Translations under genes and position numbers: made by a program
From: a virus
IMG/VR virus record: IMGVR_UViG_3300030329_005082
Span: 1-64,000 of that record
Strand: one strand, 5' to 3'
Length of the DNA stretch: 64,000 nt
The notes under the pieces: model-generated
The model's input: the letters and a program-made list of their open reading frames with translations, nothing else
The model's database searches: none
What the model was told of the DNA's origin: nothing
Part shown: positions 1 through 64,000 of the stretch, in pieces
How the letters are laid out: each line of letters opens with the position of its first letter
Numbering within the stretch: position 1 is the stretch's first letter

Positions 1-1087
1 CTGTCAGAATAATGACGCCATCAAAGCTATTATTATTGACGTACTCGGTAGGAGCATTGAAGCAGGTACCGCCGCAAAGAACTCGCTCAGCCTTCTTGTT
101 CTGACCCTTCTTCCAAACGTAGACTTTGCTTTCGTCAACATCCGTATCAAAGGGAACCACTGTGAACTCTGCCAGCTTGGCAAGGCTATTCAACTCAGCG
201 AAGAAGCTCTCAAGCATATCATTGCTGACACTGCCGGACTGGTCAATAGCAATAGCAATCTTTGCCTGGCGCTGAGTCTTCTTGCCAGGATGAATGTAGG
301 CATACCGCTTGTTGATACGCTTCACGCTGGAACGACGGTTAGCACGCTGGGAGGTCTTGATGAAGTAACGCAGTACTTTCTTCCAGTCTACCTTAGTCTC
401 TAAGCGTTTTAGAATTTCTTGTTTTACTTCCCCGCTAACCGAGCCCCAGCCCTTGGCAGACTGAGCAGCTTCTTGAGCAGCATCCTTCATGGCTTGCTTG
501 AGACGCTCTTTAGCCATCTGGTTGGCAGCCTGCTGCTCAGGGCTGGCAGCACTGTCATCCCAACCGGAGTGGTCATCAAAGCTGCCAGGATTGTCGGCAT
601 CTGGTTGACCTTCGCCATCACCTTCGCCGCCATCGCCATCACCGCTGCCACCTTCGCTCTCTTCTTGCTTGGGCATATTGGCAAGGTACCACTCGGCAGT
701 CTTACCAAGCGGCAGCCCTTCAAAAGGACCGACACCAGGCATACAAGCCATCTCAGGCAGTTCACCAACCAAGTGGCTGTTGATAGCCAGGTCAGCAGCA
801 ATGTTCCAAACCTTGTGATCAACGCCTTCAGGCTTACGAGTGGTCACGTGATCAAAGATCAAGTGGTAGAACTCGTGCTTGAGTACACCACGGACGTGCT
901 CTTCTGGCAGCTTGGCAAAGAAGTCAGGGTTGTAAATCATCTCAAACTGAGCAGAGTCGGGATCAACCCGAACACCAGCAGTTGGGATCCCGTAGTCAGC
1001 ACGCTTCTCAATCTTACGGCTGAGTGCAGCAAAGAACGGCTCGTCCATTAGCAGGCGATAAGCATGTAGTTGCAGATCAAAGCTCAT
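1..1087 (-). CDS. Metallopeptidase/VWA-like protein, 3' end cut by window edge
   Basis: The frame enters from the left edge and starts at ATG 1087, so 362 codons are visible. Seen: a zinc-peptidase-like HEFYH at residues 71-75, a Gly/Asp/Glu-rich linker at about 140-180, and a MIDAS-type DQSGSVS near residue 281. This order matches the DUF2201 metallopeptidase plus VWA-like architecture. In bacteria VWA proteins of this kind act with MoxR AAA ATPases, and a MoxR gene lies immediately upstream. A separate promoter (1109-1136) precedes it, and a terminator ends the MoxR unit in the gap. The remaining MIDAS residues lie beyond the edge and cannot be checked. Whether the HExxH half is catalytic is unknown. 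Confidence 0.8.
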   Translation of the reverse strand, partial: MSFDLQLHAYRLLMDEPFFAALSRKIEKRADYGIPTAGVRVDPDSAQFEMIYNPDFFAKLPEEHVRGVLKHEFYHLIFDHVTTRKPEGVDHKVWNIAADLAINSHLVGELPEMACMPGVGPFEGLPLGKTAEWYLANMPKQEESEGGSGDGDGGEGDGEGQPDADNPGSFDDHSGWDDSAASPEQQAANQMAKERLKQAMKDAAQEAAQSAKGWGSVSGEVKQEILKRLETKVDWKKVLRYFIKTSQRANRRSSVKRINKRYAYIHPGKKTQRQAKIAIAIDQSGSVSNDMLESFFAELNSLAKLAEFTVVPFDTDVDESKVYVWKKGQNKKAERVLCGGTCFNAPTEYVNNNSFDGVIILT

Positions 1088-1108
1088 GTATCTCTCCCTT
1101 ACTATAGT

Positions 1109-1136
1109 ATAATAGCATTAATAGGGTCAGAGTCAA
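1109..1136 (-). promoter_or_regulatory. Sigma70-type extended -10 promoter for the VWA gene
   Basis: Minus strand: TTGACT (1131-1136), 16-base spacer, TATTAT (1109-1114) preceded by TGC. The -10 box lies 22 bases from ATG 1087, leaving a very short leader with AAGGGAG as ribosome binding site. One of about ten near-identical cassettes in the window. Confidence 0.8.
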
Positions 1137-1160
1137 GTGTTTTTGTTATTTTTGTTGCCT

Positions 1161-1191
1161 TTAAAAACGGAAAGCCCAGCTTTTGCTGAGC
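1161..1191 (-). terminator. Rho-independent terminator after the MoxR gene
   Basis: On the minus strand GCTCAGC-AAAA-GCTGGGC (1174-1191, one G.T pair) is followed by TTTCCGTTTTT. It lies 43 bases after the MoxR stop and separates it from the VWA gene. Confidence 0.65.
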
Positions 1192-1233
1192 AGTCCGCCG
1201 ATCAGGGAACCTGAGTGTAAGGTGTAAGAGAGA

Positions 1234-2274
1234 TTAGGCTCCCAGGATCTTGCTAAGGTGGCTGCCGACAGCACCGTCGTTGGCACCGTGGAACTTCACC
1301 ACGTTATCTTGCACGCCGCCCTGGCTGATCACGCCCCAAAGCTTCATGGCAGCTTCGGAAGGGAGGGTGACGAAGTAGTTGGCAAGGTTTCCGATCTGAT
1401 CATCGTTCAGTTCGGTCTTGCAGATCTCTTCAGCTTCAATCTTTTCAACCAAAGCGCAGTGCTCATTCAAAGAGAAGGCAGCCAGAGCTTCAGTTCGCTC
1501 GCCATTGAGGAGTTGATCAACAGTAACAACCCGCTCGTAGTTCTTGGCATAGTCGTTGAGAGCAACAGCAGCCTCAAAGCCGACAAAGCTTTGAGCAAGG
1601 TTGAACATGGCAGGTCCAGCTTCAAGCTGATCAGCCTGTGCGAGCACATCGTTCAGACGCTTCCAGCTACGACGGCTGGGATACCGCTTGTTCGGCTCAA
1701 TGTCAGAAGTGTGCTCAAGGTGATTGCGATTCTGGTTGATGAAATCCCAGATAAGACCATCAACATTGTCCTTGCCCCATGTCAACCAGTCTTCGGTAGT
1801 GGGCTCAACATCCCAAACGCTCCAACGATCAAGCTCAGCAGGATCCATTTCGTTGACCTGATAGCTCTCACCGTGCTCACCGCCGTTGATGGCAGCAAAG
1901 ATGATGGTCTCGGGGTGAAGAGTGTGACCATTCAGCTTACGGCTGTCAGTCAACTCAAAGATTCCTTGGCGAACTTCAAGAGTAGCGCGGTCAACTTCAT
2001 CAAGGAAGAGAACCACGGCTTCTTCGCAAGCCACTTTGAACCAGTCTGGCGGATTGAAGGTCGTGCGGTTGCCCTCAACGCTGGGGAGACCGACGAGATC
2101 CCCTTCAGTCATCTGGCTGGCACGGCGCTCAACCACTGGCAAGCCGGCATTAGCAGCCAACTGGTAAACGACCTGGCTCTTGCCAATGCCGTGACGACCA
2201 CGAAGCAGGACAGGCAGCTTGGATGCGCTGACAGCAGGTGCCAAGGATACGAAGGTTTTGAAGTCTACAGCCAT
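1234..2274 (-). CDS. MoxR-type AAA+ ATPase
   Basis: 346 aa. Walker A GRHGIGKS at residues 26-33, Walker B VVLFLDE at 87-93, and an AAA core that fills the first two thirds of the protein. MoxR ATPases are chaperone-like remodellers that work with VWA-domain proteins, and the next gene downstream encodes one. The pair may assemble or mature a protein complex of the phage or the host; the client is unknown. It has its own promoter (2298-2325) and its own terminator (1161-1191). A 348-aa open frame on the opposite strand is a codon shadow of this gene. Confidence 0.88.
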   Translation of the reverse strand: MAVDFKTFVSLAPAVSASKLPVLLRGRHGIGKSQVVYQLAANAGLPVVERRASQMTEGDLVGLPSVEGNRTTFNPPDWFKVACEEAVVLFLDEVDRATLEVRQGIFELTDSRKLNGHTLHPETIIFAAINGGEHGESYQVNEMDPAELDRWSVWDVEPTTEDWLTWGKDNVDGLIWDFINQNRNHLEHTSDIEPNKRYPSRRSWKRLNDVLAQADQLEAGPAMFNLAQSFVGFEAAVALNDYAKNYERVVTVDQLLNGERTEALAAFSLNEHCALVEKIEAEEICKTELNDDQIGNLANYFVTLPSEAAMKLWGVISQGGVQDNVVKFHGANDGAVGSHLSKILGA

Positions 2275-2297
2275 GTTTTTGTCTCCCTTACATTAGT

Positions 2298-2325
2298 ATA
2301 TTAGCATTAACAGGTTCAGAGTCAA
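2298..2325 (-). promoter_or_regulatory. Extended -10 promoter for the MoxR gene
   Basis: TTGACT (2320-2325), 16-base spacer, TGC-TAATAT (2298-2303), then a leader of about 20 bases with TAAGGGAG before ATG 2274. Confidence 0.8.
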
Positions 2326-2414
2326 GCTTTTCTAGGGTTTTTTTCACTTTTATTCGTTTTTTTATTGCCTGCTTTTTCAATACCTTAGTTTACTTCTCTC
2401 CTAGTGTGATAGGC

Positions 2415-2443
2415 TTAACTGAAAGTAATTAGTCTGGTATAAT
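2415..2443 (+). promoter_or_regulatory. Possible plus-strand promoter
   Basis: TTAACT (2415-2420), 17-base spacer, TATAAT (2438-2443) preceded by TGG, giving an extended -10. It is the only good promoter-like element facing right that I noticed in a window where all genes face left. No plus-strand frame follows, so a small RNA is the only evident product. Confidence 0.4.
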
Positions 2444-2449
2444 GGGAGG

Positions 2450-2645
2450 ATGTGGGCTTTTGGCTGCCTATTGACAAGACTCAATTACTCATGTACTAAG
2501 TACAAATGCAAACAAACGCCCCCAAAGGCTGACAATCGCTGACAAATAATAAAAGGTTGATATTACTTGGTTTTACCACTACACCGCAGGCAATTGGCAG
2601 GCAAAACAATTACTTATAAACTATGCAATTTTTGCAGTGTTTTTT
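2450..2645 (+). ncRNA. Candidate small RNA (speculative)
   Basis: Bounded by the plus-strand promoter-like element and a hairpin TGCAA-TTT-TTGCA (2624-2636) followed by GTGTTTTTT. The stem is only five base pairs, so the terminator is weak. If it is read through, the transcript would be antisense to the small membrane genes at 2690-3055. Confidence 0.25.
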
Positions 2646-2689
2646 GCGATGTTTGTATACGTGGCTGTAAACACTACACTATTCTGAGT

Positions 2690-2776
2690 TTAGAACACAA
2701 TAGCACAGGCATAAGCACTTACTACTATCAGTGTAGCTAGCACACATACTTCTAATACTTCTTGGTATGGTTTCAT
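2690..2776 (-). CDS. 28-aa single-span membrane peptide
   Basis: ATG 2776, short N-terminus MKPYQEVLEV and then one hydrophobic stretch to the C-terminus (ending ACAIVF). Ribosome binding site is weak (AAGG about 14 bases upstream). It follows two other tiny membrane genes in the same direction. I do not recognise a family; it may be a non-gene. Confidence 0.35.
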   Translation of the reverse strand: MKPYQEVLEVCVLATLIVVSAYACAIVF

Positions 2777-2805
2777 TATTTTTATTGTGTGCCTTTGATT
2801 TGGAT

Positions 2806-2934
2806 TTAGGAAAAGAACAGGCTGCTGGCAAAGCTTCCAATGAAGGCTGCGGTGCCGGCAACCACTCCTAAAAACAAGGAGAAGTTATCATCCTTGAACC
2901 GCTCAATGTTGGCTTTGAAATTCTCTAACATCAT
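2806..2934 (-). CDS. 42-aa small membrane protein
   Basis: ATG 2934 (tandem ATGATG), ribosome binding site GAGGAT upstream inside the previous gene. A charged N-terminal half is followed by a hydrophobic segment from about residue 19 to the end, rich in Gly, Ala and Phe. It begins one base after the stop of the 39-aa gene, so the two are probably co-translated. Size and pairing resemble small phage membrane proteins such as holin accessories, but nothing proves that role. Confidence 0.55.
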   Translation of the reverse strand: MMLENFKANIERFKDDNFSLFLGVVAGTAAFIGSFASSLFFS

Positions 2935-2935
2935 A

Positions 2936-3055
2936 CTATCTATCCTCATCTTGTTTCTTAAGAAATTGCACAACAAAGTCTACGAAGTTCACCATCAACC
3001 TTCCGACAGTGAATCCTCCGACAAGAGCAACTGTTGCATATAATAATGTTTCCAT
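2936..3055 (-). CDS. 39-aa small membrane protein
   Basis: ATG 3055 with a good ribosome binding site (GAGGTG). Hydrophobic residues 4-18, then a second apolar stretch and a charged tail KKQDEDR. It lies 8 bases after the lipoprotein gene. Unknown function; membrane location inferred from composition. Confidence 0.6.
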   Translation of the reverse strand: METLLYATVALVGGFTVGRLMVNFVDFVVQFLKKQDEDR

Positions 3056-3063
3056 TTTTCACC

Positions 3064-3447
3064 TCAGAATTCTTCGCAGGCTGGCTGGTTTGGGTCACAG
3101 TCTAAAACTGTTGGGAAGCCATTCTCATCGGGGTTTGTGATCAGATAATGCCTTACTTTGTAGTAACTCTCGTCGGGTCCGGCTGACAAGAGTTCTGCAT
3201 TAGTTTTGACACCAAAAACAAACTTGCAGATCCCGATGCGTTCGGTGACGCCCTTCTTGGTTTTGGGATCCTTTTCAGTCTTGGCAGCAAAGACCAGCAC
3301 CTTACAATAGCGGTTAAACTCTTGCATCTCCTTAGTGCGAACATCCAGGCGGCTACAGCAATCGTTAGATGCGTAGTGTTTGACTGGAGCAATCTTACAA
3401 CCGCTGACTGTCATGAATAGCAGAGATGTTAGAATAATATATTTCAT
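3064..3447 (-). CDS. Phage lipoprotein, four-cysteine family (copy 1)
   Basis: 127 aa from ATG 3447. The start is fixed by an ATGA overlap with the previous stop. Signal peptide MKYIILTSLLFMTVSGC ends in a lipobox, so Cys17 should be lipidated. The mature part has CC, then a C at the end of a helix-like stretch, then ICKFVFGV. The same spacing (CC..RL, F.R.C, ICK.V..V) occurs in the lipoprotein at 8479-8751, so the two are paralogues. Function unknown; an inner or outer membrane lipoprotein of the infected cell. Confidence 0.75.
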   Translation of the reverse strand: MKYIILTSLLFMTVSGCKIAPVKHYASNDCCSRLDVRTKEMQEFNRYCKVLVFAAKTEKDPKTKKGVTERIGICKFVFGVKTNAELLSAGPDESYYKVRHYLITNPDENGFPTVLDCDPNQPACEEF

Positions 3448-3749
3448 CGTTTCTTTTTTCTTGGGATCCCAGCCATGTCTAATAACATATTCAGTTCCCA
3501 TTCATTGAGTTTATCTAATTGTGTTTTGTATTTATCTTTTTTACAGGGTGCCGGCGATTGCTCACGCTTGAACTCTACCTTCGGAACCCACCCCATGTAA
3601 TACAAAACTGAGCGGAGAACACGAGGATCTTGACGCTTCAACATTTGCACGATTTGATGTGCTTTTGCTCGCACCTGGCGGTGGTTTAGTTTCTTCTTTA
3701 CGCTGTAATTTGGCATCGCCAACAGCACCGCTAAAAGCAAGCTAGTCAT
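3444..3749 (-). CDS. Small basic protein with hydrophobic N-terminus
   Basis: 101 aa. An apolar N-terminus MTSLLLAVLLAM is followed by a Lys/Arg-rich helical body. Its ATG 3749 overlaps the end of the 43-aa gene, and its stop overlaps the lipoprotein start (ATGA), so it sits in a coupled chain. The N-terminus could be a signal peptide or membrane anchor. I do not recognise the family. Confidence 0.65.
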   Translation of the reverse strand: MTSLLLAVLLAMPNYSVKKKLNHRQVRAKAHQIVQMLKRQDPRVLRSVLYYMGWVPKVEFKREQSPAPCKKDKYKTQLDKLNEWELNMLLDMAGIPRKKKR

Positions 3750-3873
3750 CTTTAGGCTTCATTCCCGCAAGCAGGAGGATGCCCTTGTTTTGGAACCATT
3801 GTCCAATGAGCATCCCCCTGCTTAGAAAAACACGGGCTAACAGAAATAATAATTTAACTGTTAGTTTCTTCAT
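3742..3873 (-). CDS. 43-aa small hydrophobic protein
   Basis: ATG 3873 lies inside the last codons of the FKBP gene in another frame, and its stop overlaps the next start. MKKLTVKLLFLLARVFLSR is signal- or anchor-like, followed by a second apolar segment and KPKDD. The ribosome binding site is weak, so translation probably depends on coupling. Family unknown. Confidence 0.5.
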   Translation of the reverse strand: MKKLTVKLLFLLARVFLSRGMLIGQWFQNKGILLLAGMKPKDD

Positions 3874-4306
3874 TGCTTACCGTGAGGACTTCCACCTCAA
3901 AAGTGAGATCCTTGCCAGCAAGCGGATGATTGAAGTCAGCCGTAACGCTGTTATCGTTGATCTCAGTCAAGACAACCATAAACGTTTCGTTATTTTGGTT
4001 CGTAAGAGGAACAGTCATGCCCTCCGAGAACTCAAAATCACCAGGGAAGATCTCTCGCTCAAGCGTGGTGATCTGCTCTGGGTTGTGAGGTCCGTATGCC
4101 TCTCCGTGCGGGATAGTGAAAGTCTTTGTCTCACCCTCAGACATTCCGGTCAAAGCGGTCTCAAAACCTTCAATGAGTTGTCCATTCCCAATGGAAACCG
4201 TCATCGGGGCTTCTCTGCCACGAGAGCTATCAAACTCCGTGCCGTCTTCAAGCGTCCCTGTGTAATGTAGGGTTACGGTGGACCCATTCTCTACTGTCTT
4301 AGTCAT
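3854..4306 (-). CDS. FKBP-type peptidyl-prolyl isomerase (SlyD-like)
   Basis: 150 aa from ATG 4306 (AAGGAAAGAAA ribosome binding site). The N-terminus reads VENGSTVTLHYTGTLEDG and continues with the FDSS and IGNGQLIEGFE core of FKBPs. A flap-like insert (FPGDFEFSEG) and a second half FNHPLAGKDLTFEVEVL match the SlyD arrangement of an FKBP domain with an inserted chaperone domain. It would catalyse prolyl cis-trans isomerisation and assist folding in the cytoplasm. There is no metal-binding His-rich tail. It belongs to the window's larger set of protein-folding genes. Confidence 0.92.
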   Translation of the reverse strand: MTKTVENGSTVTLHYTGTLEDGTEFDSSRGREAPMTVSIGNGQLIEGFETALTGMSEGETKTFTIPHGEAYGPHNPEQITTLEREIFPGDFEFSEGMTVPLTNQNNETFMVVLTEINDNSVTADFNHPLAGKDLTFEVEVLTVSNEETNS

Positions 4307-4814
4307 TTTCTTTCCTTTCAAGGTAAAATTGTTCACAAACATTTGTAAATTGACCAATTGAGTCCCAAATTTGGTTATCTAAATCGTCCAAATCGTACTC
4401 TGACTTCTCGTCATCATAATAATTAGAAACCTCTTCGGAGTCCATTTCAAAGATAAGCTTTTCCTGTAACAACTCGCCATCCATCACAGCGACGCCCGTC
4501 ACAGCCGTCTCGTCTTTTTGAATAGTTGTCATGGTAATCAGCTTGTTCTGAAAGCAGACATTATCACAACTGGCTTGTTGCAGCCAACGAACTGGAGGCT
4601 CCCACTTGGTCTCCAGGGTGAGGTACAGAGTGTTCCCTTCGGCATGATACTCATACTCTTCAAGCTCCATCCAGCCAATGTCACCCCACTGGCTCAGGTT
4701 TGGAACTAACTCTGTTAGCAGATCACTGCTATCAAAACTATAATCAAACTCAAAATCTTCGGCCTGATTTGGCGTAAAGTTATAAACCTTAATATGACTT
4801 CTTGTTGCATCCAT
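4299..4814 (-). CDS. Acidic protein, possible Api92-like ferredoxin-fold domain
   Basis: 171 aa, very acidic. The stretch YLTLETKWEPPVRWLQ resembles the 'ThWsPP..w' signature of Api92/DUF1281-type phage proteins, whose function is unknown. Overlaps the FKBP start by 8 bases. Assignment is tentative. Confidence 0.6.
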   Translation of the reverse strand: MDATRSHIKVYNFTPNQAEDFEFDYSFDSSDLLTELVPNLSQWGDIGWMELEEYEYHAEGNTLYLTLETKWEPPVRWLQQASCDNVCFQNKLITMTTIQKDETAVTGVAVMDGELLQEKLIFEMDSEEVSNYYDDEKSEYDLDDLDNQIWDSIGQFTNVCEQFYLERKEND

Positions 4815-4815
4815 T

Positions 4816-5118
4816 TTATTCTTCTTCCGTTAGTTCAAAGCAGCCACAATCCTCATCACCAACATTATAAACGACCACATGATCGGCAGGACAATCCGAA
4901 GGTCCAACCATACTGAAGATCGTTTCGCCCTGCGATTCGGTCTGGTGCATCTTGTGCTCAAGATCAGCCAGAGCGATGCTGCGTTCTTGTTGGCTTCTAG
5001 CATTATGAACTTGAATCATCTCTAGCTCAAGTTCAGGAAACTCCTTTGAGTCAAGCTCAAAGGAGGGGTATTCCCGAACCACTTCATACTTCTCAGCCCA
5101 ATGAAGTCGGAGTTTCAT
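4816..5118 (-). CDS. Hypothetical acidic protein, 100 aa
   Basis: Start set at ATG 5118, which has AGGAATGAG upstream, rather than a TTG 15 bases earlier. Ends CGCFELTEEE. A single-base gap separates it from both neighbours. No recognisable domain. Confidence 0.6.
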   Translation of the reverse strand: MKLRLHWAEKYEVVREYPSFELDSKEFPELELEMIQVHNARSQQERSIALADLEHKMHQTESQGETIFSMVGPSDCPADHVVVYNVGDEDCGCFELTEEE

Positions 5119-5119
5119 C

Positions 5120-5305
5120 TCATTCCTTTCCAAGAGTCAACCGGACAAGCTCAGAAGCAGTCGTCTTCAGAGTCCGCAGACCCTTGCGAGCACGAGTGCC
5201 GGCGGCTTTGTTGCCAGTTGCATTCTTTTGAACATCTTCTTCAATGTTCTCTACGAGAGTTTTCAACTCGTTCCACTTCTCTACTACATTGGTGTTGGTC
5301 GTCAT
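5120..5305 (-). CDS. Histone H1-like (Hc1-type) DNA-binding protein
   Basis: 61 aa from ATG 5305 with ribosome binding site AAAGGAAA. The N-terminal half is a short amphipathic helix; the C-terminal half contains GNKAAGTRARKGLRTLK, the hallmark of bacterial histone H1-like (Hc1, PF07432) proteins. These bind and compact DNA. It could condense phage or host DNA, or compete for host nucleoid sites. Part of a run of tightly packed small genes between the SlyD-like and methyltransferase genes. Confidence 0.8.
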   Translation of the reverse strand: MTTNTNVVEKWNELKTLVENIEEDVQKNATGNKAAGTRARKGLRTLKTTASELVRLTLGKE

Positions 5306-5306
5306 T

Positions 5307-5513
5307 TTATTTTCCTTTCTTGACGTTTTCAATGTGGCGCTCAAGGTACCACTTTGCTTTTTCCAAATCTTCAAGCTCTTCACCCTTGTGTGGGGCTCGG
5401 AGCATATACTTTATAACATTCCCTACACTAAAGTTTAAGTCCCAATCTTCAATAATATTAATTGCTTCAATTGAGCCCTTATTATAATGCACGGGATGGT
5501 CCACAGTGTTCAT
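5307..5513 (-). CDS. DUF3310 family phage protein
   Basis: 68 aa from ATG 5513. It carries the DUF3310 pattern: HPVHYNKGSIEAINIIEDW, then GNVIKYMLRAPHKG and EDLEKAKWYLERH. The family is common in phages and sometimes labelled nucleotide kinase-like, without direct proof that I know of. Confidence 0.85.
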   Translation of the reverse strand: MNTVDHPVHYNKGSIEAINIIEDWDLNFSVGNVIKYMLRAPHKGEELEDLEKAKWYLERHIENVKKGK

Positions 5514-5526
5514 ACTTTTTCTCCTC

Positions 5527-6267
5527 TCAGTTAGATAACTCTTGAAGGCGTTGTAAAGATCTGTAAACATATTCTGATTCAAACTCACAACCCTTGAAAG
5601 AGCGATTAGTATTCTTGCAGGCAATCATCGTTGACCCTGCTCCACTAAAACAGTCTAACACAACATCGCCAGGTTGTGTATGTGCTTTGATTATTCTTTC
5701 TAAAAGAGCGATCGGCTTTTGCGTTGAGTGCCAGCCGGCATACTCCTTGCTTGCCGTGTGATTGTTCTTTTCCCAAACATCGGTTGGGACTTTCCCCAGG
5801 GGATTGTTGTGGGCTTCAGCACGAACATTCCGAGCCATCTTGTAAGGGATCCGCACATCATCAGCATTGAAGCTGAACTCCTTGCCCTTGGAATACATCA
5901 AGATATCCTCATGCTTGCGGGGAAACTTCTTCTTGGTTCTTCCGCCCCAATCATAAGACCAGATGATCCAGTTTTGATAATGAGCATCAGGAATATTGTT
6001 CAGGACATCCAACTTGTACCGAAGAAATGTATCTTGTTTTGTTGTTCCCCACACATAGAAGCAGGTATCTGGCTTCATAATGCGAAAACACTCTTCAGTC
6101 CACTTCTTGCACCAGTTGAGATATTCCGCTTCGGATGCCCACTGATTATCCCAGGGGTCCTTGACGATCTCAAAATATGGCGGATCTACAATAACAAGAT
6201 CTACCGACTCGTCGGGAAGGGTTTTCAAATACTCTAAACAGTCTGCATGTTTAAGCTCAAGCGTCAT
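5527..6267 (-). CDS. Site-specific DNA methyltransferase (DPPY type)
   Basis: 246 aa. Catalytic DPPY at residues 28-31, then a target-recognition stretch, then the S-adenosylmethionine motif DCFSGAGST near residue 215 after HSTQKPIALLERII. Motif IV before motif I is the beta-class order, typical of N6-adenine or N4-cytosine methylases. No cognate restriction gene is nearby, so it is probably a protective or regulatory orphan methylase. The start overlaps the end of the upstream gene by 11 bases. Confidence 0.92.
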   Translation of the reverse strand: MTLELKHADCLEYLKTLPDESVDLVIVDPPYFEIVKDPWDNQWASEAEYLNWCKKWTEECFRIMKPDTCFYVWGTTKQDTFLRYKLDVLNNIPDAHYQNWIIWSYDWGGRTKKKFPRKHEDILMYSKGKEFSFNADDVRIPYKMARNVRAEAHNNPLGKVPTDVWEKNNHTASKEYAGWHSTQKPIALLERIIKAHTQPGDVVLDCFSGAGSTMIACKNTNRSFKGCEFESEYVYRSLQRLQELSN

Positions 6268-6517
6268 TGTCTCTCACAATCAGTTCTACATCTGTGGTGT
6301 CAGTGTCCATCTCAATCCAAACCCTAGCGCCGCAACTTAGCGGCTTGTGCGGGCTATAAACTACGCGTGCTAGCTCAGTGCCGTCCATAGTTTTGATCAC
6401 GGCTTCATGAGCATAGTTGTTGTCTTTGTAAGTCTTAACCGTCAGAACAGGCTCATCAGTACCATGCTTGGTGTTTCGTTTGATGACGTGCTGGTTGACG
6501 TGAATGATTTTTTTCAC
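6257..6517 (-). CDS. Conserved small phage protein with 'VNQHVI...LSCGA' motif
   Basis: 86 aa. GTG 6517 overlaps the stop of the preceding 37-aa gene (GTGA), so translation is probably coupled. VNQHVIKRN, PVLTVKTYK, VVYSPHKPLSCGARVWIE form a pattern I know from many phage and bacterial hypothetical proteins. Function unknown. Confidence 0.75.
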   Translation of the reverse strand: MKKIIHVNQHVIKRNTKHGTDEPVLTVKTYKDNNYAHEAVIKTMDGTELARVVYSPHKPLSCGARVWIEMDTDTTDVELIVRDNDA

Positions 6518-6627
6518 CTCAACACCCCGATAACTAATAAGCTGTGAACGGTGGTCATGAGGGTCATGTAAATAATCAGGGTGCCGTCTGTCCAGCCGCT
6601 TACCCAGGTATCAAATCTTTTTTTCAT
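6514..6627 (-). CDS. 37-aa single-span membrane protein
   Basis: ATG 6627 lies inside the end of the 52-aa coiled-coil gene. MKKRFDTWVSGW is followed by a hydrophobic stretch to the end (LLVIGVLR). Tiny coupled gene; function unknown. Confidence 0.5.
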   Translation of the reverse strand: MKKRFDTWVSGWTDGTLIIYMTLMTTVHSLLVIGVLR

Positions 6628-6769
6628 TTACTTTTTTCTCTAACGCTAAAAACTCTTTTTCAATCCGATTTAATCGCTTATGGTTTTCCATAACCAACTC
6701 ATACATAGATGTCATAGCCCTCTCCAGGGTAGAGAGTAGCATCTCCATCTCTAATAGTTTCTTTTCCAT
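6611..6769 (-). CDS. 52-aa coiled-coil protein
   Basis: ATG 6769, ribosome binding site AGGGAG. The whole protein is a predicted amphipathic helix rich in Glu, Lys, Leu and Met, with heptad-like spacing (LLEMEMLLSTLE; IEKEFLALEKKV). Followed at once by a small membrane protein. Family unknown. Confidence 0.55.
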   Translation of the reverse strand: MEKKLLEMEMLLSTLERAMTSMYELVMENHKRLNRIEKEFLALEKKVNEKKI

Positions 6770-6792
6770 AGTAGCTTCTCCCTGTCTATATT

Positions 6793-6903
6793 CTAAAGGA
6801 AGCTGGTACTATTGTTAAGGGTGTGGGCGTAATCCATCGCGGTGTGGCGCTCGCCGGGAACGGGGATCAAAATCATCTTGATGATATTCTTAAGAAAACG
6901 CAT
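6793..6903 (-). CDS. 36-aa hypothetical peptide
   Basis: ATG 6903 with a strong ribosome binding site (AAAGGA, 7-base spacing). MRFLKNIIKMILIPVPG and then a polar tail. The N-terminus resembles a short membrane-surface helix. No family recognised. Confidence 0.5.
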   Translation of the reverse strand: MRFLKNIIKMILIPVPGERHTAMDYAHTLNNSTSFL

Positions 6904-6915
6904 GTTTTTTCCTTT

Positions 6916-7821
6916 CTAGTGCTCTGACCACTTAGAAACTTCATTGATAATATTGTTGAGTTCCGGCTCAAGGTCAGCATCAACAATTCGCTCACCCGAA
7001 CCATCATCTTTGTTGACGCCGTAGAGGTAGACACCGCTGGCATCCTCGCTGAGGACATCGCGATTGTCACCCTTCCAGCCGTTGCTCTTGTTGACAGGTC
7101 CACCGACAACACCGCTCACCAAACCGAATGCGGCTGGCTCGCCGTCGAAGTGGTTGTAGTGGCTTTGCTGCTTGATGTTTTGGGGAATCCGAAGGTACCC
7201 CTCTTGTCCGTCAGGCTTGCGAACATTGATAATCGCACCCTTGAACCAAGAGTCAAAGTGGCGGGGCGAACCTGAGTCGTGGTCATAGTTTGGTACAGCA
7301 ACATTCTTCCAGTTGATGCCCGTGACCACGCACATCACCTGCTTGTAATCATCAGATTCCCAACTCCAGTCCCGAATCCGCATCAAAGCACCAGGGACGA
7401 TGCCGGCTTTGCTCAGGCAGGCAGCGACAACTCGGTGGGCCAGACCTTGCATGGCGTCAGCATCCTTGCGGTGCTGCTTCTTGGCAGGGCAGGTCCGAGC
7501 GTTGTGTCCACGCTCACCGCAGAAGCCGCAGGTGCGACCACGAGCATTCTTCCTAGCTTGAGCGATCTTGCGATCGGCAATCTCTTCCCAAAGCCAACGG
7601 TCACGCCAGGAAACTTCGTCTTCGGAAGCGTCTTGAGCTTTGGCAGCCTGGTTGATTCTGTCAATCCAAGAGGTTGAAGTGTAAGCACGCTCTTCTTCGG
7701 AACGCTCAATGCCGTACTTCTCGGCAAGGCGCTCAACTCGGGCGTAAGCTTCTTTGATTTGCGGGCAACCACGGCGGTTGTGTCCGAATTGACCACAGTG
7801 CTGACATTGGTTCTTAGCCAT
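6916..7821 (-). CDS. Double zinc-knuckle (CCHC) protein
   Basis: 301 aa. Two perfect CX2CX4HX4C knuckles: CQHCGQFGHNRRGC at residues 6-19 and CGFCGERGHNARTC near 97-110, separated by a helical linker. The C-terminal 170 residues form an unrecognised domain that includes a beta-rich part (MRIRDWSWESDD...VTGINWKN). CCHC knuckles normally bind single-stranded RNA or DNA. They are typical of retroviral and eukaryotic proteins and rare in phages. It starts a transcription unit with its own promoter (7846-7873). Confidence 0.85.
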   Translation of the reverse strand: MAKNQCQHCGQFGHNRRGCPQIKEAYARVERLAEKYGIERSEEERAYTSTSWIDRINQAAKAQDASEDEVSWRDRWLWEEIADRKIAQARKNARGRTCGFCGERGHNARTCPAKKQHRKDADAMQGLAHRVVAACLSKAGIVPGALMRIRDWSWESDDYKQVMCVVTGINWKNVAVPNYDHDSGSPRHFDSWFKGAIINVRKPDGQEGYLRIPQNIKQQSHYNHFDGEPAAFGLVSGVVGGPVNKSNGWKGDNRDVLSEDASGVYLYGVNKDDGSGERIVDADLEPELNNIINEVSKWSEH

Positions 7822-7845
7822 GAATTCTCTCTCCCTTACAACACT

Positions 7846-7873
7846 ATAGTAGCATTAATAGGGTATGGGTCAA
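7846..7873 (-). promoter_or_regulatory. Extended -10 promoter for the zinc-knuckle gene
   Basis: TTGACC (7868-7873), 16-base spacer, TGC-TACTAT (7846-7851), leader with TGTAAGGGAGAGAG before ATG 7821. Confidence 0.75.
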
Positions 7874-7886
7874 GCTTTTTGGCCAA

Positions 7887-8201
7887 TTATTTATAATTTA
7901 TTTTTTTAGGATCCAACTTTTCTAGTTCTTCCTCAGAGATGTCTTCTTCAATCAGATCATAGATGGATTTAGTATCTTCTTTCGGCGCATGACGGCGACC
8001 AGATAAAATATGATGAACCATAGATGGCGAGACTTTATAAATGTGGTGTGTCTGTCTGGCAAACCACTTGGCAATCTCGCGAACTGACTGCTTGCCCTTC
8101 TGGGACCGGATCATTTCCACGTGGCGCTCTGTAAGTTTATGGGTTTTCTTCTTCGCTCGTATGCGATCCTTGCGAGGCTTTGTCTTCTTTTGTTCGCTCA
8201 C
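7887..8201 (-). CDS. Small basic helix-turn-helix-like protein
   Basis: 104 aa. GTG 8201 has a strong ribosome binding site AAAGGAGATTTC. A Lys/Arg-rich N-terminus is followed by a helix-turn-helix-like segment (SVREIAKWFARQ, then SPSMVHHILSGRRH) and an acidic tail. Likely a DNA-binding regulator. The promoter of the next unit lies just downstream. No specific family identified. Confidence 0.65.
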   Translation of the reverse strand: MSEQKKTKPRKDRIRAKKKTHKLTERHVEMIRSQKGKQSVREIAKWFARQTHHIYKVSPSMVHHILSGRRHAPKEDTKSIYDLIEEDISEEELEKLDPKKINYK

Positions 8202-8472
8202 GAAATCTCCTTTGCTTAGTCAGGGCGATGAGTGCAATGCTTAGGTTGCCCACTAAAATATGCCCACAAATGATGAGCGACGCCATACTGTCGTTGTTCA
8301 CCACTATCATATAAATAGCAGCTATTCCGCCGATCGTAAAGAAACAAAATTGTGTAGGCACGCTGATAGCGTCAGCAGTCTCGGACTTGACAACCTTAGA
8401 AATGTGTGGAATATATAAAAGGAACACAAAGATCTGTGTGTAAAGATAAAGGTAAGTTACGAATGTTTCCAC
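8137..8472 (-). CDS. PQ-loop/SemiSWEET-like three-span membrane protein
   Basis: 111 aa, GTG 8472 preceded by GAGGTGA. Three hydrophobic segments at about 5-25, 43-60 and 68-88. The first ends in YIPHISKVVKSETADAIS, close to the PQ-loop signature 'YiPQi.k..ktKsa.giS' with His in place of Gln. SemiSWEETs are three-helix sugar transporters that dimerise. The C-terminal 25 residues are polar and overlap the next gene by 65 bases. Transport activity is inference. Confidence 0.6.
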   Translation of the reverse strand: METFVTYLYLYTQIFVFLLYIPHISKVVKSETADAISVPTQFCFFTIGGIAAIYMIVVNNDSMASLIICGHILVGNLSIALIALTKQRRFRERTKEDKASQGSHTSEEENP

Positions 8473-8478
8473 GCATGA

Positions 8479-8751
8479 TCACCTCACATCATATACATAC
8501 TTACAAATATCTAAACCTTCTTTAATATTTCGTGATGCCCTCGGGTCATCATCAAACCGACCGTCCAAGAAAGCCAGCGCAATACAAACTCTTTCAAATC
8601 TTTTGAGTATCACGTCACGTTTGTGCAGCCGTTCACAGCATTGTTGGGGATCTGAAATCTTAGGTGCGGTGGCGCAGCCCCCGCTAAACAAAGCCATGGC
8701 TAAAAGGCACGCAACAAAGAAAAAAACCAACTCAGTGGCTGTTATTTTCAT
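8479..8751 (-). CDS. Phage lipoprotein, four-cysteine family (copy 2)
   Basis: 90 aa. Signal peptide with a hydrophobic core (LVFFFVACLLAMALF) and lipobox FSGGC, so Cys26 should be lipidated. The mature part repeats the cysteine pattern of the lipoprotein at 3064-3447: CCERL, FERVC, ICKYVYDV. Both copies are just upstream of tiny membrane proteins or a membrane protein, which hints at an envelope role. Confidence 0.75.
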   Translation of the reverse strand: MKITATELVFFFVACLLAMALFSGGCATAPKISDPQQCCERLHKRDVILKRFERVCIALAFLDGRFDDDPRASRNIKEGLDICKYVYDVR

Positions 8752-8936
8752 CTCTTCCTCTTTATTGGAATCACTGAGTCAACATATGACCAAGTGCGAA
8801 TGTGTGCCGTACCCGGTTCACCCCATGAGATGAGGATCCCTTTGCCGTCTGGTGTTATTTCAATCACTTCACCAACCCAACTAGGGTCCAGCCGGCTTTG
8901 AACTATATTTCCAACTGCAATATTATTAATTCTCAT
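8748..8936 (-). CDS. SH3/KOW-like small protein
   Basis: 62 aa from ATG 8936. IAVGNIVQSR...GEVIEITPDGKGILISW...YVDSVIPI follows the pattern of the SH3-like family that fills 27.8-30.8 kb: a turn with G before a hydrophobic pair, a G-[VI]-[VIL] strand, a V-x-W strand and a final short strand. First of three consecutive copies here. Confidence 0.65.
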   Translation of the reverse strand: MRINNIAVGNIVQSRLDPSWVGEVIEITPDGKGILISWGEPGTAHIRTWSYVDSVIPIKRKR

Positions 8937-9129
8937 CAACTATAAATAGATTATGATTCTTCCAACCTCTTTGACTAACTTCCACTAATCTTCCGGGGGC
9001 GTAATAAATTCTATCATCACACATTATTTCAGCAACCTTCAGAACTTTATCGTAACGCAACAAGAGACCTACCTTTATTTGGCGGTCATAATCATGTTCG
9101 GTAAAACGTACTAGATCACCTACTCTCAT
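8926..9129 (-). CDS. SH3-like small protein (MRVGDLVRF type)
   Basis: 67 aa from ATG 9129, placed at the conserved family start MRVGDLVRF. Then KVGLLLRYDKVLKVAEI and APGRLVEV. It overlaps its neighbours by 14 and 11 bases, like the array members at 30 kb. Confidence 0.65.
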   Translation of the reverse strand: MRVGDLVRFTEHDYDRQIKVGLLLRYDKVLKVAEIMCDDRIYYAPGRLVEVSQRGWKNHNLFIVDEN

Positions 9130-9442
9130 CTCCAGGGCTCTCCGCAAGGCTAAAGTATTTGTCAGCAGTAACTGATTTGCAGAACCAATTAACCTCACCG
9201 ATCAATACTTGATAGCCCAACGGCTGCTCAAGACGGTTTCTATAGACTTTGACGACCAAACCAAGTTTTCCTTCAAAGTCTATGAACTTTTCTGCCAAGC
9301 CTTTTGCAGTGTAAATTTCAAAATCTTTTACAGGAAACTCTCTTAGAACCTTTGGAGTGACATCCGGGTTTCCACACAGTGTCCACTTGTCTTCAAAGTG
9401 TACGAACCGGATCAGATCACCCTGTCTATAAATAGTTTCCAT
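9116..9442 (-). CDS. SH3-like small protein, longer version
   Basis: 108 aa. RQGDLIRFVHF at the N-terminus is family-like, but an extra 35 residues separate it from the KLGLVVKVYRNRL strand. The start overlaps the end of the previous gene (GATGGAAAC). Could be a diverged copy with an insertion. Confidence 0.6.
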   Translation of the reverse strand: METIYRQGDLIRFVHFEDKWTLCGNPDVTPKVLREFPVKDFEIYTAKGLAEKFIDFEGKLGLVVKVYRNRLEQPLGYQVLIGEVNWFCKSVTADKYFSLAESPGDESR

Positions 9443-9716
9443 CGCCAGGATTTATCTTTGAAAGATAGCTATCAACCACATTTTGTAGCCCCTTTAGTTG
9501 GCTGCTCATTTCTGATGCCAAAGCAGAAGTTTCAGTCAGGACTTCTGTATCCAGAGCATCTTCTACAGCCAAGTGGTAGCCGAAGTCCACCAACTCTTCA
9601 ACCATCATACGAGTTTGGTGGGGAAGCTCATAAAACCTTGAAGGCAACTCCAAGGACTCCTTGATGGTACTTGACAAGGCTTCTTCATAAATTCTTTGGT
9701 AATTGATCTTGGTCAT
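9426..9716 (-). CDS. Hypothetical helical protein, 96 aa
   Basis: Mostly predicted helix and acidic (IYEEALSSTIKESLEL, MMVEELVDFGYHLAVEDA). The pattern 'MveELVdfG..LAveDA' looks like a conserved phage small protein, but I cannot name it. It lies between the nuclease gene and the SH3-like trio. Confidence 0.6.
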   Translation of the reverse strand: MTKINYQRIYEEALSSTIKESLELPSRFYELPHQTRMMVEELVDFGYHLAVEDALDTEVLTETSALASEMSSQLKGLQNVVDSYLSKINPGDGNYL

Positions 9717-9736
9717 CTTAGACCCTTTCGTGTTGT

Positions 9737-10078
9737 TTATTTATTATAAAGGACTGCGTGTCCTTCGTTTAGTAGTAAGTCGTTTAAATTTTTGCTCATG
9801 GCTCCATTGAGAACAAAGATCTCTGCCAGGTATCTCCCAAACTTTCCCTGCTTATCTTTTTCAGTTTTTATTAATATTTTTTCCCCAACCGGAATGAGTT
9901 CCGCGACTCTAGCCTTTGCCAGCTTTCCTTTTTCTTTGTGCTCTCCCCGAACTTCCCAGGCGTTAATCCGCGAGAACCGTAGGCGCTCTTTGCGGTGGAC
10001 TCCCATGCCTAAGTCAACCAATACGTCAATCGTATCTCCATCAACAATCTTTAGTACAGTAGCATGATATTCAAACAT
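9737..10078 (-). CDS. Staphylococcal-type (thermo)nuclease
   Basis: 113 aa, a compact SNase (PF00565). IVDGDTIDVLVDLG supplies the metal-binding Asp region, LRFSRINAWEVRG the catalytic Arg and Glu, and GKFGRYLAEIFV the second Arg. C-terminus LNDLLLNEGHAVLY is typical. No signal peptide, so a cytoplasmic nuclease, possibly for host DNA or RNA turnover. Length is shorter than secreted SNases, which have extra tails. Confidence 0.88.
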   Translation of the reverse strand: MFEYHATVLKIVDGDTIDVLVDLGMGVHRKERLRFSRINAWEVRGEHKEKGKLAKARVAELIPVGEKILIKTEKDKQGKFGRYLAEIFVLNGAMSKNLNDLLLNEGHAVLYNK

Positions 10079-10352
10079 TTAGATTCTCCTCTAGGTGGGG
10101 TAATATTTCTGCCGGCGATACCCACCATGTGTGCCCACATAAAAATTGAACCCGCAAAGTCAACGTACCGTTGAACCCTGGCGGCTCCGAATGAAGTCCG
10201 GCTTCCATAACTAGTCCAATAGTTCCGCGAGGTACAACAAGAGGCTCGTTGGGTTCGGGTGCAGTACTCTCGCCAGCCATATATATATCCTTTGCTGCCA
10301 GCACTAAATTACCGGGAGCATATAATATTCGCTCTTCAGCTTTTGTCGGCAT
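10071..10352 (-). CDS. SH3-like small protein
   Basis: 93 aa from ATG 10352, which lies within the last codons of the NlpC/P60-like gene. APGNLVLAAKD, then GTIGLVMEAGLH and TLRVQFLCGHTWWVSPAEI follow the family pattern. Stop overlaps the nuclease start by 8 bases. Confidence 0.6.
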   Translation of the reverse strand: MPTKAEERILYAPGNLVLAAKDIYMAGESTAPEPNEPLVVPRGTIGLVMEAGLHSEPPGFNGTLTLRVQFLCGHTWWVSPAEILPHLEENLNV

Positions 10353-10872
10353 CTTCTGGTCCAAAGTGACGGACCTTTTGAGCATTCCAGTTGTTGCTTG
10401 GTGGCCTGTCCGAAAACCTGATCTTTTCTCTGTTGGAAATCAAGCTGCTCAGAACCTCTGGCGACATGTCACAGTGTGCGTGCAACCCATCAACTACACA
10501 AATCAGACGAAGAGCGTAGGCAATCCACTCAGAACAGTACCAGCGTTTTTCATGCTTGATGTGATATGGTAAGAGTTGCGAAGCGATCATGCCAGTCCAG
10601 TCGTACTTCTGACCTCTGGTCTGTTCGTAAAAATTCTCAATCTTGACAAGTTGCATGGGGTTCACAGGAATGCACACAAAATCCCAATCATCCTCGTCCT
10701 TCATTTTGAACGGTTCCCTGGTGATGCCGGCTCTATTGAAAGGAGTGATTGTTATGGAAGTGTCGTCAGGTAAGAGTAGTTCTGCGTGCGAATAGATACT
10801 TTTGGTCCATCGTCGCACAATAGCGTTGTGCCACTCTCCCTTTCCTTTGAACAGCGCGATGCATATGTTCAC
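10336..10872 (-). CDS. NlpC/P60-like (permuted papain fold) enzyme
   Basis: 178 aa. SHAELLLPD supplies a His, KYDWTGMIASQLL a core helix, and RWYCSEWIAYALRL the Cys. This His-before-Cys order matches the permuted NlpC/P60 (YiiX/DUF830) group, which includes peptidases and amidases. It may cut cell-wall peptides or modify a lipid or protein amide. No signal peptide. A run of small genes follows. Confidence 0.75.
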   Translation of the reverse strand: MNICIALFKGKGEWHNAIVRRWTKSIYSHAELLLPDDTSITITPFNRAGITREPFKMKDEDDWDFVCIPVNPMQLVKIENFYEQTRGQKYDWTGMIASQLLPYHIKHEKRWYCSEWIAYALRLICVVDGLHAHCDMSPEVLSSLISNREKIRFSDRPPSNNWNAQKVRHFGPEDADKS

Positions 10873-10895
10873 TTGATTACCCCATAGTAATATAA

Positions 10896-11054
10896 CTATT
10901 GTTCGTTTTTGGTAATCTTCTTATTTTGTTTGTGTGCGTACTCTATAATTTGGGAAAAAATTTCGCGACGAACTCCGCCCTCAAAATGGAACTTGTCCAA
11001 TATACGCTGAATCTCTTCCTCAAACTTTTCTTGATTGAATTCTTCTTTACTCAT
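10896..11054 (-). CDS. 52-aa charged helical protein
   Basis: ATG 11054 overlaps the preceding stop (ATGA). The protein is charged and helical (FNQEKFEEEIQRILDKF, EIFSQIIEYAHKQNKK). No clear ribosome binding site, so probably coupled. Family unknown. Confidence 0.55.
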   Translation of the reverse strand: MSKEEFNQEKFEEEIQRILDKFHFEGGVRREIFSQIIEYAHKQNKKITKNEQ

Positions 11055-11266
11055 TGCGCTAAAAAATACCCTGTTAGAAATCCTGCCAAATAAAAAAGAG
11101 GATGCAGCATGATGTGCAACTTCATCCGATCATGGTAATATGCCATGGCGAACATAAACCTAGCAGCAAGATCGGCGGCGGTCCCCTCGTCCATGTGATC
11201 GCCGCCAAAGCGGTGAGCCCACTCCTCTAGGTTGGCGTCCTTATTGTCTTTATCTTGATCTTCCAT
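11051..11266 (-). CDS. 71-aa protein with C-terminal membrane anchor
   Basis: Acidic N-terminal half (MEDQDKDNKDANLEEW) and a hydrophobic C-terminal segment ending LAGFLTGYFLAQ. Probably tail-anchored with the N-terminus in the cytoplasm. Function unknown. Confidence 0.6.
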   Translation of the reverse strand: MEDQDKDNKDANLEEWAHRFGGDHMDEGTAADLAARFMFAMAYYHDRMKLHIMLHPLFYLAGFLTGYFLAQ

Positions 11267-11269
11267 TTT

Positions 11270-11638
11270 CTAATCTCGTAGCCACTTAGGATCTTTAACC
11301 TTGGCGGCACCTTTCTTAATCTTGAGTAGCCGAGCAACGGGAGGAATGTTCATCCACTCCAAATCGTATGAGGCTTCAAAGTCTCCAAGTTGTGTAGGGA
11401 CGCAACCCATTTTAATTAGCTTCTTATTCAAGTAGGTAAATTGCCGCTGCGTATCCCTCATCACATAGACACCAATGGTGCCGTCCCTAAAGTTGCAAAA
11501 AAATTGATCGCTGCTAAACTTCCCAATGGCACGAGCAACAGGCAAACCGTCACCGTCCTCTTTGAGCCTTAGCCTGTTATTTTTGCAAAATGTCTTAAAT
11601 GTGTTAATGTGTTTAGCCAAAACTTCTTCTTCTGTCAT
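11270..11638 (-). CDS. Hypothetical protein, 122 aa
   Basis: ATG 11638 has ribosome binding site AAAGGAAA, preferred over an earlier frame extension. Mixed alpha/beta character, basic C-terminus (LLKIKKGAAKVKDPKWLRD). No family recognised. Confidence 0.6.
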   Translation of the reverse strand: MTEEEVLAKHINTFKTFCKNNRLRLKEDGDGLPVARAIGKFSSDQFFCNFRDGTIGVYVMRDTQRQFTYLNKKLIKMGCVPTQLGDFEASYDLEWMNIPPVARLLKIKKGAAKVKDPKWLRD

Positions 11639-11651
11639 TCTATTTCCTTTC

Positions 11652-11912
11652 TCAAGAAATAACATTTCTTTTTCTGCGCTCGTTCATCGTTCGGGCGAAC
11701 CAAGCAAGGGGGCGGTTGTTTTCAACCAGTTCTCTTTCAAAATACATATTGCTATCCACAATGTTAACAAAGTAAGTTGTCCACAATTTCCAATCCAACT
11801 CACTTACCGGCTTGAATCGCTGATCAGCCAGGCGCTGGTTGGCTTCGCGAAGGTCTAGATCCTCTCGCGCACACTTCAGCAAAAGAGAACGTTTCTTCTT
11901 GGATGTTTTCAA
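11652..11912 (-). CDS. Basic hypothetical protein, TTG start
   Basis: 86 aa. TTG 11912 has GAGGTAGAG just upstream, the only good start in the frame. Lys-rich start MKTSKKKRSLLLK, then a helical body with Trp residues. It follows the RNase H-like gene after three bases. Family unknown. Confidence 0.55.
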   Translation of the reverse strand: MKTSKKKRSLLLKCAREDLDLREANQRLADQRFKPVSELDWKLWTTYFVNIVDSNMYFERELVENNRPLAWFARTMNERRKRNVIS

Positions 11913-11914
11913 CT

Positions 11915-12376
11915 CTACCTCGTAAACATATCTGCGATATCTGCTGCCCAGGCGTCCGGCTTGACTTTGACTGGGTAACCCATACCTGTTACCATACCTA
12001 CTATAACATTAAGCGAGCGATTGCTTAAGGCATCTTTGTTTGGATTTACATCTGCATGAACGGTGGGAGGGGAGCCGGTAATCTTCTGTATAAGCTCTGC
12101 CCCTTCAAGTGAGACAACCACCTCATGTATTAGTTTTTGAGTAATGTTTGCAAAGTTATTTACTTTGTTCTTTTGGTATGCCACCAGTGCTCCGTTACCA
12201 TTTTCTCGGAAACAAATCGCCGTGATCATGACGGTGTGATCTATGTATGTCTTGCTGTCTGTTCCAACATGAAAGGTAAAGCGATTGTCCCGCAAGCGTT
12301 TACGGATGTGATCTTCTATATTCGCTATAGGGGCTCCAGAGAGAGATACCCAATTATTGCTTTTTAGGTGCGACAA
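11915..12376 (-). CDS. RNase H-like protein, YkuK/DUF458 family
   Basis: About 153 aa from TTG 12376, which has GAGG 8-9 bases upstream; the frame is open to 12436. FHVGTDSKTYIDHTVMITA contains the first acidic residue of the RNase H-like fold, VHADVNPN a second, and VKVKPDAWAADIADM the C-terminal motif. DUF458 (YkuK) proteins share this layout. Expected to bind or cut RNA or RNA-DNA hybrids, though activity is not established for the family. The start overlaps a 42-aa membrane gene. Confidence 0.75.
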   Translation of the reverse strand: MSHLKSNNWVSLSGAPIANIEDHIRKRLRDNRFTFHVGTDSKTYIDHTVMITAICFRENGNGALVAYQKNKVNNFANITQKLIHEVVVSLEGAELIQKITGSPPTVHADVNPNKDALSNRSLNVIVGMVTGMGYPVKVKPDAWAADIADMFTR

Positions 12377-12482
12377 CTTGGAGTTCCTCAAGAGAATCTT
12401 TGAGCATTGCCGCTCCGATAAGCCCGAGGATAGCAAAACCTAAAGCCCCGGTTACAACATATGATACTGCGTCCTTTATCAT
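12354..12482 (-). CDS. 42-aa membrane protein
   Basis: ATG 12482 with GGAGGAAG upstream. MIKDAVSYVV and then a Gly/Ala-rich hydrophobic span ending GLIGAAML, with a polar tail. The stop falls inside the RNase H-like gene. Looks like a single-span peptide with small-residue packing. Function unknown. Confidence 0.6.
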   Translation of the reverse strand: MIKDAVSYVVTGALGFAILGLIGAAMLKDSLEELQVVAPKKQ

Positions 12483-12709
12483 CAAAACTTCCTCCGCATA
12501 CCACCGCGAGAATAGTTCATTAGTATGGCAGCCTTCAATAAAGTTCTCAATTCTGCGGCTACCTCCTCGGGAGAAGCTTCTTCATTGTGCATGATGTCGC
12601 GCATTATATTAATTGTGTCAGCGTCAACCAACGTGGTAAACGTTAGCGCGCCGGACAAGTCCGAATAGCGCACATCACCAATCTCAATATTACCGTATTT
12701 CTTCATCAT
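12482..12709 (-). CDS. Hypothetical protein, 75 aa
   Basis: Start at tandem ATGATG, overlapping the end of the upstream gene. Contains IGDVRYSDLSGALTF and a helical second half (SPEEVAAELRTLLKAAI). Stop overlaps the next start (TGATG). No family recognised. Confidence 0.6.
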   Translation of the reverse strand: MMKKYGNIEIGDVRYSDLSGALTFTTLVDADTINIMRDIMHNEEASPEEVAAELRTLLKAAILMNYSRGGMRRKF

Positions 12710-12905
12710 CAGACATTCCTTTTATTTCTTCCATTGCATCGCCGGTTCGGGCGATAAAATAAAACATAGCGAAGACATACCCGTAACTGAACCCTGATAC
12801 TTCACCCGGACCAACAAAGTCATAGAGGGCGCAGGCACCCCAGAAAGCAATTCCAAAATAATAAAACGCTATAAACATTAATTGTTTTGTAGTGAGATTC
12901 CGCAT
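12690..12905 (-). CDS. Two-span membrane protein, 71 aa
   Basis: Hydrophobic segments at about 9-28 and 38-53, with a charged C-terminus GMSDDEEIR. ATG 12905 lies inside the previous gene in another frame. Function unknown; possible small envelope protein. Confidence 0.6.
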   Translation of the reverse strand: MRNLTTKQLMFIAFYYFGIAFWGACALYDFVGPGEVSGFSYGYVFAMFYFIARTGDAMEEIKGMSDDEEIR

Positions 12906-13213
12906 GTTTCCTCCAATCTTTTGAGCGAGTCTTCTGAATTCTCTGTATACCTGTTGAGAATATGTACATCTTCTGTAGATAGTTTAACATATATCTCGTC
13001 TTCACTTAAATCATTTTCAGACAGATCCTCAAGAACAAACTCCAACTGAGTAGACAAGCTCACGATTGCATAGGCATATGAGATTGCATCACGGATTGGA
13101 AACTCAGGATCAGCCTCTTCCACAAGAGCACACAGGTAATCCAAATCTGATGTCAGGCGCTCAGCAGCGTTGATTAGAGTATCTACTTTTATTCCGTAGT
13201 ACTCTTGACTCAT
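12878..13213 (-). CDS. Hypothetical acidic helical protein, 111 aa
   Basis: Acidic and helical (INAAERLTSDLDYLCALVEEA; EFVLEDLSENDLSEDE). It overlaps the lysozyme-like gene's stop by 4 bases, so may be translated with it. No recognised domain. Confidence 0.6.
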   Translation of the reverse strand: MSQEYYGIKVDTLINAAERLTSDLDYLCALVEEADPEFPIRDAISYAYAIVSLSTQLEFVLEDLSENDLSEDEIYVKLSTEDVHILNRYTENSEDSLKRLEETCGISLQNN

Positions 13214-13695
13214 CGCTTTACCCAGTTAGGGAATTTTCGCTTGAAGATCCCTCGCATTCTGTTTACCTTGTTTGCATACTGAACGATCTTTTCTTTGTTT
13301 TTTGATTTTTGCCAACGAGGTCCGCCATTGTAACACGCTGGCAAGTTGAGACCTTGGCACGCTTTATACTTTCGCATCTCTTTGAGGACGGTAGTGGCGG
13401 CGATGGTTGCATGGGCAGCACTTGACATATCTACCAAGAACCTCTGCTTACTTGTGTATCCCCACTTCTTTGCCCAGAAGCGGTAGTTGATTTGGAAGAT
13501 GCCGTAGTCACCAGTGTGTGAGACCTTGCCTGCTTTGACCCGTGACTCTACCCAAGCAAGGGCGACCATAAAGTAAGGATCTTCTCCTACGTCTAAGGAT
13601 TTGTCTATGATGACAGCAGCGTTAAGCTCTTGCTCTGTGTTGAAGTACGACGGGAAGTCGTAAGCTAGAAAAGACACTAATACAAACTCTATCAT
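13210..13695 (-). CDS. Lysozyme-like (lytic transglycosylase fold) murein hydrolase
   Basis: 161 aa. VALAWVESRV carries the catalytic Glu, followed by HTGDYGIFQINYRFW, the SLT/goose-lysozyme fold signature, and later LPACYNGG. The N-terminus MIEFVLVSFLAYDFPS is hydrophobic and may act as a signal-arrest or export segment. Cleaves glycan strands of peptidoglycan; candidate endolysin or virion-associated lysin. Its stop and start overlap the neighbouring genes. Confidence 0.85.
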   Translation of the reverse strand: MIEFVLVSFLAYDFPSYFNTEQELNAAVIIDKSLDVGEDPYFMVALAWVESRVKAGKVSHTGDYGIFQINYRFWAKKWGYTSKQRFLVDMSSAAHATIAATTVLKEMRKYKACQGLNLPACYNGGPRWQKSKNKEKIVQYANKVNRMRGIFKRKFPNWVKR

Positions 13696-14297
13696 TATTC
13701 AAAGTCAATGTCCACATCTACCTTGATAGTGATCTTTGGCACTCTAAGGTGGTTGACAAGTCCATGTTTCTTTGCTTCCTGGGCATCCATGAACCAGTCC
13801 GCATGTTTCTTATTGAAAACCTTTTTCTTGAAGTAGTCGTCTTTTTTCCCGCAATTGCGAGCCATCATGGTGAAGATCTTTTCATCAAGGCGTTCGGCTT
13901 CTGCCACATCTGCTTTGAGTTCTTCAATCTTTCCACGACCACCGCTGCTAACATCGTGAATCATTATGGTTGCATGAGGGTCGGCAAACCGCATCCCCTG
14001 CTCACCAAAAGAAAGCAGCACTGCGCCGCAAGACATTGCCTTGCCTTCGGCAATCGTAGCCACTGGCAGTTCGGCTGCCTCAATCGCAGCAATCATTGAC
14101 ATTAGTGAATATACCTGACCACCGTAAGAATCAATAATAACAGGGATGACCTTCTGACCTGTGCTGTGGGCCGCTGCGATCTTGGCTGCGAACTCGGTAG
14201 CTGACTTCTCGTCAAACTTGTTGACACGAACGATGACAGGCATCTTCCTTAGCTCAACATCTTTAATAAGAGGGGAGACTTCCGACTTCCAGATCAT
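13695..14297 (-). CDS. clpP: ClpP-like serine protease
   Basis: 200 aa, the usual ClpP size. Oxyanion turn IIDSYGG, nucleophile in GKAMSCGAVLLS, catalytic His in IMIHDVSSGG, and Asp in the DWFMDAQEAKKHGLV region. In myoviruses such proteins are either prohead proteases or Clp-type proteases. Its placement outside the structural block and full ClpP motif order favour a cytoplasmic ClpP. No ClpX/A partner is in the window. Confidence 0.88.
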   Translation of the reverse strand: MIWKSEVSPLIKDVELRKMPVIVRVNKFDEKSATEFAAKIAAAHSTGQKVIPVIIDSYGGQVYSLMSMIAAIEAAELPVATIAEGKAMSCGAVLLSFGEQGMRFADPHATIMIHDVSSGGRGKIEELKADVAEAERLDEKIFTMMARNCGKKDDYFKKKVFNKKHADWFMDAQEAKKHGLVNHLRVPKITIKVDVDIDFE

Positions 14298-14305
14298 ACT
14301 ATACC

Positions 14306-14566
14306 CTACCCTTGCAACAACTGAACGTTGTTACTGTTTAAATACTTCTCTAGATCGGTAAATCCACCAATAAATTTCTCATGACCTTCTGTAATCTCTA
14401 CCACAACAGGCACGGTGTCCCAACGATAGGTCTGCTGAATCTCTGTCAGCAACCCAGGCTGGTTGTCTAAAGCGTAGCATTCAAATTCTTTCTGGTGCTC
14501 AACGAGCAGGTTGACGGCTCGGTGGCAATAAGAACAATTAGCCTTGGTGTATAATCTAAACTTCAT
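14306..14566 (-). CDS. Glutaredoxin
   Basis: 86 aa with a thioredoxin fold. Active site NCSYCHRA at residues 10-17, cis-Pro in WDTVPVVVE, and glutathione-loop FIGGFTDLEKYL. Would reduce disulfides, possibly as electron donor to the class II ribonucleotide reductase encoded at 40.4-42.2 kb. Overlaps the upstream gene by 11 bases. Confidence 0.9.
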   Translation of the reverse strand: MKFRLYTKANCSYCHRAVNLLVEHQKEFECYALDNQPGLLTEIQQTYRWDTVPVVVEITEGHEKFIGGFTDLEKYLNSNNVQLLQG

Positions 14567-15314
14567 TTACAATCTCCATTTCTACAGGATGTACTCTTTC
14601 ATAAGTAGTTTGCCCGAAGCGGACTCGGTAAAACTCTCTACCACAATAGTCACTATTTCCTTGTGATGGGGCAAGAATGATCCCATACGGATACTCTTCT
14701 TCTTTGTCATACGGCGCAGAGCGAGTGTGTGGGTCCGGATAAAAATACCCTTGCCGGGCTCGGACGAGCGTGCCTGGCTTATAGGGGCAGTCCTCCTGAA
14801 GCTTTGCGAAAAAGTCATCGCGGTCAGGAAACTCAGACTTTGCAGACCTATACATCATAGACCTTGTGTTGCTATACCCGAACACAGTCCCAAAAGCTCG
14901 GAAAGTGGACTCACGCTTCTTGAAGAAACGATTATTATTAATGAAGGTGTTGGCCGGAATACACAATGCCTCGTTCTCTAAGACAGTAAACCTTTTCTTT
15001 CCCTTGTCTACGGTAAAAGAAATCTTTCGCAGACCAGTGCTCGGATCAGCACCCTCATATCTCAAGTTCCGGCACCAAATAAAACGACCAGAACGGCGCA
15101 GAGTCTTATTGCGTGGATCCTTCAATACACCTTTCAAAAACACGAGCCTACATGACGAAGAATCTCTGGAAACTGAGTAGTTATATCGGCGAGAAGCCAG
15201 TTGCTCATAAAATGGGTTTGGCACACTGCTTGTTACCTGCCCATTGGTACGGGATTTTACCCACTCTGCATTGCAGTGATACTTGTCTAGGTCGCCCCAG
15301 GTTGGTGTAGACAT
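14556..15314 (-). CDS. Two-part protein with C-terminal SH3-like domain
   Basis: 252 aa. ATG 15314 overlaps the preceding stop (TGATG). Residues 1-175 are an unrecognised domain (RRSGRFIWCRNLRYEG, FTVLENEALCIP). The last 75 residues begin YKPGTLVRARQGYFY and include YPYGIILAPSQG and FYRVRFG, matching the SH3-like family of 27.8-30.8 kb fused to a larger protein. Confidence 0.65.
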   Translation of the reverse strand: MSTPTWGDLDKYHCNAEWVKSRTNGQVTSSVPNPFYEQLASRRYNYSVSRDSSSCRLVFLKGVLKDPRNKTLRRSGRFIWCRNLRYEGADPSTGLRKISFTVDKGKKRFTVLENEALCIPANTFINNNRFFKKRESTFRAFGTVFGYSNTRSMMYRSAKSEFPDRDDFFAKLQEDCPYKPGTLVRARQGYFYPDPHTRSAPYDKEEEYPYGIILAPSQGNSDYCGREFYRVRFGQTTYERVHPVEMEIVNEV

Positions 15315-15622
15315 CAGTCGTTCTCTTGAAGTAGCCTGCAAAACTTATCAAAGGATCCGACCACAATAATTTCCGAGGCTCGGAAGGAGTTGCCGTCTAA
15401 AACAAATGTACTGAACTTCGCACCCTTGGGAAAGTTCTTCTCAATCTTTTTGGCGGCGATCTCTGATGTAAACTCGTGAGGATGAATGGATACAATATAT
15501 TCTGTATTGACCAAGCACTCGCGAGTGTCGTAAATCTTCTCAAAGTTCATAAACTCTGATCCATCAGGTCGCTCATCAGCAGTTCTAATCTGTCGTTCAA
15601 ATACTTCTGAAACTTTAAGCAC
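15314..15622 (-). CDS. Hypothetical protein, 102 aa
   Basis: GTG 15622 is preceded by GGAGGTAATTTCCC, which also encodes the C-terminus of the previous SH3-like protein. Contains EYIVSIHPHEF and SFRASEIIVVGSFDKF; beta-rich. No family identified. Confidence 0.6.
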   Translation of the reverse strand: MLKVSEVFERQIRTADERPDGSEFMNFEKIYDTRECLVNTEYIVSIHPHEFTSEIAAKKIEKNFPKGAKFSTFVLDGNSFRASEIIVVGSFDKFCRLLQEND

Positions 15623-15836
15623 GGGAAATTACCTCCATCGTATCTACTGTTCTAACATACCAGTCACTACCCTTGGTGTGAACCCGGTGATAAATGTTTT
15701 CATTGTCCAAGTTGGGCTCAATGATTATGCCTGTAGTAGGCTCCAACAATTTAATCCAATTCTCTGCGGCACCATTGAACCAAGAACCCACCAGCATAAT
15801 ATCTGAGGGCAGATATACTAAATCACCCTTCTTCAT
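15615..15836 (-). CDS. SH3-like small protein (KKGDLVYL type)
   Basis: 73 aa. KKGDLVYLPSD, TTGIIIEPNLD and DTMEVISRA follow the family. The terminal EVIS residues are read from the GGAGGT ribosome binding site of the next gene, as in the main array. Confidence 0.7.
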   Translation of the reverse strand: MKKGDLVYLPSDIMLVGSWFNGAAENWIKLLEPTTGIIIEPNLDNENIYHRVHTKGSDWYVRTVDTMEVISRA

Positions 15837-16260
15837 CTTGTTCGCTGTCTTCTTCCGTAGTTTCCGTTACATTGGTCAACGGATCCATGAAAGACTCAAA
15901 ACCCTGAACTGCATTCAAGGCAGTCTGAAGGTCGCTGAAGCTTTTTAGGTCAGCAGGGGCAGCCTGCTCCATAGCCTCTGTCAACTCCAAATTCATGGCG
16001 TTAGATGCTGGCTGGGGAATCATTGTCTCAAACCTTGACTTCTCAAAGGCAACAACCATCTGCTGATACTGCTCCAGTTGCTGAGCACAGGTAGTCACCT
16101 GCTCCAACGCTCGGGACACATTCAGCAGCAGATTGTCTGCTGTGACATCCTCCAACAGACTCATGGCTGCATGAAGAGTGTTTGACTCTTGTAAAACTAG
16201 AGCAACCATCGTTTCTTCAACTCGGTTGACATCTACATCAAAACTAATTGTGGCTCGCAT
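15823..16260 (-). CDS. Hypothetical helical protein, 145 aa
   Basis: ATG 16260 has a strong AAAGGAGGG. Starts MRATISFDVDVNRVEETM with a beta strand, then long helices with Gln and Leu, and an acidic tail. Resembles small phage proteins of unknown role that begin 'mRaTIsFev'. No firm family. Confidence 0.65.
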   Translation of the reverse strand: MRATISFDVDVNRVEETMVALVLQESNTLHAAMSLLEDVTADNLLLNVSRALEQVTTCAQQLEQYQQMVVAFEKSRFETMIPQPASNAMNLELTEAMEQAAPADLKSFSDLQTALNAVQGFESFMDPLTNVTETTEEDSEQDEEG

Positions 16261-16311
16261 AAACGGACCCTCCTTTGTAAGATTATCTAACATAGATAAT
16301 GTTTTGTTAAG

Positions 16312-16950
16312 TTACTTTCTTCTTTTTGTTTTGGCTGCCTTTAGGCAACGGTCTTCTAGACGTACCTTCTGCCCATTTACAAGCAGGGTTGAAGAAGCGT
16401 AAAGACCTTCGGGATGGTTCTCCATCACCAGGGCGAACTGGTCACGAAAAACAACAGGGATGTTCAAACTTGCACTGGCACGAATGCGGCACAAAGAACC
16501 TGCTGGATATGCCGGGGGCTCAGTCGCAGCAACAATAGCCTTCTTGGCATACTTGTTTTTGGTCATGGCCTCAAACTGGCGCTCAGTGGGGATGAAGTCT
16601 TCCTCAAGAAGAATCTTGCTAGCAAGATCTCGGAAGTACTGAGTGGTGCGATAGTAGCGAGCAACAATGAGAGCGGTCTCACGGTGCTTTACCTTATAAG
16701 ACTGAGCCCACTGTTCACGCTTCAGCACAGAAGCTGGGGAATAGCGTTGCTCCATTTTCTCAACGCACTCAATCTGCTTGGCAGTCAAGGTGCCACTTTC
16801 CTGAAACTGGCGGTTGAGGGACTCGGCAAACTTGCGATCCTTTTCCGACAGCTTCTTGGACATCAAAGACTCAAAACGTGCTTCACCGTTCTCAACCTCG
16901 TGACGAGGGTTGCGAGCGGGGCGAGGATACATTTGGTGCCAGTAGGACAT
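16312..16950 (-). CDS. Hypothetical protein with C-terminal SH3-like domain
   Basis: 212 aa. Residues 30-75 (LSEKDRKFAESLNRQF, TAKQIECVEKM) resemble a helical phage motif also seen in zinc-ribbon proteins. From about residue 150, YPAGSLCRIRASASLN, DQFALVMENHPEG and GQKVRLEDRCL fit the SH3-like pattern. It opens a transcription unit with its own promoter (16973-17000). Confidence 0.65.
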   Translation of the reverse strand: MSYWHQMYPRPARNPRHEVENGEARFESLMSKKLSEKDRKFAESLNRQFQESGTLTAKQIECVEKMEQRYSPASVLKREQWAQSYKVKHRETALIVARYYRTTQYFRDLASKILLEEDFIPTERQFEAMTKNKYAKKAIVAATEPPAYPAGSLCRIRASASLNIPVVFRDQFALVMENHPEGLYASSTLLVNGQKVRLEDRCLKAAKTKRRK

Positions 16951-16972
16951 TACTTTTCTCCCTTACACTAGT

Positions 16973-17000
16973 ATATTAGCATACTGTAAGTGAGAGTCAA
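16973..17000 (-). promoter_or_regulatory. Extended -10 promoter
   Basis: TTGACT (16995-17000), 16-base spacer, TGC-TAATAT (16973-16978), then TGTAAGGGAG as ribosome binding site before ATG 16950. Confidence 0.8.
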
Positions 17001-17015
17001 GTGTTTTAATGTTTT

Positions 17016-17150
17016 TTATTCTCCCCAGTTTTGCCACTGCCAAGAGTTTCTAAGTATCCTCTTTTTTTCCTCTTCGCATTGTTTCAATTTGATACGATAG
17101 TAAATCGTGGGGATAGAAAATATAATCGCTCCCACGATGAAGCCAATCAT
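17016..17150 (-). CDS. 44-aa single-span membrane protein
   Basis: ATG 17150 overlaps the preceding stop (ATGA). MIGFIVGAIIFSIPTIYY is a membrane span, then a charged cytoplasmic tail ending QWQNWGE. It follows a coiled-coil membrane protein, so the two may form a membrane complex such as a holin/spanin-like pair. Role inferred only from position. Confidence 0.6.
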   Translation of the reverse strand: MIGFIVGAIIFSIPTIYYRIKLKQCEEEKKRILRNSWQWQNWGE

Positions 17151-17605
17151 TTCATCATCAAGTCCATAAAGTGCTTGACCCACATACCACCAGCGGCTGT
17201 GGCGACGAGCCAGATAACTTTTGACATGCCTTCTTTCCAGCTTTTTAGTTCTGCAATCTCAAGGCGGGCATCCTCTAGTTCTTCTAGCTCTTTTTCCGCG
17301 TGCTTCTTCCAGATAATCAATTCTTTATGCTCTTCAACAATTGGCTTTGTTTCCACGATGTATTGCCAACGGCGGGAAGATTCAGTTTCTAGTTCTTTAA
17401 CTCGGCTAAAGAGACCTGAGTCTGGTTCGTACAAATTCTTTTTGACGCCTCGGATACCTTCCAGTACGGCTGACTGAGTTTCTTTGATGTGTTCCACCTC
17501 AGACATGAGCTTATCAAAGCCGCCATTGAGGGACTTGGCACTAGCAATCTTGCACTCCATACTGTCTACTTTTTTCAGCAGCTTTTCTAATATTTCTTGA
17601 CTCAT
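17147..17605 (-). CDS. Coiled-coil protein with C-terminal membrane span
   Basis: 152 aa. Helical heptads through residues 1-120, including LYEPDSGLFSRVKELE, a motif I know from phage membrane/coiled-coil proteins. The hydrophobic segment VIWLVATAAGGMWV near 128-141 is a membrane span. It is co-translated with a 44-aa membrane protein. Possibly a holin-like or envelope protein. Confidence 0.65.
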   Translation of the reverse strand: MSQEILEKLLKKVDSMECKIASAKSLNGGFDKLMSEVEHIKETQSAVLEGIRGVKKNLYEPDSGLFSRVKELETESSRRWQYIVETKPIVEEHKELIIWKKHAEKELEELEDARLEIAELKSWKEGMSKVIWLVATAAGGMWVKHFMDLMMK

Positions 17606-17619
17606 GGTTGAGGGCCTCC

Positions 17620-17658
17620 AAAATTAAAATAAAGACCAGCAAACATACTGGTCTTTAT
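17620..17658 (-). terminator. Terminator after groEL
   Basis: Minus strand stem ATAAAGACCAG / CTGGTCTTTAT (11 bp, 17629-17658, 8-base loop) followed by TTTAATTTT. Starts 44 bases after the groEL stop. Confidence 0.8.
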
Positions 17659-17701
17659 GTGTGAAACCGGCTATTCTATTTAGTCGCTAGACTTGTGTTT
17701 T

Positions 17702-19288
<1,587 letters not shown>

Positions 19289-19309
19289 TTATTTTCTCCC
19301 TTTTATTTG

Positions 19310-19840
19310 TCACCAAAAATACATCAACGAGAAGTTAGGTATAGGTCGTATACCACCGAACCCTACGCTCTTATTGTGGACCATCAACTGCACCGCTAAA
19401 GGCAACTCAAGCGATACCGCAAAGGACTTCCACCTTCTCTCAAGTCCGACACCCGGACCAAAAGATACAACCATCCCCTCATCAAGTGAGGTGCCTTCCA
19501 AAACTGGTTCCGGACAGCTTTCATCTGGTCGGCACTCTGGGTCTGACCACTGCTCTTCTGTCTGGCGATTATAAAAAGCTGCCAGACCCAAAGACCAATA
19601 AGCCCTGCCCCAACTCGTAGAGTTCAATGTGTGAAAAAGTGTTCCGCCAACAAAAACTGTTGAGTCCAGATCCTCGTCAATGATCGGAAGGAGTGAGACT
19701 TGCCAGCCCCTGCCGTCATCAAACTGTTTGCTGTAACCAAGCCCAACTCCGTAGGTTGATCCCGCAACAAAACCAATTCGCTGCTCATCTGCTGTCGCCA
19801 TCGCAGGCAACAATAAACTAATCATAAATAAATAACGCAT
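19310..19840 (-). CDS. Predicted outer-membrane beta-barrel protein
   Basis: 176 aa. Signal peptide MRYLFMISLLLPAMATADEQ with probable cleavage after ATA. The mature part alternates short amphipathic strands (GFVAGSTYGVGLGYSKQF; VVSFGPGVGLERRW) and ends in FSLMYFW, an aromatic C-terminus as required for barrel insertion. An extracellular-loop-like segment has two Cys (DPECRPDESCPE). Rare in phages. It could block further infection by altering the cell surface. It sits between groEL and the Dam-like gene. Confidence 0.75.
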   Translation of the reverse strand: MRYLFMISLLLPAMATADEQRIGFVAGSTYGVGLGYSKQFDDGRGWQVSLLPIIDEDLDSTVFVGGTLFHTLNSTSWGRAYWSLGLAAFYNRQTEEQWSDPECRPDESCPEPVLEGTSLDEGMVVSFGPGVGLERRWKSFAVSLELPLAVQLMVHNKSVGFGGIRPIPNFSLMYFW

Positions 19841-19841
19841 T

Positions 19842-20630
19842 CTAATTCTCCTTCACGTTCAAGATTAGTATTTCCTTAGACTTTTTGTCTGAAGACATAC
19901 CGTAACTCCACTCAGGATATACGATTTCATAATCTTTGTATAGCTCTAATATTTCAGGGTGAGGATTGTATGATATCACCCAGTTGTTTTTCTTTTTGAT
20001 TTCTTCCCCGAATCTTTCATGATCGAAGTCCTTATGCGCCGAACCCCTTTCACCGTATAGAGTAGACTTTTCCAAAAGATATGGTGGGTCAGCGTAGATA
20101 AAAGTTTCATCGTTGTGTCTTCCAAGGCTGTCAGCGAAGTCTGCCTGCTCCACAGTTAGAGCGGGACATGAGAAGTTTCTAAGGCGGTCAATGCTGCTTT
20201 GGGTGAACCGCTTGTCTGCGGCCTGTTGTGAGTATCCGCCGCTCATAGTTGCCCCGCTAAATGATGAGCGGTTGAGAGCATAAAACATGCAGGCTCTCAT
20301 CTCCCTCCAGAACAATAAGCGGTCATCATCTTCAGTGCTGGATTGCTTTTTTTGATACTCCTTGAACATCTCCTTTGTACAGGGATAGAAATAGTTCTCC
20401 AGCATGTTTGCAATATCATGCGGATGTTCCAAGACTTGCTGCCAGAAGTTGACAAGCGGCTCAAAGATATCATAGCCGTGAACTCTCACCCCTTGAGCAG
20501 CGTAATGAATCTCAATAGATCCGCCACCAAAAAAGGGACTGACAATTTCTGTCAGGTTTTTTGGGAAATAAGGTACGATATGTTTTAGTGCTCTAGACTT
20601 GCCGCCTGGGTATCTCAGTAGGGACTTCAC
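19842..20630 (-). CDS. Dam-type (D12 class) adenine methyltransferase
   Basis: 262 aa. LLRYPGGKSRALK at the N-terminus, motif I FFGGGS at 33-38, and the catalytic DPPYLLEKSTLYG motif. GTG 20630 is preceded by GAGGCAGG. Alpha-class N6-adenine methylases protect DNA or mark it for repair and packaging. This is the second DNA methylase of the window, with a different motif order from the one at 5527-6267. Confidence 0.93.
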   Translation of the reverse strand: MKSLLRYPGGKSRALKHIVPYFPKNLTEIVSPFFGGGSIEIHYAAQGVRVHGYDIFEPLVNFWQQVLEHPHDIANMLENYFYPCTKEMFKEYQKKQSSTEDDDRLLFWREMRACMFYALNRSSFSGATMSGGYSQQAADKRFTQSSIDRLRNFSCPALTVEQADFADSLGRHNDETFIYADPPYLLEKSTLYGERGSAHKDFDHERFGEEIKKKNNWVISYNPHPEILELYKDYEIVYPEWSYGMSSDKKSKEILILNVKEN

Positions 20631-20645
20631 CCTGCCTCGCTTTCT

Positions 20646-21065
20646 TTATGATAGGATCTCTGCTAGGATGTCATCAATGGCAGGACCGAGTAAAGAGTCT
20701 ACTCTTTCCTTTGCTTCGGAAAGGTGTACGTCTTGCCCGGTGCCAATTCTATTTTGTTTTTCTATCTCCCCCATCAAAGCGGGGGAGTGATGATGAAGGT
20801 CTTCTTCTACATCGGGACAGCCACAGCTATTGACCGCACCATGAACATAATCTTCTACGCTCGTAGCGCAGGAACCATCTAGAAACAAATCGCCAGAAAA
20901 TATATCATGTTCGCGATCTGTCATTGTTTCCCACATATTATAATTGAGATTATTCTTTTCAAGTCTTCTGGATAGTTCTCTGACTTTGTTGGAGAACTCC
21001 ATATTGATGGCGGAGTTGCCAACTAGTATCTGTATTTGTGCGGGTGATAGCTGCAACTGTTCCAT
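20646..21065 (-). CDS. Hypothetical protein, 139 aa
   Basis: Helical N-terminal third, a Cys-rich centre (SCATSVEDYVHGAVNSCGCPD), and a helical C-terminus. Ends 16 bases before the methylase start. No family recognised. Confidence 0.6.
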   Translation of the reverse strand: MEQLQLSPAQIQILVGNSAINMEFSNKVRELSRRLEKNNLNYNMWETMTDREHDIFSGDLFLDGSCATSVEDYVHGAVNSCGCPDVEEDLHHHSPALMGEIEKQNRIGTGQDVHLSEAKERVDSLLGPAIDDILAEILS

Positions 21066-21068
21066 TGA

Positions 21069-21314
21069 TTATAGATTCTCTAGTTCCTGGCGGATCATGT
21101 CGCGGATGGATCCGACAGTTTCGTTACGGGGGGAAGCAGACGGAGCAGTTGCAATATCTTTCATTGCTTCTATTGCTTTGATCGCACCATCTAGATCGCC
21201 TTCTTGGATCATGCGTGCTACCGTTTGGGTTGTGTCACCCTCTTCATTTAAAGTTTCATACTCTTCTTTAATGATTTCTGCTAACCGTGCTTTAGAAATT
21301 GTATATTGAGACAT
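21069..21314 (-). CDS. Small helical protein with N-terminal 'IIKEE' motif
   Basis: 81 aa. N-terminus TISKARLAEIIKEEYETLNE is a motif that recurs in marine phage head or core proteins and appears in the 31180-31662 gene here. The remainder is helical and acidic with a C-terminal RDMIRQELENL. A TTGCAT...TATAAT next to its start is probably fortuitous. Confidence 0.65.
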   Translation of the reverse strand: MSQYTISKARLAEIIKEEYETLNEEGDTTQTVARMIQEGDLDGAIKAIEAMKDIATAPSASPRNETVGSIRDMIRQELENL

Positions 21315-21353
21315 TATATTTTCTCCCTTGAAAAATGCAACTACCTTAAATAG

Positions 21354-21974
21354 TTACCCATTTAGGTGTTTCCTCAAATCTTTCTCGTCAATCAAAGTGT
21401 AAGTGAACCTGGGACCATAGAGCTTGGCTGACTGCCTGCAAAGCTTCATAAAAGCTTTGAAGTCTTCAACCTTTTTAAAGACCTGACAGCCGGCTGACCA
21501 TTTATTAATTGTGTAGGATTCTGTATAGGGGTTGCTTCTGTGGATGTTGATGCCAAAGTATCCCTCGTCTATCATCGTTGTTATGTTTTCATAATCTACA
21601 ACTTCATCTTTGTTGTTGTCGCGCCAGACTTTGACGGGTTTGGACTGGACTAATGCTTCGTAGTTATTTTGATGCTTGCCAAGTTGCCACGTGCCTCGGT
21701 ACTGACCTGGCACCAGCACGGCTGTACCCTTGGGGTTCATTGGGTTTTCCAGCCAGTACTTCCCTGGGTCGGTCGTAATCTGATAGCGGCGGTTCACCAT
21801 TACATCACCTTCACGATACATCACGAGCAGAAAATCATCAAAAGTATTTGTGCCCTGGTTGTCTCGGCGAACGCCAATTATATTAAGGTTCAGCTTTTTA
21901 TCAGGCGTGTCAAAAAACTTATAATCTTTAGCGGCAAAGTACGTCTTAATATTCTCAGGAGTCAGCAACTCCAT
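21354..21974 (-). CDS. L,D-transpeptidase-like murein enzyme
   Basis: 206 aa from ATG 21974; the frame continues upstream from TTG codons to 22061. The motif block FGINIHRSNPYTESY then KWSAGCQVFKKVEDFKAFM resembles the HxxG...S.GC active site of YkuD-fold enzymes, with a catalytic-type Cys. Before it, PGQYRGTWQLGKHQ. Could cut or make peptidoglycan cross-links. Start codon choice is uncertain because no clear ribosome binding site is seen. Confidence 0.65.
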   Translation of the reverse strand: MELLTPENIKTYFAAKDYKFFDTPDKKLNLNIIGVRRDNQGTNTFDDFLLVMYREGDVMVNRRYQITTDPGKYWLENPMNPKGTAVLVPGQYRGTWQLGKHQNNYEALVQSKPVKVWRDNNKDEVVDYENITTMIDEGYFGINIHRSNPYTESYTINKWSAGCQVFKKVEDFKAFMKLCRQSAKLYGPRFTYTLIDEKDLRKHLNG

Positions 21975-21981
21975 CAAGAGT

Positions 21982-22323
21982 TTAGGTTGGCTGGCAATTG
22001 TTGGGGTCGTCTTCTGGGTCCCTAAAACTCTCAGGAGAAGATCTAGTAATTGTTTCAACAACTTTATCTACCTCCTCACCAGCTTTCATTCTATAAAGAA
22101 GTTTATCACCATCCTCAGAAAACTTTAAGTCAGCAAGACCGAGCTTGTAATATGATAGCATCGTTAAATAGGTAGCTATATTAAAATCCTTATTTGCTGT
22201 TGCACATTCTCTTATCCATGCGACAACTCGCGCAGCGAAGAAAGCCTTCTCTGCGTCAATCAAGTTATCTTTTATGGCAACAAATCCATCTTGCTTGAGG
22301 ATTCTTACAATATTAAAGCTCAC
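21982..22323 (-). CDS. Hypothetical protein, 113 aa
   Basis: GTG 22323 overlaps the preceding stop (GTGA). Helical (DAEKAFFAARVVAWIREC) with a C-terminal Pro/Asn tail. No family recognised; lies among core-type genes. Confidence 0.55.
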   Translation of the reverse strand: MSFNIVRILKQDGFVAIKDNLIDAEKAFFAARVVAWIRECATANKDFNIATYLTMLSYYKLGLADLKFSEDGDKLLYRMKAGEEVDKVVETITRSSPESFRDPEDDPNNCQPT

Positions 22324-22460
22324 TGCCCTTGCTTTTCGCTCAAGGTGTCCTTGTCTTTGGTCTCGGGAGATTCCAGAAGCCACTGCTTCTTTTGTTCCTT
22401 AATAGAAGAAACGACCTCCTTGATCAGATCTAGAAGGTCGTTCTTAGAGAAACGATGCAT
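22320..22460 (-). CDS. 46-aa helical peptide with 'LIKE' motif
   Basis: ATG 22460. MHRFSKNDLLDLIKEVVSSI resembles the N-terminal motif of neighbouring core-type proteins (K..L...IKE). Polar tail. The frame is short but sits tightly between two genes. Confidence 0.5.
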   Translation of the reverse strand: MHRFSKNDLLDLIKEVVSSIKEQKKQWLLESPETKDKDTLSEKQGQ

Positions 22461-22474
22461 CGCTTTGGTTTCTC

Positions 22475-23017
22475 TTACTTCTTGAGAATACGTGAGAGAA
22501 CGCGCTGAAGTACTGCCTCGGTGAGAGCGTCGTCGTCAACTAGGTCAACGTCAAGTGCTTCTTCGGCTTCTTTGTCATCGCGATTATAAACCTTGTCGGC
22601 GCGCATTGCAGCTTCAAGATCATCTTCGGCGTCTTCAAGGTCGCCTTCGGCAGCAGCCATGTCATCAAGAGCATCAGCTTCTGCGCCGAGTTCCTCAGCG
22701 GCTTCGCCTTCAGAAGATACGCTCACATCAGCACCGGCTGCATCAGCAATCATCTGAACGAGGTCTACGAGATCCTCTTCGGAGATGTCAAGTGTTGGCT
22801 CAGCTTCTACTTCCACCTCGGCTTCCATGTCTACCATGTCTTCTTCGGCAGGCATGTCGTCCATTGGCACTTCAACTTCTACCTCTTCTTCTGCTTCCAG
22901 TTCTTCTTCTTCGGTAACAGTATCAAGAAAACTCTCGGTAAGAGTAGAGAGGTTTGCTAGCTTGCCCCAGCGACGCACAACGCCTTCATTGAGGAGGTTG
23001 TTATTCTTCTTAGTCAT
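22475..23017 (-). CDS. Highly acidic core/scaffold-type protein
   Basis: 180 aa from ATG 23017 (TCTAGGAGAA). N-terminus LLNEGVVRRWGKLANLSTL is a motif found at the start of marine phage prohead or capsid-internal proteins. Residues 45-150 are dominated by Glu, Asp and Ala with Val alternation. C-terminus LQRVLSRILKK. I infer a scaffold or internal head protein; the acidic repeats alone cannot prove this. A promoter-like element lies at 23033-23060. Confidence 0.65.
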   Translation of the reverse strand: MTKKNNNLLNEGVVRRWGKLANLSTLTESFLDTVTEEEELEAEEEVEVEVPMDDMPAEEDMVDMEAEVEVEAEPTLDISEEDLVDLVQMIADAAGADVSVSSEGEAAEELGAEADALDDMAAAEGDLEDAEDDLEAAMRADKVYNRDDKEAEEALDVDLVDDDALTEAVLQRVLSRILKK

Positions 23018-23032
23018 TATTGTAATTCTCCT

Positions 23033-23060
23033 AGAATATTTTGCCACCAAAGGCAATCAA
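23033..23060 (-). promoter_or_regulatory. Possible promoter for the acidic core gene
   Basis: TTGATT (23055-23060), 16-base spacer, TATTCT (23033-23038). No TG extension. The -10 box is 16 bases from ATG 23017, similar to the other short-leader promoters. Confidence 0.45.
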
Positions 23061-23094
23061 CATTAAATAGGTCCGGATTATATTAAAAACCCTA

Positions 23095-23424
23095 TTATTG
23101 GTCAAAATCTTCTAAAACACCCATTTCCTTCAGTTTTCCAAAAGCAGCGTGTTCAATTTGACTAATCCTGGGGAAACTAACATTCATTCGTTCTGCCACT
23201 TCTCGCAGGCTAAGCCCACCGTCATATTTGCGGGCACACACTACAGCGCAGTTAAGGTCTTCTTCAAAATCAATCCAGTTTCTACAGTCAGTCTTGTCAC
23301 ACTCAACACACCACTTTTCATGCACTTCAAAGCACGTGGGGTCGGGACTATACTGAGTCTCTAGGTCCGTTGGCTTACGGGTATTGTCTTCTTGTTGGGT
23401 CTTGGGGTCTTTGCGATAAAACAT
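23095..23424 (-). CDS. Sigma factor region 4-like protein with Cys-rich N-terminus
   Basis: 109 aa. The C-terminal third LSLREVAERMNVSFPRISQIE reads like sigma70 region 4 helix-turn-helix. The middle holds clustered cysteines (CFEVHEKWCVECDKTDC), perhaps a metal site. Without regions 2 and 3 it may be a co-factor or appropriator rather than a full sigma factor. It could direct host polymerase to the recurring promoter cassettes. The stop of the GuaB gene lies one base away. Confidence 0.7.
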   Translation of the reverse strand: MFYRKDPKTQQEDNTRKPTDLETQYSPDPTCFEVHEKWCVECDKTDCRNWIDFEEDLNCAVVCARKYDGGLSLREVAERMNVSFPRISQIEHAAFGKLKEMGVLEDFDQ

Positions 23425-24464
23425 TATTTCTGCGTTCCGTTCTGAGAAAAGATGTGTGTGTTACTTTCGTGGGTTCCGGCGGATGTTTGCCGGGACCATT
23501 CTACCTTTTGGCGTAATTCTGTCAAGTCGCGAGCGCCTGAATATGAAAGCCCGCTGCGGATGCCTCCCTCTAAGTCTTGCAGGATCGGGAGCACGTCGCC
23601 CTTGAAAGGAATGTAAGAAGAAACTCCTTCGGGAGTAGATGACTTGTTGCGCCAATCTAGTTGAGCATCTTTTGATGCCATGCCTCGGTATTCTTTTACT
23701 CTGGTATTGTCAGGCAGACTCAAGACCTTACCTGGGCTTTGGGTGGTGCCGGCTAAGAGCGAGCCACACATCACAAAGTCTGCTCCGGCAGCTAAGGCTT
23801 TGACGATATCTCCGGAGGTTTTGATTCCTCCGTCTGCGATGATGGCAACGTCTCGGTCTGTTCTGGCGCAGTCAAAGATTGTTTGTAGACCCGGTAAACC
23901 GTGTCCCGTAACCAAACGAGTACTGCAAATGGAACCCCCACCAATATTACAGCGTACAGCGTTAGCTCCCCAATCAGCAAGATCATTGATACCTTCCAGA
24001 GTGCAGACGTTGCCTGCCATAATATAAATGTGGTTTCCGTACTCTTTCCGCAAAGTGGTAAGAGCTTTTTTCATCAGGATGTGATGACCGTGGGCAACGT
24101 CTACACACAGGATATCAATCCCCGTAGCGATGAGGGCTTCTGCTCGCTCTAGATAATCGCCGGTTACGCCGATGGCTGCGGCAACTTGACCAGACCAGTC
24201 CGTCTGGCTGACTACCTCGTGAGCCATCTTTTGCTGTTCAGTAATTGTATTATACCGATGGAGAACTGCCAAGCCGCCGGCTCTATCCATAGCTAAAGCC
24301 ATCTGGGCTTCCGATACAGTGTCCATCGGCGAGGCAATCACAGGGAGAGTGAACTCTCGGTGACCCAGGTTGCTGCTGATATCAACCTCGCTCCTGCTCG
24401 TGATGTCGCTGTACTGCGGCACGATGAGCATGTCATCATAGGTGACTGCTTCTTTAAACTTCAT
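23424..24464 (-). CDS. guaB: IMP dehydrogenase/GMP reductase family enzyme, CBS-less
   Basis: 346 aa. TIM-barrel motifs: YDDMLIVPQYSD at the N-terminus, catalytic loop IGGGSICSTRLVTGHG with Cys, DGGIKTSGDIVKAL phosphate loop, and EYRGMASKDAQ. The usual IMPDH has about 490 aa with two CBS domains; here those are absent, as in GMP reductase and some phage copies. It either makes XMP from IMP or reduces GMP to IMP. I cannot decide between them from motifs alone. Confidence 0.9.
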   Translation of the reverse strand: MKFKEAVTYDDMLIVPQYSDITSRSEVDISSNLGHREFTLPVIASPMDTVSEAQMALAMDRAGGLAVLHRYNTITEQQKMAHEVVSQTDWSGQVAAAIGVTGDYLERAEALIATGIDILCVDVAHGHHILMKKALTTLRKEYGNHIYIMAGNVCTLEGINDLADWGANAVRCNIGGGSICSTRLVTGHGLPGLQTIFDCARTDRDVAIIADGGIKTSGDIVKALAAGADFVMCGSLLAGTTQSPGKVLSLPDNTRVKEYRGMASKDAQLDWRNKSSTPEGVSSYIPFKGDVLPILQDLEGGIRSGLSYSGARDLTELRQKVEWSRQTSAGTHESNTHIFSQNGTQK

Positions 24465-24735
24465 TATTATTCTCCACCAATTTCTTGGCCTTCTCTTGAC
24501 AGTCCGGACAAAATAACCGGACTAATTGCTTTTCGTTCCTTACTACCACTCGCCACGTCATGTGGGCTTCCTTAGTCTTTGGGAAATCTTGCTGGCAGAC
24601 AGAGCAACTATCTGGCATACGCTGAAACATATTCATCTGCTTAGACATGCGGTTGGCTTGATCCTCTGCCAGCTTCTTTTCCTTCTTCTTTTTTGAGAGC
24701 CGCTTGAGCTTCTTTCGGTGCTTCTTATCCGTCAC
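24454..24735 (-). CDS. Lysine-rich zinc-ribbon protein
   Basis: 93 aa. Starts with a Lys-rich helix (KKHRKKLKRLSKKKKEKK), then CSVCQQDF and FCPDCQEKA forming a CxxC...CxxC zinc site with the sequence MTWRVVVRNEKQLVRL between. Likely nucleic-acid binding. Overlaps the guaB start by 11 bases. Confidence 0.75.
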   Translation of the reverse strand: MTDKKHRKKLKRLSKKKKEKKLAEDQANRMSKQMNMFQRMPDSCSVCQQDFPKTKEAHMTWRVVVRNEKQLVRLFCPDCQEKAKKLVENNNEV

Positions 24736-24901
24736 TGTTGTTCTCTTCCGAAATGGTTCTAAGCTTTCTGAGTGTTCTCTTGCTGAGTTCTAGACCTGCC
24801 GGAACCTTGATGGTGTTTTCGTGAGAGTGTTTTGATTCATAGTAGCACTTCTTGGCATACCACCCCAGAATCTCTAGGTACTCTTCCTTTGTGAGGGACA
24901 T
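24725..24901 (-). CDS. 58-aa hypothetical protein
   Basis: Start at ATG 24901 (MSLTKEEYLEILGW), whose ribosome binding site is weak. Helical N-terminus, C-terminus PAGLELSKRTLRKLRTISE. An upstream Arg-rich frame extension to 25000 is probably not translated. Unknown function. Confidence 0.5.
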   Translation of the reverse strand: MSLTKEEYLEILGWYAKKCYYESKHSHENTIKVPAGLELSKRTLRKLRTISEENNSDG

Positions 24902-24918
24902 GTGCCTGAGCCTTTCTT

Positions 24919-25089
24919 TTATTCTTGTTCGCCGAGTCCGAGCATATCCTTTTCTCGTTCGGCGGTTGTTGAACCGTCTTGCCAATAGACAGTCCACCAC
25001 TGTTCTCCTTTCCGTTTGAAAGGTCCGATAGTGCGTCCCTCCAAGCCAGTTTTGTCATCTTTGACGGTTGTGTTAAGCGACAGTTTCAT
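24919..25089 (-). CDS. SH3-like small protein
   Basis: 56 aa from ATG 25089. LSLNTTVKDDKTGLEGRTIGPFK then EQWWTVYWQDGSTT: a V-x-W strand and Gly turn as in the family. It overlaps the next upstream gene by 17 bases. Confidence 0.6.
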   Translation of the reverse strand: MKLSLNTTVKDDKTGLEGRTIGPFKRKGEQWWTVYWQDGSTTAEREKDMLGLGEQE

Positions 25090-25609
25090 TAGGTTCTCCA
25101 ATCACCTCAAAAGGTTCGTCACGATAATCATACACCCAAGATGGGATTTTGTCTACTGGATAACGCAAGCGTGGCTTGGAAGCATAGAACTTGCGGTAAG
25201 ATACGATGGGGTTGTCCGACCGAAACTCGTCGGGCATTGCCAGCCGGAGCGGCGTACACTCAACGGTTGGAAAGTTATCGGCATTAAACAAAGAGACGAT
25301 CTTCTGAAGGACGGTAGCACACTTGTGAGTCTTGCCGAAGCGTTCTCGGTACTCGCAGATCATAGCCTCGCAGTGTAATGCGAGGTTCATAAAGTTGGCT
25401 GCGGACTCAGCAGCCCACAAGCACGACGGGTGCTTGGGGTTGAACGAGCGATAAGGAGCATCAAGCCCCTGCTCGTTGAGTACGGTAGATAGAATCTGAC
25501 AAGACTCCAAGATCATCTTGACAACACGCAGGTTGTCTTGGGATTGGGCTGACTTGACCCAATCAATCTCGCCGGTCTCTACGTTGCCCTCAATGGCAAA
25601 AATATTCAT
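25073..25609 (-). CDS. Conserved phage protein, 'MNIFAI...VVKMILESCQ' family
   Basis: 178 aa from ATG 25609, preceded by GGAGGG. The blocks RVVKMILESCQILSTVL, HPSCLWAAESAANF, EYRERFGKTHKC and LAMPDEFRSDN match a family common in T4-like and marine phages whose function is unknown to me. Other frames in the region extend to 25834 but cross a promoter, so the short form is preferred. Confidence 0.7.
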   Translation of the reverse strand: MNIFAIEGNVETGEIDWVKSAQSQDNLRVVKMILESCQILSTVLNEQGLDAPYRSFNPKHPSCLWAAESAANFMNLALHCEAMICEYRERFGKTHKCATVLQKIVSLFNADNFPTVECTPLRLAMPDEFRSDNPIVSYRKFYASKPRLRYPVDKIPSWVYDYRDEPFEVIGEPNETVA

Positions 25610-25830
25610 GAACCCTCCGCTAATCTTAATGCTGATTGGGGAATATATTCTTCTTCTAGCCGGAGGCTTCCGGCACCACACCACTGGACCAGTATAAAAA
25701 TTGGGTCGCTGCGACGGCGGGCCAATCGTGTAGACTTGACCAGTCCAACAAAAGGCGGCGATGCGGCTGGTGTCCGGTATCTTACCAGTTGTCCTGGCTT
25801 GAACTTGGGTGTGGCAGCAGAGATACTCAT
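25606..25830 (-). CDS. SH3-like small protein (FKPGQLVRY type)
   Basis: 74 aa. PKFKPGQLVRYRT, FVGLVKSTR, PIFILVQWCGAGS and a C-terminal SALRL match the array family closely, especially the gene at 27781-27996 (ARRRG/ARRRS and WCG shared). First gene of a unit with promoter 25852-25879; it lies just after the FtsH gene on the genome's left side. Confidence 0.75.
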   Translation of the reverse strand: MSISAATPKFKPGQLVRYRTPAASPPFVGLVKSTRLARRRSDPIFILVQWCGAGSLRLEEEYIPQSALRLAEGS

Positions 25831-25851
25831 ACAAACCCTTTCTACATTATT

Positions 25852-25879
25852 AGAATAGCAGGTTATCAGGAAGTGTCAA
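25852..25879 (-). promoter_or_regulatory. Extended -10 promoter
   Basis: TTGACA (25874-25879), 16-base spacer, TGC-TATTCT (25852-25857), AAAGGG ribosome binding site before ATG 25830. Confidence 0.78.
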
Positions 25880-25887
25880 GTCTTTTA

Positions 25888-27714
25888 CTAAAATGATTCT
25901 AAATCTAACACAGAGAACAAATCATCCAGTTCAGATGCCATTACTGTATCATGTTCCATCAAAGCATTTGTGAGAAGAGCTATGTGTTCTCGTTTTTCTT
26001 CCAGCAATTTTTCAGCGGACTCAAGGGATGCCTGAATGATTTCGCGAACTGATCTATCAAACTGCTCTTTAAAGAACTCCGAGGTCTCACTGGCTCTGGG
26101 TGCATATGGGCTTTCTGCCTGCTGTCCAAAATATAAAGGACCAAGAGCGCCCATGCCATAATTCTTCACCATCTGTTCGGCGAGTTGTTTGGCGCGCATC
26201 AGATCATTAGAGACACCCGTGGACGTGCCCTCTATCCCAAAGAACATTTTCTCAGCAATGTATCCGCCCAGGAGAACTTGAATTCGTGCTGAGTTTTCTT
26301 TCTTGCTCCATGAGTAGCGGTCGTCATCTGGCATTTGTACCGTAAGTCCCAGAGCCTGACCGTGCGGAATGATCGTTACCTTGTGAAGAGGGTCAGTGTC
26401 CTCTAGGTAATATGCCAATACAGCGTGCCCTGCCTCGTGGACAGCGGTAGCATGGCGGGAAGATTCGGACAGCTTCATAGATTTTCTAGGCTTGCCCATG
26501 ATTACTTTGTCTTTTGCATCTTCAAAGTGATTATTATTTATCGTGTCTGATCGGTCCATGGCTGCGATGATACAAGCCTCGTTGACTAGGTTGGATAAGT
26601 CAGCACCTGACAACCCTGGGGTTGTGGCTGCGAGCACCTCCAAATCTACATCATCGCCAAGAGGTGCAGTATCCGTGTGAATCTTAAGGATCTGAAGTCT
26701 TCCGTTAGAGTCGGGAAGAGGAACGGACACCTTGCGATCAAAACGACCAGGGCGGGTGAGAGCCTTGTCTAGTGTGTCTATGCGGTTGGTGGCAGCTAAA
26801 ACAATAATGCCCGAGTTCTCTTGGAACCCATCTAACTCTACTAGTATTTGGTTTAATGTTTGTTCTCTTTCGTCATTACCGTTGCCGGCACCGCCAGCAC
26901 GACGCTTGCCGATTGCATCAAGCTCATCTATGAAAACCACACAAGGAGCCATTTGTTTTGCCCTGTCAAAAAGGTCACGAACCCTGCTAGCACCCACGCC
27001 AACATACATCTCAACAAACTCAGATCCGGATGTCACAATAAAAGGGACCCCTGCCTCGCCAGCCATGGCTTTTGCCAGCAGAGTCTTGCCGGTGCCTGGC
27101 GGGCCATGAAGAAGAACGCCCTTTGGCAGCTTACTGCCGAGGCGCACAAACCGCATGGGATCCCTCAAGAATTCTACAAGCTCAGAGAGTTCTGTCTTCG
27201 CTTCGTCGCAGCCAGCCACATCTTCAAACCGGGCACCACCTTCGCTCGGAAGAATTACCCTGGCTTTGTTGCGGGTAAAGGTTGTCATCTGTCCGGGTCC
27301 TGCTCGGCTGAGTACGGATTTTATAACATAGAATACCACCAAAAAGATAATGATCATCGGCAGCCAAGAAACAATAATGGTTACCAACAAAGAAGGTTTC
27401 TCTTCCTTTAAAAATATAAGTTCAATGTTCTTACTTTTTGACAGATCCCTTAAAACATCTTCAGCTAAAGGAGCGACTGTCTTATATCGCTGCTCATCTA
27501 TGGTAATCGTCCATGTGTTTTCTTGAATTTTTATTTCAATATCTTTTTGCCTTTGGTCTGCATCCTTTAAAAGCTGCAAGGTTTTACTATAAGACAATGA
27601 AGTTACAGGAGAACGAGAAGGTCCAGGGGAGCTAGTCCACATGAGCATCAAGAATATGGCAGCAAACACACCCATCCAGATGTAAAGATTCCTATGCCAT
27701 CTTCCAGAACCCAT
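25888..27714 (-). CDS. ftsH: FtsH AAA+ zinc metalloprotease
   Basis: 608 aa, full length. Two membrane spans at about 11-26 and 109-131 flank a periplasmic domain. Walker A GPPGTGKT (204-211), Walker B VVFIDE (259-264), pore loop FVEMYVG (233-239), [20 protein letters not shown] arginine finger, and zinc site HEAGH (426-430). It would degrade membrane or soluble proteins at the inner membrane. Host FtsH controls lysogeny in some phages, but a phage copy is unusual. The ribosome binding site is GGAGG. No terminator is obvious after it. Confidence 0.95.
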
Positions 27715-27780
27715 ACCCTTGGTCCTCCGTTACCCTTCTAAAATATTTAGTTCCGACAGATGACTTATGGGACAGCTTTT

Positions 27781-27996
27781 TTATTCTGAACTTCTGGCAA
27801 CAAGGGTGAGGAGACTCTCGTCTAAGATATTTTTATTGTATATGCGCGGAGGCAAGCCACACCACTCAACATGAATCTGTGGAGACTCCCCGCGACGGCG
27901 AGCAATAGTTGTTTTCACAACGAGAGCCAAGAAGGGATAGTCCGAATATTTCAACTCAACTAAGTCACCTGGCTTAAGCTTGGGCATGATAGCCAT
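27781..27996 (-). CDS. SH3-like array gene 1
   Basis: 71 aa. PKLKPGDLVELKY, FLALVVKTT, HVEWCGLPPRIY and LLTLVARS. Nearest sister is the gene at 25606-25830 (shared ARRRG-S and V-W-CG). First copy downstream of FtsH's start side, its ATG overlaps the preceding stop (TGATG). Confidence 0.8.
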   Translation of the reverse strand: MAIMPKLKPGDLVELKYSDYPFLALVVKTTIARRRGESPQIHVEWCGLPPRIYNKNILDESLLTLVARSSE

Positions 27997-28238
27997 CAGG
28001 GTTCGCTCACGATATCCCAGCAGTTATGAGCGTTGACAAGCAATTCTTCAAATCGCTCGCCGGTTTCAAGAATCTGCATCTTGACGTAGCGGCGGGGAGG
28101 ATAGCCATTGCTCGGCTTTGTCCCAGCATAGGCTCTAGCAAGAACCAAAGCTAGCTGACCGTAGCGGGCACTATGACGGGCTCGCAAAATAGTTCCGGGC
28201 TGCTGCACTTTCCACATCTTATCCTGGCTATCTAGCAT
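27996..28238 (-). CDS. SH3-like array gene 2
   Basis: 80 aa from ATG 28238, which has GGAGG nine bases upstream. QQPGTILRARHSARYGQLALVLARAY, then YVKMQILETGERFEELLV. Another ATG at 28217 with AGGA is an alternative start. Stop overlaps the next ATG by one base. Confidence 0.7.
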   Translation of the reverse strand: MLDSQDKMWKVQQPGTILRARHSARYGQLALVLARAYAGTKPSNGYPPRRYVKMQILETGERFEELLVNAHNCWDIVSEP

Positions 28239-28452
28239 GACTGACCACCTCCCAATTAGCTGCCACAAAAAGAACTCGGTGTCCGCTGGGAAATACCGCA
28301 TCCCACAGAAAGCTTTGACCGCACCGAACTTGCTTGGGTGCGAGGACAGCATACTCGCCATGTTGTTTGACGGCTTTGTTTTTCCGACAGTGCTCAACAA
28401 CACGAAGCAGTGTGCCGGGCTTTAAATCTTTGTGCTCAGTATCCCTATGCAC
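28228..28452 (-). CDS. SH3-like array gene 3
   Basis: 74 aa from GTG 28452, preceded by GGAG. DLKPGTLLRVVEH, EYAVLAPKQV, WDAVFPSGHRVLFVAANWEVV. It overlaps the 28445 gene stop by 8 bases and gene 2 by 11 bases. Confidence 0.7.
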   Translation of the reverse strand: MHRDTEHKDLKPGTLLRVVEHCRKNKAVKQHGEYAVLAPKQVRCGQSFLWDAVFPSGHRVLFVAANWEVVSHAR

Positions 28453-28681
28453 TGATCTTCTCCAGAAAATATGCCGCTTCCCATACTGGCTCTTCATTAT
28501 CAAAAGATACTAGACAGGCATCTTCATCCATTGTGAATGTCGTGTAGTCCATATTCTTTTTTCCTGTTCCCAACACAACGCCAAGCCGATCTTTGCCGGC
28601 GATTACATATCGCCTAACGATATCACCGACCTTGAAATGGTGATCCGAAAGATACTCAACGCGGCGATGATGGATCTTCAC
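28445..28681 (-). CDS. SH3-like array gene 4
   Basis: 78 aa, GTG 28681 overlapping the stop of a 26-aa peptide gene. HFKVGDIVRRYV, RLGVVLGTGKK, ACLVSFDNEEPVWEAAYFLE. The W and final short strand fit the family. Confidence 0.7.
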   Translation of the reverse strand: MKIHHRRVEYLSDHHFKVGDIVRRYVIAGKDRLGVVLGTGKKNMDYTTFTMDEDACLVSFDNEEPVWEAAYFLEKISA

Positions 28682-28758
28682 CGGATGCGCCCCCAGAACC
28701 AGAGGATGTAGCCGCCGATGATGGTGCCGTAAAAGATGCCGCCAATTAGTTCACTCAT
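28678..28758 (-). CDS. 26-aa membrane peptide inside the SH3 array
   Basis: ATG 28758 overlaps the stop of the upstream gene (TAATG). MSELIGGIFYGTIIGGYILW is a single span with small-residue (GxxxG-like) spacing. It is the only non-SH3 gene of the array. The tight overlaps on both sides suggest it is real. Confidence 0.55.
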   Translation of the reverse strand: MSELIGGIFYGTIIGGYILWFWGRIR

Positions 28759-28955
28759 TATTTTGCCTTCTCAATGTATCTTATTGGGTATTGTTTTGAG
28801 ACTTGTGTTCCGAACATAACATCAACCACTGTTTCTTCGGAGGAGAGGTATTCGTCCTGCACCCAATAATTACCCTTTACGATGATCCCCACCTTATTGC
28901 GGGTCCGATCAGCAACTAGGTCTCCTACCCTATATTCTACCCAATCTGGATTCAT
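28758..28955 (-). CDS. SH3-like array gene 5
   Basis: 65 aa from ATG 28955, overlapping the upstream stop by one base. EYRVGDLVADRTR, KVGIIVKGNYWV, VVDVMFGTQVSK, and a final IRYIEKAK. Confidence 0.75.
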   Translation of the reverse strand: MNPDWVEYRVGDLVADRTRNKVGIIVKGNYWVQDEYLSSEETVVDVMFGTQVSKQYPIRYIEKAK

Positions 28956-29152
28956 CAATACATCCTCGTGGTCAGGTGGCTTCTGTGAATGTGGACGGTA
29001 TTGCCATCAGGCTTCAACACTTTCCAATAACTTTTGTTTAGCTCTTCAATCAAAACCAGCGGGGTCTTGTGCTCTGCGTGCCAGATAAACCAATTGGCTG
29101 ACATATGGTCAATAGAGGTTTTGCGAATGCGAACCAAATCACCCGGCTTCAC
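28955..29152 (-). CDS. SH3-like array gene 6
   Basis: 65 aa, GTG 29152 with strong ribosome binding site GGAGGTGATAA. KPGDLVRIRKT, TPLVLIEELNKSYWKVLKPDG, HLTTRMY. The ribosome binding site and start are read as EVISEAG in the previous gene. Confidence 0.75.
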   Translation of the reverse strand: MKPGDLVRIRKTSIDHMSANWFIWHAEHKTPLVLIEELNKSYWKVLKPDGNTVHIHRSHLTTRMY

Positions 29153-29315
29153 TTATCACCTCCACCAACTTGCTATCCCGCCGTACCCGCTGGGGACCCA
29201 TCCTCACACACTCCACCCACATAACCTCTGGGTCCTCTTTATCATAGCGGGAAATATAACCAGTATCCATGACCACCCCATGGGCTTTGAACTGGACTAG
29301 GGTTCCGAGTTTCAT
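29139..29315 (-). CDS. SH3-like array gene 7 (58 aa)
   Basis: ATG 29315. KLGTLVQFKAHGVVMDTGY, VMWVECVRMG, KLVEVISEAG. A 14-base overlap with the next gene places the stop TGA inside the Gly-Asp codons of its PGD motif. Confidence 0.7.
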   Translation of the reverse strand: MKLGTLVQFKAHGVVMDTGYISRYDKEDPEVMWVECVRMGPQRVRRDSKLVEVISEAG

Positions 29316-29554
29316 GATAAAATCTCCGCTTGGTCATCAAATATCATAACGCCATCGTCGTACATCTCAAGGTCTCTAAGAGCCTCAAAACGGACAATGG
29401 ATGGATAGACCCTTGTCCCATCTATTACTCTATGAGCTAGGTCATACTTTTCTTTGACCACCAGTCCGATTTCTCCCACAAGGCGGCATCGGATGCCCGG
29501 TGCGAAAGTAACCAGACCAGACTCATTTACTTTGATGATTTGCCCTAGTTTCAT
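29312..29554 (-). CDS. SH3-like array gene 8
   Basis: 80 aa. KLGQIIKVNESG, GEIGLVVKEKYDL, SIVRFEALRDLEMY, AEILS at the end. Stop overlaps the next start by four bases. Confidence 0.7.
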   Translation of the reverse strand: MKLGQIIKVNESGLVTFAPGIRCRLVGEIGLVVKEKYDLAHRVIDGTRVYPSIVRFEALRDLEMYDDGVMIFDDQAEILS

Positions 29555-29796
29555 GAGACCTGCTCCAAGTTACAAACATAATCTACGAAAGAGGGCGTGC
29601 CGTCAAAAGGCTCACACAGATAGAAGATGTGTTCCTCGGCTCCCTCATAATCTCGGTCAAACGAGCAAGCGGGCGACACGCTGACAACCAAAGCAAGTTT
29701 GCCAACCACATCTTCGTGACTGCTCTTGACCAGCATACCTGGCTGGATACGGCAGCGTTTCTGGATTGCCTTGTGAAGTTCTTTACCTTGCAGCAT
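29551..29796 (-). CDS. SH3-like array gene 9, first of a unit
   Basis: 81 aa. RIQPGMLVKSSHED, KLALVVSVSPAC, HIFYLCEPFDG, LEQVS. N-terminal extension MLQGKELHKAIQKRC is unlike the others. Begins a promoter-led unit (29816-29843). Confidence 0.7.
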   Translation of the reverse strand: MLQGKELHKAIQKRCRIQPGMLVKSSHEDVVGKLALVVSVSPACSFDRDYEGAEEHIFYLCEPFDGTPSFVDYVCNLEQVS

Positions 29797-29815
29797 AACT
29801 CTCCCTTACAACATT

Positions 29816-29843
29816 ATATTACCATAGCCAGATTGAGAGTCAA
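29816..29843 (-). promoter_or_regulatory. Extended -10 promoter inside the SH3 array
   Basis: TTGACT (29838-29843), 16-base spacer, TGG-TAATAT (29816-29821), then TGTAAGGGAGAG before ATG 29796. It divides the array into two transcription units. Confidence 0.78.
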
Positions 29844-29859
29844 GCTTTTTAAAATATAT

Positions 29860-30078
29860 TTATATTTTTTCTGCCTTTGAAATGAGGGTAATCTTGTCAC
29901 TTCCAATCCAATATTCTGCGTGGGGTGTTCGCACCAAAAACTTATTGTCGGCGGTGAAAACAAAACGCTGCTTAATAACAATGCCGGCAAGCTTTGTCTC
30001 GGCAATATATTCTTCGGTTGCTCGTTTTGCCGTGAACTCCACAAGGTCACCAAGCTGATACCTAAACGGGCTGCTCAT
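29860..30078 (-). CDS. SH3-like array gene 10
   Basis: 72 aa. RYQLGDLVEFTAKRA, LAGIVIKQRFVF, EYWIGSDKITLISKAEK. Overlaps gene 11 by 17 bases. It lies just upstream of the promoter at 29816-29843. Confidence 0.75.
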   Translation of the reverse strand: MSSPFRYQLGDLVEFTAKRATEEYIAETKLAGIVIKQRFVFTADNKFLVRTPHAEYWIGSDKITLISKAEKI

Positions 30079-30283
30079 CGGTTACCAACTTCAAATGATG
30101 GACAGAATAATATTCTTCCAGTTCGTAGCCAAGCCAACTAACTTTTACACAGGTTGTCCCGTGGTTTTTGACTTCTGGGTAAGACAGGACAAGTCCAAGT
30201 TGACGACCGTGCCTCTCTTTGATGTGAGCGGCTTCGTTGACACTCCAGTTGGGCTCAACTAAATCACCTGGCTTAAGATTCAC
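30062..30283 (-). CDS. SH3-like array gene 11
   Basis: 73 aa from GTG 30283, ribosome binding site GGAGGTACTCA, in place of a longer open frame. NLKPGDLVEPNWS, RQLGLVLSYPEV, CVKVSWLGYELEEYYSVHHLKLV. Model member of the family, with all five strand segments visible. Confidence 0.8.
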   Translation of the reverse strand: MNLKPGDLVEPNWSVNEAAHIKERHGRQLGLVLSYPEVKNHGTTCVKVSWLGYELEEYYSVHHLKLVTDEQPV

Positions 30284-30467
30284 TGAGTACCTCCAAGTAG
30301 TGTGAACTCCACTCTTTCCGAGTCTCAGTTTTCGGGTGAATGACAGTGACAACCTGCTCTTCCTCGTGGGGATCGTTGGGATAACGAGTACGAACCCCAA
30401 GAACAATGGCATAGCCGTGATGATAGGCAAATCCTTTTTTCACTGCCACTAAATCACCGGGCTTCAT
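30273..30467 (-). CDS. SH3-like array gene 12
   Basis: 64 aa. KPGDLVAVKKG, GYAIVLGVRTRY, VVTVIHPKTETRKEW, HYLEVLSES. The C-terminal EVLSES is encoded by the ribosome binding site and start of gene 11. Confidence 0.8.
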   Translation of the reverse strand: MKPGDLVAVKKGFAYHHGYAIVLGVRTRYPNDPHEEEQVVTVIHPKTETRKEWSSHYLEVLSES

Positions 30468-30627
30468 TGATTATCTCCAGCGAAGTAATAGGATGAGAAA
30501 AGGTGCCGTAGTCGGCAGACCACTGGACCTTAATAACGGCTCCGTCTACATTGACCACAAGTCCGAGTTGCTGACGTTTCCAGCCCATCCACCCTTGTTG
30601 TCGTTTTACTAAATTACCGACTTTCAC
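30454..30627 (-). CDS. SH3-like array gene 13 (57 aa)
   Basis: GTG 30627 with GGAGGTGTTGA. KVGNLVKRQQG, QLGLVVNVDGAVIKVQW, SLEIINEAR. Overlaps gene 12 by 14 bases: its stop TGA lies in the Gly-Asp codons of the KPGDL motif. Confidence 0.72.
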   Translation of the reverse strand: MKVGNLVKRQQGWMGWKRQQLGLVVNVDGAVIKVQWSADYGTFSHPITSLEIINEAR

Positions 30628-30814
30628 TCAACACCTCCTTGACTCGCCAAGAACTACAACTGCCATTGCTGTCGTCATCAGTGTATCGCAACTTAACATG
30701 GGGATACATTGAATCGTCGTGTCGGAACTCGACCTCCGTAAGAATAGCCATATGGTCCGACTTCATCATAACAAGATCGCCAACCTTTAGGCTCTTGCGC
30801 CAGTCATTATTCAC
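30614..30814 (-). CDS. SH3-like array gene 14
   Basis: 66 aa from GTG 30814 (GGAG upstream). SLKVGDLVMMKSDH, AILTEVEFRHDD, HVKLRYTDDDSNG, VKEVLSESR. Also a 14-base overlap with gene 13, stop TAA inside Gly-Asn codons of KVGNL. Confidence 0.75.
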   Translation of the reverse strand: MNNDWRKSLKVGDLVMMKSDHMAILTEVEFRHDDSMYPHVKLRYTDDDSNGSCSSWRVKEVLSESR

Positions 30815-31115
30815 CGATAATCTCCATCGGGCGGAGGATAGCAACATCACGTCGCTTTTTCCCTAGCTTGGGGAAGTGAGTAAACCCTTGGGGGATCTCT
30901 AAGTTTTTCCCCCATTTGGGATCTTTGCGGGCTTGAGACTTTGATTTGAAGATGCCCACCTGAACCAGTACATCCAACATGGTGGCTGTCTCGGGCAATA
31001 CGGTTACATCTTCTGCTGGGCACTGAAAGAACAATTCATGCTCATCCCCAACCCGAAAGTCGTTATCTACAATAAAGCAGAACTCGTTATCTTCTAGCTG
31101 CTTGATGTTAGACAT
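30807..31115 (-). CDS. Hypothetical protein with S4-like C-terminus
   Basis: 102 aa from ATG 31115. FRVGDEHELFFQCP at the N-terminus, then LVQVGIFKSKSQARKDPKW and VAILRPMEI. The 'L...GIFKSKSeARk' pattern recalls the S4 RNA-binding motif. First gene of the unit that runs through array genes 14 to 10. Role unknown. Confidence 0.6.
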   Translation of the reverse strand: MSNIKQLEDNEFCFIVDNDFRVGDEHELFFQCPAEDVTVLPETATMLDVLVQVGIFKSKSQARKDPKWGKNLEIPQGFTHFPKLGKKRRDVAILRPMEIIGE

Positions 31116-31133
31116 GGCTCTCTCCACACTATT

Positions 31134-31161
31134 ATAATAGCATAGATGATTTCATTGTCAA
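31134..31161 (-). promoter_or_regulatory. Extended -10 promoter
   Basis: TTGACA (31156-31161), 16-base spacer, TGC-TATTAT (31134-31139), GTGTGGAGAG before ATG 31115. Confidence 0.8.
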
Positions 31162-31179
31162 GAAAACGATGTTATTTAT

Positions 31180-31662
31180 TTACCAGGGCTGACTGCGGCT
31201 CATGGCGTACTTGTTTTTTTCCCACTCAGCTCGTTGGCGCGCCTTTTCTTCCTCGTGAGAAGACCTAACTCTGTCCTCGGTGTATTTATTTTGGCGGTCT
31301 CTCACTTGTGCCACCACGGCTTGCCCCTCTTCACTCCGCACCCACTTCTCCAATGCGGGGTTATCATCTCTCATCTTTTCTGTTTCTTTGTTTAGCTGGG
31401 TGTACTTGTATTTTAGGTTGTTATCGTCCGTGCCGAAGCGCCTCATGAAGGCGTATTCGGCAGCGAGCAGGGCCGCTTCGGTCGCTTTCTCAACAAACTC
31501 CTCTTTTAGTTCTTCGAACTGTTGTCGCTTGGCGCTCCTTTGGCGGTGCTTTTGTTGGCGGCGCTTGTTCTTGTTCTTTTTTTCACCAAGAAATTCAGAC
31601 CCAGAACCAGCGAGGATCTCTTCTTTGATAAGTTGCCTAAGAATATCTTTTGTGAGTCTCAT
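31180..31662 (-). CDS. Basic/charged helical protein with 'RQLIKEE' start
   Basis: 160 aa from ATG 31662 (GGGGAG upstream). MRLTKDILRQLIKEEIL is the recurring core-protein N-terminal motif. Then an Arg/Lys/Gln-rich segment (NKNKRRQQKHRQRSAKRQQ), and charged helices to the end. Suggests a capsid-internal or DNA-associated protein. Confidence 0.6.
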   Translation of the reverse strand: MRLTKDILRQLIKEEILAGSGSEFLGEKKNKNKRRQQKHRQRSAKRQQFEELKEEFVEKATEAALLAAEYAFMRRFGTDDNNLKYKYTQLNKETEKMRDDNPALEKWVRSEEGQAVVAQVRDRQNKYTEDRVRSSHEEEKARQRAEWEKNKYAMSRSQPW

Positions 31663-31699
31663 TTGTTGCTCCCCTTCGCTATAACTATATAGTTCTGCT

Positions 31700-31957
31700 T
31701 TATGCTTTGGGAAAGAGAGCATTCCAAAATCTGGAAAAAATGGAAGAGGATTTTTTCGGAGCAAGTTGGTTTTTGGTAACTTCTTCCTGACAGGAAAAGT
31801 AGTGCTGCTCTCGGTACTGCCGAAGCAGCCTCTCATCACTTAGAACCCACTTGCGTAGGCAGTCCCACTCCAACAACTCCTGCGGGGTGCGGAAAGGTTG
31901 CGACTCTAAGATGGCAAGTCGTCGTAAAGCAGTGGCTACTTTTATCTCCTCTAACAA
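31700..31957 (-). CDS. Hypothetical protein, 85 aa
   Basis: TTG 31957 is preceded by AAAGGAG about 11 bases away. Helical with Trp and Arg (LLEWDCLRKWVLSDERLLRQY), and a C-terminal SIFSRFWNALFPKA amphipathic helix. Start uncertain. No family recognised. Confidence 0.5.
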   Translation of the reverse strand: MLEEIKVATALRRLAILESQPFRTPQELLEWDCLRKWVLSDERLLRQYREQHYFSCQEEVTKNQLAPKKSSSIFSRFWNALFPKA

Positions 31958-32033
31958 AAGTATATTACTCCTTTGACAGAAGTCAGTTAGATAATAGTAA
32001 CCATTCCTTTCTTATAATAAATATTACTTGCCA

Positions 32034-33293
32034 TCAGCTATTTGCCCTATCTATTACTTTTTGAAGCCTTCGGGTACCCTCTTTTATTGTCTCAATGTCC
32101 GGTCCATATGAGAACCTCAGATGCTGGTCAAAGCGTGAAGAAGTCTTCCCTCTTCGTTTTCCAGGGTTCACGTCAAAGAACTCCCCCGGAACAACAATGA
32201 CCTTTTCCTGAAGGGCTGCTCGGAAGAATTTCATGCCCGTATTTAACCCTTCTGGTAATGCGGATACATTTCCCCAAGCATAGAAAGCTCCGTCCGGCTC
32301 ACGCTCAAAAGTTATACCAAGCTTCTGGAGTCCGTCCAGCATTATTCTTCTTTTTTCGCGAAAAGTAGACTTGAGTGCTTGGGTCTCTTGCTTCATCTTG
32401 GCTGGATCTAGCAGAGGAATCACGGCACGCTGGGCTGGACGGCAAGCACCGCCGTCAAGGAAACTCCCCGCACTGGTCACGCTCTCAATGACATGTTCGG
32501 GTCCGACGATCCAAGCAATGCGCCAGCCGGGGTACCGCCAGTTCTTAGTTGTTCCGTCAAGTATTACTACTGGATCTTTATTTACGTCTTCAATATATTT
32601 TGCTGCGCTCAAAGTCTCATCTAGTCGGACACCAGAATACACATAAGAACTGTAGAACTCATCCATGAGCATATAACAGTCAAAGTCGCGACCAGTCTGT
32701 ACCCACTCCTTTAGTGCGGCACCCTTAATGGTTTTTCCAGTGGGATTGCATGGGTTAGAAACCAGCACGGCTCCCAGCCCCCGACCTTGCACCTCTCGCC
32801 TGAGATCTTCTGTCGTAAAAGCATAACCCTTTTCGGGGTCAAGTAGAATCGGGATGGGGTTGAAACGGTTGAAGGTTGATAACAACTCTTCATAAGCAGT
32901 GTAGTCTGGTACAAAATGCCCAAGATTAATATTTCCCAGAGATGCTGCCAGCCTGGCGAGGGCTAGCCTGCCGCCAGCAACAACCGAAACATTGGTCACA
33001 CCGTACTTTGATTTCTTGTCTTTCCGGAAAGTCTCATTATAATAATTCGCGATCGCCTCTCGCAGTTGCGGCATTCCGGATACAGGAGCATACTCATTAT
33101 CAGCATCCATCACGGGAATATTTTCAAGCCTTTCTATGCCGCCTTCTAGAAAACCTGTCTCTGGTTGTCCTTGTCCAAAGTTAACCCACTCAGGGTTTCC
33201 CCTGAAGAATCCCAGGGCTGCTGCCTCTTGGACTACATAAACAACTCCCGTGCGGGGTACCTGCCTGAATGTTTCGTTGGTTATTACTGTCAT
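32034..33293 (-). CDS. PLP-dependent aminotransferase (class I/II)
   Basis: 419 aa, full-length fold type I enzyme. INFxG-like WVNFGQGQPETG at the N-terminus, SNPCNPTGKTI, LMDEFYSSYVYSG with the PLP-binding Asp, GTTKNWRYPGWRIAWIVGP with the Schiff-base Lys, and LRFSYG with the carboxylate Arg. Substrate unknown; the close relatives are aspartate/aromatic aminotransferases. Rare in phages, so probably an auxiliary metabolic gene. Stop overlaps no gene; its start overlaps the dUTPase stop by four bases. Confidence 0.92.
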   Translation of the reverse strand: MTVITNETFRQVPRTGVVYVVQEAAALGFFRGNPEWVNFGQGQPETGFLEGGIERLENIPVMDADNEYAPVSGMPQLREAIANYYNETFRKDKKSKYGVTNVSVVAGGRLALARLAASLGNINLGHFVPDYTAYEELLSTFNRFNPIPILLDPEKGYAFTTEDLRREVQGRGLGAVLVSNPCNPTGKTIKGAALKEWVQTGRDFDCYMLMDEFYSSYVYSGVRLDETLSAAKYIEDVNKDPVVILDGTTKNWRYPGWRIAWIVGPEHVIESVTSAGSFLDGGACRPAQRAVIPLLDPAKMKQETQALKSTFREKRRIMLDGLQKLGITFEREPDGAFYAWGNVSALPEGLNTGMKFFRAALQEKVIVVPGEFFDVNPGKRRGKTSSRFDQHLRFSYGPDIETIKEGTRRLQKVIDRANS

Positions 33294-33847
33294 CTGTCTC
33301 CGGTTGAGCCAAGTGTTCCGGTGCCTCGGCTAGTCTCCTTATCATAAATATGATCGGATTCCACTAGATCTACATTTGTTGTAATCTTGACGAACACGGC
33401 TTGGGCGATCTTATCACCAGCGTGGAGGGTCTGTGTTCGGTCGCTTGGGTTGTGAAGGTTCACAAAGATTTCTCCTGTGTATCCTCGGTCAACAACGCAG
33501 GCTCCCACGACCAGACCTCGCTTGGAAGCGATGCCAGACTTGTTCTTGATTTCCAGCATGTATCCCTCTGGGACTTCAATCTTTAAGCCAGTTGGGAAGA
33601 GTGATGAGCCGTGAGGCAAGACGCTCTCAATCTGCTTTGGGATGTCGTCCCGTGGCGGGGGGCAGAAAAACAAATCCATGCCGGCATCTGTTGGGTGTGC
33701 TCGCACAGGTAGTTTAGCATTCTCGTGAAGTCGTTGGACTCTTACTTTCATTTTGTTTCCTTCTCGGTCGGCGCAGGCTGGTTTCAAATCACACCCGCAG
33801 TCATAACATTCATCTGCAACATTGAATAAATTTCTTTGATCAATCAT
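33290..33847 (-). CDS. dut: dUTPase
   Basis: Trimeric dUTPase fold: LPVRAHPTDAGMDLF (motif 1), NKSGIASKRGLVVG (motif 2), VVDRGYTGEIFV (motif 3), GDKIAQAVF (motif 4) and RGTGTLGSTG (motif 5). Hydrolyses dUTP to keep uracil out of DNA and supplies dUMP. The frame from ATG 33847 (ATGA overlap with the upstream stop) gives 185 aa with a Cys-rich extension (ECYDCGCDLKPAC). A strong ribosome binding site AGAAGGAAAC precedes an internal ATG 33751, giving 153 aa. Either start, or both, may be used. Confidence 0.93.
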   Translation of the reverse strand: MIDQRNLFNVADECYDCGCDLKPACADREGNKMKVRVQRLHENAKLPVRAHPTDAGMDLFFCPPPRDDIPKQIESVLPHGSSLFPTGLKIEVPEGYMLEIKNKSGIASKRGLVVGACVVDRGYTGEIFVNLHNPSDRTQTLHAGDKIAQAVFVKITTNVDLVESDHIYDKETSRGTGTLGSTGDR

Positions 33848-34158
33848 CTTGGTTCCAATCCTCTTTGGTGAATTCTTTTTGTTCCGGATTTAAATCTAAC
33901 AATACAAAACTCACCATCAATATTGACAACAATTCCCTCGTGATCAATAATAGACAGGAGTTCCCACACATTGCAATGGACAGGTTGCCCAATAACAAAC
34001 CTATTTGGCGACACTAAGTGCTCCTTATGAACATAGTGCAAGTTTTTGCCAATTAGAAAAAGTCGGACATCTGGTGCGCCGGGACAAGACCCAACATCAA
34101 ATCCCTCCATTCCCCCAATAATGCCATAACCTTCTCTTACTCTCTTTTTGTCTCTCAT
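33844..34158 (-). CDS. SH3-like protein, possibly two tandem half-copies
   Basis: 104 aa. RFVIGQPVHC, HEGIVVNIDGEFCIVRFKSGTKRIHQRGLE in the second half fit the SH3-like family. The first half (YGIIGGMEGF...DVRLFLIGKNLHYVHKEHL) could be a decayed or shortened copy. ATGA overlap with dut. Confidence 0.6.
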   Translation of the reverse strand: MRDKKRVREGYGIIGGMEGFDVGSCPGAPDVRLFLIGKNLHYVHKEHLVSPNRFVIGQPVHCNVWELLSIIDHEGIVVNIDGEFCIVRFKSGTKRIHQRGLEPR

Positions 34159-34165
34159 TCTCTCG

Positions 34166-34363
34166 CTAGAAATGCCGCTTTAGTGTTTCAATGTTTTCCT
34201 CAGCCTCTGCAAGAACCGTTGTCCACTTCAAAATCTCTTCAAGGAGATTAGAGTGTTCTCCGATACCAGCCGAGTTATTAAGGTAGACGTCCAACACAGC
34301 CAAAGCTTCATCTTTTTTTGCCTCATAGTGAGAAAAGGCAGCTTGTAGTAATTTTTCACTCAT
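34166..34363 (-). CDS. Conserved small phage protein, 65 aa
   Basis: ATG 34363 with AGGAG upstream, overlapping the polymerase stop. HYEAKKDEALAVLDVYLNN, GIGEHSNLLEEI and AEAEENIETLKRHF match a helical family widespread in marine phages. Function unknown. Confidence 0.75.
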   Translation of the reverse strand: MSEKLLQAAFSHYEAKKDEALAVLDVYLNNSAGIGEHSNLLEEILKWTTVLAEAEENIETLKRHF

Positions 34364-37300
34364 GTCAATCTCCTGAATGTTCTGCGAAGAGAGCGGGTGC
34401 TGAATCCCCACTTCTCGTTATATTCTAAGTTAGCAATGTACACTTTGTTAAGGGAAATCTTATCATCTTCTCTTACACCCCAGCAGCGGATGCGAGCATC
34501 AAAGGCGTTGCTGTCGGTGGTGTGAATGACCCAGTATTCCTTGCCGTTCTTTGTCTTCTTTACTTTTACTTCCCTTGGAATGAACCAGACCAGTTGGAGG
34601 TCAGGATCGTACTCGCTGATGGGCGGGCAGCCACGGGTCATCAGGTTGTCTTGGATTTCCTGTGGCATAATCTCATGGATGGGAAAGATGCCCGTGAGAG
34701 ATGCGAAGTGTTCCAACTTCTCTTCCTCGGAGAAATCACCCTCTGGTGCGTAGACATCAATATTTTCCAGCAGGTTCTTTTCCTTGCGTGGCCTGTCTAC
34801 GGCAACGGCAGACCAGAAGTGTTTCAGTCCGGTGAACCTGTCGTCCATCAACTCGTCAAGGGCTTTGCTCCTGACCAGAACATCCAGCGCCTTCTTGTTC
34901 AGTTTGGAGTATGTGATGTTCTCGTTGAACAGGAACTCCTCAATACTGTTGAACGGTCGGTTGGCTACAATCTGGTCAATGGCACTATCGCCCAGACCCT
35001 TGATGCCTGCGAGCGGCTGAATCAAAGTCTTGCCGTCCTCGGCAATCTCCCAGACTCGTCCTGACTTGTTGACGCTTGGCGGGACAATCTCAAACCCAAA
35101 GGACTTGGCTGTGTTGATTGCTCCTGCCTTCTTATCTTCTGGCTCCTTGTCCAAGAACGCCGCCATCCATTCAACGGGATAGTAGTAACTCAACCAAGCA
35201 CATTGGAAGGACACCGCACCGTAGGATACAGCGTGCGATAAGTTGAAGCCGTAGCCTGAAAAGAACTCCATCTTGGACCAGAGGTTCTTGGCTACATCTT
35301 CGGACAGTCCGTGCTTGCCGCAGCCCTTGACAAACTTTTTATATAATTTGTCCTTGACTTTATCTTTTCCTGTTCCCTTTTTCGTTAGGACTTTGCGGAG
35401 CAGGTTGCCCTCGTCCAGGGAGATGTTGTCGCCCAACTTGTGAGCGAGCATAGCCAACTGCTCTTGGAAGACCAACAAGCCGTATGTATCTCCGAGAACT
35501 TCTTTGATGATTGGGTGCTCGTAGTGTACTTGGCTAGGGTTAGACTTGTTCGCAACATACAGACTGTGAGCCTTGGCGCTAAGTGGCCCAGGGCGGAAGA
35601 TAGCCGTGACCGCAGCGAAGTCTAACAGGGATGTGGGCTGGGCTTCTTGGCAGAACCGCTGGGCTCCGCCGTTGGTCATCTGGAAGATGCCTGCCCACTT
35701 GCCTTTGTGGAATACCTCTCGCCAGACTTCCTGATTGTCAAAGTCAATAACATCTGGGTGGAGGTGTGTATTATAATAATCTCTTACCTGTTCAAATGTC
35801 GGCTCCTCAATTCCTTGATGGCGTTTGAGGATGTGGCGGATTGCTCCCGAAATCATACGGAGAGTGGATAGACCGAGCAGGTCAAACTTGATAAAGCCGA
35901 GCGGCTCCAAGTGCCTGACGTTCTGTCCCTCACTCCACGGTGTCTGGATGACACCTCCCGAGTTGATGAGCGGCATGTGTTTGTCTAGGTCTTCTGCTAC
36001 AACAACCCCGCCAGCGTGCCGAGAAATACTACGCATGTTGCCGAAAAGATTATCAACGTGCGTAGCGACATCGGGGTACTTGTGGAAGAAGTCTTGAAGC
36101 GTTTCACTATATTCTTTTACCTCGTCAAACGTGGGAGTGTAGACACCAGCGGTCTGACCCCTAGCCTTCTTAGCAAGAGGGATAGCCTCATTCATCATAA
36201 CACTAGTGACTTTGTTGACCTCAGTGAATGGGATATTATAGAACTTGCCAATGTCTTTGATAAGCGAGCGGAGTTGGAGCGTGTTGAAGTTGCTGATGGG
36301 AACCACAGTGGTCTTGCCCCACTCCTCTGCTAGCTGCTCCTTTAGGAGCATAGGCTCCTCAACATCAAAGTCAATGTCCGGATAGCCGGTGCCGCCCTTT
36401 GTCAAGAACCTCTCAAACTGAAGAGCGTATTTGATTGGGTCCACCTGCGTGATGTCTAGGACATACGACAGAAGTGAGCCAGCGGCTGAACCTCGTCCAA
36501 GTCCGACCAGCATTTCCTCTTGGGCTTTGTCCGAGATGGCTTTCATCGTCAAGAAGTATTGAGCGAACCCACGCTCCTTGATGATGTTGAGTTCGCCTTT
36601 GAGTCGCTGGACGTATTCTTCATCTTTGTCTAGGTTTTTGTCTTTCATTCCCTGCAAAGCATCAGCCGTCAGAGCTTGGATAGCTGTCTTGCCCTCTGGC
36701 ACCACAAACTCTGGCAGCCGTACCTCACTGTTGGGCAGGAAATCCTCGCAGCGATCAAAGGCGATGTGATGAGTGCGCTCAATTGTGTCACGAACAAATG
36801 TCTCATCGTAGTCAATATTATGCTTGGCCGAGTACTTCTTGTAGGACTCCCACATCTGATCGCCATTCTTTGGATACAACTCATAACCAACCTCGTCTAC
36901 CGAAGCTGGGAGTAAGCTATCGGGATCAGCCCATTCGGGAACTTTGCCTGCCCAGCCGATACGCTTGTACATCTCTCGGTCTTTCCACAAGTCAGGTCGT
37001 GGGTAGTGACTGTCCGCTGTGCTAATGACCTCAACACCCATCTCCATACAGGCTTGGATGATAAGGTTATTGCCCTCGTGCTGTTCTCTAATATCGTTCC
37101 ACTGGACTTCGCCATAGAACCTGTCGCCAAAGATCTCCTTGAACTGAGCGATGGTATCACGCATGGCTGCGAGCACGTGGTCAGCACTCTTGTCCCTGTT
37201 CTTCCAAAAGTCTTCAAACAGTGGGCCAGACATACAGGCGCTGCTGATGATCAGCCCCTCGTTGTACTTGTCCAGCATCTCAAAGTCCATGCGGGGATAA

Positions 37301-37773
37301 CGATAGAAGTTTTCAGGCTGGTAACTATCCGACACCAGTTTGAATAAGTTGTTTAAACCTGTCTGGTTCTGAGCAATCATCACGAGGTGACGACGCTCAT
37401 TAAGCGGGTTGCGCTTCTTTTGGCGGTCCTCATCCTCAATGACCATTCCGTATTCTTCTTTTTTCTGCCGCTTGGAATTGGCTTTATGCTCCTCGTACAT
37501 CTGTCGCCACTTCTTGTGGGAGCGGATGAAGTAGGATTCGCAGCCATACAGGGCTCGGAAGTCTTTGCCGTCGGCTCGCATCTTTTTGAGATGTTCCACC
37601 TGAAACGACAATCCGTTCATGTGCCCATGATCTGTGAGAGCGTGGGCGTTCATCCCGTTCTCGTAGGCGAAGTCCATATGCTCGCCAGGCATACCCAAGC
37701 CATCAAAGGGCGAGAGTCCGGAGTGGGCGTGCAGTCCCACAAATGGGATCTTACTTTCAATACGGTCAGTCAT
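34360..37773 (-). CDS. dnaE: DNA polymerase III alpha-type replicative polymerase
   Basis: 1137 aa, close to bacterial DnaE (about 1160). N-terminal PHP domain with LHAHSGLSPFDG (14-25) and LTDHGHMNG (47-54); palm GRGSAAGSL (426-434) and catalytic PDIDFD (465-470); later LLVFQEQ and LSHAVSYG finger regions; C-terminal OB-like part WVIHTTDSNAFDARI. Likely the main replicative enzyme of the phage. Phages with family C polymerases are uncommon. It has its own promoter (37802-37829) just after a strong terminator. A second, family A polymerase is encoded at 48.6-49.8 kb. Confidence 0.96.
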   Translation of the reverse strand: MTDRIESKIPFVGLHAHSGLSPFDGLGMPGEHMDFAYENGMNAHALTDHGHMNGLSFQVEHLKKMRADGKDFRALYGCESYFIRSHKKWRQMYEEHKANSKRQKKEEYGMVIEDEDRQKKRNPLNERRHLVMIAQNQTGLNNLFKLVSDSYQPENFYRYPRMDFEMLDKYNEGLIISSACMSGPLFEDFWKNRDKSADHVLAAMRDTIAQFKEIFGDRFYGEVQWNDIREQHEGNNLIIQACMEMGVEVISTADSHYPRPDLWKDREMYKRIGWAGKVPEWADPDSLLPASVDEVGYELYPKNGDQMWESYKKYSAKHNIDYDETFVRDTIERTHHIAFDRCEDFLPNSEVRLPEFVVPEGKTAIQALTADALQGMKDKNLDKDEEYVQRLKGELNIIKERGFAQYFLTMKAISDKAQEEMLVGLGRGSAAGSLLSYVLDITQVDPIKYALQFERFLTKGGTGYPDIDFDVEEPMLLKEQLAEEWGKTTVVPISNFNTLQLRSLIKDIGKFYNIPFTEVNKVTSVMMNEAIPLAKKARGQTAGVYTPTFDEVKEYSETLQDFFHKYPDVATHVDNLFGNMRSISRHAGGVVVAEDLDKHMPLINSGGVIQTPWSEGQNVRHLEPLGFIKFDLLGLSTLRMISGAIRHILKRHQGIEEPTFEQVRDYYNTHLHPDVIDFDNQEVWREVFHKGKWAGIFQMTNGGAQRFCQEAQPTSLLDFAAVTAIFRPGPLSAKAHSLYVANKSNPSQVHYEHPIIKEVLGDTYGLLVFQEQLAMLAHKLGDNISLDEGNLLRKVLTKKGTGKDKVKDKLYKKFVKGCGKHGLSEDVAKNLWSKMEFFSGYGFNLSHAVSYGAVSFQCAWLSYYYPVEWMAAFLDKEPEDKKAGAINTAKSFGFEIVPPSVNKSGRVWEIAEDGKTLIQPLAGIKGLGDSAIDQIVANRPFNSIEEFLFNENITYSKLNKKALDVLVRSKALDELMDDRFTGLKHFWSAVAVDRPRKEKNLLENIDVYAPEGDFSEEEKLEHFASLTGIFPIHEIMPQEIQDNLMTRGCPPISEYDPDLQLVWFIPREVKVKKTKNGKEYWVIHTTDSNAFDARIRCWGVREDDKISLNKVYIANLEYNEKWGFSTRSLRRTFRRLT

Positions 37774-37801
37774 TGACTACCTTTCTATTTGGTGTGTATC
37801 T

Positions 37802-37829
37802 AGTGTACCAGAAAATATGAATTATTCAA
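37802..37829 (-). promoter_or_regulatory. Promoter for dnaE
   Basis: TTGAAT (37824-37829), 16-base spacer, TGG-TACACT (37802-37807). Weaker match than the others. It starts right after the preceding terminator, and the ATG 37773 leader is about 22 bases. Confidence 0.65.
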
Positions 37830-37830
37830 G

Positions 37831-37864
37831 TTAAAAAAATGAGCGGGGCACCAACTCCCCGCTC
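37831..37864 (-). terminator. Terminator after the glycosyltransferase gene
   Basis: Minus strand GAGCGGGG-AGTTGGTG-CCCCGCTC (8 bp perfect stem, 37841-37864) followed by ATTTTTTTAA. A classic rho-independent terminator, 40 bases after the stop at 37904. Confidence 0.92.
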
Positions 37865-37903
37865 GCCACCTGCCGTAACAGGGTGTCCAATTAATATAAG
37901 TAG

Positions 37904-39160
37904 CTAGAATTTGGACATTGGAGTTATAATGCCCTCAGAATAATCTAACTGCGCGTCAAGGTTTTGCATATAAACAGGAAGTTCTGGCTCAATATTTTCA
38001 TCCAACAAGTTGGCAATCAAGGTTTGATACCCGCGAAGATTGGCAGCGTTATGAATTGAAAACCTATCAACCACTTCCGCACAGGATTTATTATATTGAT
38101 CTAAGTCGTCACGCTCCTCGTGGCGAAGAGCAGACTCAAACTGACAGACGGCTTCTGTCAGGTTTGCGCCCCTGTAATAATATCCAAAGTCCGACATAAA
38201 CTCAGAGTTATGTACTACTGGCAGTTGTAAGAATGCTGCCTCAAGCAGTGTGTAGTTTAGCCCATTCATGAAGTGGTGATGGAACATTAGCCTTGCGTGC
38301 TTTATAAGTGTCGGAAAAGAAAAGCGAGGCTCAAAAGAAACTTTTATATCTTTTGCCAGAGGAAAGAATCTAATGTACTCAGCAGCGTGCTTATTAAGTT
38401 GAAAGTTTTTCAAAGCGTTGAACAAATATATTTTATTGAACTCCTCGTTGCCTCGCTCATGCACAAGGTTGGCAGCCATGAACGGAAACAAAGATGTCTT
38501 AAGAACATTCAGGTTGGGCTCTGTGCAAAAAATGCTCTTATTTCTAGGGTCCTGCTTTACGAAGAACGGGGAGTCAGTTTTATAATCCTTGTCCTCTTCA
38601 ATGAGTACTTTGAGTAAAGCCGGGTCCCAAATGTAGGGACACTGATATGCCCTGTTTGCCCTATAGCGATGAATCATATAATCTTTTTGCCATGCAAAGT
38701 GAGGACTCATCCAGACTGCATCAGCAATAGAATCTTCTCTGAGAAGTCCACCAGCACAATGGTTCTCTCTTCCCTCTTCAGGGTGCTCCAAGTGTCCGAA
38801 AACAAATGTTTCCTGATCCATGACGTAGCGGTTACCGTAAATAACATCCGCTATCTTGACACCATTGTCTCTAAATTTTTGCAGATAACTCTTGCCCATC
38901 ATAGCACTGACCAGCAGGAGAACATCCAGATGATATTTCTCCCTGAACAACTCCATGCTGTAAGCTGTCGTTCCGAATATATCTGCTTCGTCGCCTGTAA
39001 TGTTTTTAGACAACCCAGGAGGGTACACTAAGACAGGTGAAAGTGCTGGTATTTTCTTTAGAAGAAGATACAAATAATATGCATTTTGGTGCAAACCATT
39101 GTTAAAGTAACCGGAAGCATCTGGGCTTACTACGATACCTACAACAATCTGCCTAGACAT
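37904..39160 (-). CDS. Glycosyltransferase, DUF2827-like
   Basis: 418 aa. QNAYYLYLLLKKIPALSP near the N-terminus and, later, HHHFMNGLNYTLLEAAFLQ and LPVVHNSEFMSDFGYYY, the GT-B-like donor site with N-G-L-x-Y and E-A. The DUF2827 family has such a layout and is annotated as glycosyltransferase. It may glucosylate phage DNA, a virion protein or a host surface polymer. It is a single-gene unit ending in a strong terminator; no separate promoter is obvious upstream. Confidence 0.75.
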   Translation of the reverse strand: MSRQIVVGIVVSPDASGYFNNGLHQNAYYLYLLLKKIPALSPVLVYPPGLSKNITGDEADIFGTTAYSMELFREKYHLDVLLLVSAMMGKSYLQKFRDNGVKIADVIYGNRYVMDQETFVFGHLEHPEEGRENHCAGGLLREDSIADAVWMSPHFAWQKDYMIHRYRANRAYQCPYIWDPALLKVLIEEDKDYKTDSPFFVKQDPRNKSIFCTEPNLNVLKTSLFPFMAANLVHERGNEEFNKIYLFNALKNFQLNKHAAEYIRFFPLAKDIKVSFEPRFSFPTLIKHARLMFHHHFMNGLNYTLLEAAFLQLPVVHNSEFMSDFGYYYRGANLTEAVCQFESALRHEERDDLDQYNKSCAEVVDRFSIHNAANLRGYQTLIANLLDENIEPELPVYMQNLDAQLDYSEGIITPMSKF

Positions 39161-39223
39161 ATCAACCCTCCCGTAAAAATGTGTGCTAACTTATATAGGA
39201 TGCACACCACTTTGGAGGCAATC

Positions 39224-39580
39224 TTAGTCTTCTTTTACTTCTTCTTCGGCAGGCCGTTCGCCGTAGACATCTTTGTGTCCGTCTTGATAAGTAATAATGG
39301 TTTGATTGGCTGGGTGTGGTTCAATGTGAACCTTCACAAAATCACTCATGCTATCAAAGATGGCAATACCTCCACGGGGCGGGGGATAGAGCCAGTGAAC
39401 AACGCATTGACCTGTCGCCATAACGACGCCTTCAATAACAACACCCTCGCCCGAAACCCCTGTTTCATCCTGCTGACGGTAAACTGTGAAACTGGTAATC
39501 CCTCTTGGTGCCAACTTGGGTGGTGGCTTGGGGATTAAATCATCAGCAACCTCTTCAGACATTTTCTGCTCATCGCTCAT
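39224..39580 (-). CDS. Conserved small phage protein, 118 aa
   Basis: GITSFTVYRQQDETGVSGEG, ATGQCVVHWLYPP and DFVKVHIEPHPANQTII resemble a common phage hypothetical family ('..VyR..DetGvSGtG.V..G..f..G..v..W'). The acidic tail ends EEVKED. SH3-like character is possible. Overlaps the next upstream gene by four bases. Confidence 0.65.
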   Translation of the reverse strand: MSDEQKMSEEVADDLIPKPPPKLAPRGITSFTVYRQQDETGVSGEGVVIEGVVMATGQCVVHWLYPPPRGGIAIFDSMSDFVKVHIEPHPANQTIITYQDGHKDVYGERPAEEEVKED

Positions 39581-39825
39581 TCTACACCCCCAAGCATGGC
39601 AGCAACGCGAGATAACCTTGCAGCATCAACAGGAGTAAGCTCATCAGCACGATATAGATATTTATCTTTCTTCAGAGATGGTTTTACATTTGTTTCGTAT
39701 TGGTCATCTTCTACCCACCTTACGGTAAAGTAAGTCCACTTATCAGGATCTTTTAGTTTGCCAGTAATGGTGCCAAACCTCAAAATGCTATGATAAGTTA
39801 CATAAACGTTTGATCCTATATCCAT
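39577..39825 (-). CDS. SH3-like small protein
   Basis: 82 aa. DIGSNVYVTYHSILRFGTITGKL, YFTVRWVEDDQYE and LYRADELTPVDAARL. The V-R-W strand and C-terminal helix suit the family, though the start is DIGSNV rather than KPGDLV. Confidence 0.6.
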   Translation of the reverse strand: MDIGSNVYVTYHSILRFGTITGKLKDPDKWTYFTVRWVEDDQYETNVKPSLKKDKYLYRADELTPVDAARLSRVAAMLGGVE

Positions 39826-39840
39826 TCTATTCTTCCTTCT

Positions 39841-40095
39841 CTAAGCAACACAGATTAAGTGGTTCTCGCCGATAAATGTATATGTTTCGCCATCAAAGTT
39901 AACTTTCTCCACCCCAAAGGCATGAACAACAACCCTCTTACCTGTTAGGTCTTCTGAGCAATCAGAAGCGCAAGAAATTACTTTGGCTGCTACAAAATCT
40001 TGAGGCTTCTCCTCCTTGGGAACAAAGAAGGATCCTTCGCGAGGAGCATCCTTAATCACTTCAATAAGTAGTCTGCGATTTAAAGGTTTCATCAT
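39841..40095 (-). CDS. GroES/gp31-like co-chaperonin
   Basis: 84 aa from ATG 40095 (tandem ATGATG overlapping the stop of the upstream gene). KPLNRRLLIEVIKDAPREGS begins like GroES; the mobile-loop position reads GSFFVP, equivalent to the G-[IV]-[VI]-L hydrophobic tripeptide that docks GroEL; then VVVHAFGVEKVNFDGETY and IGENHLICVA match the barrel end. It would cap the phage GroEL or host GroEL. The distance to groEL is 20 kb, so the two are separately expressed. Confidence 0.75.
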   Translation of the reverse strand: MMKPLNRRLLIEVIKDAPREGSFFVPKEEKPQDFVAAKVISCASDCSEDLTGKRVVVHAFGVEKVNFDGETYTFIGENHLICVA

Positions 40096-40322
40096 AGTTC
40101 CGTCCAATACTCTGAAATCATTACATATTCAATCTGCGATACAGTTCCCCACTCTCGGTCGCCACAGTGCTTGCAGTAGCACTCTATGCCGACATGACCT
40201 CCTGGCAACGCTGTCGTTTGCCCAGATGGCAGCCAAGAATGTTTGACCTTGTTTTGTTTTTCCTCACGCTTGCAAAATCCTTCTTTAAGTTGCGGAGGCA
40301 TAATAAAGTTTAGGGTAGCCAT
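40092..40322 (-). CDS. Small protein with CxC..C motif
   Basis: 76 aa. A Lys/Glu-rich N-terminal half, then IECYCKHCGDREWG, a half zinc-ribbon-like group (C-x-C-x-x-C). Upstream sequence AAAGGAG then ATG 40322. Unknown; perhaps nucleic-acid binding. Confidence 0.6.
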   Translation of the reverse strand: MATLNFIMPPQLKEGFCKREEKQNKVKHSWLPSGQTTALPGGHVGIECYCKHCGDREWGTVSQIEYVMISEYWTEL

Positions 40323-40370
40323 GATGGACTCCTTTCTTCATTTATATATTACTCTACTTTTTGTTTCCCT

Positions 40371-42242
40371 TTAAGTGATTTCGCAAGCGCCGCCGGCACA
40401 GGCTGCCTCACCCTTGAGGTCGGTGTTGTCATCCTCTTCCACAATTTTAGTGAGATCAACACTTTCCAGGGTAGCAAGCATGGCTTCAAACTTCTCCTTG
40501 GAGCAGTCTTCAAAGGGTGCTTGCTGGTAAGTGCCGCCATTGAATGGAAGGACTGACAGCCCGTTGTAGTGCTTGCGGTTCATCCACATCCACTCGCCAG
40601 CATCGGTCCACTCGTTTTCGTGGAGACTGATGGTGGCTGAAACGTTGTGTCCGTTCTGACCTGAGCGTTTGCCAGGGTTGACCCACTCTCTTGTGATTTT
40701 CTTTACTCGCCGCAAAAGTTGGAAAGCACTTTCATCACGTAGGATAGAGCCTTCGGGTGCCCGCTGGGGCACCGAGATGACGGCTGTATCGTGTGGGCGG
40801 AAGTACTCGTCCTCCACCAGTTCTGGGTGGTGAATTGCTAGGTGCCAATAAATTGGCTCATTTTTGCCAACTCTGATTCGGCGGATATAATAATCGTTGT
40901 GCCAGGCGTGGATGCCGCTGGATGTTCCCAGGGTCAAACTCGTGGTTCCCGCAGGCTTTACGCAGGTTGTGCGGGCTGCATGATTGATTCCGATCATGTC
41001 AGCAACACGGGCGTTCTCTTCCTTCACAACATTGGCAGCGTCCGTCAAGCTAATGTCATCTTGGAGCACACGACCCGAAGCAATGCCTGTCATAGACACG
41101 CCGATCAGAGCATCCTTTTCTGTGGTTCGCTGCCAGATTGGGCGAAGATAATGAAAGTCTGTGTAGCCAGCTTGGAGTGTGCCGATGAAGGCTGCTGCTC
41201 GCACCCGCTGTTCCAAGTCGTTCTGTCCCGTGATGTTGCTGACATTGACTTCGGTCAGGTTACAGAACTGGAAGGGTCGTAGTCCGATCTCACAACATGG
41301 GTTGGTTCCCCAATCCTTATCGTTGGACAAGTAGATGCCGGGCTCGCCAGCGTTGGATGCCTCAACACGCTTCCATAGATCCATGAAGAATTCTTTTGTG
41401 ATTCTGTGCCGCAAAAGTACAGCAGAGTTGTTGGCTCGTCCACGCTGTGGGTTGGTTTCCCACCAGTTGCCAGCCTTGCAGGCAATCATCTCGTTGTCAT
41501 CTGCGGAGAACAAAGAGATAAGAGCAGCACGACGGATGCCACCAGCCAACACGGCGTCGGCAATATGGCAAACGATGTCGTGGACTTCAATAGCCGACAG
41601 TCTGTCGCCATCATTCTTTTCTGCGAGCACACCCTCAACCTTCACCAAGCATTCCTTGAGAGGCTGGGGTCCTGGGGCTTTGCCACCAGAGGTTACAAGG
41701 CGAGAACCTTTAGGGCGAATATCGCTATAATCAAATCGTAGCCGTGAGCCACCGAAGAAGTAACTGCGAATAAGATATTTGACGGCATCAGCCCATCCTT
41801 CAATACTATCATTTATTAAATACCTCCGGGTTCTTTCTGCGTTTGGTTTCCGAATTTCTGGGAGTTCATCTACATGATGCTGCTGGACCGAGTATCCAAC
41901 ACCAGTTCCGCCGAGCAACAAGAACATAATCTCACCGAACACACGCCAGTCATCTACGGGAGCATAAGCGCAGTTGAACACACGGTTGGGAGAGATTTCA
42001 ATGGGCTTGCCTGCGAACTGCATGGAGCGCATAGATGGCAAGACTTTCTTATCATAAACAAACTGGTATGCATCTTTAATTTCCTGCTTGAGGTCAGGAT
42101 ACTTTTTCATGTGCATTTCCATGTTGCGGGCAACAAGCTCGTCCCAAGTTTCACGCCTGCTCTTCTCTGGGAGATATCGGGCGTACTTCATGTACACTGT
42201 AATGTCAGATAAAATTTGAGTTGAAATATCTTGTTCGCTCAT
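40371..42242 (-). CDS. nrdJ: Class II (AdoCbl-dependent) monomeric ribonucleotide reductase
   Basis: 623 aa, monomeric RTPR-like. The thiyl-radical Cys is in NPCCEIGLRPFQFCNLTEVN, where the second Cys of the redox pair is 11 residues after the first. An earlier Cys is in NRVFNCAYAPVDDW. The C-terminal redox pair is CAGGAC (615-620). Cobalamin-dependent, it needs no oxygen and no small subunit, so phage dNTP synthesis can proceed with or without oxygen. Glutaredoxin at 14306-14566 is a possible reductant. Overlaps the helicase start by four bases. Confidence 0.92.
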   Translation of the reverse strand: MSEQDISTQILSDITVYMKYARYLPEKSRRETWDELVARNMEMHMKKYPDLKQEIKDAYQFVYDKKVLPSMRSMQFAGKPIEISPNRVFNCAYAPVDDWRVFGEIMFLLLGGTGVGYSVQQHHVDELPEIRKPNAERTRRYLINDSIEGWADAVKYLIRSYFFGGSRLRFDYSDIRPKGSRLVTSGGKAPGPQPLKECLVKVEGVLAEKNDGDRLSAIEVHDIVCHIADAVLAGGIRRAALISLFSADDNEMIACKAGNWWETNPQRGRANNSAVLLRHRITKEFFMDLWKRVEASNAGEPGIYLSNDKDWGTNPCCEIGLRPFQFCNLTEVNVSNITGQNDLEQRVRAAAFIGTLQAGYTDFHYLRPIWQRTTEKDALIGVSMTGIASGRVLQDDISLTDAANVVKEENARVADMIGINHAARTTCVKPAGTTSLTLGTSSGIHAWHNDYYIRRIRVGKNEPIYWHLAIHHPELVEDEYFRPHDTAVISVPQRAPEGSILRDESAFQLLRRVKKITREWVNPGKRSGQNGHNVSATISLHENEWTDAGEWMWMNRKHYNGLSVLPFNGGTYQQAPFEDCSKEKFEAMLATLESVDLTKIVEEDDNTDLKGEAACAGGACEIT

Positions 42243-43741
42243 GATGCTTGTTGCTCCTCGGTTTTTAATTTCTTAGCTAAATCTCGTAACTCATCTTTAA
42301 GGCTCTTCTCTTGGTTCACTTGTTTTTTTTTATTTTCGTCCGCTTGGTTTGTTTGTTGCTGGCGGCGCTCTTCTTTGAACTTCTTATACTTCTGGCGTAA
42401 ATGCTCGTCTTGTTCTTGCTTGGTCTTCATCACCACGGCATCAATCGTTGAGTGCTCATCAGGTGGAAGCACTCGCATGTGGACCTTGGCTGTATCAATC
42501 TCCATCGGGTAGACGATGCCGTCAATGCCGTTGCGGTTTTTGGCAACAAACATGCGACCTTTGTTCTCAGTCTTGTCCTCAATCGTGCGGGAGATAGAAC
42601 AGATAAAGTCAGCTACAAAGCACTTGCTAAATGCTTCGCTGATGGCTTCCATCGTAATGACCTCGGCATTCAATCCGCTGCGGTTTGTCTGGGATGCTGT
42701 CCACACCGGGATGTCCCACACCTGACCAATGCCTCGTAGTTCTTCATAGATGTTTCCAAGACTGTGGCGCAACTCCTGGGATTTGAACCCTGTGGCAGTT
42801 GGCTTCAAAAGGTCAGCATAGTCCACAATAATCATATCGGGGTTGATGCCTTTCTGCTTCAACTTCTCAAGGTGCGTAGTAATGGTCCTTGTGGAGGCTG
42901 ATTTCGTTGGATACTCTTTAATGATGAGTTTCCCTGGGATATGTTCCACCGCCATGACGATAGCATCCTTCATGGACATCAGATTCTTTAAGTCAATGCC
43001 CGTGATGCAGGAGTCGTAGCGTTGGCCCACTACCGTGTCCGCAAGTTCTAATGTGTAATGGACCACCGTCTTGCCTTTGACCACCGCCATTGCACCGAGA
43101 TGGGCAAGAGCCATAGACTTGCCGGCACCAGTTGGAGCGACTACCACACCAAGCTCACGCTTGCCAAGCCCACCCTTGGTGATGTCATCAATCTCGTCCC
43201 AATGTGTAGAGATGGGATTACGCATCTTCATCTCAAAGCGGTCAAGCACGTCTTGGTGGTAATCGTGACCATGGTCGTTGTCGGCCCCAAGGTTCATCGC
43301 TTCATTAATGACCTTTTGAATCTGGTCAAAGCTCTGGGACTGAAGAAGGTCCACCGATTTCAAAATGGCTTCTTTTAGTTTCTGTTTCTTGCAGAAGTCT
43401 AGCGACTTCTCCTTGACATACTCTTCGTCATCTGATCCGATGGCATTGCTCTTAATGCGCGCCATGAAGTCAATGACCTGCTTAATAATACTGTCAGAGT
43501 AGTCCTCTGTTTGTGTCCGCACTACCGAGACCATTGCCTCATAGGTTGGGTGCGGGTACTGTTGCTTGTGTTGGAAAAGTAAATCAACAAACACTTGAAG
43601 ATACTTAAGTTCAAGATAACTCGTATCAAGAACTTCTTCCATTTGGTTCGCAAAGTTGCGATCAAATAAAATAATCTTTACTAGTTTTTCCTGAAAGGAT
43701 TTTCCGAACTTGCTGAATGTGTCATATTGTTGTTCGGGCAT
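42239..43741 (-). CDS. DnaB-like replicative helicase
   Basis: 500 aa. RecA-fold core with Walker A APTGAGKS (202-209), Walker B MIIVDYADLL near 315, and WTASQTNRSG arginine region. N-terminal 150 residues are helical as in DnaB/gp41. The C-terminal 65 residues are a charged coiled coil (EERRQQQTNQADENKKK). It unwinds the fork with the DnaE polymerase. No primase gene was found in the window. Promoter at 43759-43786. Confidence 0.93.
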   Translation of the reverse strand: MPEQQYDTFSKFGKSFQEKLVKIILFDRNFANQMEEVLDTSYLELKYLQVFVDLLFQHKQQYPHPTYEAMVSVVRTQTEDYSDSIIKQVIDFMARIKSNAIGSDDEEYVKEKSLDFCKKQKLKEAILKSVDLLQSQSFDQIQKVINEAMNLGADNDHGHDYHQDVLDRFEMKMRNPISTHWDEIDDITKGGLGKRELGVVVAPTGAGKSMALAHLGAMAVVKGKTVVHYTLELADTVVGQRYDSCITGIDLKNLMSMKDAIVMAVEHIPGKLIIKEYPTKSASTRTITTHLEKLKQKGINPDMIIVDYADLLKPTATGFKSQELRHSLGNIYEELRGIGQVWDIPVWTASQTNRSGLNAEVITMEAISEAFSKCFVADFICSISRTIEDKTENKGRMFVAKNRNGIDGIVYPMEIDTAKVHMRVLPPDEHSTIDAVVMKTKQEQDEHLRQKYKKFKEERRQQQTNQADENKKKQVNQEKSLKDELRDLAKKLKTEEQQAS

Positions 43742-43758
43742 TTGCTTTCCTTATTTCT

Positions 43759-43786
43759 ACTATACCGCATTTATTGAAAATGTGAA
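43759..43786 (-). promoter_or_regulatory. Promoter for the helicase and RNR unit
   Basis: TTCACA (43781-43786), 16-base spacer, TATAGT (43759-43764); the extension before it is CGG rather than TGC. Leader about 11 bases. A 7-bp inverted repeat (43792-43814) sits just upstream, over the flap nuclease stop. Confidence 0.6.
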
Positions 43787-43798
43787 GTCTTCTCTCAT

Positions 43799-44752
43799 TT
43801 ATTTTTTATGAGAGTTTAGCATCAGCATTAGTTCATCAATATTAAGAGTACCGATACCATCCTTGAGGAGCATTGTTCTAATCTTGGTGCGGTTTAGAAT
43901 AACCCCGTCATTCTGAATCGCGTACTTGAGCTTTCTGACTCCTTGCGATGATATGGTAGAGGTATATAGCTGCATAATCTCATAATTTGAGGCGATAATT
44001 TCCTCATTTTCAGCAACATTTTGATAAGCCTTTATTTTATTTTTATTATTTTTTGCGTGCGACATAATGTCGTCAAGCCCATAGTCTTTGTTTTCCGAAA
44101 GGAAGGAAAATCTTTTAGCTACTGTGGCTAGCCCTAACCCTTTGACGCCCTGTAAGTTATCAGACTTGTCACCTACAATAGCTCGTGCCCAGGCAAAATT
44201 CCGAGGATGAATATTATATTGCTCCAGCACCGTATTGCGGTTCAAAATTTCCTCATTTTTTCCTGGGCGGATTAGAACTGTTTTATCATCACACAGTTGA
44301 ATGAAGTCCCGATCTGAAGAGATGATTAGCTTTTGCCAGTCTTCAAATTCGTTACATTGACAAAGCCACGCAATTACATCATCAGCTTCTACGTTCTCTA
44401 CCGCCAACTGAAGAACCGGAAGGTGCTCAAGATACTCTGTTAGGCGAATCATTTGTTGGTACTTGTTTTCTCGCTCAGCCTCTGGTGTCTCAAACTCATA
44501 CTCTCTGTTGAGTTTTGGCGCTTTGCGTCCAACTTTGTAATTCTTATTCTTTTCTCTCCGCTTCTGGGAGCCGCCTGGTCCCTCCCAACAGATCGCAACA
44601 CGATCAGGCTTGGCACGGCGGACTTCTTTTTGAAGTGATCGCATAAAGCCAGTTAGCCCACCGATAGGATTACCATTAATGTCTAACTGTGGCGACATAA
44701 CATAGTTTCTCACAAAGAGATTAGCGCCGTCAATAATTAAAAGTCTTTTCAT
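43799..44752 (-). CDS. 5'-3' exonuclease/flap endonuclease
   Basis: 317 aa. LLIIDGANLFVRNYV, EGPGGSQKRREKNKNYK, VENVEADDVIAWL, and SSDRDFIQLCDD provide the acidic metal-binding residues; GDKSDNLQGVKGLGLATVAK is the H3TH DNA-binding motif. Related to PolI N-terminal and T4 RNase H nucleases. Would remove RNA primers and process Okazaki fragments. Confidence 0.93.
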   Translation of the reverse strand: MKRLLIIDGANLFVRNYVMSPQLDINGNPIGGLTGFMRSLQKEVRRAKPDRVAICWEGPGGSQKRREKNKNYKVGRKAPKLNREYEFETPEAERENKYQQMIRLTEYLEHLPVLQLAVENVEADDVIAWLCQCNEFEDWQKLIISSDRDFIQLCDDKTVLIRPGKNEEILNRNTVLEQYNIHPRNFAWARAIVGDKSDNLQGVKGLGLATVAKRFSFLSENKDYGLDDIMSHAKNNKNKIKAYQNVAENEEIIASNYEIMQLYTSTISSQGVRKLKYAIQNDGVILNRTKIRTMLLKDGIGTLNIDELMLMLNSHKK

Positions 44753-45177
44753 ATTTGTTCTCCTGTGAACTCTAAGGAGCCGATACCATCATCCGTAGTG
44801 AAGACTGCTCGCTTAAGTCCATACTTGCTGATCAATTCCTGACACATCTCGCAAGGACATGACATGCCCGGATGCCCGCTTCTTCCAACCCTGGCAACAT
44901 AAATCGTTGCGCCCTTAAGTTGTTCCTTATTTTTAACTCTGGAGATGGCGTCCAACTCAGCATGAATAGTTTTCGGGATCTTCTCGCCGTCCTCATAAAA
45001 AACAGAGACAGGATGAGTCTTGTTTCTGTTCCTGCCTACGGCGAGAACGCGAGCACCCTTCACAATAACAGCAGCGTGCCGGTGCTGAATGTGGTCGCTA
45101 TATTCCTGTCCGAGGATGCGGCGCAGAGCCAAGTTAAGAAACTTGTCGCTGATCTTCTTTTTCGGGTCGTACTCCAT
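44749..45177 (-). CDS. (d)CMP deaminase-like zinc enzyme
   Basis: 142 aa. HAELDAI supplies the zinc His and catalytic Glu, and CPCEMCQE the two zinc cysteines. HAAVIVKGARVLAVGRNRNK is the usual core. Likely deaminates dCMP to dUMP, linking to dUTPase in thymidylate supply; tRNA or other CDA roles are possible. It overlaps the nuclease start by four bases. Confidence 0.88.
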   Translation of the reverse strand: MEYDPKKKISDKFLNLALRRILGQEYSDHIQHRHAAVIVKGARVLAVGRNRNKTHPVSVFYEDGEKIPKTIHAELDAISRVKNKEQLKGATIYVARVGRSGHPGMSCPCEMCQELISKYGLKRAVFTTDDGIGSLEFTGEQI

Positions 45178-45191
45178 GTGACGTACACCTC

Positions 45192-46262
45192 TTACTTCTT
45201 ACCTATCCTACACTCATCTTCAAGAATGTCAAGCACTCTTTCTTTGAATTTTGGATCTTCTAGAAGTTTTACGAAATCTTTGCTCTGGAACTTTTTATCT
45301 TCGCCGTCAACGTTGATTGTATACCAAGCACCGCTGCGAACACAACCAGGCGTGCCAGCGATGGCAGAAAGCCAGGAGCCCTCATCATCAATTCCAACTC
45401 GGTCATTAGCAAGGTCAAATAATACATCAAACTCACAACTCCTTGGTGATGGACCGAAGCGAGACTTCATGGTCTTGGCACTCGTGTGGAAGCCGATAAC
45501 CTGCTTCTTCTCGTTGCGGATCTCCCCGTTGGCTTTTCCCTTGTGTTGAGTCAGCCAAATACGAGTGGAGGCATGGTAGGGCAAAGCCTTACCACCTGGC
45601 TCAACTCGGTTGTCTCCGAACATCACGCCGATGTTGGTTTTCAACTGGTTGGTGAAGACCATGGCAATCTGTTCTTTGCCGAGCGTCTCTGTGACTTTTC
45701 GCATACCCTTGGCTAGTGCCTTGGCTGTCAGACCGATACGGCTGTTGGGGTCGTAGTCGCCCTCAACTTCCGCCTTGACTGGTGTGCCGGCAACGCTGTC
45801 CCACACAATACAAACAAGTTTGTCTGGGGCTTTCTCTCGTAGCCGACCAATCAGTCGCTCAATCGTCTCAAAGACTTCTTCAATCGTACCGGGCTGAACA
45901 TATAAGAAATTGTTCTTGGTGTCAAGTCCTAGTTGACCCATAAAGTCTGGAGAGGCTGCGTTCTCTGTGTCAATATAAACAGCAACGCCTCCCATCTTTT
46001 GTGTGTTCGCTAGAATTTGGGTGACGACAAGACTCTTACCGCTGGCAGATTCACCAGCAATCGTGGTGAGCTTGCCGACAGGGATTCCCCCGTCTCTGCG
46101 GTTAGAGATGATGTAATCAAGTAGAGTTGAACCCGTTGAGATCCAAGTCTTCACGTCCGTTGGGTTATCCCCGTGCAGATCGTATGCAATGTTTTCTTTA
46201 GCTGCCTTGTTTAATTCGCTTCGCAAATCACTTACAAGGCTATTTCCAGCTTTGTTTGCCAT
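45192..46262 (-). CDS. RecA/UvsX-type recombinase
   Basis: 356 aa from ATG 46262 (GGAG at 7 bases). Walker A GESASGKS (70-77), VYIDTEN, WDSVAGTPVKAE loop, FTNQLKTNIGVMFGDN loop L2 region. Promotes strand exchange in recombination-dependent replication and repair. No nearby SOS-like box noticed. The longer TTG frame to 46322 is not needed. Confidence 0.94.
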   Translation of the reverse strand: MANKAGNSLVSDLRSELNKAAKENIAYDLHGDNPTDVKTWISTGSTLLDYIISNRRDGGIPVGKLTTIAGESASGKSLVVTQILANTQKMGGVAVYIDTENAASPDFMGQLGLDTKNNFLYVQPGTIEEVFETIERLIGRLREKAPDKLVCIVWDSVAGTPVKAEVEGDYDPNSRIGLTAKALAKGMRKVTETLGKEQIAMVFTNQLKTNIGVMFGDNRVEPGGKALPYHASTRIWLTQHKGKANGEIRNEKKQVIGFHTSAKTMKSRFGPSPRSCEFDVLFDLANDRVGIDDEGSWLSAIAGTPGCVRSGAWYTINVDGEDKKFQSKDFVKLLEDPKFKERVLDILEDECRIGKK

Positions 46263-46322
46263 TTTATCTCCATAAATGGAGAGACACCTGTACCCCGTGC
46301 CTCCCTGCGGGTTGGCGGTCAA

Positions 46323-47108
46323 CTACGCCAATAGATCGTCAAACGCTGACTCAATGTCCGTCACGCCTTCAAGGTCTGAAATGTTCTTCGTAGCCTTGGT
46401 TTCCGTGGTCGCATTATTGTAGCGAGTCGTTCCGGCACTGGAATCTACTTCTGTAACTTCTCCAAGTGTCTCGTTGAGAACCTTTTCGCAGTCTTCATAA
46501 GAAGCGACTTCAAAAATCTCATCAGCAGGCTTGATGCTCTCCAGAAGAGTGTTGACTTCCTCTTCCGTCTTTGCCAGCTTGCTGGTACGGCGCATTGGGC
46601 GCACATCAGTGGTTGGGAACGCTTGACCAGACTTCTTGCCGTAGTCAATACGAATGTCGGTACCCTTCTCGGTGTCGGTGATGTCACCGTACTCGGGGTC
46701 AAGAACTACATCAAGTAGTGCTTGGTAGGTGGTGCGGGAAAAGCCCCACCAGCGAACACCCTTGTCCTCTTCGCCACGAACGACGACAGGAGCGAAGATT
46801 CGCATCTTAGGCCAGAAGCGTTTGGCTGCTTCCTTGGAGCCGTCGGTTCCTTCGTTCCAAAGGCGAGTTCCCCACTCTGCGATGGGATCGGGATCACCGT
46901 TAGTCCGTGGACTGAGAACGGTGGTCTTTCCTTCAGCGCCCATGCCATAGTGGTAATAGGCTTCAAAGAATGGATCGCCGCCATTCGGACAAACCAAACG
47001 AACTTGGTGCGTGCCTTCATCAGGCTTCCAGAAGTTGTCAGCGGAGTCACCGCCTCGGTTAGTAAGAGCAGCGTGCTTTTGCCGCATCTTTGCAAGATCA
47101 ATACCCAT
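46323..47108 (-). CDS. gp32-like single-stranded DNA-binding protein
   Basis: 261 aa. Central OB-type segment (FWPKMRIFAPVVVRGEEDKG, RWWGFSRTTYQALLDVV) and a C-terminal acidic tail ending DIESAFDDLLA, the typical partner-recruiting end. The N-terminal MGIDLAKMRQKHAALTNRG is like the gp32 B-domain. No zinc-ribbon cysteines as in T4. Promoter of the extended -10 type upstream. Confidence 0.88.
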   Translation of the reverse strand: MGIDLAKMRQKHAALTNRGGDSADNFWKPDEGTHQVRLVCPNGGDPFFEAYYHYGMGAEGKTTVLSPRTNGDPDPIAEWGTRLWNEGTDGSKEAAKRFWPKMRIFAPVVVRGEEDKGVRWWGFSRTTYQALLDVVLDPEYGDITDTEKGTDIRIDYGKKSGQAFPTTDVRPMRRTSKLAKTEEEVNTLLESIKPADEIFEVASYEDCEKVLNETLGEVTEVDSSAGTTRYNNATTETKATKNISDLEGVTDIESAFDDLLA

Positions 47109-47144
47109 TGTATTCTCCTTTACTGGTTAGTTGACCGTACATCT

Positions 47145-47153
47145 ACTATAGCA
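47145..47153 (-). promoter_or_regulatory. Extended -10 promoter for ssb
   Basis: TGC-TATAGT (47145-47153) with only a weak -35 (TTGCTA 20 bases upstream). Leader about 30 bases, longer than in the other units. Confidence 0.55.
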
Positions 47154-47227
47154 CACCTTCATAGGATGTATAGCAAATCTTGTTGTTTTTTTGTTTCCCT
47201 AGAAAAAGGAAGGGGTTAGCTGGTGCG

Positions 47228-47686
47228 CTATTCTGAACCCTCAGAGGAATCACTTTCTGGGGCGGGACCATCTTCAATTTTGAAGATTTTAGAGACGCTG
47301 ATGTTATGAACCTTGAGGTCCTTGCCGGCTGTCAAAAGGATTGTATCCTTGTAATTTTCCCAACTCAGCTTCAGATGGCGACCTGTCTTTCCATCATGTT
47401 CTAGGGCGACTGCCTTATTAAGGGCATTGATGGTATAAAGAGTATTAGTCTGCTTCTTTCTGTGAACTCGGATTGTATAAAGCCGGGGATTAAATGTCCT
47501 ATCCTTGCTTACCACTGCATTATAAGTCAAGAACTTATTATCAGGATTGTCGGTGTCTTCCAATAAAAATATAAATTTATTAGTAAGATTTAGATTGTTG
47601 ACAATAAACTCAACTTCTTTGTATATTTGGTCTTCTGTAGCAGACTTTAAAAAAGATGCTAGCAGAACTCCCCTATTTTGACTCAT
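47228..47686 (-). CDS. Conserved phage hypothetical protein, 152 aa
   Basis: ATG 47686 (GAGGTAAC upstream). YTIRVHRKKQTNTLYTINALN and LSWENYKDTILLTAGKDLKVHNI resemble a family common in marine phages near replication genes. Ends in an acidic Ser/Glu tail. Function unknown. A 117-base gap with the ssb promoter follows. Confidence 0.65.
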   Translation of the reverse strand: MSQNRGVLLASFLKSATEDQIYKEVEFIVNNLNLTNKFIFLLEDTDNPDNKFLTYNAVVSKDRTFNPRLYTIRVHRKKQTNTLYTINALNKAVALEHDGKTGRHLKLSWENYKDTILLTAGKDLKVHNISVSKIFKIEDGPAPESDSSEGSE

Positions 47687-47738
47687 CAAAAAGTTACCTC
47701 ACGAATGTGGTATAAATAGTTTTGATTTTGTCTTTAAA

Positions 47739-48605
47739 CTACTTCTTTGAAGTTTCAACATGGGGTTGGATCTGTGATGAATAAGCTACACACAAAACCA
47801 TCAGGTCATCAAAACTAGTTGAGTACACAGAAAAACTACTTGATACATCTTCGTTTTTGTAACTTTTTACATGGTTTTTTATCTTCTTCGTCAAAGAAGA
47901 ATCTTCCGTTAGCATTGCCTCCGGAACGCCATAGAAGAAATGAATATCCCTGGGCGACTCTAAAGGAAAGAGAAGCTTTATATCCTGCTTATCTTCTTCT
48001 AGAGACGATACCCCAAAAGTAGCAAGTCGGGAAATAACATGTGGATCAAGCTTGTTAGCCAAAACAGGGTCTGTGTGGTCAAAGTAATTAATCATGGCAA
48101 CCACATAAGCAATAAAATATGAAATGCTTTTTTCATACTCCTGAATAGAGACGTCGCCAATTAGAGATTCCACGGTCAGCTTATCTACAAGAAATATCCT
48201 TTCAAAGACTCCACTGCGAGCATATTCCTGCAATACATTAAAGGCCACGCGATCATCTCGTTTTTGAACCTCAGAACTCATTAGCCTATCTGGGCAAATA
48301 TATAACACCGTCAAAGAGGAGTCTTTAATGGTTTCCAGTACTCTCAATGCCGCACCCGAAACAGGATCTCCACCTTCCACTATGAGAAGAACTTGGTCCT
48401 TCTTTTTGATTGATCGGAGGTAGACTTCTACTTCTTGTTGGTCTATGTTTGTCTCGTAAGCTGCGTGGTCAGGCTGGAAATCTAGGGATAAGCTTCCCCG
48501 CTCCTCAATTCCTGCATCTATTTTATAGATTCTGTATTCTGGATAGGCTGTTAGTTGTTCTGCAACAGCACAGCCGGTCTTCCCTAGTCCAATAACTTTA
48601 TCCAA
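47739..48605 (-). CDS. Tubulin/FtsZ-like GTPase-fold protein (divergent)
   Basis: 288 aa. VIGLGKTGCAVAEQL matches the first FtsZ/tubulin loop; VEGGDPVSGAALRVLETIK sits where GGGTGTG normally binds the nucleotide phosphates; TVLYICPDRL, FNVLQEYARS and FERIFLVDKL follow the FtsZ order of strands and helices; INYFDHTDPVLANKLDPH then a G-V region resembles the 'dli..pGliN.D' segment. Phage tubulins (PhuZ, TubZ) centre DNA or partition genomes. The family is also known as a conserved marine-phage hypothetical. I rate the fold as plausible, GTP binding unproven because the G-box is altered. Confidence 0.55.
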   Translation of the reverse strand: MDKVIGLGKTGCAVAEQLTAYPEYRIYKIDAGIEERGSLSLDFQPDHAAYETNIDQQEVEVYLRSIKKKDQVLLIVEGGDPVSGAALRVLETIKDSSLTVLYICPDRLMSSEVQKRDDRVAFNVLQEYARSGVFERIFLVDKLTVESLIGDVSIQEYEKSISYFIAYVVAMINYFDHTDPVLANKLDPHVISRLATFGVSSLEEDKQDIKLLFPLESPRDIHFFYGVPEAMLTEDSSLTKKIKNHVKSYKNEDVSSSFSVYSTSFDDLMVLCVAYSSQIQPHVETSKK

Positions 48606-49818
48606 ACTGTACTGCCCTCATAGAACCAAGAGTTTTACCTCTTTTTACGTTTACCTTGAATTTCCCAAAATTTGTGGAAGACATCAAAGTCACTAACGTA
48701 TTAATTAGGTGTTCATCCTCATTTTTCATGTCTAGAACAATAGCGTCATGAATCAGAAACGCCAGGGTTGAACCCTTAGAGTAATTCCGAAGGACATGCT
48801 CAACCTTTAGAGCCTGCTTTAGAGTCAATTCTGCTGCGGTAGACTGCACAAGGTAATTCAGAGCATGATGACGAGAAGTATCGGGTATTTCCTTCCTAAA
48901 TGGCGTTCTAACTGTGTTTCCGTCCCAATATTTGTCCAATAGTGAGTCTTTCTCATAAAATGAGGCTAATTTGGCAGCCTGAGCACGCATTTCTGAGGAA
49001 TTTGCTCCATAAAGCCACGAAAAGAAGGCGATCTTTGCATCTTCTCGGGAAGTTAGGTCGGTGAACACTTCCCGCATATGGAACTCATGCACATCATCGG
49101 CTGGTTGTGGCTTTTCAAGCAGTCCCAGCAGTGTTCGGACCTCAGCACCGTTGAAATCTAGTTCCACATAATAATCATTGGTCGGAAGGATGGCAGACCT
49201 GAAGGCTTTGTTAAGAGTCAGGATCGGGAAAGACCCTTTGTTGGTAGTTAACCTGCCGGTCTTAGTGCCAAACTGATTATAATTGACATAAGGCGGGGAA
49301 GTCAACAGAGCCTTTGCTTGGTTTGCCAGCTTCTGTACCTGAGCGAGTGACTTAACATCTTTTCTGCTAATGTTTATTGGTCTGGTTGCTATGTCACCGA
49401 GCATCATAGAAACGTGTTTGTAGAATTCGTAGCGATCAGGTTTTTCTACTGTTTTGACGATGTGTTGACAGATTTTGTTTTTTACCTCGCAAAATTCCAT
49501 CAAGAATCGCTGCGGCACCAAATCAAAGAAGCAGTTCTCAAATGTGTCAACCTTTGAAATGCTGAGAGAACGCTTGAAGGCTTGAATCTTCTTGGACACG
49601 TCTTCCCAATCGTCCTGTAGATATTCAGGGATATTGTCAGCGATCTTGCCGCCTTCCAAATAGAGGGAAACATAATCAACATCTAGATCTCGCAAGTATG
49701 GAGCATATTTCCAAGTCTTACTTAATGAGTCTGGAAACTGATCCGGATCAAAGATCAAGTTGTTATGAATATAGATTCCTACGCAATCCGATTTGTCGTC
49801 TAGGGTTTGAAAAATCAT
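48598..49818 (-). CDS. Minimal family A DNA polymerase
   Basis: 406 aa; E. coli Pol I has 928. Motif A ELDFNGAEVRTLLGLL retains Asp and Glu; motif B REDAKIAFFSWLYGAN has Arg, Lys, Phe and Tyr; motif C is LIHDAIVLD, with Asp kept but Ala in place of the usual Glu. TKTGRLTTNKGSFPIL precedes motif A. No 5'-3' or 3'-5' exonuclease domain: the first 170 residues are unlike DEDD nucleases. It may be repair or lagging-strand gap filling beside DnaE. The first 56 bases are dual-coding with the structural gene upstream. Confidence 0.85.
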   Translation of the reverse strand: MIFQTLDDKSDCVGIYIHNNLIFDPDQFPDSLSKTWKYAPYLRDLDVDYVSLYLEGGKIADNIPEYLQDDWEDVSKKIQAFKRSLSISKVDTFENCFFDLVPQRFLMEFCEVKNKICQHIVKTVEKPDRYEFYKHVSMMLGDIATRPINISRKDVKSLAQVQKLANQAKALLTSPPYVNYNQFGTKTGRLTTNKGSFPILTLNKAFRSAILPTNDYYVELDFNGAEVRTLLGLLEKPQPADDVHEFHMREVFTDLTSREDAKIAFFSWLYGANSSEMRAQAAKLASFYEKDSLLDKYWDGNTVRTPFRKEIPDTSRHHALNYLVQSTAAELTLKQALKVEHVLRNYSKGSTLAFLIHDAIVLDMKNEDEHLINTLVTLMSSTNFGKFKVNVKRGKTLGSMRAVQFG

Positions 49819-51298
49819 TCACACTCTCTGCTCTTCTAAACCGTGGGTCAGCCTCAATTATATCCCCTACCGTACTTATTGTTAATGGGTCTGTGTCATA
49901 AGGTCCGATATACTCTTCTTGAATGAACCGCAAAGCGCGATCATATGGGTTGCGAGTACTCAAGTTGTAGATGTTCATTATCTTTTGCAGTTCTCGCCTT
50001 CTAAGGCTTGTTGACCTTTCGGGGTCTCGCTCAACCAAGCGGGAAACATAGAATGTCTTCAGTTTCCACCTTTCCCCAAAAGAGGCTTCAAACTCTGATT
50101 CGTCAATCTGGCGGCGTTCAATAACTTCAGTTTCCGGAACACAATCAACATGGACGAAATCCTCGCGAACACTAACAACTGGCAACGTTGCAACATAAGT
50201 GTTGTAGAAATTGATCAAATAGGTCTGGAGATTGTCCGCATCTGAATTCCATGTTTCATCATATGCTGTGGAAAACAGAATGTCAAACACTTGCTGTTGT
50301 GACGATGCATCCTTTACGCTCTGGAACTCTTGATAGCCGGGTTGGGGCTCTCCGTTTTCATCAAAATGGACTGCTATACGGCGCACAACATCTTCCATGC
50401 CGGGAACTTGGGAATAGCCAAACGCCATAGGCGCTAACTCTGGGTCTTGCAAGGTGGGATCACATTCGGTCACCACATTCGCGCTGTCAAATTCTTCAAT
50501 AGGTACGCCATACATGTATTCCTGCATCGCCTCGCTGCGAAGGTCAGCAACTAGACGCCATGGAACATTTCGGTCTATCATAAATCCGTACTGAGCAGCT
50601 ATGTAAGCAATGAGTTCAAAATTTTCGTCCAAGTATTCATATGACTTTGGGAAGTCTTCGCTTGGGTTTTGGCTGCCAATCTCTAACATAAGCCCAGAAG
50701 TCAGAGGCGACATAATACCACCTTCCAAAAATCCACTGAAAGTGATTGGACCAACTAGCGAAACTACCATATCTATATATTCATCAAACACACTGAGAAA
50801 ACTATCAATGTCTGTAATTCTTCTATCTTTGCCCCCTAAAGGCAAGAAAGTGGTGTTGAAAACGCTATATACATCTTCTCGCATATAGTTATCATATTTC
50901 GCAGAAGCGGGTGTCCACGCCTTGATAACCTTTGGGTCAAACCATGGACTGTCTTTATAAATTAAGTTTTGGTTGCCAAGTGATCTAACACGCTCTGCAA
51001 AGTCCCTCCAAGCATCGGCTACAAAATTTAGAACAAATTGCGTGTCTCCAGAATAACGCATTGGTTTGAGGTATTTTTGATCTACAGTGACAGTATTGCC
51101 CTTTGTACTAACAATGCCGTAAAACCTGTCAGTGTTCCATGTACTGATAGAGTTCTTAATTCGGTCTGGTGGGAAGATAGTATTATTATACCTCTGCCTT
51201 TCCTTAAAAATGTTCTTGGCACCTAAATCATTAGAACCATAGGAGTAACGCAGGATATCTTCTTGTGGGGTAATTCTTCTATCTTTTTGAGTTGCCAT
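49763..51298 (-). CDS. Virion structural protein, tail region
   Basis: 511 aa. Starts MATQKDRRITPQEDILRYSYG. No enzymatic motif; mixed alpha/beta. Its position after the baseplate block and family resemblance to marine phage virion proteins suggest a baseplate or tail component. The C-terminal 18 codons overlap the polymerase start. Stop codon/start overlap with the 972-aa gene. Confidence 0.65.
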   Translation of the reverse strand: MATQKDRRITPQEDILRYSYGSNDLGAKNIFKERQRYNNTIFPPDRIKNSISTWNTDRFYGIVSTKGNTVTVDQKYLKPMRYSGDTQFVLNFVADAWRDFAERVRSLGNQNLIYKDSPWFDPKVIKAWTPASAKYDNYMREDVYSVFNTTFLPLGGKDRRITDIDSFLSVFDEYIDMVVSLVGPITFSGFLEGGIMSPLTSGLMLEIGSQNPSEDFPKSYEYLDENFELIAYIAAQYGFMIDRNVPWRLVADLRSEAMQEYMYGVPIEEFDSANVVTECDPTLQDPELAPMAFGYSQVPGMEDVVRRIAVHFDENGEPQPGYQEFQSVKDASSQQQVFDILFSTAYDETWNSDADNLQTYLINFYNTYVATLPVVSVREDFVHVDCVPETEVIERRQIDESEFEASFGERWKLKTFYVSRLVERDPERSTSLRRRELQKIMNIYNLSTRNPYDRALRFIQEEYIGPYDTDPLTISTVGDIIEADPRFRRAESVNDFSNPRRQIGLRRNLYS

Positions 51299-54216
51299 CA
51301 GCTACCACTCTTCTTGTTTTTCATGCGATGTTGAAACACAGCATCTACTGTAGTTGAGTAACCCTGGTTGGTTATTTTATTAGAAGACCGGACAACCCTG
51401 TAGTATCCCCCAAGTGCCAGTACTTCGTTTGCCATAGCCCCAAGAGCAGCGCGACTATCAACGCAGATTAAGTCGCCATTTTTGTGCAGTGTGTTCCCAA
51501 CCATATCTAGCGAAACATTCTGTGGCAAAATTAAAGCATTTGGATACCGATTAGGGCGATTGATTTCTTCAATTTGTAAAGCCTGAAATTGGGGCGTATC
51601 TTGTTTGGAAAAATTAAAGTTCTTGGCAATGCCCCTGTCTGCCCCGAGAGCGTAATGAAAGATTCCAGCCTTTTCATCTTTAACTCGGTCACCTGTGAAA
51701 TCAGTCACGACCTGCCGGGCAAACAAAACATAATAACTCAATACAGGTTTGTCTGAAGAGATTATTTGATTGAAAAGATTTTTCTGTATATCTGGGAAGT
51801 CTTTCTTTGTCAACAACAGTAAATCTGGATCTTTTTCTGGCTTTATTTCTTCCTGCGTCATATACAAGGTGTAATCAAATGAGATCCTCATCTTGTATTC
51901 ACTCTGATTATTTAGAAGCATAGTTATAGCTCTCAAAAACTGGTCAAAAAACAAGCGAAATGGGTACTCGTCGCGATCTTTATCTACCATATTGTCAAAC
52001 AAAAACTGAACCAGATAATCCAGAGCAATAGGAATATCGTAGATTGGCTCATGATGGTTAATCCAAGGGTCCGCGTTGCCTTCTGTTATACCCACAAGTC
52101 TGGGAGTAAAAGTCCCAAAGATTAACTTAATGTCTTCTCTCATTTCTGCATTTTGCATAGCAGCAGCAATAATATCACCAAAAAGAACAAAAGGTATTGC
52201 CATATACTCTGGCTTCACTTGGGCCATCTCATCTTCTGTTTTCTCGCCGCGAGTGAATGTTCTACCAAGGGGGCTCCCATCCTCACTTTTCATGAATTTA
52301 GCGCGGTCTTCAGGTGTCATTTCTGCCAGTTTTTTTAGCCGGTCCTTCGCATCTTTTTTAGCTCTCGCACCTGATCCGCCAACCTTTACGGTAACTTGAT
52401 CATCTGCGCCCTTCGTGGCATGAGCCACATAAACGCGCGAGCCACGACCAGTGCCGCCGATGAGATTATTGATAAGGGATGCGTACCTTTTGACTCGCAG
52501 TTCTTTTTTAGCCCTGCTATATGCTTTTTCCACAGATTCTGCATAAGAATCCAACTTTTCTAAACCTTCTTGTTGTCCCTTTTCGCTAACATTGCTTCCA
52601 TAAGATTCTTGCAGAACTGCAAACTCCCTCTTTCTTGCGATATAATCCGACTCTCGCTTGAGCCTATCTAAGCGCACAGGTATTTTACCTGACTCCGAGA
52701 GCAGAACTTTGCCATATTCATCATTAGTCATTTGATGATAAAGGTAACCGTTGGGGTCTATTTTCCTTTGTCCCAGATCCTTATCTAAGCCGTCGGCAAA
52801 AATCAGAACCTGTTGACTGTTTAAGTTGCCTTGGGAAAAATTATTTTCACCTAGAATATCAGCCTCTACAGAGCTAAGATAATTATCAGAAGAACCCACG
52901 TAGTCTAAAGAAAGCGTCACCGGTCCTTCCTGGGAAAAGTTTACATCATAATTTGTCAAGTTAAGAAGTATGACTTTCTGTGTGGCTTGGACGCCCTCCT
53001 TGAAGCTTTTAAATTTTTTGGGACCACCGAACAGTCTCTCTAGATCTTTCTGGTTGCCTTTTGGGATTGACCACCCGACTACAACCTTGAGTTGCTTAAA
53101 ATCATCTGTTACTTTATCATTTTTTGCTTTTTGTGGACTTTTGCCAGGAAGAAGAACTCCGGAATCTTCTGTTTCTTTAATCTTTTTTTCAAGATACTTC
53201 ATGCGTGCGGATATTCCTCCGCGGTCAGTACCCGTCGTACTTGGGTCGGCAGAGTTGTGTTTTCCGTTGGTAAAAATAAAATTTAAATATTCCTTATTTA
53301 TAAGCTCAGTTAATGTGCCAAAGTATAATTCTAGTTTTGCCTTGATAATTTTATCGCCTTCATGCTTGTTGTGATAATCCCATGTAAAGCTTTTTATCCC
53401 AACTTCAGAACCCTTGCTGAAAAGCTTATTTGTCTTGTCGTCGTCTGGGTCATATATAGTATGCCCGCGGCGGGCAGCGGCTAAGTCTTTGATTTTCTTC
53501 TCGCTAGCAAAATCACTAAAATACACCTCTTTTTGAAGTGGTCTGCCGGTTTTCTTGTCCTTGTTTTTTGAGACAATAAAAAATCTCAACAAAGGCATTA
53601 GGGAAGATAATTGTGCCGGCGTTGCGTGTAGAAATGCTGACATATTTGTTGGCTGTAGAAGCTCTAGCACACCTTGCGGGGGCATTTGCGCCGCTGGAAT
53701 AATATACTTATTCCTTTCTTCTAGGAGTTTTTTGTAGAGATCTCCGGACACATTGCCAAACCCACGGGTGATGGCTGCTGAGGTTATAGAGGTCGCGAGC
53801 CTGATTTTACGCATATTCGCGATGAGGACTTCTTGTCCCGTTTGGCGAACATCTGCTTTGCCGGCGGCAATTCGCGCGGCTTCGGCGGCTTCTTCGCGGG
53901 CCTTTTGTGCCCTGGCTGAGCCCTTCCTCAAATCGTCTTGTTCTATAAAGTCTTGCGCTGCTTTATAATTTGGAGTTGGCTGTGACTCGCCTTCGCGAGA
54001 GAGTCCAGCCTGCCAGGCGTTCTCACGAATGTATTTTTCCGCCTGCTCTCTAGTTTCAAACTCAACTGTTTGATGCGTGAAGGGCGATTCGTGTACCTCG
54101 GCTGGCAAACCCCTAGCTCTGCGGTTTGCAGCATCAGCTTCGCTCCTCGCCGCTTTCGCTCGCTCGACAAGGTCCTGATATGGATCCGGCTCGTTACCAA
54201 TAGGCGTATCACTCAT
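51298..54216 (-). CDS. Large baseplate/virion structural protein, 972 aa
   Basis: N-terminal 100 residues are Ala/Arg/Glu-rich and helical. A beta-rich domain with VVGWSIPKGNQKDLERLFGG and VTLSLDYVGSSDNYLSSV, then a Gly/Lys linker and a C-terminal part with IGFRL... like SFDYTLYMTQEEIKPEKD. No enzyme motif seen. Overlaps both neighbours by one base, as in a late structural operon. Likely baseplate hub or central component. Confidence 0.65.
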   Translation of the reverse strand: MSDTPIGNEPDPYQDLVERAKAARSEADAANRRARGLPAEVHESPFTHQTVEFETREQAEKYIRENAWQAGLSREGESQPTPNYKAAQDFIEQDDLRKGSARAQKAREEAAEAARIAAGKADVRQTGQEVLIANMRKIRLATSITSAAITRGFGNVSGDLYKKLLEERNKYIIPAAQMPPQGVLELLQPTNMSAFLHATPAQLSSLMPLLRFFIVSKNKDKKTGRPLQKEVYFSDFASEKKIKDLAAARRGHTIYDPDDDKTNKLFSKGSEVGIKSFTWDYHNKHEGDKIIKAKLELYFGTLTELINKEYLNFIFTNGKHNSADPSTTGTDRGGISARMKYLEKKIKETEDSGVLLPGKSPQKAKNDKVTDDFKQLKVVVGWSIPKGNQKDLERLFGGPKKFKSFKEGVQATQKVILLNLTNYDVNFSQEGPVTLSLDYVGSSDNYLSSVEADILGENNFSQGNLNSQQVLIFADGLDKDLGQRKIDPNGYLYHQMTNDEYGKVLLSESGKIPVRLDRLKRESDYIARKREFAVLQESYGSNVSEKGQQEGLEKLDSYAESVEKAYSRAKKELRVKRYASLINNLIGGTGRGSRVYVAHATKGADDQVTVKVGGSGARAKKDAKDRLKKLAEMTPEDRAKFMKSEDGSPLGRTFTRGEKTEDEMAQVKPEYMAIPFVLFGDIIAAAMQNAEMREDIKLIFGTFTPRLVGITEGNADPWINHHEPIYDIPIALDYLVQFLFDNMVDKDRDEYPFRLFFDQFLRAITMLLNNQSEYKMRISFDYTLYMTQEEIKPEKDPDLLLLTKKDFPDIQKNLFNQIISSDKPVLSYYVLFARQVVTDFTGDRVKDEKAGIFHYALGADRGIAKNFNFSKQDTPQFQALQIEEINRPNRYPNALILPQNVSLDMVGNTLHKNGDLICVDSRAALGAMANEVLALGGYYRVVRSSNKITNQGYSTTVDAVFQHRMKNKKSGS

Positions 54217-54554
54217 CAGAAGAACACCAATACATCTTGAAGGGGAAGTGGCACATAATAGATGTCACCTACTTTAAACTCTGCTTCCGAACCCTTTTTG
54301 TTATACCATGCAATGACCCACCAATAATCGGGTGAACCATAATATTCATTAGAGACATTATAAAGTTTGTCTGTTGCCTTCCAAACCTCTGTGACATTGG
54401 TAAGGTCAGCCATGTAATCATTTGAGGGATACCTAAACTGGGGAGATTCATATTGGTAAGTTTCCCTAATGCCCCTTCTGCGGAAGAATACATTTCTGTA
54501 GTTAGGGTCTTCATTTTTGAATATTCTTCTGCCGGCGTATCGTGAATATGTCAT
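54216..54554 (-). CDS. LysM-like baseplate wedge protein (gp53-like)
   Basis: 112 aa. VWKATDKLYNVSNEYYGSPD then WWVIAWYNKKG, DIYYVPLPLQ. This is the gp53/LysM-like pattern 'D.Ly.iA..yYG.p.yWWvIA..N....  G..l.iP'. In T4, gp53 joins baseplate wedges. Confidence 0.8.
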   Translation of the reverse strand: MTYSRYAGRRIFKNEDPNYRNVFFRRRGIRETYQYESPQFRYPSNDYMADLTNVTEVWKATDKLYNVSNEYYGSPDYWWVIAWYNKKGSEAEFKVGDIYYVPLPLQDVLVFF

Positions 54555-54559
54555 GTTGT

Positions 54560-55429
54560 TTAATCCTTTTTATTGCCCAGAATTCGGGATGCATCGGCTT
54601 CGGCGGGGCTATTTGGGTCTGTTTTCTTGAACCCCGTTAGCTCGCCAGTCTCCTTGTCGCGATAGAGGCCATCGGGATCACGGTTCTTGATGCGTGTCTT
54701 GGTGGAGGCAAGTTTTCCCTCGTCGGACCTTTCCGTGCTATAGGGAAAGGTCAGCTCATTTATCCTCCCAGAGTTATAAGCAAATTTGTTACCCTCTTTG
54801 CCAACTTGGCGATATCCTAATTCGTGCTCATGTAGGACAGTAAATTCAAAGTTAAGCCTATACGTTTTTGGGTAATACTCATTCCATTGAGGATTTCTTG
54901 TCCTGCCTTTACTGTCGGGCTCAAGTTCGCTGCTAAATGCCCCACGGCGGTTAAACATTCCGTATTCAACCGCAGGATCAAAAGTAAAGCCGTTCACATA
55001 TCCCAGCAGTCCGCGACCAGTTTTAGCATTCCTGATCAGGTTCCCAAAACTTACTCGCATTAGCGGACCTTGGTTGATGACCGTTGCTCCGCCACTGCCC
55101 TTGCCGGGATTATCATAAAGAGGATACAAGAAACTCATAAGCTTGTTGGCTTTGGCTAGGTTTTCTTCAGCATGTTCAAAAGAATCTGCGGGAACCCACC
55201 ATGCTACAGATAATGACCTCTTTGTGTTCATGAATGTTGAAATAGGATCCATGCGCCCGTAAACATCTTCAGCGTTCCACTGTGAGGAAAAGTTATCACT
55301 GAACAAGTCTATGAATGCCGGGAATACCACCATCTCTCCTGTGGGCACATGCTTAATCGTTAGATCCTCGCCGCGCTCTTTAAACTGGTGCCTAGAACCT
55401 TCTGAGTATATGTTTGGATTAAACGGCAT
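54560..55429 (-). CDS. Baseplate/tail structural protein, 289 aa
   Basis: VFPAFIDLFSDNFSSQWNAE and VYGRMDPISTFMNTKRSLS belong to a marine-phage structural family; the fold resembles tail-tube proteins. The C-terminus is Asp/Lys-rich. It lies between the gp53-like and tape-measure genes; probably a baseplate or tube-initiator protein. Confidence 0.7.
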   Translation of the reverse strand: MPFNPNIYSEGSRHQFKERGEDLTIKHVPTGEMVVFPAFIDLFSDNFSSQWNAEDVYGRMDPISTFMNTKRSLSVAWWVPADSFEHAEENLAKANKLMSFLYPLYDNPGKGSGGATVINQGPLMRVSFGNLIRNAKTGRGLLGYVNGFTFDPAVEYGMFNRRGAFSSELEPDSKGRTRNPQWNEYYPKTYRLNFEFTVLHEHELGYRQVGKEGNKFAYNSGRINELTFPYSTERSDEGKLASTKTRIKNRDPDGLYRDKETGELTGFKKTDPNSPAEADASRILGNKKD

Positions 55430-55453
55430 TATTCATCTCCTGCTCTTTTTCGC

Positions 55454-57454
55454 CTACGCTGGGGAGGCTCCTTGAAGAACCACTTTCCCGAGCTTCTCCC
55501 CGTCCACCTCCATGGTAGCTTGAACTGGACGGTTAGCTAGTGCCAAGACAGCGTTGCTAAGTTTGTCAAACTTTCGCTCTAGACTCCCCGCAGAGCTACC
55601 TTTGCTAGCGGTAACTGTATCCATGTGACTTGTTATAATTGGGCGCTGACCGGCACGAGCAATCAAGGTCGGCTGTCCAGATGGGAGTGTTTTATCTTGC
55701 ACCAATTCTGGGATTTCGCGACCGACGCCATAACCAGCCATAAAACCACCAGCACCTGTCAAAAATGCCAGTGGTCCGCCTGCCAAACCAGCAGCGCCGG
55801 CAACAGCAGCGGTGGAGGCCCCAGCAGCAGTACCGGCCATAAGGCGCTTTTGGGCTGCCCATTGCTCTTTGTCATCAGCCATAAACCCCATTGCCTGAAG
55901 GACATCTTTTATAATCAGAAAGGGTATAAGGATCTTTTTCGCAAACCAGGCCAACTTTGACATAAAACTACCAGCAACTCCTAACATTTTTGCGAACCTC
56001 ATGGCTGCTCCTGCCATCACAATCACATAGCTAGCCATTTTCCCAAGTGGGCTAGCTATAAGCCAGTTAATAGCTTCAGCTATAGCGCCAAATGTTTCTA
56101 TCATTCCGTTGAGCCAAGGCGATATATTGATAAACAATTGTTCCCAAGCCTCACTGAATTTATCTACGGCTGTTGTATATTTTTGAATTCTATCTTGGTT
56201 GTTCGCTTGTTCTCTTTGGAATTTACGCATTTCCATCGGATCGCCCAAAAGTCGCTCAGCAGTCAAAACATCTGTCTTGAGAATTTCTGCAACCATTTGC
56301 TTCTGGCGGCGTCCCATATCTTTCATGTGGATTCCGCGCATATCAAATTCTGCCCGGAGAATCTTCAATCGCTCCTCTGAGGAAGCTGCCATTAGTTCTA
56401 CAGAGTTAACCTGAAGTCCTAATTGTGCATTTAGCTTGCCGGCAACATCGGCGGATCCTTCAAAGGTATCAAACAATTCAGAGATATCAAATGCCTGTCT
56501 GGTGGTTAGCCCCAAAGTTCGTGCTTGTTGGTTCAATTTTGTAAAGACCCGGACACCATCAGTGCCAAATCTCGCCATTTGCGGACCCAGGTCCTTAAAG
56601 TCATTCACAACTGCCGACAAGGGCTGCCCCGTTCTAATGGCTAGATTTTCAAATTCTGCCATGGCTGCGAGTGCGCCTGAACGAGTCAGTCCGAAACCCT
56701 CATTAAGTTGGTCTAGGGCTTCGGAAAACGCTCCAGCGTCCACGCCCAGCTTGCTAAAACGACCAGCAAGGGCATTGGTTTCTGCCCGCGCAGTTTTACT
56801 CAAAGCTGCATACATTTTAAATCCAACACTGAGGGATCCTACAACTTTCTCGCTTTCGGAAAGTGACAGAAACAGTCCATTTTGACTGTCAGCCAAATCA
56901 TACACATCTTGACGTAAAGCAGTTGTAAAGCCAGTCTGCTTAGCTAGGCTGATATTTAGGGCATCTAGTCCTTTGGCTGCTGAACGGGTGCCTTTAGTTA
57001 TTGACTTGCCCAGTTCGGCGAAAGCATCAGAGTAATCTGTAACACCTTCTTCGTTTATTTTTATCTGCTTGATAAAATCTACATTTGCGCCAGTAAACTC
57101 CCTAATACCGTCAGAGACAGCCTTGGTTCGTTGATTAAGTTTGTCTTGGGCCTCTGCGAGTTCTATAAGCTTTTTGGTCGCTTCATCAATCTCATTATGA
57201 AACGACTCTAGTGCTTGTTGATCAGCTTCGGATAAATCAATGCCGGCTTTTTGAAGAGCCTGTTGCTCTCTTTTGAGGTCAAGGTATGCCTTGAGATCTC
57301 CATTTAGCTTTGCCTGGAGATTGAGGCGGTCCCTGTGTGCATTGTTGGATCTATTCTGCAAATCGGCTTGCTCTTTCAGGAGCCGATTAAGTTGTGCTAT
57401 CTGATCTGCATTTGCATTATTGTTATTGTTATTGTTATTGTTTTCGTTAGTCAT
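55454..57454 (-). CDS. Tape-measure-like tail protein
   Basis: 666 aa, mostly helical. N-terminal run of Asn (residues 5-13), then coiled coil to about 160. Later FMSKLAWFAKKILIPFLIIK and Gly/Ala-rich spans (GTAAGASTAAVAGAAGLAGG) are membrane-like, as in tape measures. Short for a tape measure, so the tail may be short or this is a tail-lumen protein. The Asn run is a trinucleotide repeat in the DNA. Confidence 0.75.
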   Translation of the reverse strand: MTNENNNNNNNNNANADQIAQLNRLLKEQADLQNRSNNAHRDRLNLQAKLNGDLKAYLDLKREQQALQKAGIDLSEADQQALESFHNEIDEATKKLIELAEAQDKLNQRTKAVSDGIREFTGANVDFIKQIKINEEGVTDYSDAFAELGKSITKGTRSAAKGLDALNISLAKQTGFTTALRQDVYDLADSQNGLFLSLSESEKVVGSLSVGFKMYAALSKTARAETNALAGRFSKLGVDAGAFSEALDQLNEGFGLTRSGALAAMAEFENLAIRTGQPLSAVVNDFKDLGPQMARFGTDGVRVFTKLNQQARTLGLTTRQAFDISELFDTFEGSADVAGKLNAQLGLQVNSVELMAASSEERLKILRAEFDMRGIHMKDMGRRQKQMVAEILKTDVLTAERLLGDPMEMRKFQREQANNQDRIQKYTTAVDKFSEAWEQLFINISPWLNGMIETFGAIAEAINWLIASPLGKMASYVIVMAGAAMRFAKMLGVAGSFMSKLAWFAKKILIPFLIIKDVLQAMGFMADDKEQWAAQKRLMAGTAAGASTAAVAGAAGLAGGPLAFLTGAGGFMAGYGVGREIPELVQDKTLPSGQPTLIARAGQRPIITSHMDTVTASKGSSAGSLERKFDKLSNAVLALANRPVQATMEVDGEKLGKVVLQGASPA
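57413..57442 (-). repeat. AAC/AAT trinucleotide repeat
   Basis: Ten consecutive Asn-type codons (mostly AAC AAT alternating) at the start of the tape-measure-like gene. Such tracts can slip during replication. Confidence 0.85.
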
Positions 57455-57459
57455 CTAAC

Positions 57460-57789
57460 CTACCCCTTGATAGGCCAGTTGATGCCGGCTTCTCTCTCAA
57501 ATCTCTTGATAGCAATCTCAAGCTTTGCTTTTTGATTATAAGTCATTGGATCATCTAGTCCGTACTTCTTAATGAAGTCTAGGTACTTTTTTTCATTCAC
57601 CAAAGCATCAGTAAATCTTTCTACTTCTATTCTGTTGCCTTTGACCCTGACAGGGACTCTTCGTCCTTTAAACATTTTGCTCAAAAGGTACTCAATCCAC
57701 GCAGCAAAAACGTGGAGAATATTTTCGTTTAGCTCATCACCCCGAAATTGGGTAAGGTCTAAGACGTCGTTTTCAAAATCTATTTGCAC
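57460..57789 (-). CDS. Hypothetical tail-region protein, 109 aa
   Basis: Helical; LKMFKGRR-type basic motif near the middle and ends INWPIKG. Lies between gp26-like and tape-measure genes, so it may be a tail assembly protein. No family. Confidence 0.6.
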   Translation of the reverse strand: MQIDFENDVLDLTQFRGDELNENILHVFAAWIEYLLSKMFKGRRVPVRVKGNRIEVERFTDALVNEKKYLDFIKKYGLDDPMTYNQKAKLEIAIKRFEREAGINWPIKG

Positions 57790-57840
57790 TTGCCAATACT
57801 CCTAGTCCTATGTTTACTAAGTAGTTTCGTAAACCAATTC

Positions 57841-58116
57841 TTACGGAGTATAGGTTCGCCCTCGTCCCTTGGAAGCAGTAGCGTTTGATTTAATTGAATC
57901 GGATTCTTTATTTTTTTGCTCTACAAGACGGTTCAAAAACCAAATACGAACACTTACTGGCAAGTTGTATGATTCAAAGAAACTCCAGCCGCCATGATAC
58001 TTTAGTTGAAAGATCTGCTCGTAAACACTTTCTATATATTCATCATTTAGGCCAAAAAAAGTCCGCAGAGAGCGGAACCTCCATGTCCGCCGTGTGTCCG
58101 CAATTGGTGCAGACAT
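57841..58116 (-). CDS. Conserved tail-region protein with 'GGWSFFESYNLPV' motif
   Basis: 91 aa from ATG 58116; start uncertain because this overlaps the gp26-like gene by 74 bases. FFGLNDEYIESVYEQIFQLK, YHGGWSFFESYNLPVSVRIW, and FLNRLVEQ are a pattern seen next to baseplate genes in marine phages. In T4 a similar position encodes a hub assembly factor, but sequence support is lacking. Confidence 0.6.
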   Translation of the reverse strand: MSAPIADTRRTWRFRSLRTFFGLNDEYIESVYEQIFQLKYHGGWSFFESYNLPVSVRIWFLNRLVEQKNKESDSIKSNATASKGRGRTYTP

Positions 58117-58927
58117 ACTCTTGTGTCATATCAATGTTAGGAACACACTCTGAATAAGCTGCCCTCAAAACTCGCGCATCTTTAGCCGGAACTGCCTGAA
58201 TGAACGCCTCTATCACCAAGGGCGAATCATTGCCGTTCACGCTGACAATGTAGCTTCGGAACATATCCGTCATTGTCCCTGTTGCTAGCTTCTTTTTCTG
58301 CTTTCTGGTGGCTTCTTTGTAAAGGCGAACCTCATCTTCTCCCGATAGCATACGACACTCTACTTGGGCGTTTGTCATTGGCAACGTAATAACCAAGGTG
58401 CCGCCACTTGTCAATGTAACATTGTGAGAGTCCATATTCTCTGTAAAAGGAGTAATATTAGGGTCGCTGATATCAAATGAAAACTCATCCGTCTGCCCGC
58501 AGCCGGGACATGTCACATTGGTCTCGTAATCTGCCCCATATCCTGTTCTTCGTGCTGCCACCAGTAGGGCATTTTTATCACCGATCAACAAGGACCCGAT
58601 GCGAACATCCTTATCAACAACTAAATTCTGAAGCATCCTGTCCAAAGCGACTCCTTCTTTTAGAAGGGCTCGGGAAGTGAGGATATCCTCCTCCTTGGCT
58701 GTCATGAACTTGATCTCTACCGACTCCTTGTTGTGGAGAGGGTGTCCGGGTTCGTAAAATCTTCCTCCACTGGGCAGTGTTACGAACTCTGTTGGCACAG
58801 ACCATGAAAATGCTGGTTGTGTATCAGGCGCACCAGCGCCTACTGTTGTTGCAACAGCAGGAGTTGGTGTATCATCTTGGGGGGTGAAATCTTCAGGAAA
58901 TCCTGTTCTATTTTCATTACGACTCAT
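58043..58927 (-). CDS. T4 gp26-like baseplate protein (T4_baseplate family)
   Basis: 294 aa. VTLPSGGRFYEPGHPL, KFMTAKEEDILTSRALLKEG, LLIGDKNALLVAARRTGYG match the T4 base plate family (PF12322). Two zinc-type Cys pairs, VTCPGCGQTDEF and YVCTNCGHTADM, are extra to T4 gp26 and suggest a metal-bound core. Would act in baseplate hub formation. Confidence 0.8.
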   Translation of the reverse strand: MSRNENRTGFPEDFTPQDDTPTPAVATTVGAGAPDTQPAFSWSVPTEFVTLPSGGRFYEPGHPLHNKESVEIKFMTAKEEDILTSRALLKEGVALDRMLQNLVVDKDVRIGSLLIGDKNALLVAARRTGYGADYETNVTCPGCGQTDEFSFDISDPNITPFTENMDSHNVTLTSGGTLVITLPMTNAQVECRMLSGEDEVRLYKEATRKQKKKLATGTMTDMFRSYIVSVNGNDSPLVIEAFIQAVPAKDARVLRAAYSECVPNIDMTQEYVCTNCGHTADMEVPLSADFFWPK

Positions 58928-58979
58928 TTGAAACCTTTCTTTTGTCTATTGTAACGTATGTTTTTGTTTCCGTTTAGAA

Positions 58980-59546
58980 TCAGTCAGCAGCGGCTGTTTG
59001 GTCGCGACCGTTTGCCTGCGTCTGAGTAAGTCTTGCCCAGTCATAAGTTACTTCTACAGTTACTTCGTTCATGTCGTCGGAAGAGTAGTCCAAACTGCCA
59101 CCAAAGTCAACAGAAGTAATGAATGGGTTAATAAGTTCCCAACGCTCAATAATGTCGCCGTTCTCATCAATCTGATCAATGAACACGGAGCCGATTTGCT
59201 CAGCGAATTGCTTCTTACTTAAGCTCAACTTGGAACGGGAAGCAGTGGTTGGGAACTTGTAGCCAGCAGCACCTAGCACATCAAGGAAAGCATAGGAAAG
59301 ATCTGGGTCTACAGGGTCTACCAAAGTAATTGAAATTGGATCCCAGGTAACTCTACCGGGATATTTGAAAGTGTGATCAACGTACTGGTGCTCAATAGTG
59401 CTAACATTTGCCTTTGGCTTGCTAGCGGTTTTGATTGTCCAGACGGGGATAGCACCCTGTCCAAGTGTGCGACTGCTAAACTTAAGTTCAAACCGAAACC
59501 TACGCTTAGGCTCAGTTCTTACGTCGTTCCAAAATAAGCTTGACAT
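58980..59546 (-). CDS. Tail tube protein (gp19-like)
   Basis: 188 aa. FRFELKFSSRTLGQGAIPV, VSTIEHQYVDHTFKYPGRV, WDPISITLVDPVDPDL, and C-terminal NEVTVEVTYDWARL match the T4/cyanophage tail tube fold. Upstream of it lies the sheath gene, as in T4-like genomes. Hexamer rings would form the inner tube. Confidence 0.88.
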   Translation of the reverse strand: MSSLFWNDVRTEPKRRFRFELKFSSRTLGQGAIPVWTIKTASKPKANVSTIEHQYVDHTFKYPGRVTWDPISITLVDPVDPDLSYAFLDVLGAAGYKFPTTASRSKLSLSKKQFAEQIGSVFIDQIDENGDIIERWELINPFITSVDFGGSLDYSSDDMNEVTVEVTYDWARLTQTQANGRDQTAAAD

Positions 59547-59588
59547 TATTTATCATACTCCTCAATAATATAATTAGTCGCCTTCAAA

Positions 59589-62500
59589 TTAATCCTCAAA
59601 GGCTGCCCCACTGTTTGTAACTACAAAATCAATTGCGAAGTACTCTACAGAGCGGGTGGGCTTGACGAGTAGCTTAGCGTAAATAATGTTGCGATCAACC
59701 AAGTCAGGCGTTGTGGTTGTTTCGTCAAGAACGAGACGGAAATCATCAATACCAAACTCAGCACGAACACTCTCTAGTAATGGACCAGCCTGACCCAAGA
59801 AGCGATCCCAAGTATCTTTTGTATTAGGACCGAACAAGAGTCGGGAAGCAATGAAGGAAATCTCACGCTTCAAGTAGATCATCAAGCGACGAACGTTGAT
59901 ACGGTCTAGAGCAGAAGCTGTCTGCTGTAGTGTCTTTTGTCCGAAGATGACAATACCCTCTGCTGGGAATTTAGCGATGGGGTTGATGTTGTTCTCATAG
60001 AGTTTATCACGCTCGTCAGAGGTGAGCCTTCTTGAGACATCAAGCACGGGAAGCCCGGCTGCGCCTTCGCTAAGACCGCCACGGGTAAATCCGGCAGGAG
60101 CAAACCATGGGGCATTGATTCTGTCGGTAGAAGACAAGACACCGAGAGCAGCTACTGAGGGTGGTACCCACAAGTTCTGATTTGTGTTGGTGTCTAGGAT
60201 TCTAACCCAGGGGTAATATGCTGCACCGTAGCTGTTATTGATGCTACGAGCGGCTAGGGTATCAGCAGCCTGTGTTGCTGTGTTGGCAGCGTTGCGAGTT
60301 GCTACTGAACCAGTGTCTTCGGTGCTTGGCGTAAAGCCGTACTGAAGATCAATGATGGCTAGTGCATCGCCACGCTCTTCTGCTGCGTCAAGCAAGAAGT
60401 TTGTTACTGCTGGACGCCAGATGCCGGGAATAGTGACAGCGTTCATTTGAACGAAGTCCTTGTCGGCTGCAATGTTGACTGCCTTTCTCAAAGAGAACAA
60501 CTCGTAGGAGTCTTTCTCGTCTGTTGCAGTCATCTTAGTATTTCTAAATGGTTCGCGCTCTTTGATATTGTAGCCGTCAGAACCACCGTGTAAAGTGGTA
60601 GTAAAGCGGTCAATACCGGCAGCCAAGGCTGTCTTATATGAAGCATCGCCTGGTGCTGTCAAGCTTGTGCCAGCAGCACGGTATCCAGAACCATAGGTAT
60701 AGCCTGCGGCTGAAGAACCAGAAACATTGTCAAGGGAGAACACCCAAGAAATGGTTGTTGGATCAGAAGCCTCAAGGGCTGTTTGTTCACCCTCAACGTC
60801 ATGAGAGGTTGAAGCAGGATCAGAGTTGCTAGACACATCAAAAGAACGGATTCTCAAGCAATCTGGAATCTGAGAGTTAAAGAATGTGTCTGTGCCAGTT
60901 CTACCTGTCCATGCTCCCCAATAAGTGCTCTTTAAGCTCTTTGGTTCGCCCCAAGTTGATAGGGTGCGAAGAGGAACCGATGGGAAGGAGATAGAACCTT
61001 TGAAGCCCCCACCACCAGTGAAGTCTGGGGCATCAATATCCGTTACGCCTGACATATCAACCACTCTATTGCCGGCTGAGCCGCCTTGCTGTTGTGTAAG
61101 AGAAATAGTGGCAGACTTTCCTGCTCCACCAGGGTCTGTTACAACCGCTGTAATATTCAACGTAATTGATGCATCGTTGATAGCAGCAGCAATCTGAGTA
61201 GCAAGAACATCAGTGTTAAGATCTGCCATTCCTAGAATGCCTATGGTTCCATCAGTAACAGTGTTTACAGTTTGTTCAAAATCAAATGTCACGTCATCGC
61301 CGTTGGTATCTGTTAGGACGAAAGTGTCACCATCCAAGCCAGCCTTTGTGACGGTTGAGTTAAGGGTCATTACTGTAGTTGCCTCAAACAAGGGAACATG
61401 AAGTAGGTCACGCTGTGTTCCTTGTGAGTGTCCGATGTTGCCGTAATGATCATCAGAGCCGCCGAACAACAATGTTTGGGTGGCACCCAAAGAAGCGGAC
61501 ACTGGACCGCCTAGATCGGAGGACCAGCCACCAGAACCAGAAGCATAACCAACATCACGATACTTGAGGGGTCCCCAAACGCCGAATGGCAACCAGCGGC
61601 TCTCACCTGTGCCGGCAGCCACATCGTCATTCATGACAACACGGATAAAATTGGAACGGTTGTCATATTCACCATACTGTACAAGACGCTTCTCGCCTTG
61701 GTCGTATACTTCATATTTGTCACCGATAGCCTTGGCAATGTAATTTGCTGCGGCTGGATTCAAACTAAGCTCATCAAAGCGTTCCAGAATCACTGGGCGG
61801 CTATCAGTATCTTGTAGGTCTCGGACCAAAACTGAGAATGTGCCGAATGATTGGTAATCACCTTGTGGCGCTTTGATGTTAGAGATTGATATTTTTACAT
61901 CCCTTTGAGTCCACTCGCCGGCACTTAGTGCTTCCAAGCGGAAAAGCTTTTGCATGTTTCTTGCGAAATATGCTGCGTTGTTATTAGAAAGATCCTGGGA
62001 GATGAACCAGCCTGTGGAGGCTCTGGTTGCAGCGCCTTCAAAATCGTTTTGCTGAACTGTTCCCAAAGATGCGCTCACTGAGGCGATCATTGGAAGCATT
62101 GCAACGTAGTACCCAGCGGTGGATCCGCCGGCAAGTTCACCAATAGATGTAGAACCAGTTGCCACCAAAGAGCGTTCAAACGACTCGCCCAAGAAGTAGA
62201 TGCCACCCTGATAAAAGGTCTGTGTTGCAGCATCTGTAATTGCGCTATTAGTAATAGTTGGGTTTGTGTTGAGTGCCTTGCGGATGAAGTTCTCACTGTC
62301 AGGATTCAAACTGACTGTTACCTTGCTATTAACTGCGCTGCCGGTGAAAACTAGCGTAATATCGTCAAGGCTACTAACCTCATATACTGTTGAACCGGCT
62401 TGGGAAGTTGTCTCAGTTCCAGCAACAGTGCCGGAAACTAGAACACGCCCTGAGTCCATGTAAATTTGTGCGGCAACAGCGCCGGACAGGTGTGGACTAG

Positions 62501-62960
62501 CAGTAGCGGATGAAGATGGCCAGACACACAAAGCGTAAACACCACCATTGGCATTCATTTCTTTAGCTGTGCCGGTTATTTTAACTGGGTTGACCTTCCA
62601 ACCAGCCTTACCAGAAGCACTGGCATCAGAAGATTCGTCACCCAACACACGCATGAACGTAAGTGGTGAACTGTTTCTTAGCCAAGCCTGGGCAGCATAT
62701 GCTGCGTAAGTAGGAGCAGTGTGATTGCCTTCGCGCCACACATCGCTGTTCTCGTTGCCGGGAACAGGCTCTCCGAATGTCTGAACAAAGTCAGAAAATG
62801 AAGAAACTGTGACAGGCTTATTAGCTGGTCCCTTGCGAGATCTGCCAATAACCAAAGGCCCAACAGCACCGGGTTGTTCGGGTAGTTGGGAATTATCTAT
62901 TTCATCTATGAATACCCCTGGGGAAATAAACTTAAACTTTCTTGAAGAGTTGTCAGCCAT
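59589..62960 (-). CDS. Tail sheath protein with large insertion
   Basis: 1123 aa, much longer than T4 gp18 (659 aa). FISPGVFIDEIDNSQLPEQP and VIGRSRKGPANKPVTVSSFS at the N-terminus, FVQTFGEPVPG, and C-terminal FIASRLLFGPNTKDTWDRF with IYAKLLVKPTRSVEYFAID give the contractile sheath core. Around residues 530-650 an inserted beta-rich domain occurs (GDTFVLTDTNGDDVTFDFE ... GGSAGNRVVDMSG). The insert probably faces outward. Promoter of extended -10 type upstream is weak. Confidence 0.93.
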   Translation of the reverse strand: MADNSSRKFKFISPGVFIDEIDNSQLPEQPGAVGPLVIGRSRKGPANKPVTVSSFSDFVQTFGEPVPGNENSDVWREGNHTAPTYAAYAAQAWLRNSSPLTFMRVLGDESSDASASGKAGWKVNPVKITGTAKEMNANGGVYALCVWPSSSATASPHLSGAVAAQIYMDSGRVLVSGTVAGTETTSQAGSTVYEVSSLDDITLVFTGSAVNSKVTVSLNPDSENFIRKALNTNPTITNSAITDAATQTFYQGGIYFLGESFERSLVATGSTSIGELAGGSTAGYYVAMLPMIASVSASLGTVQQNDFEGAATRASTGWFISQDLSNNNAAYFARNMQKLFRLEALSAGEWTQRDVKISISNIKAPQGDYQSFGTFSVLVRDLQDTDSRPVILERFDELSLNPAAANYIAKAIGDKYEVYDQGEKRLVQYGEYDNRSNFIRVVMNDDVAAGTGESRWLPFGVWGPLKYRDVGYASGSGGWSSDLGGPVSASLGATQTLLFGGSDDHYGNIGHSQGTQRDLLHVPLFEATTVMTLNSTVTKAGLDGDTFVLTDTNGDDVTFDFEQTVNTVTDGTIGILGMADLNTDVLATQIAAAINDASITLNITAVVTDPGGAGKSATISLTQQQGGSAGNRVVDMSGVTDIDAPDFTGGGGFKGSISFPSVPLRTLSTWGEPKSLKSTYWGAWTGRTGTDTFFNSQIPDCLRIRSFDVSSNSDPASTSHDVEGEQTALEASDPTTISWVFSLDNVSGSSAAGYTYGSGYRAAGTSLTAPGDASYKTALAAGIDRFTTTLHGGSDGYNIKEREPFRNTKMTATDEKDSYELFSLRKAVNIAADKDFVQMNAVTIPGIWRPAVTNFLLDAAEERGDALAIIDLQYGFTPSTEDTGSVATRNAANTATQAADTLAARSINNSYGAAYYPWVRILDTNTNQNLWVPPSVAALGVLSSTDRINAPWFAPAGFTRGGLSEGAAGLPVLDVSRRLTSDERDKLYENNINPIAKFPAEGIVIFGQKTLQQTASALDRINVRRLMIYLKREISFIASRLLFGPNTKDTWDRFLGQAGPLLESVRAEFGIDDFRLVLDETTTTPDLVDRNIIYAKLLVKPTRSVEYFAIDFVVTNSGAAFED

Positions 62961-62994
62961 TGAAAATCCTTCTCCTCGTTGTAAAAACGCTATT

Positions 62995-63003
62995 ATACTA
63001 GCA
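62995..63003 (-). promoter_or_regulatory. Weak extended -10 element before the sheath gene
   Basis: TGC-TAGTAT (62995-63003), overlapping TATAAT (62992-62997), without a good -35. About 35 bases upstream of ATG 62960. Confidence 0.4.
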
Positions 63004-63072
63004 TAGACATACTAAATGCTACTAATAAATAGTAGCTGATAAATCCAAACACCCACCAATATCCTTTTATGA

Positions 63073-63954
63073 TTAGCGTCTATATTTATCTTTTCTTCTC
63101 GCATGAAACTCTGGCTCATCCTGAACCACTGTTCTCTCTCGTCCAATCACCACTTCTGCGGCGGATTCAACCACTGCAACAGATGGTGTTTCTTGGTTCT
63201 TATCAGCGCCAATTATGTGCCCCAAAACCTTTACAGTGACAGTTGACTTAAACACTCTCTCATCTGTGTTTAGTGCGGCATTATTACTCTCATTCCCAAA
63301 GTCTGGATCCACAAAAGCTTCATAAGTGTTGCCCTGGTGAGTAATATTGAAAACCGCAGGCGTGGAGAATGTTGATAAGAAGGGTGCCAACATCTGATTC
63401 ATCTGTTGCTGGTAGTTAGAAATCAACTTAATTTGGTAGACCATCTCCACAAATGTTGGATTAGGAACAAACAGAGTCTCATACACAATTTTTTCGTTTT
63501 CAAATGGGAAAGTATTATAATTTGTATTTGTTCCATTTCCGAACACCCTAAGAGAAGTTGCGTTTGCTCGGTCTCTGGTTTTTTCCTGCTGTACCTGGCG
63601 TGCAATAGGGATGCTTCCGCCTTTTTTATAAAAATCAAAGTATGGCGGGATGTAAACACCATAGCGACCTTTGTTCTGAGGGTTTTTTGTCAAAGATGTT
63701 CTAACCAAAGAGATGATTGGGTACTCTAGAGAGCGACCATTCTCTCTTAACTCTTGTTGGTTCTTTATTTGAAACGCTCTTTCTGCGCCGGCAAATATTA
63801 CAGGGACTTTCTTGAAGCCATCATTTGTATCACAGAAGACATTTAGAGAATCATTTACATAGTTGAAAAGCGCAGTATCTATATCCTCTAAGGTTGAGGG
63901 GTTCAGACTGTAATCTGCTTTCAAATCTTGATCTAACTTTGTATTCTTAGGCAT
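63073..63954 (-). CDS. Neck/tail terminator-type protein (gp15-like)
   Basis: 293 aa. LEDIDTALFNYVNDSLNV, VPVIFAGAERAFQIKN and LEYPIISLVRTSLTKN follow the T4 gp15/tail-terminator pattern. C-terminal part (ERTVVQDEPEFHARRKDK) is polar. It lies directly upstream of the sheath gene. Assignment is by pattern and position. Confidence 0.7.
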   Translation of the reverse strand: MPKNTKLDQDLKADYSLNPSTLEDIDTALFNYVNDSLNVFCDTNDGFKKVPVIFAGAERAFQIKNQQELRENGRSLEYPIISLVRTSLTKNPQNKGRYGVYIPPYFDFYKKGGSIPIARQVQQEKTRDRANATSLRVFGNGTNTNYNTFPFENEKIVYETLFVPNPTFVEMVYQIKLISNYQQQMNQMLAPFLSTFSTPAVFNITHQGNTYEAFVDPDFGNESNNAALNTDERVFKSTVTVKVLGHIIGADKNQETPSVAVVESAAEVVIGRERTVVQDEPEFHARRKDKYRR

Positions 63955-63965
63955 ACTAAAAATTC

Positions 63966-64000
63966 CTATGCTTTCTTGTGTTGTCCGCCGAGATTCCCAG
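63966..64000 (-). CDS. C-terminal end of an upstream gene, cut by window edge
   Basis: The frame reads GNLGGQHKKA and stops at TAG 63968-63966, 12 bases before ATG 63954, whose AGGAA ribosome binding site lies between. Another frame ends NTRKHRNF at 63956, so the identity is unsure. Confidence 0.35.
   Translation of the reverse strand, partial: GNLGGQHKKA

What the first reader, a model, noticed from the sequence alone, without database searches (positions are those of the whole stretch)
19310..19840. Phage-encoded outer-membrane barrel
Signal peptide, beta-rich mature part and a terminal aromatic residue indicate an outer-membrane protein. Candidates: superinfection exclusion, receptor masking, or uptake change. 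It sits between groEL and a methylase gene.
Basis: inference. Interest (0 to 1): 0.6.

Follow-up and report, generated by a model that had tools for sequence, protein, structure and literature searches.

The report
Phage-encoded small outer-membrane barrel protein
A large, uncultured (by origin probably marine) T4-like phage carries a gene for a small barrel-shaped protein that should sit in the outer membrane of the infected bacterium; phages of this kind gain, lose, replace and swap the gene, which suggests it alters the infected cell's surface, most likely to keep other phages off.

Summary
ORF 19310-19840 (-) is a real, conserved 176-aa gene with a Sec signal peptide (cut ATA|DEQ), an all-beta mature part and a perfect BAM-type C-terminus (PIPNFSLMYFW). 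Among 694 ORFs of this and related phages, only members of this family combine both signals. AlphaFold2 with 10 homologues gives a roughly 8-stranded beta protein (pLDDT 78, pTM 0.64); the nearest solved folds are OprF-N, CarO, NspA, OmpX and OmpA. No Pfam, PHROG or NCBIfam family matches. I found 17 other viral contigs and no close cellular homologue. The gene is accessory cargo. In its own lineage the site next to groEL holds the barrel (4 of 17 contigs), a 38-aa deletion relic (2), nothing (3), or unrelated genes (8). In two distant lineages it sits at two other sites, and its alleles have crossed between those lineages: 90% identical in genomes with median 60-66%, yet 63% where flanking genes are 88-90%. 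The barrel core is nearly invariant; the predicted extracellular loops vary. No invariant His argues against the known OM lipases and proteases. Surface change of the infected cell, probably exclusion of competing phages, is the best reading of function, but it is inferred. Phage-encoded OM barrels are a known kind; this is a new family.

The parts
19310..19840 (-). Gene for the 176-aa outer-membrane beta-barrel protein, stop codon included
   Evidence: ORF; 17 homologous viral contigs, 60-99% identity; dN/dS well below 1
19790..19840 (-). Sec signal peptide, residues 1-17, cut ATA|DEQ
   Evidence: Sequence; conserved AxA|[DET]EQ boundary with a different leader in L022
19490..19561 (-). Predicted long extracellular loop L3 (residues 94-117): variable, with indels and two cysteines in every homologue
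   Evidence: Mean pairwise identity 0.35 against 0.72-1.00 in the strands; strand limits; alignment
19313..19360 (-). Last strand with the C-terminal beta-signal PIPNFSLMYFW
   Evidence: Residues 166-176 invariant in all homologues
19848..19853 (-). Probable ribosome-binding site AAGGAG of the barrel gene, inside the end of the methylase gene
   Evidence: Sequence
19842..20630 (-). Upstream neighbour: D12-class adenine DNA methyltransferase (Dam-like); left border of the variable cargo site
   Evidence: Pfam PF02086 E=1.4e-30; relatives without the barrel
17702..19288 (-). Downstream neighbour: chaperonin GroEL; right border of the variable cargo site
   Evidence: Pfam PF00118 E=6.4e-66, PHROG 5725; relatives

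Best explanation
The gene makes a small outer-membrane protein that is exported by Sec, recognised by BAM through its C-terminal strand and inserted as an 8-stranded, probably closed barrel. Short turns would face the periplasm and a variable, probably disulfide-closed loop (L3) plus an acidic loop (L2) would face outward. It is accessory cargo, not a core gene: it is gained, lost, replaced by other genes at the same site and exchanged between phage lineages. The most likely job is to change the surface of the infected cell during infection, by covering or binding a phage receptor so that competing or sister phages, or free progeny, do not adsorb. Shown by computation: gene, signal peptide, beta-signal, conservation pattern, presence and absence, allele exchange. 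Predicted: the barrel. Inferred: outer-membrane location, loop orientation and the exclusion function.
For: Both export/assembly signals, only in this family. Barrel-like fold prediction and OM-barrel fold hits in the PDB and in viral proteins. Strand regions near-invariant while predicted outer loops L3 and L4 vary (pairwise identity 0.35 and 0.28). Cargo behaviour: empty sites, a deletion relic and replacement by FKBP, cupin or a small membrane peptide in the same lineage. Three different genomic sites and allele exchange between two phage lineages, AU test p about 1e-6. A gene that is dispensable but exchanged fits a role in competition between phages. Exclusion proteins acting at the outer membrane are well established for T5 Llp and Rtp45 (PMC9586334, PMC12685063).
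Against: No expression or localisation data; host unknown; nothing ties the gene to early expression. The known exclusion proteins cited are lipoproteins, not barrels. No receptor partner is identified. Cargo behaviour would fit other host-modifying roles equally well. The best model is of moderate confidence (pTM 0.64) and PDB matches reach only TM 0.3-0.5, with no PDB E-value below 0.001.
Confidence: 0.45

Rival explanations
1. Outer-membrane support or permeability factor: the barrel stabilises the envelope or helps nutrient entry in a long infection, like an auxiliary metabolic or maintenance gene (OmpA/OprF-like role).
For: Closest solved folds are OprF-N, CarO and OmpA. The barrel core is the most constrained part. 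The window phage also carries other housekeeping-type genes: groEL, a clpP-type protease, an ftsH-type protease and an IMP-dehydrogenase-like gene (for groEL; the others from sequence inspection).
Against: No periplasmic OmpA-type peptidoglycan-binding domain (only 159 mature residues). Small 8-stranded barrels are usually not pores. Many close relatives do without it.
Confidence: 0.25
2. Outer-membrane enzyme that edits lipid A or surface proteins (PagP, PagL, OMPLA or omptin type) and so removes the receptor.
For: Similar size to 8-stranded PagP and PagL; receptor editing is a sensible phage strategy (background knowledge).
Against: No invariant histidine anywhere in the family, whereas PagP, PagL, OMPLA, LpxR and omptins all need one (background knowledge). 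No match to any Pfam or NCBIfam family.
Confidence: 0.07
3. Lysis or release helper: a barrel that weakens the outer membrane at the end of infection.
For: Two to three genes away lies a protein similar to a PHROG endolysin profile (21354-22061, E=1.6e-17).
Against: In the other lineages the gene sits among nucleotide-metabolism genes; many relatives lack it, while lysis is essential.
Confidence: 0.08
4. Selfish or neutral cargo picked up from a host, with no strong benefit to the phage.
For: Patchy presence, an empty site and a deletion relic.
Against: dN/dS 0.03-0.22 and a near-invariant core in phages of several lineages; exchange between lineages suggests it is kept by selection; no close bacterial source found.
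Confidence: 0.1

Closest known systems
Small 8-stranded outer-membrane barrels (OprF N-terminal domain, NspA, OmpX, OmpA transmembrane domain); CarO also among the top fold hits
   Same: Size, all-beta fold, periplasmic N- and C-termini implied by signal peptide and beta-signal; top fold-search hits
   Different: About 10-16% identity in structural alignment, TM 0.3-0.5, no family HMM match; hhalign with E. coli OmpA finds nothing (E=0.47)
Annotated outer-membrane beta-barrels of uncultured Caudovirales and other phages (e.g. A0A6J5M8N4, A0A6J5LNL8; Synechococcus phage S-CBWM1 A0A3G1L3F6)
   Same: Phage-encoded, similar length, similar predicted fold (best E=9.5e-4, TM 0.47)
   Different: 11-15% identity; no shared sequence family; host and genome context unrelated as far as seen
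Lambda Lom / Ail-Lom family (PF06316)
   Same: Small phage-encoded outer-membrane barrel on the infected or lysogenic cell (background knowledge)
   Different: No Pfam match at E up to 10; here in a large T4-like phage, not a known prophage
T5 Llp, Cor and Rtp45 superinfection-exclusion proteins
   Same: Proposed outcome: block phage receptors at the outer membrane (PMC9586334, PMC12685063, PMC11436027)
   Different: Llp and Cor are small lipoproteins, and Llp acts from the periplasmic side; this is a barrel without a lipobox

Membership tests
Outer-membrane beta-barrel proteins (general kind) | Cleavable Sec signal peptide without lipobox | tested here: met
   AxA cut site conserved, no Cys at +1
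Outer-membrane beta-barrel proteins (general kind) | C-terminal beta-signal: alternating hydrophobic residues ending in an aromatic | tested here: met
   F-x-L-x-Y-x-W invariant; 10 of 694 ORFs have it
Outer-membrane beta-barrel proteins (general kind) | Closed antiparallel barrel of an even number of strands | tested here: inconclusive
   8 main strands, pLDDT 78, pTM 0.64; fold hits are OM barrels but TM 0.3-0.5; closure not inspected in coordinates
Outer-membrane beta-barrel proteins (general kind) | Located in the outer membrane | not testable with these tools
   Needs fractionation or heat-modifiability assay
Ail/Lom, OmpX, OmpA sequence families | Match to the family HMM | tested here: not met
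   No Pfam hit for the window protein at E up to 10, no NCBIfam hit, no PHROG hit; OmpA hhalign negative
PagP / PagL / OMPLA / omptin enzymes | Conserved catalytic His (and family HMM) | tested here: not met
   No invariant His in 9 distinct mature sequences; no HMM hit
Superinfection-exclusion proteins | Expression blocks adsorption or entry of a phage | not testable with these tools
   Wet-lab assay needed
Phage cargo (moron-type) genes | Present/absent at one site in close relatives; transferred independently of the core genome | tested here: met
   Empty sites, relic and replacements; discordant identities and AU test
Phage cargo (moron-type) genes | Own promoter and terminator | not tested
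   Only the T4-type late motif TATAAATA was searched: none near the gene

The most novel reading that the evidence does not exclude
A family of phage-only closed barrels whose sole job is surface competition between phages: near-invariant scaffold, swappable outer loops, alleles traded between phage lineages that share hosts. In one phage the gene has shrunk to a signal peptide joined in frame to the final strand; if that 38-aa product is still made, a secreted free beta-signal peptide could interfere with BAM itself.
Probability: 0.12. Interest if true: 0.75.

Novelty: new member of a known kind. Interest (0 to 1): 0.42.

Why it matters
Outer-membrane barrels encoded by lytic phages are annotated often but almost never tested. 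Here one family has enough natural variants (intact, absent, replaced, reduced to a relic, swapped between lineages) to argue from evolution that it is a competition or host-surface gene. If it is an exclusion factor, it would be a barrel-type exclusion protein, unlike the lipoproteins characterised so far, and its variable loops would point to the receptor involved.

Tried and rejected
Vibrio phage VP4B weak tblastn hit (E=0.3): lies inside an 860-aa protein, so chance. PDB sequence search: nothing relevant. Single-sequence AlphaFold: useless (pLDDT 41). Close bacterial homologues in 84,980 species genomes: none in two scans, but these need exact conserved peptides, so distant homologues are not excluded. 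Broad HMM search of bacterial genomes: the tool gives no relatives for a virus record and the E. coli K-12 locus is not held there. Further viral homologues: the set is saturated at 17 contigs by three independent peptide or DNA patterns. T4 late-promoter motif: 7 sites in the window, none near the gene, no conclusion on timing. Literature: no paper found on this family. Transfer between the window lineage and the other two lineages: suggested by 60-75% identity against a median near 40% for shared genes, but dS is saturated and an invariant core can make identity level off, so this older step is not claimed as shown.

Full report
WHAT IS THERE. The ORF at 19310-19840 on the minus strand codes for 176 residues. 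It begins one base after the stop codon of a D12-class (Dam-like) adenine methylase and ends 21 bases before a groEL gene; both neighbours are confirmed by Pfam. The window lies in an IMG/VR virus record of 178,630 bases. The phage is a T4-like myovirus judged by its T4-type baseplate protein and tail sheath; tail-sheath relatives in the phage collection are below 60% identity. The host is unknown.

EXPORT AND ASSEMBLY SIGNALS. The N-terminus is a typical Sec signal peptide with an AxA cut site. Across homologues the leader varies, in L022 completely, but the start of the mature part (EQRIGFVAGST) does not. The last eleven residues, PIPNFSLMYFW, are invariant and follow the F-x-L-x-Y-x-W pattern recognised by BAM (pattern from background knowledge). 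To ask whether this is chance I scanned 694 ORFs of at least 80 aa from the window and related phages: 47 have a signal-peptide-like start, 10 have a beta-signal-like end, 8 have both against 0.7 expected, and all 8 are this family. Members share ancestry, so the count shows specificity rather than eight independent events.

FOLD. Alone, the protein gives no usable model (pLDDT 41). With 10 mature homologues AlphaFold2 gives pLDDT 78 and pTM 0.64, no helix, and strands at mature residues 2-10, 15-22, 27-36, 43-54, 61-76, 101-119, 123-138 and 141-158. Foldseek against the PDB puts OprF-N, CarO, NspA and OmpX among its first four hits (probability 0.85-1.00, E 0.002-0.02, TM 0.3-0.5). Against viral proteins the best hits are annotated as outer-membrane beta-barrels of uncultured phages (best E 9.5e-4). 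These scores support an outer-membrane barrel but do not place the protein in a family. No Pfam, PHROG or NCBIfam family matches the window protein, and hhalign against E. coli OmpA is negative.

CONSERVATION ON THE FOLD. Counting strands from the periplasmic N-terminus, the predicted outward loop L3 (mature 77-100) has mean pairwise identity 0.35 with indels, and L4 0.28; the strands have 0.72-1.00. Each homologue keeps two cysteines in L3, consistent with a disulfide in an oxidising compartment. No histidine is invariant, which argues against the PagP, PagL, OMPLA and omptin types of enzyme.

CARGO BEHAVIOUR. (i) Same lineage, same site: of 19 loci whose GroEL is 77-99% identical to the window's, 17 show the junction upstream of groEL. 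Four carry the intact barrel gene (L084, L086, L098, L100); L092 and L093 carry a 38-aa in-frame relic; in L095, L097 and L099 the methylase runs directly into groEL; L088 and L089 have an FKBP-type isomerase; L087 and L094 a cupin; L091 and L102 a 54-aa membrane peptide; L085 and L096 an unrelated 306-aa protein. A profile search of 15 of these records finds no intact copy elsewhere, though the records are partial. (ii) The relic joins the signal peptide (MRYLLMISLLFPAVATA) to the last strand (GNQFHFVGIRAIPNLSLMYFW), so about 138 residues have been lost. L092 and L093 are identical there and count as one event. (iii) Other lineages: the gene lies between a DHH-type phosphoesterase-like gene and a dCMP-deaminase-like gene (G007, G009, G013, G014), or upstream of an epimerase-like gene (G004, G015, G017) (these names are from sequence inspection, not HMM tests). 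At the G004 site the homologous flanking genes are adjacent in G009, an empty site.

ALLELE EXCHANGE. G014 and G009 share the same site, with flanking genes 88-90% identical, but their barrels are only 63% identical. G014's barrel is 90% identical to that of G015/G017, which lies at the other site in genomes with median identity 60-66%; there it outranks every other shared gene. Likewise G004 and G007: barrel 87%, genome median 52%. Grouping the barrels by genomic site is rejected (AU p 2e-6 and 7e-7). Between the window lineage and the others the barrel is 60-75% identical while other shared genes have medians of 32-42% (GroEL about 42%, replicative polymerase about 39-41%). This suggests an older transfer, but dS is saturated, so a levelling-off of identity in a constrained core is an alternative.

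MECHANISM. Shown: a conserved, selected, exported-type protein with a beta-signal, behaving as exchangeable cargo. Predicted: a small outer-membrane barrel. Inferred: it acts at the surface of the infected cell. A dispensable gene kept by selection, traded between competing phages, with variable outer loops on a fixed scaffold, is what one would expect of a factor in phage-phage competition such as receptor shielding. T5 Llp and Rtp45 show that outer-membrane exclusion proteins exist and how they block receptors (PMC9586334, PMC12685063), but they work by a different architecture. I give exclusion or surface shielding 0.45, an envelope or permeability role 0.25, and the rest less.

NOVELTY. 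Phage-encoded outer-membrane barrels are a known kind. This is a new sequence family of that kind, with an unusually clear evolutionary record.

Noticed in passing
L092:3869-3985 and L093:3869-3985 (+): 38-aa in-frame relic of the barrel gene: signal peptide fused to the last strand and beta-signal. Probably decay, but a secreted beta-signal peptide could in principle act on BAM.
   Followed up: partly
window 19288-19842 and loci L084-L102: The site upstream of groEL is a variable cargo slot in this phage lineage: barrel, FKBP-type isomerase, cupin, small membrane peptide or nothing.
   Followed up: yes
window 3064-3501 (-) and 8479-8751 (-): Two small proteins with lipobox-like starts (TVSGC, FSGGC); candidate phage lipoproteins such as outer spanins or exclusion lipoproteins. 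No Pfam match.
   Followed up: partly
window 13210-13695 (-): Transglycosylase SLT domain (PF01464, E=6e-9), next to a ClpP-like protease gene; possible lysis or tail enzyme.
   Followed up: partly
window 21354-22061 (-): Protein with PHROG matches to an unknown family (E=2.8e-45) and an endolysin profile (E=1.6e-17); no Pfam match.
   Followed up: no
L022:8164-8496 (+): TnsA-like endonuclease domain (PF08722, E=5e-11) about 1.7 kb downstream of the barrel gene in G015; could bear on how the allele moved.
   Followed up: no
L016:5373-5987 (+): A further protein with a signal-peptide-like stretch sits directly before the barrel gene in G004, absent from the homologous site in G009; no Pfam match.
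   Followed up: partly
G004, G005, G006, G014, G017: Relatives of the tail-sheath gene appear as two tandem copies in these phages.
   Followed up: no
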